A stretch of 64,000 nucleotides of DNA from Arthrobacter echini. Lineage in GTDB: Bacteria > Actinomycetota > Actinomycetes > Actinomycetales > Micrococcaceae. Positions 1-64,000 of this stretch are shown piece after piece. The stretch lies in assembly GCF_008107445.1 (NCBI RefSeq), contig NZ_VSLD01000002.1, positions 124,001-188,000 on the forward strand, in the 5' to 3' direction. A program made the position numbers and the translations under genes. The stretch's first letter is position 1. Every line of letters begins with the position of its first letter. The notes under the pieces are model-generated. The model was not told the origin of the DNA. It worked only from the letters and a program-made list of their open reading frames with translations, and made no database searches.

Positions 1-384
1 GGTCACCTCGGCGTCGGGTGCGAGCCCCCACAGCGACGTGGCGGTGCGCAGGATGGTCCCGAGGTCCGACGCCGGGAGCAGCGTGGGTGTGCCCCCGCCG
101 AAGAACACGGTGGACAGGGCCCTCTCCGGCAGCCCGGAGGAGGCCAGCACACGTGCGCCGAGGGCCAGCTCTCCGAGCACGGAGTCGGCGTAGGCATCCT
201 GCGACGCCCCTCCCCCGAGCTCCGTGGCCGTATAGGTGTTGAAGTCGCAGTAGCCGCAGCGAACCGCGCAGAACGGGATGTGCACGTAGAGACCGAAGTT
301 CCTCGCGGACGCCCCGTCGACGGCGGCTGTCGGCAGGGCGCCGTCGTCGGGCGCCGGAAGACCGAGAGGCAGCGTGCTAGGCAC
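1..384 (-). CDS. hemW: HemW-like radical SAM protein, N-terminal part
   Basis: Partial gene whose 3' part lies beyond the left edge; the 128 N-terminal codons are present. The protein reads FGLYVHIPFCAVRCGYCDFN from about residue 21, which carries the CxxxCxxC signature binding the radical-SAM [4Fe-4S] cluster, followed by the FFGGGTPTLL glycine-rich stretch of the HemW/HemN family. HemW is a heme chaperone related to oxygen-independent coproporphyrinogen oxidase. The start is GTG at 384, chosen because GGGAGG stands 6 nt upstream. It lies 30 nt downstream of lepA in the same direction, the usual lepA-hemW order, so co-transcription is likely. Distinguishing HemW from true HemN needs the missing C-terminal part; the actinobacterial lepA context favours HemW. 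Confidence 0.88.
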   Translation of the reverse strand, partial: MPSTLPLGLPAPDDGALPTAAVDGASARNFGLYVHIPFCAVRCGYCDFNTYTATELGGGASQDAYADSVLGELALGARVLASSGLPERALSTVFFGGGTPTLLPASDLGTILRTATSLWGLAPDAEVT

Positions 385-414
385 CGGGACCTCCCGGCGA
401 GCCGGACCGTACTC

Positions 415-2268
<1,854 letters not shown>

Positions 2269-2439
2269 GTGGGTTCCTCACGTTCGTGGGACGGGGAGGG
2301 CGGACGCCGTGCCGGCGCTGCCTCTCGGACGGCCGACAATGGTTCGCACCAGTTCTCTTCCCTCAGTGTCCCACGCGGCGGCAAACGCCCCGGTACCGGA
2401 CGATGCGGCGGGGGGTGGCGTCGGGCCCGTGCCGGTCGG

Positions 2440-2453
2440 TACGATCCGTGCCA
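2440..2453 (+). promoter_or_regulatory. Candidate leaderless promoter (-10) of the PemK-like gene
   Basis: TACGAT at 2440-2445 fits the actinobacterial -10 consensus TANNNT and ends 7 nt before the ATG at 2453, so transcription could begin at the start codon. No convincing Shine-Dalgarno sequence lies between them. No clear -35 is visible, so this is an inference from spacing only. Confidence 0.35.
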
Positions 2454-3019
2454 TGGTAAGCGTCGGATCCCTCCTGTCCCTGGCACGCCGCATCATCCGC
2501 GTGGTCGACAGCGCGTCGGGCACCACGGATGCCGACAGGCGCCGCAGCGGCCGGCGGAAGCGCTCCGCCGGAGCCCGCGGGCCGAGCGCACCCGTGCCCC
2601 GTCCGGGTCACCGCCCGGCGCGCGGGACCGAGGACGGCCCACGGCAGCGGGCGCTGCTCTCGTACTCGCCCTCCCACGACGGAGAACCGGATCCCGGAGA
2701 GATCGTCTGGACCTGGGTGGCGTACGAGGACGACCCGAGCCAGGGCAAGGATCGACCGGTGCTGCTCGTGGGCCGCGACGGCGGGACCCTGCTCGGGCTG
2801 ATGCTCACGAGCCGGGATCGCAACAACACCCTGGAGCATGACGACCGCTATGTCGACATCGGTATCGGTGCCTGGGACCGGCAGGGACGGCCCAGCGAGG
2901 TGAAGGTGGACAGGTTGCTGCGCATCGGCTCCGAGGAGATCAGGCGGGAGGGTGCCGTGCTCGACGTCGACCGCTTCCGCCGGGTCATCGCCTCCGTGCC
3001 CGAGCACCTGCTCGGCTGA
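2453..3019 (+). CDS. PemK/MazF-like family protein
   Basis: 188 aa. The C-terminal ~105 residues (82-188) resemble the PemK/MazF fold: a GEIVWTWV first strand, the GKDRPVLLVG motif at about 98-107 (family pattern G..RPVLVV) and a basic VDRLLRIG strand. Residues 22-66 are rich in Arg, Ser, Pro and Gly and probably disordered, which is unusual for this short toxin family. Classical MazF/PemK are mRNA endonucleases paired with a small antitoxin encoded just upstream. Here the upstream neighbour is divergent lepA and downstream is rpsT, so no antitoxin gene is present. I regard it as a chromosomal PemK-like protein of unknown activity rather than a proven toxin. The ATG at 2453 follows a TANNNT box without a ribosome-binding site. 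Confidence 0.72.
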   Translation: MVSVGSLLSLARRIIRVVDSASGTTDADRRRSGRRKRSAGARGPSAPVPRPGHRPARGTEDGPRQRALLSYSPSHDGEPDPGEIVWTWVAYEDDPSQGKDRPVLLVGRDGGTLLGLMLTSRDRNNTLEHDDRYVDIGIGAWDRQGRPSEVKVDRLLRIGSEEIRREGAVLDVDRFRRVIASVPEHLLG

Positions 3020-3084
3020 CCCGCTGCCGACCGGGCGCTCCGGCGGACCGGGCCGGCACCCGACCCTGCCCGATGCCCATTTCT

Positions 3085-3092
3085 GCTAGTCT
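3085..3092 (+). promoter_or_regulatory. Candidate extended -10 promoter for rpsT
   Basis: TGCTAGTCT at 3084-3092 (TGn followed by TANNNT) lies in the 204-nt gap between the PemK-like gene and rpsT. It would give a 5' leader of about 125 nt. The same TGCTAGNNT form occurs ahead of rpsD and pyrR in this window. No good -35 is visible. Confidence 0.4.
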
Positions 3093-3223
3093 GTACAGCT
3101 GTGTGTCCGCGCAGGTCTTCGGGCACTTCAGCCGATCTCCACACGGTATCCCCACGCCGCTCAGTCGTCGGTCGGCCGAACTACCCTCACGACCAGTCCG
3201 CAATACAAAGAAAGTTCTCATAC

Positions 3224-3484
3224 GTGGCAAATATCAAGTCCCAGAAGAAGCGCATCCTCACCAACGAGAAGGCGAGGCAGCGCAACAGCTCCATCAACTC
3301 CGAGCTGAAGACCGCCATCCGCTCCGTGAACACGGCGATCGCCGGGTCGGACAAGGACGCCGCCACCACGGCCCTGCAGAACGCCAGCCGCAAGCTGGAC
3401 AAGGCCGTCAGCAAGGGCGTACTGCACCGCAACAACGCGGCGAACCGCAAGTCTGCCATCTCCAAGAAGGTCAACGCGCTCTGA
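3224..3484 (+). CDS. rpsT: 30S ribosomal protein S20
   Basis: 86 aa, the usual length, starting [20 protein letters not shown] and ending [16 protein letters not shown], both typical of bS20, which binds 16S rRNA early in 30S assembly. The GTG at 3224 is the only start that gives the conserved N terminus; the purine run AAAGAAAG about 9 nt upstream is a weak ribosome-binding site. Transcribed alone from its own leader and followed directly by a strong hairpin terminator shared with convergent holA. S20 synthesis is autoregulated in other bacteria; nothing specific to that can be read here. Confidence 0.97.
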
Positions 3485-3498
3485 GCTGCGGACCCTCG

Positions 3499-3543
3499 GA
3501 CGGAGGGCCCCACTCCTGAGGGAGTGGGGCCCTCCGTCGTTTG
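3499..3543. terminator. Bidirectional terminator between rpsT and holA
   Basis: Perfect 18-bp stem, 3499-3516 paired with 3521-3538, around a TGAG loop, 15 nt after the rpsT stop and followed on the plus strand by a short GTTT. It is symmetrical enough to serve convergent holA as well, whose stop is at 3594. Confidence 0.85.
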
Positions 3544-3593
3544 GGCCGAGTCATTCGAGACATATCGATCGACTTGCCTGAGACCCGATCCGG

Positions 3594-4610
3594 TCAGTCG
3601 TCGCCGAGTGCCATGACGGTGACAGCCCGCTCCACCGCATACACCGGATCCCGCGCCTCACCCTTGACCTGGGCATCCGCGTCCGCCAGGGCCCGGATAC
3701 TGCGTGCGAGCGCTGCCGAGCTGAAGCGCCGGGCTTCCCTGCGCGCCTGGTCCACCTGCCACGGCGCCATGCCCAGTTCCCCGGCCAGCTGACCCGAGGA
3801 CCCCCGGGCACCGTGGACCTTCGCCACGGCGCGCACCTTCATGGCGAGCGCGGCCACGATCGGCACCGGGTCGGCGCCCGTCGCGAGCGCGTGGCGGAGC
3901 ATCGACAGCGCCTGGGCGGTACGCCCGGCCAGGGCGGCGTCGGCCACCTTGAAGCCGGTGGCCTCGATCCTGCCGCCGTAGTACTTCTCGATCAGTTCCA
4001 CGGTCACCTCGTCGGAGGTGTCGGCGATCAGCTGCTGGCAGGCCGCAGCGAGCTCGGCCAGCCTGGATCCGACGGAAGCGACGAGGGCCCGTACGGCGTC
4101 CGGTTCGATGCGACGCCGAGCGAGACGGAACTCCGTGGTGACGAACTCCGCTCTCTCGGCGTCCTTCTTCAGGGGTGAACACTCGACGATCGTGGCGCTG
4201 CCCATGGCCTTCACCGCGTCGAGCAGCTTCTTGCCGCGGTTGCCGCCCGCATGGCTCAGCACGAACACGACGTCGGGCGCCGGATCGGTGAGGTAGGCGA
4301 GCGCGTCGACGAGGAAGTCGTCGCTCATCTGGGCCAGGCCGGAGGCCTCGATGATCTTCCAGTCGCCGAACAGCGACGGGCTGGTCTGCAGGGCGAGGGC
4401 TCCGGCCTCGTAGGCTCCGGCGTCGAAGCGGACGAGCTCGGCGTCGGGCTGGACCGCCCGGACCTGGTGGCGGATGGACTCCGCGGCCCTGGAGGCGAGA
4501 TACTCCTCGGGGCCGATCAGGAGGACGACGGCTGACGGCTTCGCCTCGCGCCAGGAGATCGGCTGCCGGCTGCCGCCGCTGCTGCGCGCACCCTTCGGTG
4601 GTGTGGCCAC
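3594..4610 (-). CDS. holA: DNA polymerase III delta subunit
   Basis: 338 aa clamp-loader delta subunit, which opens the beta sliding clamp. The N-terminal AAA+-like domain reads AVVLLIGPEEYLASRAAE near residue 27 and lacks a functional P-loop, as expected for delta. The C-terminal half contains the lid and collar helices (ATGFKVADAALAGRTAQAL). The frame stays open far upstream inside comEC, but the GTG at 4610 is chosen because AAGGGAG stands 8 nt before it and it lies 29 nt after the comEC stop. Downstream of comEA-comEC, the standard order in actinobacteria and other bacteria. Confidence 0.93.
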   Translation of the reverse strand: MATPPKGARSSGGSRQPISWREAKPSAVVLLIGPEEYLASRAAESIRHQVRAVQPDAELVRFDAGAYEAGALALQTSPSLFGDWKIIEASGLAQMSDDFLVDALAYLTDPAPDVVFVLSHAGGNRGKKLLDAVKAMGSATIVECSPLKKDAERAEFVTTEFRLARRRIEPDAVRALVASVGSRLAELAAACQQLIADTSDEVTVELIEKYYGGRIEATGFKVADAALAGRTAQALSMLRHALATGADPVPIVAALAMKVRAVAKVHGARGSSGQLAGELGMAPWQVDQARREARRFSSAALARSIRALADADAQVKGEARDPVYAVERAVTVMALGDD

Positions 4611-4639
4611 GAGGCGGCTCCCTTCTGTTGGATCAACAC

Positions 4640-7378
4640 CTACTGTCGCACGGCACCACCGCGCCTCAAAGCCGTGCCCCGGGGCTGGTGCGTCGGGCCG
4701 GCAGGGGATGGCTCCGCGACGCCTCTGCCTCCGACTGCCAGGCGGCGGCCGGAGGCTCGACCTGTGGCGCGCACCTCGAGTTTCGTGCCCACGATGTCGA
4801 CTCTGAAGGAGCCGAGGTCGTCCGTCCGGGCGACGGCGATTCCGTCGGCACCCAGCGCCTCGAGGGTTGCCGGGTGCGGGTGGCCGTAGTCGTTGTCGCG
4901 TCCCACGGAGATCAGGGCGAGGCTCGGCCGGACGGCGTCGATGACCGCGGTTCCCCCGTTCCGCGCGCCGTGGTGGGCAATCTTCAGCACGTCCACGGAG
5001 CCCTCCTCCAGCGCGGGGTGCTCCCGCAGCAGGACATCGGTGGCTCCTTCCTCGAGATCGCCCATCAGCAGCACACTCAGGGGACGCCCCGGGGCGGGGG
5101 CGAGGATCCCGAGCACCGCACTCGAATCGTTCTCCTCCGCTCCGGCCTCGTGTCCGCCGGCGTGGAGGACGTCGATGCTCAGCGGCGGCAGATCGAGGTC
5201 CGAGGCCTCGGTCAGCCTCGTGGCATCCACGCCCGCGTCCGCAGCAGCCTCGGTCACCGCCCGGGGCAGGCCGTCCTCCCCCGTGGAGTAGTACAACGCA
5301 GTCACGGTCCGTCCGCGGACCGCACCCTCGATACCCCCGTAGTGGTCCTCGTGCAGATGAGAGATCACCAGTGCGTCGATCACCCCGATGCCCAGGCGGT
5401 CCAGGCAGTGGTCCATCGCGTCGGGGTCGGGCCCGACGTCGACAACCAGAGCGTGGTCCGCTGTGGTCCTGACGACGATCCCATCGCCCTGCCCGACGTC
5501 GCACAGAGCCATGATCCACCGATCCTCGGCCGGCGCCGGTGCCCACACGACGAGCAAGGTTCCCCCAGCGAGCACCGGGACCAGAAGCGCCACGATGACG
5601 GCACGCGACGGTCTCCCTCCGAGCCACCGAGGCCATCGCCCGTCCGGCGGAGGGAGCCCCCGCGCGCTGGGCTTGTGCGTCCGGCACCGGTCCACGTTCG
5701 AGCTCTGATCCGCCGTCGGGATCTGATCCTGCATCGAGCCCTGATCCGCGTTCCGACTCTGGTCGGTCGTCTCCTCCCGCGCCCCGCGGCGGTGTCCTCG
5801 CGGGTGCGATGACCGCGCGATGACCAGCACCACGATGGCGGAGCCGACGGCAGTGACTGCGGTGCCTCCGATGCCCGGCATCCAGGGCAGTGAGGCCACC
5901 GGTGCCGCGGCGAACGTGTCGGCGATGCCTGCCACCCACCGCGTGCCCCACTGCGCCGCGAGGATCAGCGGGTGGGCGAGCGCCGGCGCGGAGACGAGCG
6001 CCAGGACCGCGAGCATGCCGAGGAGGGTGATGCCCGGCACAGCGGGTGAGGCCAGGACGTTCGCCGGGAGCGAGTACAGCGGCAGGGCGGGCTGGAGCAG
6101 GACGATGACGGGCAGGCAGAACAGCTGGGCGGTCGGCGGTATCGCCAGCACCTGAGCCACGAGCCGGGGCATGATCCGCGTGAGGACCGCGACGACCATC
6201 GGCCCGGCCGTGATGAGCCCGAGGGTCGCCAGCACGGACAGGATGAAGGCGAAGGACACGCAGAGCCAGGGATCCGCGGCCAGGAGCACGATGATCGAGA
6301 CCAGCAGGAGGGTCAGGGACACCCTGCCCCGACCCGACAGGACGGCGATGATGCCGATGGTGCCCATGAGCGCGGCACGGAGCACGCTCGGTTCGGGCCG
6401 GACCAGCAGGACGAAGCAGAGGAGGGCGACGACCGCGCCCGCTGCCGCGAGGAATCGGGGTAGTCGCAGGCCTCGTAGGCCCAGGTAGGCGAACCCCACC
6501 ACGTAGGAGCAGTTCGCCCCGCTCACGGCGGTGAGATGCGTCAGGCCGGTGGTCCTCATGGCGTCGGCGAGTGTCCGGTCCATACCCGTGCGATCGCCGA
6601 GAGCCATTCCCGGCAGCAGGCCCCCGTCCCGCTGGTCGCGCAGCGAGAGGTCACGGAAGTCGCGCCTGAGTTCCGCGGTGTAGGCGAGCCAGCCGCCTGC
6701 CTTCCCGATCGTCGGTGCGCCCGCGGGGACGAAGACAGCCACCGCTCGGCCGATCCGGTCCGGCGGAGCCACTGTCCCATATGCCCGGACGGTGTCCCCC
6801 GTCCCCAGGGTGCCCCACAGTTCCGGGCCGAAGACCACGACCGGCGTCCGGGCGGCGAAGGCCCTGCCTCGCAGTATCCCCCCGGTCACCTCCGCCTCGA
6901 CCATGAAGCGCTCGCCACCGCCGAACGAGCCGGGACCCACGGCCACGGGCTCTCCGGAAACACGGAGCTGGGCGACGAGCGGGATCTTCCCCTCGACGGC
7001 TTCGGCCACCGGCCCGTGCTCCGCACGGGCGAGACTTCCGCCGGCGGACAGCAGGACCAGCGCCAGGGCGGCCAGTGGGACGATGCCCTGCACCGGCACG
7101 ACGGCCCATGGACGGCGATCCTCCCCCGGGGCCGGCAGAGCCAGAGCCACGAGCGCTGCGGCGGCTCCCGCGGTGATCAGCCCGGCAGCCGTCGCGTGGA
7201 TCGCCTCTCCACGCAGGGCCAGGATGGCGCCGAGCCAGGCCGCGGCGACCGCCGGGACGAGACGGACGTCTCCCGCCCAGCGCCATCGCGGAGGACGTCC
7301 GGCCGCTGGCACCGCACCCTCCTCCGGCGGCACTCCCGCGGGTCGCGTGGGATGGGGACGCGACGGGTGGGTTCTCAC
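4640..7378 (-). CDS. comEC: ComEC/Rec2 DNA-uptake channel protein
   Basis: 912 aa membrane protein that carries transforming DNA across the cytoplasmic membrane. After N-terminal hydrophobic helices comes the competence domain with the diagnostic HLTAVSGANCSYV, several further membrane spans (about residues 310-540), then a C-terminal metallo-beta-lactamase-like domain with DVGQGDGIVVRT, the metal motif HLHEDHYGG and KIAHHGARNG. Between the membrane and MBL parts a hydrophilic linker contains four near-hexapeptide DQxxxx repeats (18-bp DNA period, 5696-5767). Start overlaps the comEA stop by 4 bp (ATGA), so translation is coupled. The C-terminal ~35 residues are low complexity. No competence regulator or pilus gene is visible nearby. 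Confidence 0.94.
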   Translation of the reverse strand: MRTHPSRPHPTRPAGVPPEEGAVPAAGRPPRWRWAGDVRLVPAVAAAWLGAILALRGEAIHATAAGLITAGAAAALVALALPAPGEDRRPWAVVPVQGIVPLAALALVLLSAGGSLARAEHGPVAEAVEGKIPLVAQLRVSGEPVAVGPGSFGGGERFMVEAEVTGGILRGRAFAARTPVVVFGPELWGTLGTGDTVRAYGTVAPPDRIGRAVAVFVPAGAPTIGKAGGWLAYTAELRRDFRDLSLRDQRDGGLLPGMALGDRTGMDRTLADAMRTTGLTHLTAVSGANCSYVVGFAYLGLRGLRLPRFLAAAGAVVALLCFVLLVRPEPSVLRAALMGTIGIIAVLSGRGRVSLTLLLVSIIVLLAADPWLCVSFAFILSVLATLGLITAGPMVVAVLTRIMPRLVAQVLAIPPTAQLFCLPVIVLLQPALPLYSLPANVLASPAVPGITLLGMLAVLALVSAPALAHPLILAAQWGTRWVAGIADTFAAAPVASLPWMPGIGGTAVTAVGSAIVVLVIARSSHPRGHRRGAREETTDQSRNADQGSMQDQIPTADQSSNVDRCRTHKPSARGLPPPDGRWPRWLGGRPSRAVIVALLVPVLAGGTLLVVWAPAPAEDRWIMALCDVGQGDGIVVRTTADHALVVDVGPDPDAMDHCLDRLGIGVIDALVISHLHEDHYGGIEGAVRGRTVTALYYSTGEDGLPRAVTEAAADAGVDATRLTEASDLDLPPLSIDVLHAGGHEAGAEENDSSAVLGILAPAPGRPLSVLLMGDLEEGATDVLLREHPALEEGSVDVLKIAHHGARNGGTAVIDAVRPSLALISVGRDNDYGHPHPATLEALGADGIAVARTDDLGSFRVDIVGTKLEVRATGRASGRRLAVGGRGVAEPSPAGPTHQPRGTALRRGGAVRQ
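5696..5767 (-). repeat. Four 18-bp units encoding DQxxxx repeats in ComEC
   Basis: Four imperfect 18-bp units (5696-5713, 5714-5731, 5732-5749, 5750-5767), each containing CTGATC or CTGGTC at the same place. They encode DQSSNV, DQIPTA, DQGSMQ and DQSRNA in the linker before the MBL domain. In-frame length keeps the gene intact. Confidence 0.75.
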
Positions 7379-8379
7379 CGCACGGAGACGAGCGGCAGGA
7401 TACCCTCGAGCATCGCCGGGCCGATACCCGGAACGGCGTCGATGTCCTCCGCCTGCAGGAAGGGCCCGTTGTCCTCGCGCCAGTCGATGATCCGCTGGCC
7501 GAGGACCGGGCCCACGCGGGGCAGTGTTTCGAGCTCCGCGAGCGTGGCCGTGTTGAGGTCGATCGCTCCGCCGGGGCCCCCTCCCTGACCGTTACCGGAG
7601 CCGGCAGGACCGCCCGCCGTAGGGCCCGCCCCGGAGCCCGGTGACGCGAGTACCGCCGGGTGCTCCCCCGGACCGATCCTCGGTTCCTCCCCGACTGCGA
7701 GGACGTGAATGTGCTGGCCGTCGACGGGCGGAGCCGCAAGATTGACGATCTCCAGGTCGGCGTCCGGGAGTGCTCCCCCCACCTCCTCGAGGATCTCTCC
7801 CAGCCGTGTCCCGTTCCGCACGGTCACGACGCCAGGAGTGGCGACCGCCCCGGTGACGTACACGATGATCGTGCCGGCGCCGTCCTGCTCCAGTGGTCCA
7901 CCCGCCGTGCCGCTCCCCGGTCCTCCACCCGCACCCGGACCGACAGGATCTTCCGCCGGGGGCGGGGTCCCGACCGGCGGTGCTGACGCCGCGGACGAAC
8001 CTGATGCAGTGGGGCGGGCGGCGTCGAGTTCCACGGAGATGGCAGCGGCGGACGGCTCGGAGCTGCGGACGAGGAACAGTGCGGCTCCCACGGCCAGGGC
8101 CACGCCGAGGAATACGAGGGCGGCCGACCGGCCGACCCGCCACCGGAGGCCGGCGCGGTCGAAGGTCCTCCCCCCGGTGATGCCGTCGGCAGTCCTGGTG
8201 TCCACAGTGGCGTCGTCAGCAGGGTCCCGATCGGCAGCGGCGTGGTCCGGAGAGTCCCGATCAACAGAGCCCGGAGCGGCGCGGGCCCGGGCGTGCAGTA
8301 GTGACGCCGGCGGATCCGCCTCCGGTACGGGGTCCGGTCGGCGGGGATCCCCCGTAGTCGGCCATCGATGCGTTCCCAT
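7375..8379 (-). CDS. comEA: ComEA helix-hairpin-helix DNA-binding protein
   Basis: 334 aa membrane-anchored DNA receptor of the competence uptake system. A ~84-residue cytoplasmic N terminus with Asp/Arg/Ala repeats (DRDSPDHAA then DRDPADDAT) precedes one membrane span at about 85-104. A Gly/Pro/Ser-rich linker follows, then an SLBB-type domain (IIVYVTGAVATPGVVTVRNG, about 167-230) and a C-terminal helix-hairpin-helix pair beginning IDLNTATLAELETLPRVGP. The gene overlaps comEC by 4 bp. The ATG at 8379 lacks a good Shine-Dalgarno but is preceded 6 nt upstream by TAGCGT, suggesting a leaderless mRNA. Confidence 0.93.
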   Translation of the reverse strand: MGTHRWPTTGDPRRPDPVPEADPPASLLHARARAAPGSVDRDSPDHAAADRDPADDATVDTRTADGITGGRTFDRAGLRWRVGRSAALVFLGVALAVGAALFLVRSSEPSAAAISVELDAARPTASGSSAASAPPVGTPPPAEDPVGPGAGGGPGSGTAGGPLEQDGAGTIIVYVTGAVATPGVVTVRNGTRLGEILEEVGGALPDADLEIVNLAAPPVDGQHIHVLAVGEEPRIGPGEHPAVLASPGSGAGPTAGGPAGSGNGQGGGPGGAIDLNTATLAELETLPRVGPVLGQRIIDWREDNGPFLQAEDIDAVPGIGPAMLEGILPLVSVR

Positions 8380-8385
8380 GGCCCC

Positions 8386-8391
8386 ACGCTA
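8386..8391 (-). promoter_or_regulatory. Candidate leaderless -10 of comEA-comEC
   Basis: On the minus strand TAGCGT (TANNNT) is followed by exactly 6 nt (GGGGCC) and the comEA ATG. This spacing would put the transcript start on the start codon. No -35 match was found. Confidence 0.4.
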
Positions 8392-8462
8392 GGAGGTCAG
8401 GTCGGCTCCATCGGATCGGGTCGCGCCTATGTGGACATCCCCCGACGCGTGAAGGATCCGGC

Positions 8463-9371
8463 TCAGCGCTCCCCGGATGCCGCGGAACTGACGGTGACCG
8501 CTACCACACCGAGCCCCGCGTGCGCGGCGAGGACGGCGGGGCACGGTGCCGTCGCGACGGACGCAGCGCCGGCGACGGTCTCCAGGCGCTCCGCGAGAGC
8601 GAGGGCGTCCTCCTCGTTGCCGAAATGGTGCACGGTCAGGTGGACGCTGCCGCTCCGCGCGGCGACGTCGTCCGTGGTGAGTTCCTCGAGCCGCTGCAGC
8701 CCGCGTGCCGCCGAGCGCATGCGCTCCAGCGGCACCAGTGCGCCACCGCGGACATGCAGGATGACCCGGACCGACAGGAGGCTACCCAGCCACCCGGCGG
8801 CCGCCGTGATGCGCCCACCGCGCCGCAGCTGCTCGACACTCGGGACGTAGAAGTAGAGGGAGGACGCCCGCGCGATCATCGCCGCCGTCGCCGCCGCCGC
8901 GTGCAGCTCCGCACCTGCCCGCACCGCGTCCAGCGCCGCGAGGGCCGCTCGGCCCTGTGCCATTCCCGCGGTACGCGTGTCGATGACTTCCACGGGCAGC
9001 GCCGCGCGGGCGGCGGCCATGCGTGCCGCGTCCACCGTGCCGGAGAGCAGGCCGGAGAGATGGACGGAGACGACGCCGTCGAACCCCTCGTCGGCGAGCT
9101 GCCCGTAGGCGCGGTCGAACTGGCCCGGCGACGGACGCGAGGTGCGCACGTCCGCCCCTGCCGCCAGGGCCACCATCAGGGGTGCTGTGACGTCGTCGTG
9201 CTCGCCGGTGAGGATGTCGTTCCCGACGAGCACCGGCAGGGCGACGGTGCGGATCCCGTGCGCCGCACCGCCGACCTCCAGCCACTCGGGCGGGAAGCCG
9301 GCCGCCGAATCGGTGACGACGGCGATGCGCGCCGGTACCTCCGTACGGCCGGGGGCGGCTTCGGGGTGCAT
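8463..9371 (-). CDS. degV: DegV family fatty-acid-binding protein
   Basis: 302 aa. DegV/FakB proteins bind a long-chain fatty acid and, where a FakA kinase exists, present it for phosphorylation. The start IAVVTDSAAGFPPEW has the DegV VTDS signature, followed by VSVHLSGLLSGTVDAARMA (family pattern SxxLSGT), and RRGGRI about residue 196 (family SLxxLxxGGRI). The ATG at 9371 shares its first base with the leuS stop codon (TGATG), so the two are translationally coupled. Upstream in-frame codons lie inside leuS and are not used. No fatty-acid kinase gene is in the window. The leuS-degV-comEA-comEC-holA order is conserved in Micrococcaceae. Confidence 0.88.
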   Translation of the reverse strand: MHPEAAPGRTEVPARIAVVTDSAAGFPPEWLEVGGAAHGIRTVALPVLVGNDILTGEHDDVTAPLMVALAAGADVRTSRPSPGQFDRAYGQLADEGFDGVVSVHLSGLLSGTVDAARMAAARAALPVEVIDTRTAGMAQGRAALAALDAVRAGAELHAAAATAAMIARASSLYFYVPSVEQLRRGGRITAAAGWLGSLLSVRVILHVRGGALVPLERMRSAARGLQRLEELTTDDVAARSGSVHLTVHHFGNEEDALALAERLETVAGAASVATAPCPAVLAAHAGLGVVAVTVSSAASGER

Positions 9372-11869
9372 CAGGCCGGGACGATGTTGACCAGCTTGGG
9401 GGCCCGCACGATGACGGTGCGGATGCCGCGCCCGTCCAGTACCCGCTGCACTTGTTCGCTGGCCAGCGCGAGCTCGCGCAGCTCGTCCTCCCCGATGTCG
9501 GGCGAGACCGTCAGGCGCTCCCGCACCTTGCCCTGGACCTGGACCACCGCGACCACGCTCTCCTGCCGCACCAGCTCCTGGTCGACGGCGGGCCAGCCGG
9601 CGGTCGCGACGGTCGCCTCGTGGCCCAGGCGGTTCCAGAGGTCCTCCGCCGTGTAGGGCGCGAAGAGGCTCAGGAGGATCGCCACGGCCTCGGTGGCCTC
9701 GCGCACAGCCGGATCCGCGCCGCCCACGCCGGAGTCCACAGCCTTGCGTGTGGCGTTGACCAGCTCCATGAGCTTCGCGATCGCCACGTTGAACTTGTTG
9801 GCCTCCATCAGCGCGGCCGCCTCGGAGACGGTGCGGTGCGTCATCGAGCGCAGGGCCCGATCCCCCGTCGAGGGGTCGGTCCCCACGTCGCTCGTAACAT
9901 CCGTCCCCAATCGCCACGCGCGCGCCAGGAACTTCGCGGAGCCCGACGGCGAGACATCGGCCCAGTCGACGTCGTCCTCCGGCGGCGACGCGAACACCAT
10001 GGTGAGGCGGACGGCGTCCACCCCGTAACGGTCCAGCTGCTCGCCCAGGTCAACCCCGTTGCCGAGGGATTTACTCATGGCCCTGCCACCGTTGAGCACC
10101 TGACCCTGGTTCAGCAGCGCGCCGAACGGCTCGGTGAAGTCCACCATGCCGAGATCGAACAGGACCTTGGTGAAGAAGCGGCTGTAGAGCAGATGCAGGA
10201 TGGCGTGCTCCACGCCGCCCACGTACTGGCCCACCGGCAGCCACCGGTTCACCGCCTCGGACTCGAAAGGAGCGGTATCGAGCTGCGGGTCGACGAAGCG
10301 CAGGTAGTACCAGGACGAATCCACGAAGGTGTCCATGGTGTCGGTATCGCGCTCGGCAGCGCCACCGCAGGCCGGGCACGGGACGTTCACCCACTCCTCG
10401 ACCGCGGCCAGCGGCGAGGTTCCCTTCGGCGCCAGTGCCTCGCCGCGCAGACCCTCCGGCAGTGTCACCGGGAGCTGGTCGTCCGGCACCGGGACCTCGC
10501 CGCAGGACGGGCAGTGGATGATCGGGATGGGAGTACCCCAGAAGCGTTGCCGCGACAGCAGCCAGTCCCGCAGGCGGTAGTTGACGGTGTGCTCGCCGGT
10601 CCCCTGTCCCTCGATGAGCTCGATGGCACGACGGATGGCGGCGTCGCGGTCCAGTCCGCTGAGCTCGCCCGAATTGACGAGGGTGCCCTCGCCGACGGTG
10701 GCGACGCCGGTCTCCGCAGCGTCCTCGGCGCCGGTGTCCACGACGGTGCGCACGGGGAGGTCGAAGGTACGGGCGAAGTCGAGGTCCCGCTGGTCGTGGG
10801 CAGGGACGGCCATGATGGCACCCGTGCCGTAGTCGGCCAGCACGTAGTCGGCAGCCCAGACGGGCAGCTTCTCCCCGGTGAGTGGATTGATCGCATGGCG
10901 GCCGGTGAAGACGCCTGTCTTCTCCCGCTCCGTGGCCTGCCGCTCGATCTCGGACAGGCCCTTGACCTGGTCCCGGTAGGCCTCCAGCTCCGCCCGGCGG
11001 TCCGCGGTGACGAGGTCCAGCGCCAGCGGGGCGTCCGCTGCGACGACGAAGAAGGTGGCCCCGTACAGGGTGTCGGGGCGTGTGGTGAAGACCGGCACGT
11101 CCACGGCCGGCCTCTCGCCGTCGGCCTCGATGGCGAAGCGCACGTGCGCCCCCTCGGAGCGCCCGATCCAGTTGCGCTGCATGGCCAGGACACGCTCTGG
11201 CCAGCGCCCCTTGAGCTGCTCCATGTCGTCCAGCAGTCGATCGGCGTAGTCGGTGATCCTGAAGTACCACTGGTTCAGGTTCTTCTTGGTCACCAGGGTG
11301 CCGCAGCGCTCGCATGCCCCGTTGACGACCTGCTCGTTGGCGAGCACCGTCTGGTCCTTCGGGCACCAGTTCACCGGGGAGTTCTTGCGGTAGGCCAGGC
11401 CCCGCTGGAAGAACCGCACGAACAGCCACTGGGTCCAGCGGTAGTACTCGGGGTCGGAGGTGTGGACCCGCCTGCTCCAGTCGGCGCTGATCGCATAGCG
11501 CTTGAAGGACGTGGCCTGGGTCTCGATGTTCGCGTAGGTCCACTCCGCCGGATGCGCGTTGCGCTTGATCGCCGCGTTCTCGGCGGGCAGCCCGAAGGAG
11601 TCCCAGCCGATGGGATGGAGGACGTCGAAGCCCTGCTGCCGGTAGTAGCGCGCCACCACGTCCCCCATGGCGAAGGCCTCGGCGTGGCCCATGTGCAGAT
11701 CGCCCGAGGGGTAGGGGAACATGTCGAGCACGTAGCGGCGCTCGCGCTCGCCGTCGTCGGACGGGGCGAAGGGCTGGAGCCTGTCCCATACGGCGGGCCA
11801 TCTCGCCTCGATGGCCGCGACATCGTAGGTGTTCTCGTCCGGCTGGACGTCCCCTTGGTTGGTGCTCAC
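9371..11869 (-). CDS. leuS: Leucyl-tRNA synthetase
   Basis: 832 aa class I synthetase charging tRNA-Leu. It carries the HIGH-type motif [16 protein letters not shown] near residue 50, an editing (CP1) domain with the TTRPDTLYG signature, and the KMSKS variant [11 protein letters not shown]. The GTG at 11869 ([17 protein letters not shown]) is chosen over the longer upstream frame, which would run through the attenuator region. Upstream lies a candidate leader peptide rich in Leu codons and a terminator-like hairpin (see separate entries), implying expression is matched to leucyl-tRNA supply. It is followed by degV with a 1-bp overlap. Confidence 0.97.
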
Positions 11870-11966
11870 TGTATGGCCTGTCCTTGTCGGTGGAACGTGG
11901 TGCCGGGCATGCCCTTCCGGCCGGCGGGCGACGCGCTGCTGGGTGTGGCCGGTCGGCGCCGAACAC

Positions 11967-11992
11967 ACAAAAGCCCCTCACACAGGAGGGGC
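11967..11992 (-). terminator. Attenuator hairpin in the leuS leader
   Basis: On the minus strand GCCCCTC (11992-11986), a 6-nt loop CTGTGT and GAGGGGC (11979-11973) form a 7-bp all-strong stem followed by TTTT, about 100 nt before the leuS start. This is an intrinsic terminator shape positioned inside a leader rather than at the end of a gene. Confidence 0.65.
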
Positions 11993-12016
11993 CGCCGCAG
12001 GGTCGTGACCGAGCGG

Positions 12017-12043
12017 CTAGGGAAGGAGGAGGATCCGCAGCAT
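12017..12043 (-). CDS. Candidate leucine leader peptide of leuS
   Basis: An 8-codon reading frame, MLRILLLP then TAG, in which four of eight codons are Leu, three of them consecutive (CTC CTC CTT). It ends 24 nt before a terminator-like hairpin with a T-run and lies 148 nt upstream of the leuS start. This is the layout of ribosome-mediated transcription attenuation: a ribosome stalled for lack of charged tRNA-Leu would alter folding and allow read-through. TAAAGT (12055-12050) is a TANNNT box ending 6 nt before its ATG, so the leader peptide may be translated from a leaderless transcript. The peptide is too short for similarity evidence, so the call rests on composition, position and the hairpin. 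Confidence 0.65.
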   Translation of the reverse strand: MLRILLLP

Positions 12044-12049
12044 GGCACC

Positions 12050-12055
12050 ACTTTA
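12050..12055 (-). promoter_or_regulatory. Candidate -10 of the leuS leader transcript
   Basis: TAAAGT on the minus strand matches TANNNT and stands 6 nt before the leader-peptide ATG. It would start the leuS transcript separately from glpK, which ends at 12136. No -35 is recognisable. Confidence 0.4.
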
Positions 12056-12135
12056 GCAGTGTGCTCCTGCGACCCCGGCGGCGGGCACCGCGCGCCCGGT
12101 CCGTCGGTCGGACCGGGCGCTCGGTGACTGCTGTG

Positions 12136-13653
12136 CTACTCGACGTCCTCGTCGACCCAGTCGAAGGTCTTCGTGACGGCCTTCTTCCACAGGCGCAGCT
12201 GACGGTCGCGCTCGGCCGCGTCCATGGTCGGGTTCCAGCGCTTGTCCTCCGACCAGTTGGCCGCGAGCTCGTCGGTGTCCTTCCAGAAGTCGACGGCGAG
12301 TCCCGCGGCGTAGGCTGCGCCCAGCGCGGTGGTCTCCGTGACCTTCGGGCGGATGACCGGGATCCCGAGGATGTCCGCCTGGAACTGCATGAGGGCATCG
12401 TTGGCCACCATACCGCCGTCGACCCTCAGGTCCTCCATGTCGACACCGGAGTCGGCATTGGCGGCATCGAGTACCTCACGGGTCTGGAAGGCCGTCGCCT
12501 CCAGCGCTGCACGGGCAATGTGGCCCTTGTTCACGAACCGGGTCAGCCCCACGATCGCGCCGCGGGCGTCCGACCGCCAGTACGGTGCGAAGAGGCCGGA
12601 GAACGCGGGCACGATGTAGACGCCGCCGTTGTCCTCCACGGTCGTGGCGAGCTGCTCCACCTCGGGCGCGCTCTTGATCAGGCCCAGGTTGTCCCGGAGC
12701 CACTGGATGAGCGAGCCCGTGACGGCGATGGATCCCTCGAGCGCGTACACCGGCTTGGCGTCTCCGAGCTTGTAGCAGACCGTGGTGAGCAGGCCGTTCT
12801 TGGATTGGACGATCTCCTCGCCGGTGTTGACGATCATGAAGTTGCCCGTGCCGTAGGTGTTCTTCGCGCCGCCCTTGTCGAAGGCCGCCTGCCCGAAGGT
12901 CGCCGCCTGCTGGTCGCCGAGGATCCCGGCCACGGGGGTCTCCCGCAGCAGCTGCGAGGTGTGCACCGTGCCGTAGACCTCGGACGAGGACTTGATCTCG
13001 GGCATCATCGACAGAGGGACACCGAAGTCGGCCAGGATCGACTCGTCCCAGCTGAGGGTCTCCAGATCCATGAACAGCGTGCGGGACGCGTTGGTCACAT
13101 CGGTGATGTGCACGCCTCCGTCGGTGCCGCCGGTGAGATTCCAGGTGACCCAGGAGTCGGTGTTGCCGAAGATGAGGTCGCCGGCCTCCGCCTTCTCGCG
13201 TGCACCCTCGACGTTGTCGAGGATCCACTTGATCTTCGTGCCGGAGAAATAGGTGGCCAGCGGCAGGCCCACCGTGGCCTTGTAGCGCTCCACCCCGCCG
13301 TCCTTCGCGAGTTCGTCGACGATGGACTGTGTCCGGGTGTCCTGCCAGACGATGGCGTTGTAGACGGCCTGGCCCGTGGTCTTGTCCCACACGACGGCGG
13401 TCTCGCGCTGGTTGGTGATACCGACGGCTGCGATGTCGTGCCGCGTGAGATTGGCCTTGGAGAGGGCCGATCCGATGACCTCGCGGGTGTTGTTCCAGAT
13501 CTCGGCCGGGTCGTGCTCCACCCAGCCGGCTTTCGGGAAGATCTGCTCGTGTTCCTTCTGCCCGGACGAGACGATCTCGCCCTTGTGGTCGAAGACGATG
13601 GCCCTGCTGGAGGTGGTGCCCTGGTCGATGGCGATGACGTACTGCTGTGACAT
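12136..13653 (-). CDS. glpK: Glycerol kinase
   Basis: 505 aa FGGY-family kinase that phosphorylates glycerol to glycerol 3-phosphate, trapping it in the cytoplasm. The N terminus [18 protein letters not shown] is the ATP-binding phosphate 1 motif of glycerol kinases, [14 protein letters not shown] is the substrate region, and the second FGGY signature lies around [13 protein letters not shown]. Start ATG at 13653 has AAGGAG 6-7 nt upstream. It is last in the glpD-glpF-glpK transcript, 63 nt after glpF. Full length and intact. Confidence 0.97.
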
Positions 13654-13716
13654 GTCGTACTCCTTCAGTTCATGAGGGGGTGATCAGCGGCTGCGGAGAG
13701 TCGCAGGAGCCTGCTC

Positions 13717-14460
13717 TCAGGCGGCGATGACGGGGAACGAGATGAACTGCACGACGATGCCGGCGAGCGCACCACCGACGATCGGTCCGAAGAACGGGAC
13801 CCAGGCGTAGGCCCAGTCGCTGGAGCCCTTCCCCTTGATGGGCAGGAAGGCGTGGGCGATGCGCGGGCCGAGGTCACGGTTCGGGTTGATGGCGTATCCC
13901 GTGGGCCCACCGAGGGATGCGCCGATGCCGACCACGAGGAGTGCGACGGCCAGGGGGCCGATCTGGGTGGGGGTCCCGGCGAACGAGAGGATGACCAGGA
14001 CCAGGACGAAGGTCGCGATGACCTCGGTGACCAGGTTCCAGCCGTAGGAACGGATGGCCGGACCGGTGGCGAACACACCGAGCTTGTTGGCCGGATCCGG
14101 CTCCTCGTCGAAGTGGTTCTTGTAGGACAGCCAGCACAGGACGGCGCCGACGATCGATCCGAGCATCTGAGCTGCGAGATATCCGAGTGTGGTGGCGAAG
14201 GTCTTGTCGACACCGGGTGCGTATTCAGCGGCGTCGCTGAAGAGCAGTCCGATGGTGACGGCGAAGTTCAGGTGCGCTCCCGAGAGGGCCGCCACGTAGA
14301 CACCCGCGAAGACCGCGAGCCCCCACCCGAAGTTGACCATGAGAAAGCCGCCGTTGTTGCCCTTGGTCTTGGCGAGCGCAACGTTCGCGACCACACCCGT
14401 ACCGAGCAGCAGCAGCAGCATTGTGCCGAAGGTTTCGGCGACGAATACTTCCAGAGACAT
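13717..14460 (-). CDS. glpF: Glycerol facilitator, MIP/aquaporin family
   Basis: 247 aa channel with six predicted membrane helices. Both pore motifs deviate from the canonical NPA: the first is N65-F-A in SGAHLNFAVTIG and the second N192-P-N in GYAINPNRDLGPR. The Arg of the selectivity filter (R195) and the following Asp that marks glycerol-type channels are kept, so glycerol or small-polyol transport is still the likely role. AAAGGAG precedes the ATG. Located between glpD and glpK, which supports the substrate. The altered NPA motifs were checked in the DNA and are not reading errors on my part; whether they affect selectivity is unknown. Confidence 0.9.
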   Translation of the reverse strand: MSLEVFVAETFGTMLLLLLGTGVVANVALAKTKGNNGGFLMVNFGWGLAVFAGVYVAALSGAHLNFAVTIGLLFSDAAEYAPGVDKTFATTLGYLAAQMLGSIVGAVLCWLSYKNHFDEEPDPANKLGVFATGPAIRSYGWNLVTEVIATFVLVLVILSFAGTPTQIGPLAVALLVVGIGASLGGPTGYAINPNRDLGPRIAHAFLPIKGKGSSDWAYAWVPFFGPIVGGALAGIVVQFISFPVIAA

Positions 14461-14489
14461 CCTTGACTCCTTTGTCTATTCACTTGTCG

Positions 14490-14574
14490 ACGGGTGCCGC
14501 CGCCTCGACGGCACCCGTTGGTTCCCCCCGGCAACCGCTGCCGTTGGCCATGCACCGCTGCGAGTGACAGCGGT
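14490..14574 (-). other. Two stem-loops in the glpD-glpF intercistronic gap
   Basis: A 10-bp stem at 14490-14499 with 14509-14518 and a 7-bp stem at 14554-14560 with 14568-14574, both in the 138-nt gap. Neither has a T-run on the minus strand, so they are not ordinary terminators. They may set mRNA stability or the relative amounts of glpD and glpF-glpK. Confidence 0.5.
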
Positions 14575-14598
14575 TCGACGTCGTCGCGGCGGGTGCCG

Positions 14599-16347
14599 CT
14601 ACGAGGTCAGGCTTGTGACGTGCACCCTGTGGGCCTCGGCGAGGACCTTGCCGGCCAGCTCGATCTCCGCAGCCGACTGCGCTGCGTCCCAGCCGAGCAA
14701 TGGGGCGAGGGCCTCGGACAGCTCCGCGAGCAGCTCCTCGGTGACCAGTCCACGGAAGGCCAGCGAGGTACGGCGGATCAGCACGTCGATCAGGTGACCG
14801 ATCTGCTCGTGCTCCACCATGTAGGCCAGTTCGCGGGTGCTCAGTTCGGCGGTCGAGGTGAACACGCGGTCGGGTCCTTCGGTGAGGTAGTCGATGACAT
14901 CGCTCGCCCTGGTCCCGTAGCGGGTCAGCAGGACCCTCACGCGCGCCTCGTCGAACCCGGGGCGCACCATGCCCCTGACCCAGGCGCGTTCGGCCGCCTC
15001 GTCCGTGGGGAAGTCCTTCCCGCCGCCGATGGCCAGGCCCGCCGTGGAGGTGCGGCGCGGGCGGCCCAGTGCGGCGAGCGTGTCGTCGGCGAGATGCTCG
15101 GACAGCGCACGGAACGTGGTCCACTTGCCGCCCACGAGACTCAGCGTGGTCACCGTACGGCCGTCGGTCTTCTCCTCGCGCTTCTCGATCCGGTAGTCGC
15201 GTGACACGAACCCGGGCTGGGTCTCGTCGTGCCGCGGCAGCGGACGGACGCCGGAGAAGCTGTACACGATGTCTTCCTTGGCAACCGTGATGTCCGGGAA
15301 GACGTGGCCGATGAGTTCGAAGAAGTAGTCGATCTCCTCGTCGGTGCACACCGCCTGCTCGGTGACGTCGACGTCGATGTCGGTGGTCCCCACGAGAACC
15401 CTGTCACCCATCGGGTAGATGAGCACGATCCTGCCGTCCACGTGCTCGAAGAAGATCTCGGTCCCGTTGCAGGCCTTCAGCAGCTCCGGGTGGTCGAGCA
15501 CGATGTGCGAACCCTTGGTCCCGCCCATGAAGCGGCTCTCGGTGCCCAGTGCGGCATTGGTCTCGTCCGTCCAGGCACCCGAGGCGTTGACGACGACGTC
15601 GGCCCGGAAGGTGAAGGTCTCACCCGTGAGCTCGTCGCGCAGTTCCACACCGTCCTCACCCGCACCGATCGCGCTGACGTAGTTGGCCGCCCGGACCGCG
15701 GGGTTGGCGAGCTGGCCGTCGCGGAGCACATCGAGCGTGAGCCGCTCGGGGTTGTGGACGGAGGCGTCGAAGTAGGTGGCGGCGTACTTGACGTCCTTGC
15801 GCAGGTCGGGCATGGAGGCGAGGGCCTTCTTGCGGCCCACGAAGGAGTGCCGGGGTACGTTGCCGCCGTCGCGGGAGAAGAAGTCGTACATGGTCAGGCC
15901 GGCCTTGATGAGCACGGCGCCGCGCTCCACCTGCTTGCCCTGCTTGTGCGTCAGGAAGCGCAGCGGTGCGGAGAGGATACCCGAGAACGTGGAGTAGATG
16001 GGGATCGTGGTCTGCAGGGGCTTGACGTAGTGGGGAGCGATCTTCATGAGGGCGTTACGCTCGATCACCGATTCGCGGACAAGACGGAACTCGCCGTTCT
16101 CGAGATAGCGGATACCGCCGTGGATCATGTGCGAGGAAGCACCGGAGGCACCCTGGCAGTAGTCGCCGCGTTCCACGAGAGCCACGTCCACTCCCTGGAG
16201 CGCCAGATCCCGGAAGGTGCCCACCCCGTTGATCCCGCCGCCGATGATGAGCACGGAGGCTCGGGGGTTGTCCCTGAGCTCCTGCACCACCGTGCGGGTC
16301 GATTCTGCTGCGCCTTCGTGACTGGTCCGGCCGGCTGGGATGCTCAA
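14599..16347 (-). CDS. glpD: Aerobic glycerol-3-phosphate dehydrogenase
   Basis: 582 aa FAD enzyme, membrane-associated, oxidising glycerol 3-phosphate to dihydroxyacetone phosphate with electrons to the quinone pool. The Rossmann motif VLIIGGGINGVGTFRDLAL is at about residues 30-48, followed by VERGDYCQGASGASSHMIHG; a C-terminal helical domain completes the family length. The TTG at 16347 is chosen because GGAG lies 8 nt upstream; the frame continues upstream but without a ribosome-binding site. First gene of the glp operon and divergent from a SorC-type regulator; a TTGACT box at 16422-16417 may be its -35. Confidence 0.95.
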   Translation of the reverse strand: MSIPAGRTSHEGAAESTRTVVQELRDNPRASVLIIGGGINGVGTFRDLALQGVDVALVERGDYCQGASGASSHMIHGGIRYLENGEFRLVRESVIERNALMKIAPHYVKPLQTTIPIYSTFSGILSAPLRFLTHKQGKQVERGAVLIKAGLTMYDFFSRDGGNVPRHSFVGRKKALASMPDLRKDVKYAATYFDASVHNPERLTLDVLRDGQLANPAVRAANYVSAIGAGEDGVELRDELTGETFTFRADVVVNASGAWTDETNAALGTESRFMGGTKGSHIVLDHPELLKACNGTEIFFEHVDGRIVLIYPMGDRVLVGTTDIDVDVTEQAVCTDEEIDYFFELIGHVFPDITVAKEDIVYSFSGVRPLPRHDETQPGFVSRDYRIEKREEKTDGRTVTTLSLVGGKWTTFRALSEHLADDTLAALGRPRRTSTAGLAIGGGKDFPTDEAAERAWVRGMVRPGFDEARVRVLLTRYGTRASDVIDYLTEGPDRVFTSTAELSTRELAYMVEHEQIGHLIDVLIRRTSLAFRGLVTEELLAELSEALAPLLGWDAAQSAAEIELAGKVLAEAHRVHVTSLTS

Positions 16348-16403
16348 GGTACTACTCCGTAACGTCAATGTCTGGAATGGTTGCTGCCCCTCAAGTGTCC
16401 GAG

Positions 16404-16420
16404 GACTGCAAATAACAGTC
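16404..16420. promoter_or_regulatory. Inverted repeat GACTG-N7-CAGTC upstream of glpD
   Basis: Perfect 5-bp arms (16404-16408 and 16416-16420) spaced by 7 nt in the glpD/regulator divergent region. The right arm overlaps a TTGACT hexamer reading toward glpD, so a bound protein could block that promoter. Confidence 0.35.
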
Positions 16421-16428
16421 AACCGCAT

Positions 16429-16442
16429 TGCACGAACGTGCA
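16429..16442. promoter_or_regulatory. Palindromic candidate operator TGCACGAACGTGCA
   Basis: 6-bp perfect arms TGCACG/CGTGCA around AA, lying between the divergent glpD and regulator genes, 22 nt before the regulator ATG at 16464. The position suits an autoregulatory and glp-controlling operator of the SorC/DeoR-type protein. Its presence also argues that the regulator begins at the ATG rather than the TTG at 16428, which would place the palindrome inside the coding sequence. Confidence 0.5.
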
Positions 16443-16463
16443 CTGGTGGCCGACACTGGTGTC

Positions 16464-17456
16464 ATGACGGCGACGAATGAGGCCGAACCCCCACTCCCCG
16501 GGCACGCCTCCGGCAACCGGTCGCGCGAGGCCCTGCGTGCCGCGCAGATGTACTACCTGCAGGACCTGACCATGGACGCCATCGCGCGGGAACTGCGGAC
16601 CTCGCGCTCCACGGTGTCGCGGCTGCTGTCGATGGCGCGCGAGACGGGTCTCGTGCAGATCCAGGTGAACAACCCGACGGAGCGCACGCCCGCGCTGGAG
16701 CAGCAGATCAGTCGCCGCTTCGACATCGACGCGCACGTGGTGCCGATCGCGGACACCGTCAACGACTCGGAGGTGCTCAACCGCGTGGCGCTGCAGGCGG
16801 CGCGCACCATCGGTCCGCTCGTGGACTCCAACGCGATCATCGGCGTGGCCTGGGGCTCCACCCTCAGCGCCGTGAGCCACTGCCTCACCCGCAAGCAGAC
16901 CCACGACAGCACGATCGTGCAGCTCAACGGTGCGGGCAATACCGAGACCACAGGCATTTCCTACGCCAGTGAGATCCTGCGCCGGTTCGGGCAGGCCTAC
17001 GGGGCGCGTGTGGAGCAGTTCCCCGTGCCTGCGTTCTTCGACCACGCTGCTACGAAGCAGGCCATGTGGAACGAACGCAGCGTGCGGCGCATCCTTGATC
17101 TGCAGGACCGCATGACCATGGCCATCTTCGGCGTCGGCTCCATCGGGGCTGGCATCCCCAGCCACGTCTACAGCGGCGGGTACCTCGATCCGGAGGACCT
17201 GGAGACCCTGGAGGCGGACGGCGTGGTGGGCGACGTGGCCACGATGTTCTTCCGGGCCGACGGCAGCCACCGGAACATCCTGCTGAACGAGCGCAGCACC
17301 GGACCTGATCTGGGTGATCTCCGGCGGGTCGACCGGCGCATCTGCGTCGTGTCCGGCGAGTCGAAGATCCACGGCCTCCGCGGGGCGCTCGCCGCAGGCC
17401 TGGCCACGGACCTCATCCTCGACGAAGGCTCCGCGCGGCGCCTGATCGGAGCCTGA
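16464..17456 (+). CDS. SorC/DeoR-type sugar-binding transcriptional regulator
   Basis: 330 aa. An N-terminal helix-turn-helix (YYLQDLTMDAIARELRTSRS, then TVSRLL) is followed by the effector-binding domain of the SorC family, which normally binds a phosphorylated sugar or polyol; typical segments are IIGVAWGSTLSAVSHCL, IFGVGSIGAG and LRGALAAGLATDLILDE. Divergent from glpD with a palindrome between them, so it is the obvious candidate regulator of glycerol genes, with glycerol 3-phosphate or dihydroxyacetone phosphate as possible effector (inference). It may also read into the aldo/keto reductase operon 42 nt downstream, although that has its own -10-like box. Confidence 0.88.
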   Translation: MTATNEAEPPLPGHASGNRSREALRAAQMYYLQDLTMDAIARELRTSRSTVSRLLSMARETGLVQIQVNNPTERTPALEQQISRRFDIDAHVVPIADTVNDSEVLNRVALQAARTIGPLVDSNAIIGVAWGSTLSAVSHCLTRKQTHDSTIVQLNGAGNTETTGISYASEILRRFGQAYGARVEQFPVPAFFDHAATKQAMWNERSVRRILDLQDRMTMAIFGVGSIGAGIPSHVYSGGYLDPEDLETLEADGVVGDVATMFFRADGSHRNILLNERSTGPDLGDLRRVDRRICVVSGESKIHGLRGALAAGLATDLILDEGSARRLIGA

Positions 17457-17486
17457 GTCGATCACCCCACCCGGTGCGGGCCTCGG

Positions 17487-17492
17487 TAGAGT
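17487..17492 (+). promoter_or_regulatory. Candidate leaderless -10 of the aldo/keto reductase operon
   Basis: TAGAGT (TANNNT) followed by 6 nt and ATG at 17499, with no Shine-Dalgarno in between. Same architecture as ahead of comEA, the leuS leader and the GNAT gene. Confidence 0.42.
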
Positions 17493-17498
17493 GCCCTC

Positions 17499-18326
17499 AT
17501 GACGCACTCCCTGCCCCACGCCCAGCTCGCCGACGGACACTCCATGGACGTGATCGGTTACGGCGTCTACAAGGTGCCGCCCGAGGACACCGAGCGGCTG
17601 AGTTCGACGGCGCTCGGGAGCGGCTACCGGCTCATCGACACGGCCGCGCTGTACGGCAACGAGGCCGGCGTCGGCGCTGCCGTGCGGTCCTGGACCGGCG
17701 ATCGCGACGACCTGTTCGTCACCTCGAAGGTGTGGAACGACGCCCACGGGTACGACGCCACGCTGCGCGCCTTCGACACCAGCATGGACCTGCTCGGACT
17801 CGACCGGCTCGACCTGTACCTGATCCACTGGCCGTGCCCGGCGCAGGACCTGTACGTCGAGTCGTGGCGCGCCCTGATCCAGCTCCGTGCGGAGGACCGC
17901 GTGCGCTCAGTGGGCGTCTCGAACTTCCAGCAGGACCACCTGCAGCGGCTGCTCGACGAGACGGGCGTTGTCCCGGTCCTGAACCAGGTGGAGCTGCACC
18001 CCTATCTCCAGCAGCGCGAGCTGCGCGCGTTCCACGAGCAGCACGGGATCCTCACCCAGGCCTGGAGCCCACTCGGGCGCGGCAGTGTGCTCGACGATCC
18101 CGTGATCGGCGAGCTCGCGGAGCAGCTCGGACGCACGTCCGCCCAGGTGGTGCTCCGCTGGCACCTGCAGCACGGGATCCTCACCATCCCGAAGTCCAGC
18201 ACGCCGGAGCGCATCAGCTCGAACCTGGACATCTTCGGCTTCGTGCTCGACGACCGGCAGATGGCGGCCCTGGACGGCCTGGACCGGGACCAGCGCTCCG
18301 GCTCGCATCCCGACCGGGTGGGGTGA
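17499..18326 (+). CDS. Aldo/keto reductase
   Basis: 275 aa NADPH-dependent oxidoreductase of the AKR superfamily, closest in layout to 2,5-diketo-D-gluconate reductases (AKR5 type). Catalytic tetrad residues are in place: D47 in RLIDTAALYGNE, Y52, K77 in VTSKVWN and H110 in LDLYLIHWP. The C-terminal cofactor region reads TIPKSSTPERISSNLDIFGF. Substrate cannot be told from sequence; carbonyls such as methylglyoxal or dihydroxyacetone would fit beside glycerol genes, but this is a guess. Stop overlaps the next start by one base (TGATG), starting a four-gene coupled operon. Confidence 0.93.
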   Translation: MTHSLPHAQLADGHSMDVIGYGVYKVPPEDTERLSSTALGSGYRLIDTAALYGNEAGVGAAVRSWTGDRDDLFVTSKVWNDAHGYDATLRAFDTSMDLLGLDRLDLYLIHWPCPAQDLYVESWRALIQLRAEDRVRSVGVSNFQQDHLQRLLDETGVVPVLNQVELHPYLQQRELRAFHEQHGILTQAWSPLGRGSVLDDPVIGELAEQLGRTSAQVVLRWHLQHGILTIPKSSTPERISSNLDIFGFVLDDRQMAALDGLDRDQRSGSHPDRVG

Positions 18327-19192
18327 TGCGCCGAACGGTCGCCCACACCGTCCCGTGGGAGGGCACGATGCAGCGGGTGTGGGACATCGCCGCGACGGGG
18401 AGGGCCGCAGGTGCAACGACGATCGTGATGGTGCACGGCTTCCGCGGCGACCACCACGGACTGCAGCGCCTCGCCGAGGAGCTACCGGAGCATCGCGTCC
18501 TCCTCCCGGATCTGCCCGGCTTCGGCCAGGGCCAGGAACTGCCCGGAACCCACGACGTCGCCGCCTACGCCCGCTTCATCGGTGAATGCGTCCTCGACCT
18601 CGCGGACCATCGCCCCGTGCTGCTGGGACACTCCTTCGGCTCCATCGTCGCCGTGGCGGCGGCGGCGGCGCGGCCGGAGGCCGTGGCGGCGCTGGTACTC
18701 ATCAACCCGATCAGCACGCCGGCCCTCGAGGGACCCAGCCGTCTCGCGTCCCGGGCGGCCGAGGCCTACTACGTGGCGGCGGACCGCCTGCCGGAGCGCG
18801 CGGGCCGGGCCCTGCTGGCGAATCGGGTGATCGTCCGGCTCATGAGCGTGTTCATGGCGACGACGAAGGACCGCTCGCTGCGCCGCTGGATCCACGGCCA
18901 GCACCGCGCGTACTTCAGCTCCTTCACCAGCCGCCGCGTGGTGCTCGAGGCCTTCCGCGCCTCCATCTCCGGCACCGTGCGGGACCGGGCCCCGGAGCTC
19001 GCGGTGCCGGTCCTGCTCGTGGTCGCGGAGCAGGATCCCCTCGGCTCCCAGGAGAGCCAGCGCGAGCTCGCGGCGCTCATCCCGGACGCTACGCTCCGGG
19101 TGATCCCCGGGGTGGGGCACCTGGTGCACTACGAGAAGCCGCGGGAGGCTGCCCGGCTCATCGAGGAGTACCTGGAGGCCCTGCCCGGATGA
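18326..19192 (+). CDS. Alpha/beta hydrolase
   Basis: 288 aa alpha/beta-hydrolase fold enzyme. The oxyanion motif VMVHGFRGDHHG is at 35-46, the nucleophile elbow GHSFGS places Ser at residue 103, the acid is probably the Asp in VVAEQDPLG and the His is in VGHLVHYEKP near the C terminus. A cap region rich in Arg and Ala lies between. No signal peptide, so cytoplasmic. Start ATG shares a base with the preceding stop and the stop overlaps the glycosyltransferase start by 4 bp. Specific substrate unknown. Confidence 0.9.
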   Translation: MRRTVAHTVPWEGTMQRVWDIAATGRAAGATTIVMVHGFRGDHHGLQRLAEELPEHRVLLPDLPGFGQGQELPGTHDVAAYARFIGECVLDLADHRPVLLGHSFGSIVAVAAAAARPEAVAALVLINPISTPALEGPSRLASRAAEAYYVAADRLPERAGRALLANRVIVRLMSVFMATTKDRSLRRWIHGQHRAYFSSFTSRRVVLEAFRASISGTVRDRAPELAVPVLLVVAEQDPLGSQESQRELAALIPDATLRVIPGVGHLVHYEKPREAARLIEEYLEALPG

Positions 19193-20295
19193 GGATCCTC
19201 GTCGACGCCCGCTTCACCCGCACCGACCAGCACGACGGCATCAGCCGCTACGGGGCGGGACTCATCGCCGCGCTCGCCACGACGGACGACGTCGTGATGC
19301 TCATCAGCGATCCACGGCAGCTGGCACTGCTCCCGGACGTGCCCCACGTGCGCGTCACCAGCCCGCTCTCCCCCGCCGAGCTGTTCATCGCCCTGCGGAT
19401 CAACCGGCTCCGACCCGACGTCGTCGTCTGCCCCATGCAGACCATGGGGTCCTGGGGGCGCCGCTACCCGCTCGTGCTCACGCTGCACGACCTCATCTAC
19501 TACCAGAACCCCACACCGCCGGGCTTCCTCCCCCTGCCGGTGCGCCTGCTCTGGCGGCTGTACCACCTGGCGTACTGGCCGCAGCGCATGCTGCTGGACC
19601 GCGCAGACGTCGTCGCCACCATCTCCGAGACCACGGCCAGGCTGATCGGGGCGCACCGGCTCACCCGCCGGCCCGTGCTGCTCGTGGGGAACGCACCCCA
19701 GCCGGCGCAGTCCCACCGGGACCCGGCCGCCCCGCGCTCGCCCTCGCTGCTCTACATGGGCTCCTTCATGCCGTACAAGAACGTGGAGACGCTTGTCCGG
19801 GCCATGCAACTGCTCCCCGGACATACACTGCATCTGCTGAGCCGCATCACGCCCACGCGCCGCGCGGAGCTCTCGGCCCTGGCTCCGGAGGACCGCGTGG
19901 TGTTCCACGACGGCGTCACGGACGCCGCGTACCAGGACCTGCTCCACGACTCCACGGCCCTCGTGACACTCTCCCGGGCGGAGGGGTACGGACTGCCCGT
20001 CATCGAGGCGATGGCCACCGGGACACCCGTGATCGCGAGCGACATCCCCATCTTCCGCGAGGTGGGGGGCCGTGCCGCGGCCTACGTGGATCCCGACGAC
20101 CCCGCGGCCGTCGCTGCCGCCGTTCGTTCACTGGATGACGCCGGGACCTGGACCGCTGCCTCCCGCGCCGGAGTGGAGCGCGCCGCCACGTACTCGTGGG
20201 CGACCTCGGCCCACCAGCTCCGGCAGGCATGCCGCCGGGCTGTTGCGGAATTCGACCGACGGCGAGCCGGGCGGGCGGCAGGGGCCCTCCCATGA
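19189..20295 (+). CDS. GT4-type glycosyltransferase
   Basis: 368 aa GT-B fold glycosyltransferase. N-terminal acceptor domain includes TLHDLIYYQNP; the C-terminal donor domain shows LLYMGSFMPYKNVETLVRAM and the EX7E-type signature RAEGYGLPVIEAMATGTPVI, typical of family GT4 retaining enzymes using nucleotide sugars. Overlaps both neighbours by 4 bp (ATGA), so it is made in step with the hydrolase and the small orphan protein. Acceptor unknown; similar genes often act on cell-surface polymers or glycolipids. Confidence 0.9.
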   Translation: MRILVDARFTRTDQHDGISRYGAGLIAALATTDDVVMLISDPRQLALLPDVPHVRVTSPLSPAELFIALRINRLRPDVVVCPMQTMGSWGRRYPLVLTLHDLIYYQNPTPPGFLPLPVRLLWRLYHLAYWPQRMLLDRADVVATISETTARLIGAHRLTRRPVLLVGNAPQPAQSHRDPAAPRSPSLLYMGSFMPYKNVETLVRAMQLLPGHTLHLLSRITPTRRAELSALAPEDRVVFHDGVTDAAYQDLLHDSTALVTLSRAEGYGLPVIEAMATGTPVIASDIPIFREVGGRAAAYVDPDDPAAVAAAVRSLDDAGTWTAASRAGVERAATYSWATSAHQLRQACRRAVAEFDRRRAGRAAGALP

Positions 20296-20576
20296 GTGAT
20301 CTGCAGTGCCCCGCCACGGCCGTTCTCGTGGAGACCGGCGCCACCGAGGAGACGTCGACGGACCGGCGGCGGATCGCGGCCCGCTTCGAGCTGCGGACGG
20401 GTGAGGACGTCGACGCGTTCGTCGGGGCGACGGCGGACGAGTTCCGCGGGGAGGCCTTCGTGGTTGCCGCGCCCGGCCCCTCCCTGGTTCGGGCCCTGCG
20501 GCTGCACCGGATCCGGGAGGATCCTCCGGTGGCGATCGAGGTCGACGCGGACGGCTGGCGCGTCGCGGCGCCCTGA
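20292..20576 (+). CDS. Hypothetical 94-aa protein
   Basis: I do not recognise the family. 94 aa, acidic, with no signal peptide or membrane segment. It reads as alternating strands and helices (FELRTGEDVDAFVGATADEF, then GEAFVVAAPGPSLVRALRLH) and could be one compact alpha/beta domain. ATG overlaps the glycosyltransferase stop by 4 bp, strong evidence that it is truly translated and functionally tied to the operon. It ends 50 bp from convergent priA. Confidence 0.7.
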   Translation: MSDLQCPATAVLVETGATEETSTDRRRIAARFELRTGEDVDAFVGATADEFRGEAFVVAAPGPSLVRALRLHRIREDPPVAIEVDADGWRVAAP

Positions 20577-20625
20577 CCCGGGTCGGAACCGCAGTTCATG
20601 CACGCGGCGTCGACGACCACGGACG

Positions 20626-22764
20626 CTACAGCACATCCAGCGCGTCGAGGCGGAGGTGCACCGGCTCCGCCCGACGCGCGGACAGCGCCGCCCGACGTGA
20701 GCGCAGCTGCCGAGTGACACCTGCGGCCGCACGGTAAGGGAAGAACACGAGGGCGCGGTGGCTGCCCTGGCCGGCCAGCGCTTCGGTGGATGCGCCGCCC
20801 CGGATCGGAGTGCCGGCCGCGGCCCGGGCTGCGGCCTGGGCGTCCCGGCGCACATCGGGGGGAACGGGTGAGGGACCGACCACGCGCGCCACGCCGTCCA
20901 GGTCCATGCCCTCGAGGAAGTGCAGCACGGCCTCCCGCGAGCCGGTCAGCACCGCGAAGCGGACCGCCGGGGGCAGTCCGAGCTCCTGGCGTTCGGCCAG
21001 CTCGCGCGCTGCGGCACCGGCAGGATCCCAGCGCACCAGGTGCCCGGCGGCGACGTCGTCGTCGCCCGTGATCACCACCGTGCCGCCCAGCGCGGCCGGC
21101 CGAGCGAGGACGGCGGCGGAGAACCAGCGCCGCCGGGCCTCCTCCCCGGCACGCAGGGACTCGCGGCCCAGGAGGGCGTTGCCGTCGAGCAGGATGACGG
21201 CGGCGTACCCGGTGGCGGCGACGGGCTCGGCGCCGGGCGTCGCGACGACGACGGCGGGTGCCTCCCCGACGTCGTCCACGATGTGCTCGCCCGCGGAGGA
21301 GACGACCGGAATTCCCGGGAAGGCCCTGCCGAGTTCCTCGGCGGTCCGCGTGGACCCGGAGACCGTTGCCCGGAGCCGGGTGCCGCCGCATTCGGAGCAG
21401 GACCACTGGGCTTCGGGCCGTCCGCACCAGCGGCACGCCGGGAGAGCGTTCCGCCCGGTCTGCGCCAGGGGTCCGGCGCAGACCCGGCAGCGCGCAGGAT
21501 GCCGGCACCGTTCGCACGCCAGGGCCGGGGAGAACCCCGTGCGTGCCACCTGCAGCAGGACGGGTCCGTGACGCAGCCCCACCTGCGCCGCGGACCACGC
21601 CACATGCGGGATACGCGCCTGTGCTGCCAGCGGATCGCGTTCGAGCTGATAAGCGTCGGTCGCGTGCATCACGCGCGGCGTGGACCGGCGCACCTCGGGG
21701 CGATCCGCCTCGATTGTCCTCGCCCACCCGGTGTCCACGAGCCGCTGGGCCTGGGTGGACCGCGTGAAGGACGCCAGGAGCACTGCCGCACCCTTCTGCT
21801 CGGCGCGCAGCAGCAGCACGTCGCGCACGTGCTGATAGGGGGCCCGCTGCTCCACGTGCTGATCGTCGCCGTCGTCCCAGAGGCACACGAGGCCGAGGTT
21901 CCGCACCGGTGCGTAGGCGGCCGAGCGGGTTCCCACCGCCACGGTCGCGGCCCCCGTGAGCAGCCGCAGGAAGTTCCGGTAGCGGGGCGTGGCGCCGTCC
22001 TCCGCGGTCAGGCGGGCCACCGCGGCTGCGCCGAGGCGGGCCACGAGGGCGGCCTCCACGCGGGCGAGATCACGCTGATCCGGCACGACGACGACCGCCC
22101 CGCGACCCGATGCCGCAGTTGCGACGACGGCGTCGGCGAGCTCCGCCGTCCAGGCGGCGCTACCGTAGCCGCCGAGGCTCGTCAGCGCGGCGCGCGGCGA
22201 CTCCCCGGCCGCGAGGTGCTGCAGGTAGGCGGGTCCCGTGGGATAGCGGAGGAAGCCCCCCGAAGGGCCGGGGTCTCCCGGAGCAGCACCGTCGGCCGTG
22301 TGGTGCCGCGGCTCCAGGAACTCGGCCTCGACGCGCGCCATCCGGGGAGGCACGGCCGAGCGGAGCACATCGCTCACCATCCCCGCAGCGCGCTCCGCCA
22401 CACTGGTCGCGAGATCGAGGATCTCCGGTGTGAGGACCTGCAGCGGGGAGACGATCTTCGCCAGGGGCAGCAGGGTGGCCGTCGTGCTGGCCTCGGCGAC
22501 CCGTTCCGCGAGGAACCCCGCATGCTCCCGCCCAGCGAAGCGGACTTTCACCCGCACGCCGGGCTGTGCGTCGGCGTCGAGTTCCGCGGGCACGCTGTAG
22601 TCGAAGTAGCGGTCGAGGTGCGGCAACTGCCCGTCGAGCAGCACACGTGCAATCGGCAGCGCCGCGGCCCGGACGGGGTCCGCCGAGGGCAGCCTGGCAG
22701 GACCGAAGCCGTGCAGGAGGGTGAGCTGCCCGTCGTCCCCGCCATGGTCTGTGCGGTCCGTCAT
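20626..22764 (-). CDS. priA: PriA-like primosomal protein N', ATPase-degenerate
   Basis: 712 aa replication-restart protein. The N-terminal DNA-binding domain (FDYSVPAELDADAQPGVRV) and the zinc-binding module with four CxxC-type pairs (CERCRHPARCRVC and CRWCGRPEAQWSCSEC) are present. The helicase motifs are not: the Walker A position reads GYGSAAWTAEL with no GKT, and the DEEH box reads DDGDD. Loss of helicase activity is known for actinobacterial PriA, so this is lineage-typical rather than a broken gene. The ATG at 22764 is taken; an in-frame TTG at 22779 adds five residues and neither has a ribosome-binding site. Last gene of the mihF-gmk-rpoZ-coaBC-metK-priA series. Confidence 0.9.
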   Translation of the reverse strand: MTDRTDHGGDDGQLTLLHGFGPARLPSADPVRAAALPIARVLLDGQLPHLDRYFDYSVPAELDADAQPGVRVKVRFAGREHAGFLAERVAEASTTATLLPLAKIVSPLQVLTPEILDLATSVAERAAGMVSDVLRSAVPPRMARVEAEFLEPRHHTADGAAPGDPGPSGGFLRYPTGPAYLQHLAAGESPRAALTSLGGYGSAAWTAELADAVVATAASGRGAVVVVPDQRDLARVEAALVARLGAAAVARLTAEDGATPRYRNFLRLLTGAATVAVGTRSAAYAPVRNLGLVCLWDDGDDQHVEQRAPYQHVRDVLLLRAEQKGAAVLLASFTRSTQAQRLVDTGWARTIEADRPEVRRSTPRVMHATDAYQLERDPLAAQARIPHVAWSAAQVGLRHGPVLLQVARTGFSPALACERCRHPARCRVCAGPLAQTGRNALPACRWCGRPEAQWSCSECGGTRLRATVSGSTRTAEELGRAFPGIPVVSSAGEHIVDDVGEAPAVVVATPGAEPVAATGYAAVILLDGNALLGRESLRAGEEARRRWFSAAVLARPAALGGTVVITGDDDVAAGHLVRWDPAGAAARELAERQELGLPPAVRFAVLTGSREAVLHFLEGMDLDGVARVVGPSPVPPDVRRDAQAAARAAAGTPIRGGASTEALAGQGSHRALVFFPYRAAAGVTRQLRSRRAALSARRAEPVHLRLDALDVL

Positions 22765-22819
22765 GATGCTGGTGTCCAACAGCCGGTCTGTGGGCTGCCG
22801 GACGCTCCCTCCCCCCGGA

Positions 22820-24031
22820 TCAGGCGTTGAAGTAACTGCGCAGCTTGTCCACCCTGTCGGTCCGCTCCCAGGTGAAGCCGTCCTCCTCGCGGCCGAAGTG
22901 GCCGTGGGCTGCCGTACGCTGGTAGATGGGACGCTTCAGATCGAGCGCGTTGATGATGCCGAGCGGCCGCAGGTCGAAGATCTCCCGGATAGCGTCACCG
23001 ATCGCCAGGGGGTCCACCGTCTCCGTCCCGAAGGTTTCCACGTAGACACCCACGGGCTGCGCCATGCCGATCGCGTAGGCGATCTGGATCTCGGCACGGC
23101 GCGCCAGCCCGGCGGCCACCACGTTCTTGGCCACCCAGCGCATGGCGTAGGCGGCCGAACGGTCCACCTTCGAGGGATCCTTGCCGCTGAAGGCCCCACC
23201 TCCGTGACGGGCCATGCCGCCGTAGGTGTCCACGATGATCTTGCGTCCGGTCAGCCCCGCGTCGCCCACGGGACCGCCGATCACGAATGCACCCCCCGGG
23301 TTGAGGATGTGGCGCACGGCGGAGGTATCCAGCTCTGACGCACTCAGCACCGGCGTGATGACGTGCTCCACCAGGGCTTCGCGGAGCTCGTCGAGGGAGA
23401 CCTCCGCTGCGTGCTGGGAGGAGATCACCACGGAGTCGATGGAGACCGGCGTGTGGCCGTCGTACCCGATGGTCACCTGGGTCTTGCCGTCGGGCCGCAG
23501 GTAGGGCAGGGTGCCGTCCTTGCGGACGGTGGTGAGCCGTTCGGAGAGTCGGTGGGCCAGCCAGACCGGTGTGGGCATGAGCACCGCGGTCTCGTCGCTC
23601 GCGTACCCGAACATGATGCCTTGGTCGCCGGCGCCCTGCGCGTCGTAGGGGTCCAGCCCGGTGCCCTCGCGTGTCTCCAGGGAGGTGAACACCCCGGAGG
23701 CGATCTCCGGGCTCTGCTGTCCGATCGAGACCGAGACACCGCAGCGGGCGCCGTCGAAGCCGTTGGCCGAGGAGTCGTAGCCGATCCCCAGGATGGTCTT
23801 GCGGACGATGTCGGGGATCTCCACGTAGGCCTCGGTGGTGACCTCGCCGGCCACGTGCACCAGGCCGGTGGTCACAAGCGTCTCCACGGCCACCCGGGAC
23901 TCGGCGTCCTGGGCGAGCAGACCGTCGAGGATCGCGTCGCTGATCTGGTCGCAGATTTTGTCCGGATGGCCCTCCGTCACCGATTCCGAGGTGAACAGGC
24001 GCAGCGCAGGAGCAGTACTGGGTGAATTCAC
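22820..24031 (-). CDS. metK: S-adenosylmethionine synthetase
   Basis: 403 aa enzyme making S-adenosylmethionine from methionine and ATP. Intact signatures: [20 protein letters not shown] near the N terminus (ATP and Mg binding), [12 protein letters not shown], and the flexible [19 protein letters not shown] loop. GTG start at 24031. It lies 126 nt after coaBC in a gap with a short tandem repeat, and upstream of priA. No SAM riboswitch is visible in that gap. Confidence 0.97.
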
Positions 24032-24123
24032 CTGCCCACTCTACTGGCTTCGCCGTGACGCTCCCGCCCGGAGGCCGGATGCTCCATCCGCTCGCGATCG
24101 ACCGCCATCGTGACTGCCATCCC

Positions 24124-24156
24124 GACCGGCAGGACGACCGGCAGGACGACCGGCAG
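24124..24156 (-). repeat. 12-bp tandem repeat GACCGGCAGGAC, 2.75 copies
   Basis: Two exact units (24124-24135, 24136-24147) and a partial third (24148-24156) directly after the coaBC stop at 24158 on its coding strand, in the coaBC-metK gap. Possibly slippage-derived; it may contribute to the metK leader. Confidence 0.6.
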
Positions 24157-24157
24157 G

Positions 24158-25369
24158 TCAGTCCTGGAGCAGCCCGGCCGCGTGGGCGATCACGGCATCG
24201 GCGATGGTGCGCTTGCTCCCCCGGATCGCGGCGGACTCGGTGCCCCGCGCGTCGAGGATGGTGATCTCGTTCGTGTCCTGGCCGAAGACCAGGTGGGAGC
24301 CCACCACGTTGAGGACCAGGAAGTCACAGCCCTTGCGGGCGAGCTTGGCCCGGGCGTGCGAGACCGGATCAGCGGTGGCGTCGCCGGTCTCCGCTGCGAA
24401 GCCGGCGATCACCAGCGGCCCGGTACGTCCGGCGCGCGCCAGGACGGCATCGCGCAGGACGTCGGGATTGCGCACGAGCGTGATCACGGGATCCTCGCCG
24501 TCGCCCTTCTTGATCTTCGCGTCCATGACCTCGGCCGGGCGGTAGTCCGCGACGGCCGCGGCCATCACGAGCACATCGGTGGTGGGCAGTGCCGCGAGCA
24601 CGGCCTCCCGCAGGTCCAGGGCCGACTCGACCCGGACGACGTCGCAGCCAGCGGGCGGCGGAACCTCCGCATGGGCGAGGACGAGCGAGACGTGCGCCCC
24701 CTGGGCGAGGGCTGCCTCGGCCAGGGCCATGCCCTGCTTTCCGGAGGACCGGTTACCGAGGAACCGAACCGGATCGAGCGCCTCGCGGGTGCCTCCGACC
24801 GAGATGGTGACGCGCTTCCCGTGCAGCGCACCGGTACCCGCGCGGCGCGCGGCGGCACGCATGGCCGCGGCGAAGATGTCCGCCGGCTCCGGCAGCCTGC
24901 CCGGCCCGGAATCGGCGCCCGTCAGACGCCCGGAGGCCGGCTCGACAACGGTGATGCCGCGCCCTCGGAGGGTCTCCACATTGGCGCGCGTAGCGGCGTG
25001 CTGCCACATCTCGGTGTGCATGGCGGGAGCCATGACCACGGGCCCGTGGGCCATGAGCAGCGTGCCGGTGAGGAGGTCGTCGGCCAGCCCTGCGGCGGCG
25101 CGGGCCAGGACGTCGGCAGTGGCGGGCGCCACCACGATGAGGTCGGCCTCGTGGCCGAGCCGCACGTGGCTGACCCTGTCGACGGCGTCCCAGACGCTGT
25201 TGGTCACGGGATTGCCGGAGAGAGCTTCCCACGTGGCGGTGCCGACGAAGCGGGTGGCGGCCTCGGTGGGGATCACCGTGACGTCATGCCCCGCCTCCGT
25301 GAAAAGACGGAGGAGGGATGCTGCCTTGTAGGCTGCGATCCCTCCTCCGACACCAAGTACTATGCGCAC
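24158..25369 (-). CDS. coaBC: CoaBC: phosphopantothenoylcysteine synthetase/decarboxylase
   Basis: 403 aa bifunctional coenzyme A enzyme. The N-terminal FMN decarboxylase half (CoaC) starts VRIVLGVGGGIAAYKAA, with the catalytic His in VMAPAMHTEMW. The C-terminal synthetase half (CoaB) has VTISVGGTREALDPVRFLGN and AAAVADYRPAEVMDAKIKK. In the decarboxylase flap, where E. coli Dfp has a Cys before GPGRM, this protein reads RLTGADSGPGRLPEP with no Cys. GTG at 25369 is chosen: it gives the conserved start and GAGGAGG stands 10 nt upstream. Between rpoZ and metK. Confidence 0.95.
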   Translation of the reverse strand: MRIVLGVGGGIAAYKAASLLRLFTEAGHDVTVIPTEAATRFVGTATWEALSGNPVTNSVWDAVDRVSHVRLGHEADLIVVAPATADVLARAAAGLADDLLTGTLLMAHGPVVMAPAMHTEMWQHAATRANVETLRGRGITVVEPASGRLTGADSGPGRLPEPADIFAAAMRAAARRAGTGALHGKRVTISVGGTREALDPVRFLGNRSSGKQGMALAEAALAQGAHVSLVLAHAEVPPPAGCDVVRVESALDLREAVLAALPTTDVLVMAAAVADYRPAEVMDAKIKKGDGEDPVITLVRNPDVLRDAVLARAGRTGPLVIAGFAAETGDATADPVSHARAKLARKGCDFLVLNVVGSHLVFGQDTNEITILDARGTESAAIRGSKRTIADAVIAHAAGLLQD

Positions 25370-25397
25370 CGGTCTGCTGCCTCCTCGGCGGGCCCGA

Positions 25398-25658
25398 TTA
25401 CTCGGACGTGTCCATGGGCGAGGAGACGAGCATGCCCTCGTCGATCTCGCGCAGCGCGATCGAGAGGGGCTTCTCGTTGAGCTTCGTGTCGACCAGCGGG
25501 CCGACGTACTCGAAGAGGCCCTCGTGCAGCTGCGAGTAATACGCATTGATCTGGCGGGCGCGCTTGGCGCCGAAGATCACCAGGGCGTACTTCGAGTCCG
25601 AGGTCTCCAGCAGGGAGTCGATGGACGGGTTGATGATGCCTTCGGGCTGAGTTGACAC
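25398..25658 (-). CDS. rpoZ: RNA polymerase omega subunit
   Basis: 86 aa. Omega helps fold and assemble the beta' subunit. Conserved segments [21 protein letters not shown] and [11 protein letters not shown] match actinobacterial RpoZ, and the length is normal. GTG start at 25658. Sits 42 nt after gmk and 28 nt before coaBC in the conserved gmk-rpoZ-coaBC order. Confidence 0.96.
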
Positions 25659-25700
25659 AAAATCTCCAAGGGGTGGTCGGAACGGCGCGCGCAGGCCTTC

Positions 25701-26270
25701 TCAGCGCTGCAGCGGGTGCAGTCCCATCAGTGAAACGAGCTCGTCTGCCGCATGCTCCACGGAGTCGTTGATGACGGTGTGGTTGAATTCCGGCTCGGCG
25801 GCAAGCTCCAGTTTAGCGGTTTCCAGCCGTTGCTGCTGCTCCTGGGCTGTTTCGGTGCCCCGACCCACGAGCCGGCGCACCATCTCGTCCCAGCTGGGCG
25901 GGGCCAGGAACACGAAATTGGCCTCCGGCATGGTCTCCCTGACCTTGCGTGCTCCCTGCAGATCGATCTCCAACAGCACCCGGCGCCCCTGGTCGATGGC
26001 CTCCTGGACGGTGCGCCGCAGGGTGCCGTACCGGTTCCTCCCGTGGACCACGGCCCACTCCAGGAGTTCACCGTCCGTCGTCAGCTGATCGAACTCCTCG
26101 GGAGAGACGAAGAAGTAGTGCACGCCGTCCTCCTCGCCGGGCCGCGGTGGCCGGGTGGTGGCCGAGACGGAGAGCCAGACATCCGGGTAGTTGTCACGGA
26201 TGTAGGTCGACACCGTCCCCTTGCCCACCGCCGTCGGGCCTGCCAGGACTGTCAGCCGGGATAGTGACAC
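25701..26270 (-). CDS. gmk: Guanylate kinase
   Basis: 189 aa; phosphorylates GMP/dGMP to the diphosphate. P-loop GPTAVGKGT at residues 11-19, GMP-binding segments [18 protein letters not shown] and [11 protein letters not shown], and the lid [10 protein letters not shown]. The GTG at 26270 follows GAGGA by 8 nt; the longer frame upstream lies within mihF and is not used. Starts 10 nt after the mihF stop. Confidence 0.96.
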
Positions 26271-26280
26271 GAATGCTTCC

Positions 26281-26619
26281 TCACTTACCGGCGGGGCCGG
26301 CATTCTGCTGGTCGAGGTACTCGACCAGGGCTTTGCGCTGATGGATGCCGAGGCCGCGCACACGGCGTGTGGCGGCGATCCCCACCTCGGCCATGATGGT
26401 TGCGGCGCGGACGTCGCCCACGCGGGGCAGCGCCTTCAGCAGGTCCAGGACCTTCAGGCGCCCCACGGCGTCGTCGCCGCCGGGATTCTCGATCACTTCC
26501 GCCACCGAAAGACTACCCGCCTTCAGCCGCGACTTGATGTCCGCCCGGGCCAGCCGCGCCGCCCCGGCCTTCTCGCGGGCAGCGGCCCGTTCGGCCTCCG
26601 TCAAGGGCTTCAGGTTCAC
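26281..26619 (-). CDS. mihF: Actinobacterial integration host factor
   Basis: 112 aa nucleoid-associated protein of the mIHF/sIHF type, found only in actinobacteria and unrelated to E. coli IHF. A basic N-terminal helix ([20 protein letters not shown]) precedes the H2TH-like DNA-binding part [20 protein letters not shown] and the second DNA contact [20 protein letters not shown] start at 26619. First gene of the six-gene block to priA, with a recognisable promoter ~130 nt upstream and 15-bp direct repeats in its presumed 5' leader. Confidence 0.95.
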
Positions 26620-26664
26620 AGGCCCTCCCGGGGCCGGACAGCACCGGAGGGCGTCCGCTCGTTG

Positions 26665-26703
26665 TCTGGATGGAACAGGTCTGGATGGAACAGGTCTGGA
26701 TGG
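26665..26703 (-). repeat. 15-bp direct repeats in the mihF 5' leader
   Basis: TCTGGATGGAACAGG (plus strand) occurs exactly at 26665-26679 and 26680-26694, and its first nine bases again at 26695-26703. The array lies between the proposed mihF promoter and its start codon. Function unknown; possible protein or RNA-level control site. Confidence 0.75.
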
Positions 26704-26746
26704 TTCGGGGACGGGTTCGTCGACGACGGGCGTCGCTGTGCTGTCG

Positions 26747-26776
26747 AACCTACCGGGGTCGCGAGGGGTAAATCAA
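26747..26776 (-). promoter_or_regulatory. Promoter of the mihF-gmk-rpoZ-coaBC-metK-priA block
   Basis: On the minus strand TTGATT (-35, 26776-26771), an 18-bp spacer and TAGGTT (-10, 26752-26747). It starts just after the pyrF stop at 26803 and would give a 5' leader of about 120 nt. The best two-box promoter match in the window. Confidence 0.6.
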
Positions 26777-26802
26777 TGCACGACCCGGGCGCACCAGGCG
26801 GC

Positions 26803-27640
26803 TCACGCGAGGTGGTCCCGGGTCCGCTCGGCGGCGGTGCGCAGGCGGCCGGCGTCGGGTCCGGCGGCGAGGACGGAGCGGCTCGCCGTCGGCAGCACGA
26901 GTGGCAGGGCGTCGCCGAACGCGCCGGCCAGTGCCTCCCGGCCCGCACCCTGGGCTCCGATACCGGGGGCGAGGATGGGTCCGTTCAGCGCCGGCAGGTC
27001 CAGTCCGAGCCGCTGGGCGGCGTCCCCGATGGTGGCCCCGACCACCAGACCCACGTGTCCCGGTGCCGGTCCGATGTTCTCCGCGGTCGCAGCGGCGGCG
27101 ATGGAACGGGCGACCGATTCGGCCCCGCCGGCGTGCTGCACCGACAGCCCCTCCGGATTGGAGGTCAGCGCCAGCACGAACACCCCGCGGCCCGTGGCTG
27201 CTGCGAGCTCCAGGGCCGGGCGCAGGGACTCGAAGCCGAGATAGGGGTTGAGGGTGACGGCGTCGGCGGCGAGCGGTCTGCCCTCCCCCAGCCACGCCTC
27301 GGCGTAGGCCTGCATGGTGGAGCCGATGTCCCCGCGCTTGGCGTCCGCGATGGTGAGCACCCCGGCGTCGGCGGCGCGGGCGAGCAACAGCTCCAGGACG
27401 GCGAGCCCGCGCGCCCCGTGCCGCTCGAAGAGGGCCACCTGCGGTTTCAGTGCGGCGGCCACGGGTCCGACGGCGTCCAGCACCGCGAGCGCGAAGTGCT
27501 CCAGTCCCGCTGGTGTGTCCTCGAGCCCCCAGGCGGCCAGCAGCGCGGGGTGCGGATCGATGCCCACGCACAGGCTCCCCCGGGCGCTGCGGGCCGCGGC
27601 GAGCCGCTCCCCGAAGGATGCCCGGGGAGCCGTGGATGCC

Positions 27641-27651
<11 letters not shown>
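26803..27651 (-). CDS. pyrF: Orotidine 5'-phosphate decarboxylase
   Basis: 282 aa; last step of UMP synthesis. The catalytic motif is [14 protein letters not shown] and the longer type II form matches actinobacteria. [17 protein letters not shown] near the N terminus binds the nucleotide, and [11 protein letters not shown] is the phosphate site. The ATG at 27651 overlaps the carB 3' end by 11 bp, so expression is coupled to the pyr operon, of which it is the last gene. Confidence 0.96.
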
Positions 27652-31008
<3,357 letters not shown>

Positions 31009-31009
<1 letters not shown>

Positions 31010-32211
31010 CAGTTCACTTCCTGCACTGGGGAGCCGGGGGCGTTCGTCCCGGTCTGCTTCTCGGTCAGTATGAGCTCGATGAAGCGGTCGAAGAGGTAGG
31101 CGGAGTCGTGCGGACCGGCGGCTGCCTCCGGGTGGTACTGCACGGAGAAGGCCGGCAGATCCAGGCAGGCCAGGCCCTCCACGACGTCGTCGTTCAGGCT
31201 CACGTGGCTGACCTCCACCCGGCCGTAGGACCCGGCAGGCGCCTGCACGGGTCCGTCGAGCGGCGCGTCGACGGCGAACCCGTGATTCTGCGAGGTGATC
31301 TCCACCTTGCCCGTGCGGCGGTCCAGCACGGGCTGGTTGATGCCGCGGTGGCCGTAGGGGAGCTTGTAGGTGCCGAAGCCCAGGGCCCGCCCGAGGATCT
31401 GGTTACCGAAGCAGATGCCGAAGAACGGGATCCGCTCGTCGAGGACGCGGCGCAGGAGCTCCACCTGGGGCTCAGCGGTTTCCGGGTCGCCCGGTCCGTT
31501 GGACATGAACACGCCGTCGGCGCCGGTTGCGACGACGTCGTCGAACGTGGCCGTGGCGGGCAGGACCACGCAGCGCACCCCGCGCTGGGCGAAGTGCGTG
31601 GGCGTCATGGCCTTGATGCCCAGGTCCAGGGCGGCGACGGTGGCCACCGGCTCCGCGGCCCAGCCGTGGTCGGCGGGCTCGACGACGTACGCCCGGTCGA
31701 TGCTGACCTCCTCTGCGAGGCGCAAGCCCGCCATGGAGGGCTGCTCGAGAACCTGCTCGACGAGCCGGGCGTCGTCGGACAGGACGTCGGCGCCGGAGAA
31801 GATCCCGGCGCGCATGGCGCCGCGCTCGCGCAGGTGCCGGGTGATGGCGCGCGTGTCCACGCCCTCGATGCCCACGACACCCTGGGTGCGCAGTTCCTCG
31901 TCGAGGCTCTTCTCGGAGCGCCAGTTCGACGGGCGGCGGGCGGCGTCGCGGACGATGTACCCGGCCACCCAGATGCGCCGGGACTCGGCGTCGGCGGCAT
32001 TCACACCCGTGTTGCCGATGTGCGGTGCGGTCTGCACCACGAGCTGGCGTGCGTAGGAGGGGTCGGTGATGGTCTCCTGGTACCCGGTCATGCCGGTTGC
32101 GAAGACGGCCTCGCCGAGCGCGGTGCCCTCGGCGCCGTAGGAGCTGCCGCGGAAGATCCGCCCGTCCTCGAGGACGAGCACCGCGGGTACTTTCGGTGGA
32201 ACTGTGCTCAC
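31009..32211 (-). CDS. carA: Carbamoyl-phosphate synthase small subunit
   Basis: 400 aa glutamine amidotransferase subunit that supplies ammonia to CarB. N-terminal CPSase domain [19 protein letters not shown], then class I glutaminase domain with the nucleophile Cys in [20 protein letters not shown] and the His/Glu pair in [14 protein letters not shown] start overlaps the upstream PH-like gene stop by 4 bp; the stop shares a base with carB. Intact. Confidence 0.97.
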
Positions 32212-32750
32212 GGGTGATTCCTGTCGTCGGCGGTGGGTGGTGCGTCTGTGGGGAGGAGCGCGGCGATGGCCGCGACGAGCTGGGATTTGTGGGCGGCGTG
32301 GCGTGTGCGGAAGCCGGTGTCCACGCGGTACTCACGGTCCGTGCCGGCGGGTCCGAGGCGCCAGGTCACGACGACGAGGCCCTCCTTCTCGACGAACTTG
32401 CCCGTCATGCCGCTCGTCAGCTGCACGGAGACCAGGTCCCCGCGCGGCATGAAGACGGACGGGGCGCCGGTCCGGGCGATCAGGACGCCGTCCGGTTGCA
32501 CGGAGGCCACGGCGTTGCCGCGGAGACCCAGCCCGTGGACGGCGATGCGGTCCAGCCAGTCCCCCGCCGTCGTCGTGGAGACGTACTGGCCGTCCGCCTC
32601 GTAGAGGACCCGGCCCGGCTCGGCGGGTACCTCGGGTGGCGTGGGGACGTCGGACTGGCGGCGGAGGCGATTGCGCCAGCCCAGGGCCATGAGCGCGACG
32701 ATCACCACGATGATGCCCAGCGGCAGGAGGGCCCAACCTACCTGGTCCAT
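32208..32750 (-). CDS. Membrane-anchored PH-like domain protein
   Basis: 180 aa, one N-terminal membrane span ([20 protein letters not shown], about residues 6-25), a short basic stop-transfer stretch and a cytoplasmic beta-rich domain ([20 protein letters not shown] to about 165) like the PH-like domain proteins found between pyrC and carA in other actinobacteria. Function unknown. It overlaps pyrC by 13 bp and carA by 4 bp, so it is co-translated with the pyr enzymes; a role in membrane attachment or control of the pathway is speculative. Confidence 0.82.
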
Positions 32751-34108
32751 GCGGCGGCCTCCCGTGCCGGGGCGACCTGCCGCGGCGTCGCGAGCGCTCC
32801 GTCGAGGACCGTGGCGTGCCCGGCATAGAACGTGGCGCGGACACTGCCGGGCAGTTCCAGGCCGCGGAACGGACTGTTGCGGCCCTTCGTGGCCATCGCG
32901 GCCGGGTCGACCGTCCAGCGCGCGGCGGGATCGACGAGGATCAGATGCGCAGGTTCACCCGCCACGAGCTCCCGACCCTGGTCGTGGAGCCGTCCGATGC
33001 GCGCCGGGATCACCGAGGTGACGCGGGCGAAACCCTCCCAGTCCAGCAGGCCCGTTTCCACCATGGCGTGCTGCACCACGGACAGGGCGGTCTCCAGTCC
33101 CGTCATGCCCATGGCGGCCTGCGCCCACTCGCAGTCCTTGTGCTCGGACGGGTGCGGGGCGTGATCGGTGCCGACCACGTCGATGGTCCCGTCGGCGAGG
33201 GCCTCCCGCAGCGCCTGGACGTCGTCCGCGGTGCGCAGCGGCGGATTCACCTTGTACACGGGGTCGTAGCTGCGGACGAGTTCGTCGGTGAGGAGCAGGT
33301 GGTGCGGGGTGACCTCGGCCGTGACGTCCACGCCGCGCGCCTTGGCCCAGCGGATGATCTCCACCGAGCCGGCCGTGGACACGTGGCAGACGTGCAGGCG
33401 GGAGCCCACGTGCTGGGCCAGAAGCACGTCGCGGGCAACGATGCTCTCCTCGGCGACGGCGGGCCACCCGGTGAGGCCGAGGACGGCCGAGACGTCGCCC
33501 TCGTTCATCTGGGCGCCCTCGGTCAGGCGGGGTTCCTGGGCGTGCTGGGCAATGACGCCGTCGAACGCCTTGACGTACTCCAGAGCGCGGCGCATCAGCA
33601 CCGGGTCGTGGACGCAGACGCCGTCGTCGGAGAAGACGCGGACGGTCGCGCGCGATTCGGCCATGGCTCCGAGCTCTGCGAGCCGCTCTCCCCCGAGCCC
33701 CACGGTCACGGCGCCCACGGGCCGCACGTCCACCCAGCCGGAGGCCAGGCCGAGGCTGTGAACCTGCTCCACCACGCCGGCGGTGTCGGCCACGGGTGAG
33801 CTGTTCGCCATGGCGTGGATCGCGGTGAACCCGCCGAGCGCAGCCGCGCGCGATCCGGTCTCCACCGTCTCGGCGTCCTCCCGGCCCGGTTCGCGCAGAT
33901 GCGTGTGCAGATCCACCATGCCGGGGAGCGCCACGAGCCCGGTGGCGTCGATGGTCACCGCCGACGGCGAAGCCTGGGCCGCGGCGGTGTCGCCGACGGC
34001 GGCGATGCGGCCGTCCCGGAGCAGGAGATCCGCGCTGGTCTTCCCCAGGATCGAGGCGTGCCGGATGAGGTATTCGGTGCTGGTGGCGTGCTGTGTGGTG
34101 TCGGTCAT
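32738..34108 (-). CDS. pyrC: Dihydroorotase
   Basis: 456 aa class I amidohydrolase closing the dihydroorotate ring. Metal ligands appear in [20 protein letters not shown], the carboxylated-Lys or equivalent Asp region follows, then [25 protein letters not shown] and the catalytic Asp in [13 protein letters not shown] at 34108 overlaps pyrB by 4 bp. Full length. Confidence 0.96.
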
Positions 34109-35142
34109 CGCGTGGTGCGGCCTTCCGGGATGGGCAGGTCATGGGGCAGCGAGTGGGTCTCGTCGTCGCGCGGCTCGTCGTCGTGCGGGTCGCCGGACAG
34201 CAGCAGGTAGAGCGCGGCCATGCGCACCGAGACGCCGTTGCGGACCTGGGCGAGGATGGTGGAGCGGGGCGAGTCGGCGGCGGCGGAGATCTCTAGCCCG
34301 CGGTTCATGGGGCCCGGGTGCATGATCACGGTGTCGTCGAGGCCCATGATGTCCAGCAGGGCGAGCCGGCCGTCGTCGAACCCCCAGCGCCTGGAGTACT
34401 CCCGCGTGGAGGGGAAGAACGCGGCGTTCATGCGTTCGGCCTGGAGGCGCAGCATCATGACGGCGTCGGGACGCTGGGCTATGGCTTCGTCGAGATCGTA
34501 GAACACCGTGCAGGGCCAGGAGCCGATGCCCACGGGCAGCAGCGTGGGCGGGCCAGCGAGCAGCACCTCGGCGCCGAGCGTGGTCAGGAGCCACACGTTG
34601 GAGCGCGCCACGCGGGAGTGGAGCACGTCCCCGACGATCAGGACCTTCATCCCGGCGAGCGTGGTCCCCGCCGACGGGGTGCCGCCGATGCGTGCCCAGT
34701 GCCGGCGCAGCGTGAACGCGTCGAGCAGCGCCTGGGTGGGGTGCTCATGGGTGCCGTCGCCGGCGTTGATCACTGCCGCGTCGATCCAGTCGGAGGCCGC
34801 GAGCCGTGCGGGGGCGCCCGAGGCCGGGTGGCGGATCACCACGGCGTCGGCGCTCATGGCCTCGAGGGTCTGCGCCGTGTCCTTCAGCGACTCGCCCTTG
34901 GACACCGAGGAGCCCTTGACGGCGAAGTTGATGACGTCGGCGGAGAGCCGTTTCGCTGCGGCCTCGAAGGAGATCCTGGTGCGGGTGGAGTCCTCGAAGA
35001 AGAGATTGACCACGGTGCGTCCACGCAGGGCCGGGAGCTTCTTGATCTCGCGCTCCCCCACGGCGGACATCTCCTCGGCCACGTCCAGCAGGCGCAGGGC
35101 GCTCGCCGCTGAGAGATCGCGGGTGCTCAGGAGGTGCTTCAT
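34105..35142 (-). CDS. pyrB: Aspartate carbamoyltransferase catalytic subunit
   Basis: 345 aa; condenses carbamoyl phosphate with aspartate. The carbamoyl-phosphate site reads [19 protein letters not shown] and the aspartate loop includes the later [11 protein letters not shown]. No pyrI regulatory gene is nearby, consistent with a PyrR-controlled operon. Overlaps pyrR and pyrC by 4 bp each. The C-terminal ~25 residues are rich in Asp, Arg and His. Confidence 0.96.
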
Positions 35143-35726
35143 GCGCGGTCCTCGATGACGACCTCGTCGGCTGCAACGCCGTCGAGCCCGTCGATCTCGC
35201 CCAGGTGCACGCGGACGCGTTCGCGGGAGGACGTGGGGAGGTTCTTGCCCACGTGATCGGCGCGGATAGGCAGTTCGCGGTGTCCGCGGTCCACGAGGAC
35301 GGCCAGACGCACGATGCGGGGCCTGCCGAGGTCAGCGAGGGCGTCGAGTGCGGCGCGGATGGTGCGGCCGGAGTAGAGGACGTCGTCCACGAGCACCACG
35401 ACCTTGTCGTCGATGCCCGACGGCGGTAGTTGGGTGGCCTGCGGTGAGCGGGTGGGGTTGCGGCGGAGATCGTCCCGGTACATGGTGACGTCGAGCTGGC
35501 CGGTGATCAGATCAGGATCCACGGCGTCGTCGACGGCGGCGATCTTCCGGGCGAGGCGCTGGGCCAGCGGGAAGCCCCTGCGGGGGATGCCGAGGAGGAT
35601 CAGATCGGCGCTGCCCTTGTTCGCCTCGAGGATCTCGTGGGCGATGCGCGTGAGGGCGCGGTCCATATCTGCTGCTGCGAGAACAACGCGCTTGGTGATG
35701 CCGGATTCGGGGGCAGGCATGGTCAT
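35139..35726 (-). CDS. pyrR: PyrR, pyrimidine operon attenuator / uracil phosphoribosyltransferase
   Basis: 195 aa RNA-binding regulator with the PRPP motif [20 protein letters not shown]. When UMP is high, PyrR binds its target hairpin in pyr mRNA and lowers expression. The start is ATG at 35726 (MTMPAPESG), with AGGAGG about 9 nt upstream; the frame stays open further upstream but passes through the regulatory hairpin. First gene of pyrR-pyrB-pyrC-PH-carA-carB-pyrF, all overlapping. pyrD and pyrE are not in this window. Confidence 0.95.
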
Positions 35727-35740
35727 GACACGCTTCCTCC

Positions 35741-35762
35741 TTCCCCGCCTCACAGGACGGAA
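35741..35762 (-). promoter_or_regulatory. PyrR-binding RNA stem-loop next to the pyrR ribosome-binding site
   Basis: The mRNA reads CCGUC-CUGUGA-GGCGG (plus-strand positions 35745-35760): a 5-bp stem (one G-U) closing the hexaloop CUGUGA at 35755-35750. This fits the CNGNGA hexaloop known for PyrR targets, with the conserved UCC and GG flanks. The AGGAGG ribosome-binding site follows immediately and there is no T-run, so translational repression as described for Mycobacterium smegmatis fits better than transcription attenuation. Confidence 0.7.
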
Positions 35763-35785
35763 TTTAAAGGCTGGTTGCGGGATCA

Positions 35786-35791
35786 AAGCTA
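35786..35791 (-). promoter_or_regulatory. Candidate extended -10 of the pyr operon
   Basis: TGCTAGCTT on the minus strand (TGn plus TANNNT) about 60 nt before the pyrR ATG; it would yield a ~50-nt leader just long enough for the PyrR hairpin. A TAAATT box closer to the gene is an alternative. Confidence 0.42.
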
Positions 35792-36010
35792 GCACAGGGA
35801 CGGTTGCTGGCTGGGCGGGATTGGGTATGACGGCCGCGGGGCCTTGGCCCACCGCACATACGTGACACTCTCTCCAACGGAGCGGACATCCGATGAGCAG
35901 GCAGCCGCGCCAGGGCAGCCTTGGCTGGCTCAGCGAGTAGAGCGCGGGGACGACGAACCAGGTTGCCTGGACGAACCTGTACCCATCCTCCGCGGTGAGA
36001 GTCGCAGCAA

Positions 36011-36148
36011 AAATACCCGCCGAATCGGGGACACACCAAACTCTCCATCAAACACGGCGAGGTCAAGGACCTCGGCGTGGGCTGCATCCTCGAACTCCGC
36101 GACCCGAACACCATTGCTCTCGAGCTGTCAGCCCCAAGGACTGGATGA
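36011..36148 (+). pseudogene. Fragment of a VOC/glyoxalase-family gene
   Basis: About 45 codons, ending at TGA 36146-36148, encode GVGCILELRDPNTIALELSA, matching the C-terminal strand of vicinal-oxygen-chelate proteins (family pattern FRDPDNIALEL.AP). A stop codon 12 nt upstream (35996-35998) and no start or N-terminal domain show that only a 3' remnant survives. The stretch 35,800-36,000 before it holds no recognisable gene. It is one of two decayed genes flanking katE. Confidence 0.6.
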
Positions 36149-36173
36149 CGGGTGAGTTGGTGCTCACTCCACT

Positions 36174-36209
36174 TTGGGACGGACTCCTGCAGGCAGGAAT
36201 CCGTCCCAA
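36174..36209. terminator. Hairpin after katE
   Basis: 10-bp perfect stem TTGGGACGGA (36174-36183) with its complement at 36200-36209, continued inward by TCCTGC/GCAGGA. It lies 21 nt beyond the katE stop. There is no T-run, so strength as a terminator is uncertain. Confidence 0.6.
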
Positions 36210-36229
36210 CTCATCGGTACCGCTGCCGG

Positions 36230-38464
36230 TCAAGCGGCAGGGAATCGTTCCCAGACACGGTGCTGAGCAAGTAATACCTTCAGCTGCTCCACGACTGCTG
36301 ACGTGTCGTCGCCGACAACTACTCCGGGAGCGGTCGAGGGCACTCCCGCCGCTGCAAGAGCGTTCGCGGCATTACCCCACCCGCCCAATGCTTTGGCGTG
36401 GCGGTATGCTTCAGCGAGCATAAGGCTGGCTCGGGGGTCTACCGACGCGTACCCAGTGGGATCTCCTGCCTTGGCATCACGGCTGTCCGTCGCGTCGCTG
36501 CCGGGGGCGCTGGAACCGGCAACGAGGATCGCGTCGAACTCGGTGGAACGCGCGGTGAGCCAGGTGCGCTGCACCACGATCGATGTGCCGAGCTTCCCCC
36601 CCTTCGGCGCAATCACCAAGGGCACCATCCCCGCAGCATGAATGTCCTGCCGGACACTATCGATCGATTCCAGGTCGCTGGACTCGTCGGCGATGATGCC
36701 GATGATCCGCCCATCGATCGGCCACGTCTTACCGATCTGGGAGAGAGCGGGACTCGCTGCGGATTCCTCCATCGTCACCGTTGAAGCAGGGGTGGGCAGT
36801 CCTAGGCCCTGGGCAACTTCAGCGCAGAGCCGCTCGTCGATGTTGGCCAGGCTCTGCAGTTGCCGAATCCGGATGTTCTCCTCATAGCATTTGCCCAGTT
36901 CGAAGGTATACGCCTGGATGACGTGGTCCTGCTCCACTTGGGTCAAGGACCGGAAGAACATCCCGACCTGGCTGAAGTGATCATCGAAGGTGGCCGGGGA
37001 TTCACGGACCTTCCGGGAGGCGGGAAGCTCCTGCGGCACCTCGATGTAGGCGTTCATGTCCTCCCCGGCCAGGAAAGGGCACCCGCCGTCGAGCGAGTTG
37101 GGCTTGTAGGGTGCCACACCACCGTGGACAGCTGTCTGATGCATTCCGTCACGAAGCATGTCGTTCACTGGTGTGAGCGGCCGGTTGATGGGGAGCTGGC
37201 TGAAGTTCGGCCCGCCGAGCCTCGAGATCTGGGTATCGATGTAGGAGAACAGACGTGCCTGCAGCAACGGGTCATTCGTGACATCGATGCCGGGAACGAG
37301 GTGTCCCGGGTGGAAGGCGACCTGCTCGGTCTCCGCGAAATAGTTGGTTGGGTTCGCGTTGAGTGTCATGGTGCCGATGATCTGTACCGGCGCGAGTTCC
37401 TCGGGCACGAATTTCGTGGGGTCGAGAAGGTCGATTCCCTCGAACATCTCCTCAGGGGTGTCCGGAAAAGTCTGGATTCCGAGATCCCATTGAGGGTAAG
37501 CGCCGGCCTCGATGGTGTCGGCGAGGTCGCGACGGTGGAAGTCCGGATCCATGCCGTTGATGATCTGAGCCTCTTCCCATACCAGGGAGTGCACGCCCTG
37601 CCGTGGCTTCCAGTGGAACTTCACCAATGTGGTCTCACCGGCCTCGTTGACAAGCCGGAAAGTATGCACACCGAATCCCTCCATGGTCCGGAAGGACCGT
37701 GGGATGCCCCGGTCTGACATGTTCCACATCGTGTGGGCCTGCGCCTCCGTATGGAGGGACACGAAGTCCCAGAACGTGTCGTGCGCGCTTTGGGCCTGCG
37801 GGATCTCCCGGTCCGGGTGTGGCTTGGCGGCGTGGACGACGTCGGGGAATTTGATGCCGTCCTGGATGAAGAACACCGGAATGTTGTTACCCACGAGGTC
37901 ATAGGTACCCTCGTCGCTGTAGAACTTCGTCGCAAACCCGCGAGTGTCCCGAACCGTGTCCGCGGAACCACGTGAACCAAGGACCGTGGAGAAACGGACG
38001 AAGACCGGCGTTTCGGTTCCCGCGCCGAGGAAGCCGGCCTTGCTGACCCCGACGCCGGCCCCATTGGCGACGAAAACGCCGTGCGCTGCAGCGCCTCGCG
38101 CGTGAACCACGCGCTCGGGAATGCGCTCGTGATCGAAGTGGGTGATCTTCTCCCGCAGGTGATGATCCTGCAACAGGATCGGACCGCGCGGACCTGCCTT
38201 CAGGGAATGGTCCGTCTCACGCACCCGCGTGCCCTGCGCCATCGTCAGGAAACGCCCACTCTGCGACACTGCTGTCTTCGCAGCACCCGTGGGAACACCG
38301 GTCGGCGACACCGTCTCCGGCGAATCCTGGTCAGGCTTCGGAGGAAGCGGCTCACGGGGCTCGATCGGCTCCACGAGGGAGGGAGCCTCGACCGACGATG
38401 CACCCGGAATGGGCACATCGACATCGGACGGGTTGTGACGAGTATGGTCTTCGTTCCTGGACAC
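36230..38464 (-). CDS. katE: Large-subunit catalase with C-terminal GATase-like domain
   Basis: 744 aa monofunctional heme catalase of the large (HPII-like) clade, removing hydrogen peroxide. After an acidic Pro/Ser-rich N terminus come VFVRFSTVLGSRGSADT, the NADPH/heme-pocket segment TYDLVGNNIPVFFIQDGIKF and the proximal heme Tyr in ARLFSYIDTQ. Residues from about 590 form a DJ-1/PfpI-type domain (GRIIGIIADESSDLESIDS). GTG at 38464 is preferred because GGAGG stands 5 nt upstream; an ATG at 38476 without a ribosome-binding site adds four residues. The gene and its flanks look less GC-rich than the core genes, hinting at acquisition. Confidence 0.93.
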   Translation of the reverse strand: MSRNEDHTRHNPSDVDVPIPGASSVEAPSLVEPIEPREPLPPKPDQDSPETVSPTGVPTGAAKTAVSQSGRFLTMAQGTRVRETDHSLKAGPRGPILLQDHHLREKITHFDHERIPERVVHARGAAAHGVFVANGAGVGVSKAGFLGAGTETPVFVRFSTVLGSRGSADTVRDTRGFATKFYSDEGTYDLVGNNIPVFFIQDGIKFPDVVHAAKPHPDREIPQAQSAHDTFWDFVSLHTEAQAHTMWNMSDRGIPRSFRTMEGFGVHTFRLVNEAGETTLVKFHWKPRQGVHSLVWEEAQIINGMDPDFHRRDLADTIEAGAYPQWDLGIQTFPDTPEEMFEGIDLLDPTKFVPEELAPVQIIGTMTLNANPTNYFAETEQVAFHPGHLVPGIDVTNDPLLQARLFSYIDTQISRLGGPNFSQLPINRPLTPVNDMLRDGMHQTAVHGGVAPYKPNSLDGGCPFLAGEDMNAYIEVPQELPASRKVRESPATFDDHFSQVGMFFRSLTQVEQDHVIQAYTFELGKCYEENIRIRQLQSLANIDERLCAEVAQGLGLPTPASTVTMEESAASPALSQIGKTWPIDGRIIGIIADESSDLESIDSVRQDIHAAGMVPLVIAPKGGKLGTSIVVQRTWLTARSTEFDAILVAGSSAPGSDATDSRDAKAGDPTGYASVDPRASLMLAEAYRHAKALGGWGNAANALAAAGVPSTAPGVVVGDDTSAVVEQLKVLLAQHRVWERFPAA

Positions 38465-38622
38465 TCGAGCCTCCATACGGTTGCCGGACGGTCCCGCAAC
38501 GGCGCCAAGACCCTCACATCATCCTACTGGAACTACCAGGGGCGGCTTGTGAAAGAGGTGAAAATCCGACGCCAAGGTCACTTCCAGCGAGCGCAGATCC
38601 AAGGTGTGAGCGCGGGGTGCAT

Positions 38623-38642
38623 GTGATGTCCTGAGACATCAC
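38623..38642. other. Perfect inverted repeat upstream of the AtoE pseudogene
   Basis: GTGATGTC, CTGA loop, GACATCAC, in the gap between katE and the decayed transporter, followed by a pyrimidine run. It could be an old terminator or operator. The rest of 38,477-38,670 shows no gene. Confidence 0.4.
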
Positions 38643-38671
38643 CCCGATCCTTTCTACACACCTCTCCTTAT

Positions 38672-39330
38672 GGCTCAACCTCTGTCCCGCCTCGCAGAAC
38701 AGATTGGCCGCAGCAGTAAACCATCACGGCGATGCCCGGTCCTCATCACCTGGGGCCTCGGCCTGGTCATCGGCGGACTGCTCGCGAAGGAGGTCGCTGC
38801 ACAGACCCGGGCCAAAAGGATGCCCCTGCACTGTCCCATGCTGGTCGCGGTAGGGTCTCCGGCTTCGTGGTCTGGCACATGGGCTACTCCGGCTCGGGCC
38901 CACTGACTGCCGCCACGGAGGGCTCGTTCAGCGCCGAACAACTCGACCGCACCCTCCCTGTTGCGAAGACGACGTTTTCCTGATGGAGCATCACCGCCAC
39001 CATCGCCACGGTGGTCCTGGTTGCCGGTGCCCTGGCGCTGGTGGCACCGAAGGCCGGCGAGCGGATCATCGACCTGCAGATCGATCGGCCTCGTGTCCGA
39101 CGGCATCGTGAGCATTGCCAGCCCCTCGACGTTCGGCGTCCTCGCACTGTTCTCCGACGGCCTCGTGAACTTCTTCGTCCCCTCCGACGGTGGACAGTTC
39201 GCGGTGCAGGCCCCGATCATGCTCGACGCCGCAGCCCGGCTCGAGGTGGACCCGTCGGTGGCCATCATGGCGATCTCCTACGGGGACCAGCGGACCCCCG
39301 TCCTGTCACCCCAGGGACGAACCGCTGCAG
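38672..39330 (+). pseudogene. Decayed AtoE-type short-chain fatty acid transporter
   Basis: Pieces of an AtoE-family permease are spread over two frames. Frame A (38,672-38,820) gives TWGLGLVIGGLLAKEVAAQ. A shift leads to SGFVVWHMGYSGSGPLTAA, which runs into an in-frame TGA at 38981-38983 and then continues WSITATIATVVLVAGALAL. A second shift near 39,090 restores IVSIASPSTFGVLALFSDG, LVNFFVPSDGGQFAVQAPI and IMAISYGDQ, after which homology stops. The family's N-terminal half and C-terminal end are missing. At least two frameshifts and one nonsense codon make it non-functional. Intact AtoE proteins import butyrate-type acids. Confidence 0.8.
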
Positions 39331-39469
39331 GAGAGCGCCGTGGCAGCCGGCACCGCACCGGAACGGTATTCTTCACTGTCGTTGCACCTCTCCACCTGAC
39401 CTGACGGGACCTGATGTTCGTGACCAGTTCGTACGGCGATCGTGGGCGCCGTGCGTCCCATGCCGAGCA

Positions 39470-40282
39470 GTGACCTCCTCGAGCACAACAGCGTCGACGC
39501 TGGTGGTCATTCCCGCGTTCGGTTCGCCCGAGCTGACCGATGCGGTGGTGCATGATCTGTGCCGCGACGGGAACGATCTGGACCCGGACGTGCGCATCGT
39601 GGTGGTCGACAACGCCGGGGACTACGTCCTCCCGCAGGGGCGCATCTCGGTCCATCGCCCAGGGCGGAACCTGCGGTGGATCGGCGCCGCCAACTGGGCC
39701 CTGGAGACGTCGTCGCGCGAGGGACATGCGGTCTGCGTGGTGCTGAACAATGACATCCGGCTCTCTCCCGGGTTCCTCGATGGACTGCTCGCGCCGTTCT
39801 CGACGACGGACGACATCGCGCTGGCCGCTGCCTGCTACGACGATTTCTGGCTCCACCAGCGGGCCCACACCATCCCGTCCACCGCCGCGGAGTATGTCCC
39901 ACGCGATGTGCTGCGTGACGTCGACTTCTGTGACGGCACCGCCATCGCGTTCGCAGTGCCTGCCGTCGTCGAGCTGGGGGGTCTCGATGAGGTGACCTTC
40001 CAACGCCATGGCTACGGTGCGGACATCGACCTGGCGATCCGGGTGCGGGCGGCCAGGCTACGGTGCGTGGTCACGGAGGGCGCCTACGTCTCGCACCTGC
40101 GGCGGCAGACGATGAACCGGACCGGTCAGAGCTCCGAGGGCAACCGGGCGGAGATTTTGGACGGGCTGAATGCCAAGTGGGGCGACACCTGGCGGGCGAA
40201 CGTGGGGCTCGGACCGGACTCGTTCCCAGCCCACAACGTCGGCAGCGGCGCGTCGTGGTACCTGAGCCCTCCGGTATGGTGA
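39470..40282 (+). CDS. Family 2 glycosyltransferase
   Basis: 270 aa GT-A fold enzyme. TLVVIPAFGSPELTDAVV begins the nucleotide-binding fold; VVVDNAGD and the metal-binding region VCVVLNNDIRLSPGFLDGLL (NDIR in place of DxD) fit inverting GT2 transferases, and GGLDEVTFQRHGYGADIDLA resembles the catalytic ED-type loop. No membrane span, so cytosolic. GTG at 39470 gives the natural N terminus but has no clear ribosome-binding site. The stop overlaps the next glycosyltransferase by 4-7 bp. First of three glycosyltransferases in 39,470-44,648. Confidence 0.82.
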   Translation: MTSSSTTASTLVVIPAFGSPELTDAVVHDLCRDGNDLDPDVRIVVVDNAGDYVLPQGRISVHRPGRNLRWIGAANWALETSSREGHAVCVVLNNDIRLSPGFLDGLLAPFSTTDDIALAAACYDDFWLHQRAHTIPSTAAEYVPRDVLRDVDFCDGTAIAFAVPAVVELGGLDEVTFQRHGYGADIDLAIRVRAARLRCVVTEGAYVSHLRRQTMNRTGQSSEGNRAEILDGLNAKWGDTWRANVGLGPDSFPAHNVGSGASWYLSPPVW

Positions 40283-41301
40283 GCCGTCCCAGGGCGTGCC
40301 CGGGGCGGATCATCTACGCGGGCTTCGCCACCGCCCACCACAGCGGAGGGGTGCACGTCATGACCCAGCACGTCCGGCTGCTGCGTGAGCGTGGCCACGA
40401 GGCCTGGTTGTGGCTGCCTGATCCTGCTGACCGTACCGACTGGATCGCGGATGACGTACCGATGGTATTCGGTGCCACCACTCCGATCGGCGCCGACGAC
40501 CTTCTGGTGGTGCCGGAGACACCGACCGTCCACGGACGCGATCCGGCACCCGGCGGCCGCAAGGTCATCTTCAACCAGAACCACTTCTACACCTTCGCCG
40601 CAGGCGCTCCCGGCGATGATTTTCCTGGGTGGGCGCCGGCACCGGCGATGTGGGTCGTGTCCACCGAGAGCCGGGACGTGCTGGCCGCCGTGCTGCCCGG
40701 ACTGCCGGTGAGCGTGGTGCCCAACCCGGTCGACGGCGAGCTGTTCGCGCCCGTCACGACCGAGCAGGTCCGAGTGAGCTGGTTCCCCAGGAAGCGGCCC
40801 CGGGAGGCTTCCCTGCTCAAGCGCCTGCTGGCCGGCGACTCTCGGCTCGCCGGGGTCGATCTGGTGGAGCTGATCCACACCCCGCGCGCCGAGGTGGCCG
40901 CCACCCTAGCCGCCTCAGCGATCTTCGTCGCCCTCGGGCACACCGAGAGCTTCGGTCTGCCGGTCGCCGAAGCGCTGGCCTCGGGGAGTCTCGTGGTCGG
41001 CTACGACGGCGGCGGCGGGCACGAACTGTTCGAGGCACCCGGTGCCTGGAGGGTCCCGGACCAGCGACCACTGCTCCTCCGTGACCAGGTAGTGGACCTG
41101 GTCCAGAACATCGAAGCCCTGTCAGCGGTGCGCGCCGCGAACCGCCTCTGGGTGCTGGACCGCTACACGTTCGCCCGGACCGGCGCAGCGCTGGAAGAGG
41201 CGGTCGCGGCAGCGCGGGTCCGGCCCGGAAGCGACGCCGTGGCCGTCCATCCGGCTGCCTGGCTCGACACCCTCGGTCCGCACTTCACGGCGTACGCCTG
41301 A
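40276..41301 (+). CDS. GT4-like glycosyltransferase
   Basis: 341 aa GT-B fold protein. The N terminus has FATAHHSGGVHVMTQHV; the donor domain includes VVPNPVDGELFAPV and TESFGLPVAEALASGSLVVG, the EX7E-like motif of family GT4. The middle is shorter than typical members. Starts at ATG 40276, overlapping the preceding gene by 7 bp; GTG at 40279 (GTGA overlap) is equally possible. Convergent with the 2-hydroxyacid dehydrogenase, whose stop is 5 bp away. Substrate unknown. Confidence 0.82.
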   Translation: MVSRPRACPGRIIYAGFATAHHSGGVHVMTQHVRLLRERGHEAWLWLPDPADRTDWIADDVPMVFGATTPIGADDLLVVPETPTVHGRDPAPGGRKVIFNQNHFYTFAAGAPGDDFPGWAPAPAMWVVSTESRDVLAAVLPGLPVSVVPNPVDGELFAPVTTEQVRVSWFPRKRPREASLLKRLLAGDSRLAGVDLVELIHTPRAEVAATLAASAIFVALGHTESFGLPVAEALASGSLVVGYDGGGGHELFEAPGAWRVPDQRPLLLRDQVVDLVQNIEALSAVRAANRLWVLDRYTFARTGAALEEAVAAARVRPGSDAVAVHPAAWLDTLGPHFTAYA

Positions 41302-41305
41302 GGGC

Positions 41306-42220
41306 TCAGTCGGCGCCCTTCGCCACGTTGATGAGGTCCTCGCCGGCCACGTACCGGCGCACCTGCTCATTGACCAGCGCGAAGGCCCGCGGACCGGACT
41401 GCGCGATGAAACCGGCCGCATGCGGGGTGATGATCAGATTCGGCGCCGTCCACAGCGGGTGGTCTGCGGGCAGCGGCTCCGGCTCCATCACATCCAGGGC
41501 CGCCCGCAGCCGGCCGGACGTCAGCTCGGCGAGCAGCGCTGACGTGTCGACGATCTTGCCGCGGGCTACGTTGACCAGTAGGGCGCCGTCGGGCATCCGG
41601 GACAGGAACTCGGCATCCACGAGTCCGGTCGTGTCCGGGGTGAGCGGAACGGTCAGCACCACCACGTCAGCTTCCGGCAACAGGCTCGGCAGCTCCGAGG
41701 TGGCGTGGATGCCGTCCCGTGCAGTGTGCGCCACGAGCACCGGGACAGCGTCGAAGCTCCGCAGCCGGCGGGCGGTCTGCTCTCCGAGGTCGCCGGCGCC
41801 GATGATCAGAACCCGCTTGTCACGCAGGTCGTCGGCCTCGATCGGGTCCCACCGGCCCTGTCGCTGCTCCTCGATGAAGTGGGGCAGCTGGCGCAGCGTG
41901 GCCAGGACGACGGTGAGGACCAGCTCGGCAACCGCAGAGCCGTGCACACCGCGCGCGGTGCACAGGGAGACGCCGTGCGGGACGTGGTCAATGATGTCCT
42001 CCACGCCGGCGCTCGTCAGCTGGGTGACCTCGAGCTTCGGCATGGCGGCGAACTTGTAGTCGAGGTTCGTGGAGTCCTCTACCTGCGGCACCCAGAAGAC
42101 GGTCTCCTCCAGACGCTCGGGCTTGTCGCCCTCGCCGTCCCAGACGATCACCTCCACTCCGTCGGGAAGGGTTCCGAGGAGGTCTCGGGCGTTCGAATCG
42201 GGGACGCATACGATAGTCAC
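41306..42220 (-). CDS. D-2-hydroxyacid dehydrogenase
   Basis: 304 aa NAD(P)-dependent dehydrogenase. The Rossmann motif is VLIIGAGDLGEQTARRL and the catalytic Arg-Glu-His set is in NVARGKIVD, DVMEPEPLPADHPLW and ITPHAAG. Family members reduce 2-keto acids or oxidise D-2-hydroxyacids (phosphoglycerate, glyoxylate, lactate); the sequence does not settle which. Divergent from the FAD oxidase across a 169-nt region holding a palindrome, so the two may share control. Confidence 0.88.
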   Translation of the reverse strand: MTIVCVPDSNARDLLGTLPDGVEVIVWDGEGDKPERLEETVFWVPQVEDSTNLDYKFAAMPKLEVTQLTSAGVEDIIDHVPHGVSLCTARGVHGSAVAELVLTVVLATLRQLPHFIEEQRQGRWDPIEADDLRDKRVLIIGAGDLGEQTARRLRSFDAVPVLVAHTARDGIHATSELPSLLPEADVVVLTVPLTPDTTGLVDAEFLSRMPDGALLVNVARGKIVDTSALLAELTSGRLRAALDVMEPEPLPADHPLWTAPNLIITPHAAGFIAQSGPRAFALVNEQVRRYVAGEDLINVAKGAD

Positions 42221-42273
42221 CGCTTAAGTGTAGTCACCACCCTGACCGCGCCTCAGCTAGTGTGTTTTTGGGG

Positions 42274-42287
42274 ACTTCTACAGAAGT
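42274..42287. promoter_or_regulatory. Palindrome ACTTCTACAGAAGT in the dehydrogenase/oxidase divergent region
   Basis: 6-bp perfect arms around AC, followed by an A/T-rich tract (AAATTTTTT) that stands out in this GC-rich DNA. A likely operator for an unidentified regulator; no regulator gene is adjacent. Confidence 0.5.
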
Positions 42288-42389
42288 ACGAAATTTTTTC
42301 CCGGCATGGGAACTACCAGTGCCGGCTCATCAGTTGTGCAGATCAATGCGGCTTTGAAGGCAGAATCGAACTCCTACAGGAGATGTGCC

Positions 42390-43772
42390 ATGGATACCAC
42401 GCAGCTCGCCTACCCACGCCAGGAGCAGGACCTCGCCGGTGAGGACACCCGGCTCCGCAACTGGGCCAAGAACTCTCGCCTGGGTCCAGCCGGTTCGGTG
42501 TTCGCTCCGGCCACGGAGTCGGAGCTGTGCGACTTCCTGTCCACCAGTGACGGCGCGGTCCGGATGATCGGGAGCCGAATGTCGCCCGGCAGGATGATGC
42601 AAGTGGCGAACGGGAGCGGCACGCTGCTCGACCTGAGCCGGCTCAGTGGCCTGATCTCGAGCACCGACAACACCGTGACGTTCGCCGGTTCCACCCCGCT
42701 GGCCGATGTGTACGCGTTCCTCACCGCGCGGGGGCAGATGCTGGACGCTTCGCCCGGGGTGATCGCGGAGCAGACTCTGGCAGGCGCCCTGTCCACCGGG
42801 ACGCACGGTCAGGGGCTGCAGCAGAGCTCGATCGCGGGCTCCGCGCTGTCGATCCGCGTGGTGCTGGCCGACGGCACGGTCGCGGAGTACGCGCAGGACC
42901 ACCCGGACTTCCCCGCCGTCCAGCTCGGCCTCGGCTCCCTGGGCGTCATCACCGCCGTGACTCTGCGTGCACGGGAGTCGATGATCTACACCTGCCTCAA
43001 GAAGGCCGTCGACGCCGATACCCTGGAAACGGACCTGGAGACCTGGAACCGCGACAACCTCATGGTCAAGGCGTGGTGGTTCCCTCAGGAGAACCAGGTC
43101 CAGGTGTGGACCGCCAACGAGGCGTCGGACGACGACGTGGTGCGGTATCGAGCCGAAGACAGCGAGTTGCTGGAGCATGCGACCACCAACGCGACCATGA
43201 ACGACACGGTGGAATCGACGTTGCGGCAGTTGCGCGATGATTCCAGAGGACTTGCCGACGACGGCAAATCGCTCCGTACCGTAAGCCGCTTCCGGGACTT
43301 CACCGACGTCACGGGTGATATCTACCAGGTGTTCTGCCGGGGCATCGCGACCCCGCAGATCAACGTCGAGATCGGCATTCCGCTGGCCAGAGCCGGAGCG
43401 GTGATCAAGAAGATCAAGGACTGGCACGCACAGACGCGTCCCCGGATGCACTACCCGGTGATCCTGCGCTGCACCGGCGCGTCCGAGGGGTGGCTGAGCC
43501 CGTCCCACGGCCAGGACACCTGCTACTTCGGCTTCGTGGTCTACTACTCGGCCGATGGCTCGCTGTCCGAAGAGGGCGACAGCTTCCTCCGGGCAGTGGA
43601 GCGGGCCCTGGCCGAGGAGGGCGGCCGCCCCCACTGGGGCAAGTACTTCGACGAGTCCCTGTACGACTGGCCTGCGATCTACCCGCAGTGGGAAGCCTTC
43701 CGGCGGGTCCGCGAGGCACTCGACCCGCAGCACCGCTTCGCAAATGTGTTCACCGCGGCCCTGCTCGACTGA
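42390..43772 (+). CDS. FAD-dependent aldonolactone/alditol-type oxidase
   Basis: 460 aa. N-terminal PCMH-type FAD domain (LSTGTHGQGLQQSSIAGSAL, then RVVLADGTV) and C-terminal D-arabinono-lactone-oxidase domain ending RPHWGKYFDESLYDWP, with the HWGK motif. Family enzymes oxidise sugar lactones or alditols with oxygen, giving hydrogen peroxide. The usual covalent-FAD segment GSGHS is replaced by GSRMSPG (residues 61-67), so the flavin-linking His is absent. ATG at 42390 has AGGAG 7 nt upstream. 33 nt before the GT8 gene. Confidence 0.82.
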   Translation: MDTTQLAYPRQEQDLAGEDTRLRNWAKNSRLGPAGSVFAPATESELCDFLSTSDGAVRMIGSRMSPGRMMQVANGSGTLLDLSRLSGLISSTDNTVTFAGSTPLADVYAFLTARGQMLDASPGVIAEQTLAGALSTGTHGQGLQQSSIAGSALSIRVVLADGTVAEYAQDHPDFPAVQLGLGSLGVITAVTLRARESMIYTCLKKAVDADTLETDLETWNRDNLMVKAWWFPQENQVQVWTANEASDDDVVRYRAEDSELLEHATTNATMNDTVESTLRQLRDDSRGLADDGKSLRTVSRFRDFTDVTGDIYQVFCRGIATPQINVEIGIPLARAGAVIKKIKDWHAQTRPRMHYPVILRCTGASEGWLSPSHGQDTCYFGFVVYYSADGSLSEEGDSFLRAVERALAEEGGRPHWGKYFDESLYDWPAIYPQWEAFRRVREALDPQHRFANVFTAALLD

Positions 43773-43805
43773 TTGGACCCGGCCACCATGACAGGAGCAC
43801 CATCG

Positions 43806-44648
43806 ATGAACGCCTGGGTGACGTTGCTGACGCAACCCGACTACGTGGTCGGGGTCCGGACGCTGCGGGCCTCGCTCGAGGCCTCCGGCAGCACCACCCC
43901 GCTCGTCGTCATGGTGACCCAGGGAATCGACGAGGAGGCCCGGCGCCTCCTGCAGGACGACGGGTGCCTCCTGCACGAGGTGGCGCCGCTGCGTCCGGCC
44001 GGAGGGTCGACCGACAGCTACGCCAACTCCCGGTTCGCGGAGGTGTGGACCAAGCTGGCCGTGTGGGGACTCACGGAGTTCGAGCGTGTCGTCTTCCTGG
44101 ACGCCGACATGCTGGTGATTCGGACCATGGATGAGCTGTTCTCGCTGGACCTGGCCGACGGGGCCATTGCCGCCTGCCACGCATGCCGCTGCAACCCGAA
44201 CCGGATCGCGAGCTATCCTCCGAGCTGGACGCCCGAGACCTGCTTCTACACCTACTGCCGGGGCGGGGATCATGTCACCGAACCGGGTGCGACCGACAAC
44301 TACCTCAACGGCGGCTTCCTCGTGCTGTCGCCTGACGAGGCGGTCCTCGCCGAGATGGTGGGGCGGCTGGCGTCCGTGGACGATCTGTCGCGTTACCCGT
44401 TCGCCGAGCAGGACTTCCTCAACGAGTTCTACCGCGACCGCTGGCAGCCGCTGCCTTATGTGTACAACGCGCTGAAGACCCTGCCGCACCAGCACCCACA
44501 GGTCTGGGACCCGGCAGCGGTGAAGAACATCCACTACATCATCGACAAGCCGTGGGCCAAGCCCCTCGACCCCACCGACCGGTACGTCGAGGTGAACCGC
44601 CTCTGGTGGGAGATGGCCGACACCCTGGGCGCACCCGTTCCCTCCTGA
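43806..44648 (+). CDS. GT8 glycogenin-like glycosyltransferase
   Basis: 280 aa retaining glycosyltransferase of family 8. Signatures: VTLLTQPDYVVGVRTLRASL at the N terminus, the Mn-binding DxD in RVVFLDADMLVIRTMDELF, and DNYLNGGFLVLSPDEAV, as in glycogenin, galactinol synthase and related enzymes. ATG at 43806 with AGGAG 8 nt upstream is chosen over upstream ATGs. The frame does not show a priming Tyr region or membrane span. Probably transcribed with the FAD oxidase; it may add glucose or galactose to a polyol or protein, but the acceptor cannot be read. Confidence 0.85.
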   Translation: MNAWVTLLTQPDYVVGVRTLRASLEASGSTTPLVVMVTQGIDEEARRLLQDDGCLLHEVAPLRPAGGSTDSYANSRFAEVWTKLAVWGLTEFERVVFLDADMLVIRTMDELFSLDLADGAIAACHACRCNPNRIASYPPSWTPETCFYTYCRGGDHVTEPGATDNYLNGGFLVLSPDEAVLAEMVGRLASVDDLSRYPFAEQDFLNEFYRDRWQPLPYVYNALKTLPHQHPQVWDPAAVKNIHYIIDKPWAKPLDPTDRYVEVNRLWWEMADTLGAPVPS

Positions 44649-44705
44649 TTTCGGCGGTCGAAGCACCGGACGTTCGACTTCGCGTCGTTGCCTCGAAGGA
44701 GCTGG

Positions 44706-45269
44706 CTACACCCCCACCGTCGTGGAGTGCGGACCGTAGGAGGCCAGGACATTGCCTCTGCTCGTCGTCGTGACCTCCTGTAGCGCGAGTCTCGTGACGG
44801 GATCCGCGGGTTCGAACAGGTGGCGGCCCGCGCCCGCGACCACCGGGTGGGTCATCAGGGTCAGGGAGTCGAGCAGCCCCGCAAACAGGAGCTGGCGGAC
44901 CAGCGAGATACTGGCACAAACCGCGATCTCGCCGCCCTCCGTCTGCTTGAGTGCGCGAACGAAATCCTCGAGTGGCCGGTCCATGAGGGACGCGTTCGTC
45001 CAGTCGAGCTGCCCCGAGAGGGTGCGGGACGCCACGAACTTCTCGACAGGATTGATGAAGGAGCCGAAGGGGTCCGTCGCTTCGGCCGTCGGCCAGTGCT
45101 CGGCCCATTCCTCGTAGCCGCGACGTCCGAGCAGCACAGTGTCCACCCTGCTGATCATGGCGCCCATCCCGGCACCGAGCTCGGCATCGAAGCTGTCGAG
45201 CTGCCATAGATGGGGAGATTCGACCACTCCGTCGACGGAGGCGAAGAGGCCTGCTGTGACTCGACGCAT
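44706..45269 (-). CDS. RibD C-terminal/dihydrofolate-reductase-like protein
   Basis: 187 aa single-domain protein of the DHFR-like RibD_C group, starting RRVTAGLFASVDGVVESP and containing VLLGRRGYEEWAEHWP and the final HPVVAGAGRHLFE. Such stand-alone proteins bind NADPH; few have known substrates. ATG follows AGGAG by 7 nt. Convergent with GT8. Not the housekeeping folA, which is shorter and lacks these segments. Confidence 0.85.
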   Translation of the reverse strand: MRRVTAGLFASVDGVVESPHLWQLDSFDAELGAGMGAMISRVDTVLLGRRGYEEWAEHWPTAEATDPFGSFINPVEKFVASRTLSGQLDWTNASLMDRPLEDFVRALKQTEGGEIAVCASISLVRQLLFAGLLDSLTLMTHPVVAGAGRHLFEPADPVTRLALQEVTTTSRGNVLASYGPHSTTVGV

Positions 45270-45524
45270 GGGAGTGCTCCTGTCCGACGGAAGTGCTGCT
45301 GTCCTCCAGTAGACGGCACGCAGTGCCGTGAGTCACCACTCCACGGCGAATCGCTACGCCCCGCACGACTTCCATGAGGGCTGCCAGGACCGAAGGAGCC
45401 CGATCGACTTCATGTCCAGATCGAGCGTGTCATTCACGGACATCGCAGGGAAGCTGTCAAGAAGAAGAATCGCCGCCTCGCCACCTCCCTCCTGTGTCCG
45501 CGACGGGTGCTATCGTCTCCTCCG

Positions 45525-45550
45525 GAATATGTGACCTAGGCAACATATTC
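45525..45550. promoter_or_regulatory. 26-bp interrupted palindrome upstream of the M6 protease
   Basis: GAATATGT (45525-45532) and ACATATTC (45543-45550) are perfect inverted arms; the 10-nt spacer contains centred CCTAGG, so 22 of 26 positions are symmetric. It stands 66 nt before the protease start, inside a 346-nt gap (45,270-45,615) with no other feature. Looks like a dimeric-regulator operator at the promoter. Confidence 0.6.
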
Positions 45551-45615
45551 GCCTCCCAGGGCTCTCGACCCGAGGAGGCACTTGCTCCGACTGGGACATT
45601 TCACAAAGGAGAACC

Positions 45616-47445
45616 TTGAATCTCACCACTCATACCCGGAGGCTGCGGTGCGCGATGGCGCTCGCCGTGACCACTGCCGTCGTGCTTGCTCCCGTGAGCG
45701 CGCAGGCCACCACCGACACGACCGCGGCCTCATCGACAGCGAGCACCTCGTTCTCGTCCTCCCCCAGCGCCGACGGCACGGCGAAGAAACTCGACGACCG
45801 CGCCGATCCCGCCGCCGAGCAACGCCGTGACCTGAACCGGCAGGCCGTGGAGAAGGTCATCTCCGGCGAGGCGAAGGTGGAGAACCGTAACGGGTCCAAG
45901 GCGGTCAAGATCGCTCCGGGCCAGTGGGCACAGTACGGGCTGCAGGACAGTGACCAGATTCTCTCCTTCCTCGTCGATTTCGGGGACCAGGTGGACCCGC
46001 GCTTCCCCTCATCGGCACTTGGCCCCGCCCATGACTCCATCCCTGAGCCGAACCGTGCGGTGGACAACTCCACCAACTGGTCCGACAGTTTCGACCGCGA
46101 GCACTATCTCGACATGTTCTTCTATGAGGAGGACGAGTCCCTCAAGGGTGTCTACGAGGAGATGTCCAGTGGCCGGTACACCGTCGACGGTGACGTCAGT
46201 GAATGGGTGACCGTTCCCTACAACTCGGCCAGCTACGGGCAGACCGAGAGCCAGGCGGACATGACCCGCTTCGTGCAGGACACCGCCAACGCCTGGTACG
46301 ACGCGCAGATCGCCGCCGGCAAGACGCCTGCCGCGATCGACGCCTACCTTGCGACATTCGATCAGTGGGACCGCTACGACTTCGACAAGGACGGCGACTT
46401 CGACGAGCCCGACGGGTATATCGATCACTTCCAGGCGATCCACGCCGGGGAGGGTGAGGAAGCGGGCGCGGCAGAATCGGCCATCTGGTCGCACCGCTGG
46501 TCCGTTGGCCAGGCCGGCCGCGGTACCTCCGGTCCCGCCGCCAATCCGTACGGCGGCATCAAGATCGGTAACTCGAAGGTGTGGATCCGTGACTACACCA
46601 CCGAGCCGGAGAACGGCGGCCTCGGGGTGTTCGCCCACGAGTTCGGCCACGACCTCGGCCTGCCCGATCTCTACGACACGAGTGGTGGAGAGAACGGCAC
46701 GGGCTTCTGGACCCTCATGAGCTCCGGCTCCTGGCTCGGCCACGGTGACGGCGCGATCGGTACCACCCCGAACCACATGGGCGCCTGGGAGAAGCTGCAG
46801 CTCGGCTGGCTGGACTACGAGACAGCCACAGCAGGAGCGAAGTCGACCCACAAGCTCGGCCCGTCGTACCACGCCACGAAGGCGCCGCAGGCCGTTGTCG
46901 TGAATCTTCCCAAGGACGCGGCCGGCAACAACCGCTTCTACATCGCGGAGAACCGCGTGTACGCGGGCTACGACGCCACGCTTGCCGTTGGACCGTACAA
47001 CTTCGGGCGGGGTCTCACAGCTCCCGACACCGTTGAGCACTACGCCTACCAGGACGGCCTGAGCATCACGTACTGGAACACGGCGCAGCGCAACAACAAT
47101 ACGCGCCAGCACCCCGGAGCAGGCCTCGCGCTCCCCGTCGATGCACATCCGAAGGCCATGACCTGGTCCGACGGCACCGTGGTCCGCAATAGGATCCAGA
47201 GCTTCGACGCCACCTTCGGCAAGCAGGCCACCGACGCGCTCAGCCTTACCCGCGAGACAGCCGCCGGCCTCACCACCCTCACGGCACGATCGCAGCCGGG
47301 TGTCGCAGTCTTCGACGACACCGATCCCAACGCCTACTACGACACGGCGAATCCCCAGGGATCCGTCGTCGTCGCCGGCACCGGAACGAGGATCGAAGTC
47401 AAGCAGTCGAACTCCACCGGCATGCTGACCCTGCACGTTCGATAG
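45616..47445 (+). CDS. Secreted M6-family metalloprotease (immune inhibitor A-like)
   Basis: 609 aa. A Sec signal peptide spans residues 1-31 (basic TRRLR, hydrophobic core AMALAVTTAVVLAP, cleavage near AQA). The zinc motif is H341-EFGH followed by DLGLPDLYDT, as in Bacillus immune inhibitor A, with the M6 segments FLVDFGDQVDPRF and GYIDHFQAIHAGEGEE before it. It is shorter than InhA (about 790 aa) and ends after a catalytic-domain extension without extra repeat domains. TTG start at 45616 preceded by AAAGGAG; the next Met is inside the signal peptide. Secreted protein degradation is the likely job, possibly nutritional or against host or competitor proteins. Confidence 0.9.
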   Translation: MNLTTHTRRLRCAMALAVTTAVVLAPVSAQATTDTTAASSTASTSFSSSPSADGTAKKLDDRADPAAEQRRDLNRQAVEKVISGEAKVENRNGSKAVKIAPGQWAQYGLQDSDQILSFLVDFGDQVDPRFPSSALGPAHDSIPEPNRAVDNSTNWSDSFDREHYLDMFFYEEDESLKGVYEEMSSGRYTVDGDVSEWVTVPYNSASYGQTESQADMTRFVQDTANAWYDAQIAAGKTPAAIDAYLATFDQWDRYDFDKDGDFDEPDGYIDHFQAIHAGEGEEAGAAESAIWSHRWSVGQAGRGTSGPAANPYGGIKIGNSKVWIRDYTTEPENGGLGVFAHEFGHDLGLPDLYDTSGGENGTGFWTLMSSGSWLGHGDGAIGTTPNHMGAWEKLQLGWLDYETATAGAKSTHKLGPSYHATKAPQAVVVNLPKDAAGNNRFYIAENRVYAGYDATLAVGPYNFGRGLTAPDTVEHYAYQDGLSITYWNTAQRNNNTRQHPGAGLALPVDAHPKAMTWSDGTVVRNRIQSFDATFGKQATDALSLTRETAAGLTTLTARSQPGVAVFDDTDPNAYYDTANPQGSVVVAGTGTRIEVKQSNSTGMLTLHVR

Positions 47446-47469
47446 GGCATCGGCGTCAGAACACCTAGG

Positions 47470-47501
47470 AGGAGCCGGGAGTGATCTCCCGGCTCCTTCC
47501 G
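47470..47501 (+). terminator. Terminator of the M6 protease gene
   Basis: 12-bp stem AGGAGCCGGGAG (47470-47481), TGAT loop, CTCCCGGCTCCT (47486-47497), followed by TCCGT; 25 nt after the stop codon. Confidence 0.75.
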
Positions 47502-47632
47502 TATGAAGCGGCCCAGCGAGGTCGCTCGATCGTCGCTGACTATCCCAGCAGGGGTGGGCGGCCGAGCATCCGGGTGCGAACGGTCAAGCGCAGACTCACC
47601 TGCCCAGGCATGGGTCGACGGCGCTGACTGGA

Positions 47633-47638
47633 TAGGGT
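47633..47638 (+). promoter_or_regulatory. Candidate leaderless -10 of the GNAT gene
   Basis: TAGGGT (TANNNT), then GGGTCC and ATG at 47645, with no ribosome-binding site. Same 6-nt spacing as at comEA and the aldo/keto reductase gene. Confidence 0.42.
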
Positions 47639-47644
47639 GGGTCC

Positions 47645-48718
47645 ATGAATTCCGCGGATGCAGTCGACATCAGCGAACTGGCCATCCCCGACGATCTGAT
47701 GCACCCGGGAGCCGAGGCCTTCGAGGCGATGGTGGAGGTCCGGAACAGGGTCGAGACGGAGATTCTCGGCACTCCGGCGCTGTCCCACTCTGCCGCCGAG
47801 CTACTGCCCGGTTTCCGGAACCCCTACAAACCGAGACGACTGTTCGTCGCACGGTCAGGCGGCCACACGGTTGCCCGCGCCATCCTCTCCTGGCGGACGG
47901 TGACAGGGTCCCCTGTCGCGACGGTCAACGTGGAGGTACGGAGCGACGCACGCGGCCAGGGCATCGGGACAGCCCTGCTCGAGCGCATGGAAGCCCTGGC
48001 CCGGGATTTGAACCTCACGACCGTTCAGAGCTACGTCACCCATCCAGCCCTCGCCGACAAGGATCGGGTCGAACCTCTGAGCGGGTACGGGTCCCTATCG
48101 GCCTCCGACCCGGGCGTCCGCTTCCTCACCCGGCACGGCTACGCCCTCGAACAGATCAAGCGCATCAGCTTCCTCGACCTGCCACTCCCCGATCGGGAAC
48201 TCACTGCATTGCTGGAGGATGCCAGGGCCCAGGCCGGCTCCGCGTACAACGTTGTACAGTGGCACGGCTCCACCCCGGAGCACTGGGTGGCCGACCTCGC
48301 CGTGCTCAAAACCAGGATGAGCACCGAGGAGCCTTCCGCCGGCCTGCACACGACCGAGGACCCGTGGGACGAGCAGCGGGTCCGCAGACGGGACGACGAC
48401 CAGGAGGCGAGTGGCCGACTGCTCATGACGACCGCCATCGAGGACTGCCGCACGGGGCGGCTGATCGCTGTCACCGAAATCTCACTCCCCGGACCCACAG
48501 GCGGCGTGGCCGCGCAGGAGGACACACTCGTCCTGCCCGGCCATCGCGGTCACCGACTGGGGATGCTGGCCAAAGCCGCCAATCTGCGGCAGGCCGACGC
48601 ACGGGCACCGCAGATCTACACTTTCAACGCCGAGGAGAACCGCCCGATGCTGTCCATCAACGAAGCACTCGGATACCGCGCGGCGGGCTACGACGGAGCG
48701 TGGGAGAAGATGCTCTGA
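47645..48718 (+). CDS. Double GNAT-domain N-acetyltransferase
   Basis: 357 aa with two GNAT folds. The first has a canonical acetyl-CoA loop VEVRSDARGQGIGTALLERM (about 98-117); the second (about 230-357) has VLPGHRGHRLGMLAKAANL and ends NEALGYRAAGYDGAWEKML. Two-domain members include mycothiol synthase and aminoglycoside acetyltransferases, but this one lacks features tying it to either. Substrate unknown. Separated from convergent nusB by 76 nt. Confidence 0.85.
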   Translation: MNSADAVDISELAIPDDLMHPGAEAFEAMVEVRNRVETEILGTPALSHSAAELLPGFRNPYKPRRLFVARSGGHTVARAILSWRTVTGSPVATVNVEVRSDARGQGIGTALLERMEALARDLNLTTVQSYVTHPALADKDRVEPLSGYGSLSASDPGVRFLTRHGYALEQIKRISFLDLPLPDRELTALLEDARAQAGSAYNVVQWHGSTPEHWVADLAVLKTRMSTEEPSAGLHTTEDPWDEQRVRRRDDDQEASGRLLMTTAIEDCRTGRLIAVTEISLPGPTGGVAAQEDTLVLPGHRGHRLGMLAKAANLRQADARAPQIYTFNAEENRPMLSINEALGYRAAGYDGAWEKML

Positions 48719-48794
48719 CCCGGTGTGCGGTGACGGGCCCGGGATCCTGCTCGGTGACCCTGGAAGCAGACGCTGTGTGACGCCGGGATGCGCC

Positions 48795-49205
48795 CTATGC
48801 GAGCAGGGTCGGCTTGAGCTGCTGCAGTCTGCCGAGGAGTCCGTTGACGAACTTCGGTGACTCGTCGGTGGACAGCATCTTCGCGAGCTCGACGGCCTCG
48901 CTCACGGCGACGCCGTCGGGCACGTCGTCGTTGTAGAGCAGTTCCCAGCTCCCGATCCGCAGGATCATCAGATCCACGGACGGCATCCGCTCCAGGGTCC
49001 AGCCCTGGGAGTAGGTGCTGAGGAACTCGTCGATCTCCTCCTGGCGCTCGAGCACGCCCTCGACCACGTCGACCGTGTAGTCGGCGATGATCATGTCCGT
49101 CTTCTCGCGGCGTGCGCGGATGACCTCGAGGACGGGCACGTCACGCTGTGTGGACTCGAAGAGGATGTCCAGCGCCCGGCGTCGCGCCTTGCTACGTGCA
49201 CTCAC
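48795..49205 (-). CDS. nusB: Transcription antitermination factor NusB
   Basis: 136 aa all-helical protein that binds boxA RNA with S10 to keep RNA polymerase processive on rRNA operons. Conserved [20 protein letters not shown] at the N terminus and [20 protein letters not shown] near the end. GTG start overlaps the efp stop by 4 bp. In many actinobacteria pyrR follows close behind nusB; here a 13-kb region intervenes. Confidence 0.95.
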
Positions 49206-49765
49206 TCGTTGACGCGTCCCAGGTACTCACCGGTCCGGGTGTCGATCTTGACCTTGGTGCCGGTGCCCAGGAACAGCGGAACCTGGATCTCGTGGCCGGT
49301 CTCCACCGTGGCGGGCTTGGTGCCGCCCGTGGAGCGATCGCCCTGCAGGCCGGGCTCGGTGTAGGTGATCTCGAGGACCACCGATGCCGGCAGCTCCACG
49401 TACAGCGCCGAGCCCTCGTGCATCGCGATGGTGGCCATCTGGCTCTCGAGCATGAAGTTGGCCGCGTTGCCTACGATCTTGCCCGGCACGGTGATCTGGT
49501 CGTAGTCCGTCGTGTCCATGAACACGAAGTCCTCGCCGTCCTTGTACAGGTACTGGTAGTCGCGGCGATCCACCGTGGCGGTCTCGATCTTCAGCCCGGC
49601 GTTGAAGGTCTTGTCGACCACCTTGCCCGAGCGGATGTTGCGCAGCTTGGTGCGCACGAAGGCACCGCCCTTGCCCGGCTTCACATGCTGGAACTCCAGG
49701 ACGTTCCAGAGGTTGCCCTCGAGCTTGAGCACGGTGCCGTTCTTGATGTCGTTCGTGGTCGCCAC
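49202..49765 (-). CDS. efp: Elongation factor P
   Basis: 187 aa; relieves ribosome stalling at polyproline. N-terminal KOW-like domain with the modification loop [15 protein letters not shown] (Lys at the tip, no visible EpmA-type modification genes nearby), then two OB-type domains ending [14 protein letters not shown]-like ([15 protein letters not shown] here). ATG at 49765. Transcribed ahead of nusB, probably from the -10-like box at 49850. Confidence 0.97.
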
Positions 49766-49849
49766 AGCTTCGCTTTCGTCGGTTTCGCGGGAGGATGGGC
49801 CGGCCGAGGCACGGCGGGCACGCGGAGGCGCGCCAGAAGTCCGTGGATC

Positions 49850-49855
49850 AGTCTA
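49850..49855 (-). promoter_or_regulatory. Candidate -10 of efp-nusB
   Basis: TAGACT on the minus strand in the 137-nt aroB-efp gap, about 85 nt ahead of the efp ATG. Fits TANNNT; no good -35. Confidence 0.33.
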
Positions 49856-49902
49856 CCCCGCGCTGCCCGCGGCGCCGTCGGACCGCCTCCCCGCCGGAGC
49901 GG

Positions 49903-51571
<1,669 letters not shown>

Positions 51572-51579
51572 CGGTGAGC

Positions 51580-52797
51580 TCAGGACCGGGCGGAGTCGAG
51601 GAACTGCGGGATGCTCTCGAGGTAGGTGCGCAGATTGCGGGCGGTCTCCGCCAGGCTGTCGCCACCGAACTTCTCGGCGACGGCATCCGCGATGACCAGG
51701 GCCGTCATCGCCTCGGCGACCACGCCCGCTGCCGGGACCGCACAGACGTCGGAGCGCTGGTGGTGGGCACGCGCCGCTTGTCCCGTGCTGACGTCGACCG
51801 TGCGCAGGGCGCGGGGCACGGTGGCGATCGGCTTCATGGCGGCACGCACGCGCAGGACGTCCCCGATGCTCATGCCGCCCTCGATCCCGCCGGCCCGGTT
51901 GCTGGCGCGGACGATCCCGCCCTCGTCGTCGTGGACGATCTCGTCGTGGGCGGCGGTTCCCCGACGTGCGGCCGTCGCGAAGCCGTCCCCCACCTCCACG
52001 CCCTTGATAGCCTGGATGCCCATGAGTGCGGCTGCAAGCCGCGCGTCGAGGCGCCGGTCCCAGTGGACGTAGCTGCCCAATCCTGGCGGCAGTCCGTAGA
52101 CCACCACCTCCACGACGCCGCCGAGGGTCTCACCCTCCTTGTGGGCGGCGTCGACCTCCACCACCATGGCGTCCGAGGTGTCACGGTGGAAGCAGCGCAG
52201 CGGATCGGCATCGAGCGCGATGACGTCCTCGGGAGCCGGCAGCAGCGCGTCGTCGGGGACGGAGACGGTGGCGATGGACACTGTGTGGCTGACGAGCCTG
52301 ATGCCGAGCCCTGCGAGGAACCGGGCGGCGACGGTGCCGAGAGCCACGCGGGTGGCGGTCTCGCGGGCGCTGGCACGCTCGAGCACGGGCCGGGCCTCGT
52401 CGAAGCCGTACTTCTGCATGCCGGTGAAATCGGCATGACCGGGCCGGGGTCGGGTGAGCGGGGCGTTGCGCGCGGAGGCGGCGAGCTCGGCGGCGTCATC
52501 GTCGCCGAGCGGGTCCGCGGACATGATCTTGTCCCACTTGGGCCACTCGGTGTTGGCCACTTCGATGGCCACCGGGCCGCCCTGCGTGAGCCCGTGGCGC
52601 ACGCCGCCGGTGATGCGGACCTGGTCGAGTTCGAACTTCATGCGGGCGCCGCGCCCGTATCCGAGCCGCCTGCGCGCCAGGGCTGCCTGGATGTCGCCGC
52701 TGGTGATCTCGACCCCCGCGGGGATCCCCTCGATGATCCCGACCACGGCGGGGCCGTGCGATTCTCCTGCTGTCAGCCAACGCACCATGGTTTCCAT
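51580..52797 (-). CDS. aroC: Chorismate synthase
   Basis: 405 aa FMN-dependent lyase making chorismate. Signature [20 protein letters not shown] at the N terminus, [14 protein letters not shown], and [20 protein letters not shown] toward the C terminus. 23 nt after aroE, 8 nt before aroK. Intact, normal length. Confidence 0.97.
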
Positions 52798-52820
52798 CCT
52801 GCCATGCGGCAGCGCGCGGG

Positions 52821-53711
52821 TCAGCGCCGGGGCACGTCCACTGCGTCACACATCGCGGCCAGGATGGTGTCCCTGTGCTGCTGGACGTCGGGGAAGAACA
52901 GGCGCACCTGCTCCACCGCCTGCTGGATGAGCATGTCGAGGCCGGGCACGATCACGCCGCCGCGCTCCTGCCACACCGCTGCGAGATCGCTGGGCCACGG
53001 GTCGTACGCGACGTCGAGGAGCGTCCCGTCAGTCGTGAAACCCGTATCGTCCGCGAGGAAGCCCGCCAGCGCATCGGCGCCGTGGGGCGGGAGGGTGGAG
53101 ACGATGACGTCGGCGGCGGCCACTTCTACCGCGCCGTCGTCCCACGGGACCATGACGATGCCGATCCCGAGCTGCTCACCGACGCGGTGGAGATCGGCGG
53201 CCGCCTCCGGGCGGCGCACGATCACACGGCAATCCCCTGCTCCGAGCTGCGCCAGGGCGGCGATCGCCGCCGCGGCGGTGGCCCCTCCGCCGAGGACCAC
53301 GGCCCGTGCGGGCGCCCCGGCACCGGCAGCGACGAGGGCGTGCAGCACACCGGCGACGTCGGTGTTGTGTCCGGTGAGGATGCTGCGGCGGGCATCGGCG
53401 GGGTTCGCGGTCGCGACGACGGTGTTGACCACGCCGAGCGCGCCCGCGGGCTCGGTCACCGTGTCCATCAGCCGGGCCGTGCCGGCCTTGAGCGGCATGG
53501 TGACGGAAAGCCCACGCCACCCGGGATCGCCGCGCACCGCATCGACGAATCCGACCAGTTGTGACTCGGTGACATCCTCCGCGGTGTAGGTGCACGAGAT
53601 CCCGAGAGCCCGATAGGCCGCCGCATGGAGCCGCGGGGATTTCGAGTGGCCGATCGGCGAGCCGATCACGGCCGCCCGGAGTCCCGGAGCGGCCGTGGGC
53701 TCACTCGGCAC
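52821..53711 (-). CDS. aroE: Shikimate dehydrogenase
   Basis: 296 aa NADPH-dependent enzyme reducing 3-dehydroshikimate. Substrate site [20 protein letters not shown] near the N terminus with the catalytic Lys in [14 protein letters not shown] and Asp in [13 protein letters not shown], then Rossmann motif [19 protein letters not shown] at 53711, 3 nt after mltG. aroD/aroQ and aroA are not in this window. Confidence 0.94.
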
Positions 53712-53714
53712 GAC

Positions 53715-54923
53715 CTACTCGCACTGCCCCTCGTTGTCCGCGCACCACTGCTCGTACTCCTGGACGTAGCCCAGGTGCTCGGCGTAGGTCTCGGAGAACT
53801 TGGTCTCCCCGGTCTTCAGATCGACAGTGACCCAGAAGTAGAACGGCACATCGGCAGGATTAACCGCGGCGTCGATGGCTTCGTCGCTGGGTGAGCCGAT
53901 GGGGCCCTTGGGCAGGCCGGTGTTGGCGAACGTGTTGTACGGGTTGGACTTGTCAGCCTTCTCCTCCGGGGTGAGCTGATAGGTCCGCTCCCCCAGGCCG
54001 TAGGCGACCGTGGCGTCCGACTGCAGGAAGCCGTTGGTCTCCGTGTTCCCCGGTGTCAGGCGATTCTCGATCGACCCCGCAACCGTGGCGTAGTCCCCTT
54101 CCTGCGCCTCGGCCTGCACGATGCTGGCGATCGTCAGCGTCCGGTACTGCTCGTCCGGGTCGGTGACGCCATCATCGGTGAGCCGGTCCGTGGTGGCGGT
54201 GATCATCTCGGTGACGATGTCCGTGGCGGTCGCGTCGATGTCGAAGCGGTACTCCCCCGGGTGCAGGTATCCCTCGAGCGAGAGAGCCTGCGAGGGCAGC
54301 CCGAACTGGGTCGGGTCCTCGGCCAGGGCCGTGAACTCCGCAACGGGTATCCCCGTGGACTCGGCGAGGATGTCGAACACCTCGCCCTGGCGCAGGTCAC
54401 GCGCGACGGCAGCATAGGAGACGAGCGTGGGGTCCTCGCCCAGGAGCGCCTCGGCTGCTCCCTCGGCGGTCATCTGGCGTCGCAGCTCGTACTCGCCGGG
54501 CTGCACCTCGCGGCCGTCCGAGATCTCGCCGAGCGCCGTCACGAAGACACCGGCGTCGGCCACGATGTCGGCATTCTCCAGTCCGGTGCCGACGGCGAGG
54601 GCGCCGGCTCCCTGCTCCACCGTGAACACCGTCTCCTCACCGCCCGGGCCCGCGTAATCAGTCACCTCGTTGAAGCCGAGCAGGTCTCGGAGCATCAGGG
54701 CGACGCCGAAGACCGTGCCTGCGAAGACGAGAAGGACGACGAGGACGATCACGGTACGACGGCGGCGGCGTCGCTGCTTGGCCTTGGTGCGGGGCGGGGG
54801 GTTCTGCGTGTCCGGCCCACCCTCGTCCTGGGCCACGAAGAAGTCCTCGACGGTCTCCGGGTGGGCGCCGTGGGCGCCGTCGGTTCCTTCGGTGGAGGGG
54901 GCGGAACGGGATTCGCGACTCAC
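53715..54923 (-). CDS. mltG: Endolytic murein transglycosylase MltG
   Basis: 402 aa membrane-anchored YceG/MltG enzyme that cuts nascent peptidoglycan strands. A 50-residue acidic then Arg-rich cytoplasmic tail precedes one span at about 57-78. A LysM-like domain follows and the catalytic part includes LEGYLHPGEYRFD, IASIVQAEAQEGDYATVAGS (catalytic Glu) and NPYNTFANTGLPKGPI. GTG start overlaps ruvX by 4 bp. The ends of the protein contain two Cys (WCADNEGQC). Confidence 0.94.
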   Translation of the reverse strand: MSRESRSAPSTEGTDGAHGAHPETVEDFFVAQDEGGPDTQNPPPRTKAKQRRRRRRTVIVLVVLLVFAGTVFGVALMLRDLLGFNEVTDYAGPGGEETVFTVEQGAGALAVGTGLENADIVADAGVFVTALGEISDGREVQPGEYELRRQMTAEGAAEALLGEDPTLVSYAAVARDLRQGEVFDILAESTGIPVAEFTALAEDPTQFGLPSQALSLEGYLHPGEYRFDIDATATDIVTEMITATTDRLTDDGVTDPDEQYRTLTIASIVQAEAQEGDYATVAGSIENRLTPGNTETNGFLQSDATVAYGLGERTYQLTPEEKADKSNPYNTFANTGLPKGPIGSPSDEAIDAAVNPADVPFYFWVTVDLKTGETKFSETYAEHLGYVQEYEQWCADNEGQCE

Positions 54924-55528
54924 GCTTCCTCTTCCCTCCTGCTCGACGACATGTTCTTCATGGATGGCTCCTCCGTAGGGGTGGGCAGCGGGCGTGGAAC
55001 ACCCGCTGCGTCACGTGTGGGAACCGGATCCCCCACATCCCGTCCGCGCGAACGTTGCATGTCGATGGCATGCTGGAGAATTTCGACGGCAGCCACCTGG
55101 TCCACCACTTTACGATGCTCGCGGCTGCTGAGGCCAGCCGAGTGCAGCGACCGATGGGCGGAGACAGTGCTGAGCCGCTCGTCGACGAGTCGCACCGGGA
55201 TGGGGTGCGCCTGCCGGACGAGTTCCTCGACCACCAGCCCGGCGTACTCCCTCGCCATCTCCGCCGATGCCCCCTCGCGCCCGCTGAGGTTCTTCGGCAG
55301 GCCGATGACGATCTGCACGGCGTCGCGCTCGATCGCCTCGCGGGCCACGAGCCGCACGTCGTGGTTCCGGCGGGCGTCACGTTTCAGCGTCCTCACGGGC
55401 GTGGCGAGCAGGGAGTCCCTGTCGCAGGCGGCCAGGCCCACCCGCACCTGGCCGACGTCCACGCCCAGTTTCGGGCCCACCGGGTACGACGGCCCGGCAT
55501 CCTGCCCGCCGGGATTCGGGCCAGTCAC
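54920..55528 (-). CDS. ruvX: RuvX/YqgF Holliday junction resolvase-like protein
   Basis: 202 aa RNase H-fold nuclease linked to pre-16S rRNA 5' end processing. KLGVDVGQVRVGLAACD carries the first catalytic Asp, IVIGLPKNLSGREG and LVDERLSTVSAHRSLHSAGL the others. The C-terminal ~40 residues are a Pro/Arg-rich extension. GTG at 55528 lies 7 nt after the alaS stop with GAGGGC upstream; the open frame further back is inside alaS. Confidence 0.93.
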   Translation of the reverse strand: MTGPNPGGQDAGPSYPVGPKLGVDVGQVRVGLAACDRDSLLATPVRTLKRDARRNHDVRLVAREAIERDAVQIVIGLPKNLSGREGASAEMAREYAGLVVEELVRQAHPIPVRLVDERLSTVSAHRSLHSAGLSSREHRKVVDQVAAVEILQHAIDMQRSRGRDVGDPVPTRDAAGVPRPLPTPTEEPSMKNMSSSRREEEA

Positions 55529-55535
55529 GGCGCCC

Positions 55536-58214
<2,679 letters not shown>

Positions 58215-58346
58215 GGGTGGATCCTTCGGTGGGGTGATCAGGGCGCGGGAGGAACCGCGGGCATCACGGGGCCCTGCGGGCCCGGGCCCCGGCGACTGCC
58301 GGCGGAGCGGGCACGCACCCGGACGAGGCAGGTGCCGCCGGTGGGA

Positions 58347-58649
58347 TCAGCGCAGGGAGCGCCGGGTGGGTTGGACGGCGACGTCGGGTGTGACGGAGGC
58401 ATCCCCGACCGGGCCGGGTGCCGCCGGGGCGGCGGGCACCTCCACGCCCAGGGCCGAGCGCAGATCGTTCTCACGCTCGGACATCGCCGAGCGGACGGCG
58501 TCGGCGAAGTCGGCGATGCTGTCGCCGACCTGGCCCACGGCGCGGTTCAGGCCCTCGGGGCCGAGGGTGGACTTCGCCTGCGAGACCTTGCGCACCGCGA
58601 CGACGCCGATGGTGATCCCGGCTGCAAGCCAGAAGACTCTTCTGATCAT
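58347..58649 (-). CDS. Small conserved membrane protein (DUF6167-like)
   Basis: 100 aa. Residues 3-20 form one membrane span (RRVFWLAAGITIGVVAVRK); the rest is a helix with regular charge spacing (LNRAVGQVGDSIADFADAVR) and a Pro/Ala-rich tail. Similar small proteins stand between DUF948 and alaS in other actinobacteria. Function unknown. Confidence 0.78.
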   Translation of the reverse strand: MIRRVFWLAAGITIGVVAVRKVSQAKSTLGPEGLNRAVGQVGDSIADFADAVRSAMSERENDLRSALGVEVPAAPAAPGPVGDASVTPDVAVQPTRRSLR

Positions 58650-58671
58650 CGTTCTCTCCGTTTCAGTGGGG

Positions 58672-59046
58672 CTAGCGGCTACGGCGGCGGCGCGCGGGGG
58701 AGGTCCGTCCGGCGAAGGCCGAGCGGACGCCGTAGGAGAACGCCGACACCTTGATGAGCGGGGCGCCGATCGTGGCCGCGACCAGGGATGACAGGGCGGA
58801 GATGTTGGCCGATGCGTCGGAGACGTTCGAGGTGATGCCGTCGACGGTCTTGAGCTGCTGGTGCGTGGTGCTGACGGTGCTCGTGACCTCCTCGATCAGC
58901 GGCGTCGTCTCTTCCGTCACCGTCCTGATGGCCTTGCGGAGCTCGTCGAACACACGGCCGAGCTTCCAGATCGGCACGGCGAGCAGCAGGACCAGGACGG
59001 CGAACACGCCAGCAGCTATGAGGCCCGCAATATCTCCACCTGACAT
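58672..59046 (-). CDS. DUF948 family membrane protein
   Basis: 124 aa. N-terminal span (GLIAAGVFAVLVLLLAVPIW) followed by a long coiled-coil-like helix (LRKAIRTVTEETTPLIEEVT, VSTTHQQLKTVDGITSNVSD) as in the DUF948 family, and a basic C terminus. Function unknown; probably a membrane-anchored structural protein. 22 nt before the DUF6167-like gene, likely one operon. Confidence 0.85.
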   Translation of the reverse strand: MSGGDIAGLIAAGVFAVLVLLLAVPIWKLGRVFDELRKAIRTVTEETTPLIEEVTSTVSTTHQQLKTVDGITSNVSDASANISALSSLVAATIGAPLIKVSAFSYGVRSAFAGRTSPARRRRSR

Positions 59047-59121
59047 GGGCGGTCTCCTTTACGCAGGGGTGGCCTCGTGGCGAGGCCGGGCATGGGGATT
59101 TCTTGCTCTTAGTACCTTACA

Positions 59122-59157
59122 GAAGGAAGAGCCCGCGGCAGTGCCGCGGGCTCTTCC
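59122..59157 (-). terminator. Terminator of rpsD
   Basis: 15-bp perfect stem, 59125-59139 with 59143-59157, loop AGT on the plus strand; on the minus strand it is followed by TTCTGT. It lies 51 nt after the rpsD stop and before the DUF948 gene. Confidence 0.8.
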
Positions 59158-59207
59158 CTTACATACCGCTCCGGCTGCCCATCAGGCGTGGGAGGGGATG
59201 CGGTCGA

Positions 59208-59834
59208 TCAGCGAGCGTAGTACTCGACGACGAGCTGCTCTTCGCAGGTCACGGGGACCTCGGAGCGCTTGGGGCGGCGCACGAGGCGGGCCTGGAGCTT
59301 GTCGAGCTGGACGTCCAGGTAGCCGGGGACGGCGGGAAGGACGTCGCGATGCGCACCGGCTGCGGCAACCTGCAGCGGGACCATGGTCTCGCTGCGGCTG
59401 TGCACGTGGATGAGCTGACCCTCGGCGACGCGGAAGGACGGACGGTCCACGCGTGCGCCGTCGACCATGATGTGACGGTGCACGATCAGCTGGCGGGCCT
59501 GGGCGCTGGTCCGGGCGAATCCGGAGCGGAGCACGAGCGCGTCGAGGCGCATCTCGAGCAGCTCGATCAGGTTCTCACCGGTCAGTCCTGCCGTGCGGCG
59601 GGCTTCCTCGAAGATGCGGGCCATCTGGGCTTCGCGGATGTTGTACTGGGCGCGCAGCCGCTGCTTTTCGCGCAGACGTACGGCGTAGTCGCTGTCCTGC
59701 TTGCGACGCGCGCGGCCATGCTGGCCCGGCGCGTAGGGCCGGCGCTCGAGGTACTTCTCTGCCTTGGGGGTCAAAGCGATGCCGAGGGCTCGCGAGATGC
59801 GAACCTTCCGACGGGCACGTGTGTTGTTGGCCAC
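59208..59834 (-). CDS. rpsD: 30S ribosomal protein S4
   Basis: 208 aa uS4, primary 16S rRNA-binding protein and known translational autoregulator in other bacteria. VANNTRARRKVRISRALGIA start, KYLERRPYAPGQHGRARRKQ and the S4 RNA-binding domain (ALVLRSGFARTSAQARQLIV) are clear. It lacks the N-terminal zinc cysteines, as in the C-minus form. GTG at 59834. Expressed alone, outside the alpha operon, with a ~210-nt leader holding a hairpin. Confidence 0.97.
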   Translation of the reverse strand: MANNTRARRKVRISRALGIALTPKAEKYLERRPYAPGQHGRARRKQDSDYAVRLREKQRLRAQYNIREAQMARIFEEARRTAGLTGENLIELLEMRLDALVLRSGFARTSAQARQLIVHRHIMVDGARVDRPSFRVAEGQLIHVHSRSETMVPLQVAAAGAHRDVLPAVPGYLDVQLDKLQARLVRRPKRSEVPVTCEEQLVVEYYAR

Positions 59835-59980
59835 GTCTACCTTTCGATGTTTTCGCGGCGAAGAGACGTCAGCCGCGAGGGCATCAGTACTTCCTGGTGT
59901 CGCTGGCCTCCACTTGCGGAGAGCCGGGATTGGCCGCTTCCCGGTACTACAGTCCGTTGCGACCCTGGCCGCCGCCGAAA

Positions 59981-60000
59981 CCGCAGGACAGATCCTGCGG
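59981..60000 (-). other. Stem-loop in the rpsD 5' leader
   Basis: Perfect 8-bp stem CCGCAGGA/TCCTGCGG around a 4-nt loop; on the minus strand it is followed by TTTCGGCGG, and CCGCCG before it can pair with CGGCGG after it. It could be an attenuator or an S4-binding structure. Confidence 0.45.
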
Positions 60001-60049
60001 CGGTATCGGGGAGACGGCTGGTACACGACGACTTGCCAGTCAGCGTCCA

Positions 60050-60058
60050 ATGCTAGCA
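60050..60058 (-). promoter_or_regulatory. Candidate extended -10 of rpsD
   Basis: TGCTAGCAT on the minus strand (TGn plus TAGCAT), placed about 215 nt before the rpsD start and just outside rarA. Same form as the boxes ahead of rpsT and pyrR. Confidence 0.45.
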
Positions 60059-60107
60059 GTCACGCGGAGGGGTCATCGAATCGCTCATGGGTTTCCGGCC
60101 TGGCTCT

Positions 60108-61574
60108 CTACCTCCCGCGGATGATGCGGCGCAGGCGGGACAGCCGCGCGGCGATGTCCCGTTCCAGTCCGCGGTCCGTCGGCTCGTAGTAGTTTCGCTC
60201 GGCGAGATCGTCCGGTGCGTACTGCTGCGTGGCGATCCCGTGGGGCGCATCGTGGGAGTACGTGTAGCCCTTCCCGTGGCCGAGCTGCGAGGCCCCGGGA
60301 TAGTGGGCGTCACGCAGGTGCGCGGGGATGCCCTGCCCGCGGCCTGCCCGCACGTCCGCGATGGCAGCATTGATGCCGTTGTAGGCGGCGTTCGATTTCG
60401 GGGCGGTGGCGATGTGCACCACCGCCTCCGCGAGGATGATGCGGGCCTCGGGCATCCCCACGAGCTGCACCGCCTGGGCGGCGGCGACGGCGGTCTGCAG
60501 CGCCGTGGGATCTGCCATCCCCACGTCCTCGGCGGCGGAGATCATGAGCCGGCGGGCGATGAACCGGGGGTCTTCCCCTGCCTCGAGCATCTTGGCCACG
60601 TAGTGCAGTGCGGCGTCGACGTCTGATCCGCGGAGCGACTTGATGAACGCGCTGGCGACGTCGTAGTGCTGGTCCCCCGCCCTGTCGTAGCGCAGGGCGG
60701 CCACATCCACGGCCTTCTCCGCGTGCTCGAGCGTGACGAGGGCGGGAAGGGATTCCTCGTCGCCGCCATCCTCATCCTCCGGGGGCCCGGCCGGGTGCTC
60801 CCCGGCTCCGGCAGGATCGGCCGCGGGACCGGAGCTCCGTTCCGAGCGGGCGACGCCGGCCGCGGCCTCGAGCGCCGTCAGCCCTCGCCGGGCGTCACCG
60901 GCCGCCAGCCGGACGAGGTGCTCGAGCGCCTCGTCGGAGACCTCGACCGATCCCGCCAGCCCGCGCTCGTCGTCGACGGCTCGCTGCAGCAGGCCGCGGA
61001 TGTCCTCCTCGTCGAGCGGCCGGAGCGTCTGCAGCAGCGAGCGGGACAGCAGGGGCGAGACGACGGAGAAGGATGGATTCTCGGTGGTTGCGGCGATCAG
61101 CACCACCCATCCGTTCTCCACGCCGGGCAGCAGGGCGTCCTGCTGGGCCTTGTTGAAGCGGTGGATCTCGTCGAGGAACAGGACCGTGGTCTGGCGGTAC
61201 AGATCGCGGGTGGTCAGGGCCTCGTCCATGACCCGGCGCACGTCCTTGACCCCGGCGGTGATCGCGGAGAGCTCCACGAACGTGCGTCCCTGGCCGCGCG
61301 CGATGACGTGGGCGAGCGTCGTCTTGCCGGTGCCGGGTGGCCCCCAGAGGATCACCGACGAGGGAGCCGCATGCGCTCCGGGATCCTGTTCGCCGGCGAG
61401 GGTACGCAGCGGCGAGCCACGGCCCAGCAGATGCTGCTGGCCCACCACCTCGTCCAGGGAACGCGGCCGCATCCTCACGGCCAGGGGGCTGCGCGGTCCA
61501 CCGGAGGCGCGTCCCGGCGAGGCGGGGCCGTCGTCCTCGGCTGCTGCGCTGAAGAGATCATTCACGCGCTCCAC
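60108..61574 (-). CDS. rarA: Replication-associated recombination protein RarA (MgsA)
   Basis: 488 aa AAA+ ATPase acting at stalled replication forks. Walker [21 protein letters not shown], Walker [21 protein letters not shown] and the C-terminal MgsA tetramer domain ([20 protein letters not shown]). An acidic Pro/Gly-rich insertion of ~35 residues ([20 protein letters not shown]) interrupts the region before the C-terminal domain. GTG at 61574 is taken; GTG at 61565 is an alternative three codons inside. Divergent from the acVLRF1 gene. Confidence 0.93.
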
Positions 61575-61639
61575 GTTACTGTGGGCTCCTGACGACGCCC
61601 GCGCCATCGTGCCCGGCAGCCGACCACGAAGGACACGCC

Positions 61640-62359
61640 ATGGCCCAGACCAGATCGGTCCTCCTCGAAGCACACCGCCTCGAGGGCTGGCTCACCCGGT
61701 TCCTCGCGCGCAACGGCCCCTACACCATGGAACCCGATCCAGGCTCGGAGGCCTCGGTGCGCATCATCGCCGCCAACGGGTGCGCCGCAGTGCTGACGCC
61801 CCCGTTGCCGGCCGGTCCCCGGAGCAGCCTGTCGGCGCCGTTGTCGGGTGGTCACGGCGTCGGCTCTGGGTCCCCCTCCCTGACCCGCGACCACGGAGCC
61901 GACCTGGTCGCGGCGCTGCTGGGCCGTCTCGATCTCTCCCTTCCCGTGGGCCTGCTCCTGATCCGCCGCGGAGGCTACTCGGTGGGCGTGGCCCGCCAGG
62001 GGCGGATCCTCGCCTCCAAGACCGGCACGCGCTACGTCCAGGGCAGGACGGCGGCCGGCGGCTGGTCGCAGCAGCGGTTCGCCCGCCGGCGGGCGAACCA
62101 GGCGGCGGGCCTCGTGGAGGAGACCGCGGGGCGCGCTGCTGCACTCCTCGCGGCGCACCCGCCGTCGTCCCTGCAGCTCGGCGGGGACAGGACCCTCGCC
62201 GGCCAGGTCCTGGCGGAGCCGATCCTCAGAGCATGGGCGGGTCTGCCGCAGACGCCCTTCCTGACGGTGCAGGATCCCCGGTACACCGTGCTCGAGGAAG
62301 CCGCGCGTTCGGCACTCTCGATCCGCATCACCGTGACTGATCCGCCGGTCGCCAGCTGA
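61640..62359 (+). CDS. acVLRF1-type peptidyl-tRNA hydrolase
   Basis: 239 aa actinobacterial VLRF1/Vms1-like protein, a release-factor-fold enzyme thought to free nascent chains from stalled ribosomes. The diagnostic segment is [20 protein letters not shown] followed by RRRANQ (about residues 132-157), where the GGxSQ-type loop carries the catalytic Gln. No membrane or signal sequence. ATG follows GAAGGA by 6 nt. Convergent with rpe. Confidence 0.85.
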
Positions 62360-62447
62360 CTCCGGAGGCCACCAGCGATTGAGCGAGGGGATCCCTCGAT
62401 GCGGGTGATCAGCGACCGTGACGGACGCCGCTGACCATCGCGCTTGA

Positions 62448-63104
62448 TCATCGGCTCGCGGCGGCTGCCGTCCGCAGGGACTCGATGGCGACGGCGGCGT
62501 CGTCCGCTCCATACACCGAGGAGCCGGCCACGAACACCGTGGCTCCGGCGTCCGCAGCCCGTTGGATGGTTTCGGTCGTGATACCGCCGTCCACCTGGAC
62601 GACCAGGGGAAGACCCGCGCCCCGGATGGCCTCGGCGGCCCTGCGGATCTTCGGCAGCGTGAGATCCAGGAAGCTCTGCCCGCCGAAGCCGGGCTCCACC
62701 GTCATCACCAGGAGCATGTCGAGTTCCGCCAGCATGTCCAGATACGGCTCCACAGGAGTGGCCGGCCGCAAGGCCATACCCGCCCGGGCACCGGCGTCGC
62801 GCAGCCCGCGCGCCAGTCTCACCGGTGCGGCAGCCGCCTCCGCGTGGAAGGTCACCGACGCCGCCCCCGCCTCGGCGTACTGCGGCGCCCAGCGGTCGGG
62901 GTCCTCGATCATGAGGTGCACGTCCAGTGGCAGCGGGCTCACCTCGTGGATCCGCTGCACCACCGGGAGCCCGAGGGTCAGATTCGGCACGAAGTGGTTG
63001 TCCATGACATCCACGTGCACGGCATCGGCGGTGCCGATGCGCTGCAGTTCCGACTCCAGATTGGCGAAGTCCGCTGAGAGGATGCTCGGGTTGATACGGA
63101 TCAC
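62448..63104 (-). CDS. rpe: Ribulose-phosphate 3-epimerase
   Basis: 218 aa TIM-barrel enzyme of the pentose phosphate pathway interconverting ribulose 5-phosphate and xylulose 5-phosphate. [59 protein letters not shown] and [11 protein letters not shown] hold the metal and phosphate ligands. GTG at 63104 follows AAAGGA by 7 nt; the longer frame reaches into the rsmB end and is not used. 43 nt after rsmB. Confidence 0.96.
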
Positions 63105-63147
63105 TGTGGTTCCTTTCACGTGCCTGCGGAAGAGCTGCCGCGAGGCC

Positions 63148-64000
63148 TCAGCGGGTCCTGCGGAGCAGGGCGAGATACATGGCATCCGTGCCGTGGACAT
63201 GGGGCCAGAGCTGTGCGCTCATCCCGTGGCCGGCCTGCAGCGGGCCGCCGATGCTCACGGCATCGAGCGCGGCCCCGGCGTCCAGGCGCTCGAACTCGGG
63301 CCGCTTGCGCAGGCAGTCGTCCACCACGGCGTCGGTCTCCGCGTGGTGTGGGGAACAGGTCACGTACGCGACCACACCGCCGGGCGCGACGGCGTCGAGC
63401 GCGGAGGTCAGCAACTCGCGCTGGAGAGGTGCCAGGTCCACGAGATCTGCCGGTCGCCGGCGCCAGCGCGACTCCGGTCGACGACGGAGTGCGCCGAGCC
63501 CGGTACACGGTGCATCGACGAGTACGCGGTCGTAGCTGCCCGGCTCCTCGGCGCCCACGTCCCGGCCGTCCCCCACCCGGACCGTCCACGACTCCTCCGG
63601 CAGGGGGCGCAGGGCCTGCCGCACCAGCTGCGCGCGGTGCTCGATCGGCTCGTTCGCGACCACGTGGACGCCGGTGTCCTGCCCGAGCGCCGAGAGCAGT
63701 GCGGTCTTGCCGCCCGGTCCCGCACAGAGATCGAGCCAGCGCTCGGGTTCGGTGCTGTCCACCTCGACGGCGGCGAGCGCGCGCGCCACCAACTGGGAGC
63801 CGGAATCCTGAACGCGGAGCGTGCCCGTGCCGATGCCGGGGAGCCGGCTGATGTCACCGCCTGCGTAGTAGGCGGAGTCGGGAGCCAGGCGTCCGGGTTC
63901 GGCACCGTCGTCGAGCACCTCCTCGAGCGTGCCGAGCCCCGGCAGCGCCACGAGATGCACGAGGGGCGCCGCGTTGTCGGCGGCGAGCAGGCTGTCCAGC
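63148..64000 (-). CDS. rsmB: 16S rRNA m5C967 methyltransferase RsmB, C-terminal part
   Basis: Partial: the 5' part lies beyond the right edge; 283 C-terminal codons are present. SAM-binding [19 protein letters not shown], the first catalytic Cys in [17 protein letters not shown] and the nucleophile Cys in [16 protein letters not shown] are all intact. The visible N-terminal stretch [18 protein letters not shown] is the end of the NusB-like/PUA-type linker region. Upstream of rpe, as is common in actinobacteria. Confidence 0.92.

Follow-up and report, generated by a model that had tools for sequence, protein, structure and literature searches.

Between glpK and leuS of Arthrobacter echini, within the 64,000-nt stretch of DNA analysed here (the window), a short reading frame with three consecutive Leu codons precedes a hairpin that ends in a T run. 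Does this element control transcription of the leucyl-tRNA synthetase gene behind it, and through which RNA structures might it do so? The original prediction had proposed a leucine leader-peptide attenuator of leuS. In our analyses this interpretation stood, carried by conserved Leu codons and hairpins, whereas the view that such an attenuator is unusual for a synthetase gene did not hold, and a second hairpin had been missed.

Parts of the leuS leader

The features of the locus are collected in Table 1. What had been read from the letters beforehand was all found in the sequence, coordinates included, i.e. TAAAGT 6 nt before the ATG, the peptide MLRILLLP, the 24-nt gap and the 7-bp GC stem with TTTT. 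As to hairpins, the predicted description contained the terminator-like hairpin T; the second one, P1, had escaped notice and lies between the leader stop codon and the T stem. Its 5' arm begins 5 nt past the last Leu codon and shares the last base of the stop codon, and a single base, 11993, separates P1 from the T stem. The stem is followed by TTTTGTGTGT, with a U-tract of TTTT and then GTGTGT.

Table 1. Features of the leuS leader region; positions refer to the window
Feature	Position	Strand	Details
Leader element	between glpK (13653-12136) and leuS (11869-9371)	minus	
leuS, leucyl-tRNA synthetase	9371..11869	minus	GTG start at 11869; AAGGA 11885-11881 upstream; leuS_bact by NCBIfam
glpK	13653-12136	minus	glycerol kinase by NCBIfam; same strand, upstream of element
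-10 element TAAAGT (TANNNT type)	12050..12055	minus	ends 6 nt (GGTGCC) before leader ATG; predicts leaderless start
Leader ORF MLRILLLP, then stop	12017..12043	minus	ATG CTG CGG ATC CTC CTC CTT CCC TAG; ATG at 12043, stop 12019-12017
Leu codon run CTC CTC CTT, proposed sensor	12023..12031	minus	
Hairpin P1	11994..12017	minus	GCCGC (12017-12013) with GCGGC (11998-11994)
Intrinsic-terminator-like hairpin T	11969..11993	minus	GCCCCTC (11992-11986), loop CTGTGT, GAGGGGC (11979-11973), TTTT (11972-11969)
Conserved stretch after U-tract	11961..11968	minus	GTGTGTTC, then GG

A terminator scan of the window gave two overlapping predictions for the single T site, with 0.2 expected in shuffles. Folding of the element stretch by itself was unremarkable (z -1.16; +0.52 for a longer piece), and with -12.0 kcal/mol the P1 of the window is weaker than the median of -18.95. 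That the leader element goes beyond chance hence follows from its conservation and not from its folding energy. No sigma-70-type promoter was found by consensus scan, and Rfam 15 at gathering score gave no match for the window and six loci.

Several smaller features were seen around these parts. Directly 3' of the U-tract, a TGTCCGG-like sequence stands in several families (window 11961-11968 and homologues); TTTTGYRTGTYCGG has a single occurrence in the whole genome. By eye, some leaders have a third hairpin 3' of the terminator (TGTCCGG...). Right after glpK, at 12092-12120 of the window (minus strand), lies a 12-bp inverted repeat, GCGCCCGGTCCG/CGGACCGGGCGC, without a T run. It might be an end signal of glpK, and similar repeats were seen by eye in several loci of the same genus.

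Conservation and reach of the leader

The leader was present in 29 of the 30 loci fetched from the own genome and the genus, out of 35 such genomes with the own one included; the thirtieth locus starts inside P1 at a contig end. Together with 80 named loci this made 110, of which 91 contained a candidate leader. The remaining 19 had none under the detection rule, one of them (L023) only through a contig end, and the element therefore seems, judged from the loci compared, to be dispensable in some relatives. Leaders were seen in Arthrobacter, Pseudarthrobacter, Paenarthrobacter, Sinomonas, Paeniglutamicibacter, Microlunatus, Streptosporangium and Actinomadura loci, and none came, under the detection rule, from loci of Kocuria, Micrococcus, Nesterenkonia or Yaniella. 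Seven loci of Glutamicibacter type (L077, L078, L080, L081, L084-L086) kept start, stop and a terminator-like hairpin with at most two Leu codons, e.g. MNPKRNLA before the stop; their sequences apparently represent a natural loss of the sensor. One record titled Sporosarcina beigongshangi (L069) has an Arthrobacter-like leuS with leader and is perhaps a contamination or wrongly labelled.

From the 91 leaders, seven duplicates were removed, and of the remaining 84 the alignments A1, A2 and A3 took 43, 55 and 54; those left out were for the most part closely related sequences, besides a few leaders with extended peptides and those of Glutamicibacter type. A larger set was drawn from 208 sources with a rule that asked for TANNNT at 5-7 nt upstream of the start, a pair of neighbouring Leu codons and a terminator. 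It yielded 169 leaders, 157 of them distinct, 71 from LeuS-based loci and 86 from loci based on the covariance model R1 (see below). The other 39 sources gave none under this rule, and some of these, e.g. L043, L050, L064 and L068, have leaders whose Leu run is interrupted. L080 had no P1 fold, and geometry involving P1 was thus counted on 156 of the 157 leaders.

In the larger set, the third-last codon of the run, which is outside the detection rule, encodes Leu in 133 of 157 leaders (59 of 71 LeuS-based, 74 of 86 R1-based) and does so with four different codons, which is what selection on the amino acid would give. CTT closes the Leu run in 144 of 157 leaders, although it is uncommon in coding sequence; four window genes contain it once among 192 Leu codons, and LeuS stretches from 71 of the leader loci 46 times among 643. 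A Shine-Dalgarno-like 4-mer precedes the leader start in only 6 of 157 leaders. The -10 element was spaced 6 or 7 nt from the start in all 157, where the rule allowed 5-7 nt, and T, A and the final T of TANNNT did not vary in any of the 54 rows of A3, which had been selected with TANNNT as a criterion. In this organism the leader transcript is probably leaderless.

CUCCUU, as found in the Leu codons, resembles an anti-Shine-Dalgarno sequence. The codons could hence act like the LEU element of leuA and mask the leuS Shine-Dalgarno by pairing, and leuS of the window does have AAGGA. However, the real pairs at 69 loci averaged -8.21 kcal/mol versus -8.83 kcal/mol for swapped ones, and 199 of 200 swaps equalled or exceeded them in stability; moreover, an intrinsic-terminator-like hairpin is part of the element. 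At these loci, LEU-type pairing of the codons with the Shine-Dalgarno was thus rejected as weaker than swapped pairs, and we consider such masking very improbable.

Both hairpins were kept along with the codons. In the 54 leaders of A3, P1 and T, tested as a structure set by hand, formed standard pairs in 96.1% of cells versus 89.2% in shuffles, and changes on both sides occurred at 11 of 16 pairs versus a shuffled mean of 4.7. The covariation score of 0.221 was reached by none of 500 shuffles (0.104), and with the structure slid by 1-3 columns it fell to only 0.023-0.068. Related rows may beat shuffles through descent, and the stronger point is the many compensated pair types in P1, whose five basal pairs form in 52-54 of the 54 leaders. 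RNAalifold, unaided, returned the same two helices P1 and T with 14 pairs. The conservation asked for by the original prediction, Leu codons and covarying hairpins, was thus found in Micrococcaceae and beyond.

To follow the element further we used R1, a covariance model built on 54 leaders, none of them from genus g49. R1 matched 190 of 394 genomes of the class at E <= 0.01, a few of these via ilvB or cimA leaders. The best 29 matches were fetched, one of them (L117, G023) from a genome of the same genus that had entered before as L011, and 29 of 29 lay in front of leuS. Of 60 further matches, chosen for diversity among about 150 matches listed, 58 lay before leuS, 27-223 nt ahead of the first matched LeuS residue; of the remaining two, one lies close to the end of its contig and has its leuS on a different one, and the other shows an ilvB-like peptide. 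R1 is now available as a model for an element that has no Rfam match, and with it leuS leader-peptide attenuation extends to Micrococcaceae and many genomes of the class.

As the element is located downstream of glpK on the same strand, one could also think of an ordinary glpK terminator next to a chance reading frame. This is hardly credible, since it is contradicted by conservation, both of the Leu codons and of the position before leuS in 29/29 and 58/60 of the matches checked; in addition, the end of glpK has its separate 12-bp inverted repeat.

Proposed interplay of ribosome and hairpins

In the E. coli trp, his and leu attenuators, it depends on the position of the ribosome which RNA hairpins form and whether transcription ends, and antiterminator and terminator have bases in common. 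Ribosome position would likewise decide termination in the window, but here the two hairpins touch and share no bases. Taking the reading as a whole, we think it quite probable that the element is a leucine-responsive, ribosome-mediated transcription attenuator of leuS. Its parts, their conservation, covariation and spacing are given by the sequence; from these we infer a leaderless start in this organism, leucine sensing, and with it a leucine response of the window leader, and the step in which P1 works against T.

The spacing of the parts is tightly kept. The gap from the last Leu codon to P1 is 4-5 nt in 148 of 156 leaders, and the linker between P1 and T is 0-2 nt, with no shared bases, in 155 of 156, while the distance from the Leu run to the terminator ranges between 15 and 74 nt. 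Taken singly, so short a linker is weak evidence, as it also occurs in 53% of shuffled regions and 52% of random window pieces; linker and gap together, however, were found in 147 of 157 leaders versus 7.6% of random window pieces. In all 156 leaders the stop codon begins at most 2 nt ahead of the first P1 base and at most 26 nt behind it. From toeprinting, the ribosome front lies about 9 nt beyond the A-site codon, and coverage was computed with such a 9-nt front. With the stop codon in the A site, the front is 10-38 nt past the first P1 base in all 156 leaders. When a codon of the Leu run occupies the A site instead, the median length of P1 covered is 4 nt for the last codon, 1 nt for the second-last and 0 nt for the third-last.

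Transcription would thus begin at or next to the leader ATG, and the ribosome would translate the short peptide directly. When Leu-tRNA is ample, the ribosome would pass the Leu codons and reach the stop, which in the window overlaps the first P1 base. Its front would then cover the P1 5' arm, so that P1 would be melted and T could end the transcript. When Leu-tRNA is short, the ribosome would stall on the Leu codons, the run of which ends 4-5 nt before P1, and P1 would stay largely folded. Standing directly against T, the folded P1 would hinder T, and leuS would be transcribed. Perhaps P1, as a touching helix, is unable to enter the RNA exit channel behind T.

We tentatively put forward that P1 itself is the antiterminator and opposes T by contact and not by shared bases, because this gives the expected direction, with more leuS when Leu-tRNA is short. 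Several points speak against it. P1 and T are compatible in free RNA, with a median P(T) of 0.998, 0.998 and 0.997 in 54 leaders when P1 is free, partly and fully hidden, respectively. Nothing computed therefore shows P1 blocking T. Also, a ribosome stalled at the last Leu codon would hide some 4 nt of P1, yet this codon is the most conserved one. Finally, in some leaders the stop lies up to 26 nt past the P1 start, and a ribosome there may have left the P1 base. The attenuator reading as a whole is further weakened by the low stability of the P1 of the window, by its U-tract of TTTT before GTGTGT, by the loci of some relatives that gave no element, and by the codon changes without effect in S. 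coelicolor ilvB (PMC1262725).

In a classical four-strand attenuator, P1 would be the protector (1:2) and T the terminator (3:4), and a stalled ribosome would free the P1 3' arm for an antiterminator (2:3) with the 5' arm or the loop of T. This is the textbook plan, and in the passages on Streptomyces leuS, Seliverstov et al. describe antiterminator and terminator hairpins (PMC1262725). Some leaders with the P1 3' arm GCGCGG and the loop CTGTGC (L216, L225) can form six such pairs, and in 7 of 54 leaders at least four bases of the T 5' arm pair in modelled nascent RNA. Nonetheless, no helix between the P1 3' arm and the 5' arm or loop of T was found among helices of at least 4 columns that were pairable in at least 75% of 55 rows. 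The sole conserved helix competing with both P1 and T, AGCC/GGCT (97%), has 4 bp and is too short to weigh much; it is all that was conserved of an antiterminator sharing terminator bases, the hallmark of classical attenuation. Moreover, hiding the P1 5' arm left T formed in almost all of the 54 leaders (medians 0.998 and 0.997; lowest 0.654, L061). Pairing of the P1 3' arm with the T 5' arm and loop reached a mean of -4.49 kcal/mol versus -4.76 kcal/mol when loops were swapped among 156 leaders; 99 of 100 swaps were at least as stable, as were shuffled loops in 100 of 100 cases. Conserved helices, folding with a hidden arm and loop swaps thus revealed no convincing antiterminator that excludes T by shared bases, and we give the four-strand plan little chance.

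A further pairing examined was an extension of T by G-U pairs between the P1 3' arm and the GTGTGT tail; it was 87% pairable, but by eye its changing positions do not covary, and it was set aside.

P1 might instead help termination by stacking coaxially on T, and a ribosome stalled at the last Leu codon would then open the P1 base and weaken T. The short linker, 0-2 nt in 155/156 leaders, and the five basal P1 pairs in 52-54 of 54 agree with such stacking, as does the last codon CTT in 144/157, where a stall covers roughly 4 nt of P1. However, with the stop starting no earlier than 2 nt before P1 in 156/156 leaders, the unstalled ribosome hides P1 even more. Since it runs into P1, stacking would give the wrong direction unless release is fast, which makes a helper role of P1 unlikely.

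We may also speculate that the leader is real but does not sense leucine through its codons, and that regulation takes another route, as reported for S. coelicolor ilvB. There, changes of the candidate regulatory codons were without effect, and S. coelicolor leuA behaved in a manner inconsistent with classical attenuation, according to the passages of PMC1262725 that deal with these genes. Leu kept with synonymous change in 133/157 leaders, at a position that was not used for detection, argues against this and renders it improbable for leuS. Given the constant spacing and the lack of an antiterminator that overlaps T, the codon-change puzzle of S. coelicolor ilvB becomes testable with a few reporter constructs.

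Streptomyces leaders and the leaders of ilvB, cimA and leuA

Attenuators of leuS were predicted in 2005 in S. avermitilis and S. coelicolor (Seliverstov et al., PMC1262725). Like the window, these Streptomyces elements combine a leader peptide with Leu codons and a terminator before leuS. The pertinent passages of PMC1262725 name two species and an antiterminator, whereas none that overlaps the terminator was found here as a pairing. In S. lividans TK24, LeuL2 upstream of leuS is leaderless by RNA-seq and is followed by a hairpin and uridines, as reported in the LeuL2 passages of PMC8079986. Its peptide, MRAVRLLLSEPR, is letter for letter that of five of six g49 leaders, the sixth being MRAVRLLLTEPR, and from this peptide we infer that g49 is Streptomyces. 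LeuL2 has 12 codons and its stop TGA inside P1; in contrast, the window leader has 8 codons and TAG at the P1 start.

Among the matches listed, leaders of g49 gave R1 E values from 1.3e-12 to 2.2e-6. R1 matches them although it holds no g49 rows, and by this sequence-based test the window element is therefore homologous to the Streptomyces element. The window shows the short reading frame with a Leu run upstream of leuS as well as the terminator hairpin with U-tract between this frame and leuS that characterise actinobacterial leuS leader-peptide attenuators. In view of the 2005 prediction for Streptomyces and the LeuL2 match, the window leader is a further case of already described leuS attenuators. 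The notion of the original prediction that such control is less usual for a synthetase gene was accordingly mistaken; leuS attenuators had been predicted in 2005 and LeuL2 has been reported (relevant passages of PMC1262725 and PMC8079986), and in the present data such leaders are common in actinobacteria. In the literature covered, which included few subscription journals, a leader element in Arthrobacter was not found, and nothing relevant on a cimA leader either; the outline of PMC4833913 and a term search of it gave no mention of leuS.

The leuS, ilvB and cimA leaders have one plan in common. Actinobacterial ilvB leader peptides, as far as described in PMC1262725 and PMC8079986, differ from the window leader in having Val, Ile and Leu codons and another gene. 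On the own genome, R1 gave E 1.4e-18 for the window element, 0.036 for an ilvB leader and 0.82 for a leuA leader. This ilvB leader, MQPVSVVVILTQRVV before its stop (L113, G000:C26:374139-374267, outside the window), follows the plan of the window leader with 5 nt, P1, 0 nt and T. Thirteen weaker R1 matches have the same plan with a gap of 4-7 nt and a linker of 0-1 nt. By NCBIfam, the gene is ilvB for L113, L156, L159 and L161 and citramalate synthase for L154, L155, L160, L162 and L163; L157, L158 and L165 are ilvB by eye. The five cimA leaders, with TIGR00977 above cut-off in 5/5, have Ile-rich branched-chain runs, e.g. MRSTRIIIS and VQRTAIIIP before the stop, and the same arrangement of P1 and terminator.

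It might be that in leuS, ilvB and cimA leaders alike the terminator is blocked through contact with an antiterminator hairpin that lies 0-2 nt ahead of it and shares no bases with it, and that the ribosome is the switch, standing either before this hairpin, at the regulatory codons, or in it, at the stop. As a common mechanism for all three genes we regard this as doubtful.

Two minor observations concern these leaders. The last regulatory codon is ATT in 5/5 cimA leaders and CTT in 144/157 leuS leaders. The leuA leader of the own genome, MRARMTLLRCRGGAS before its stop (L114, G000:C26:109395-109506, outside the window), is perhaps a LEU element.
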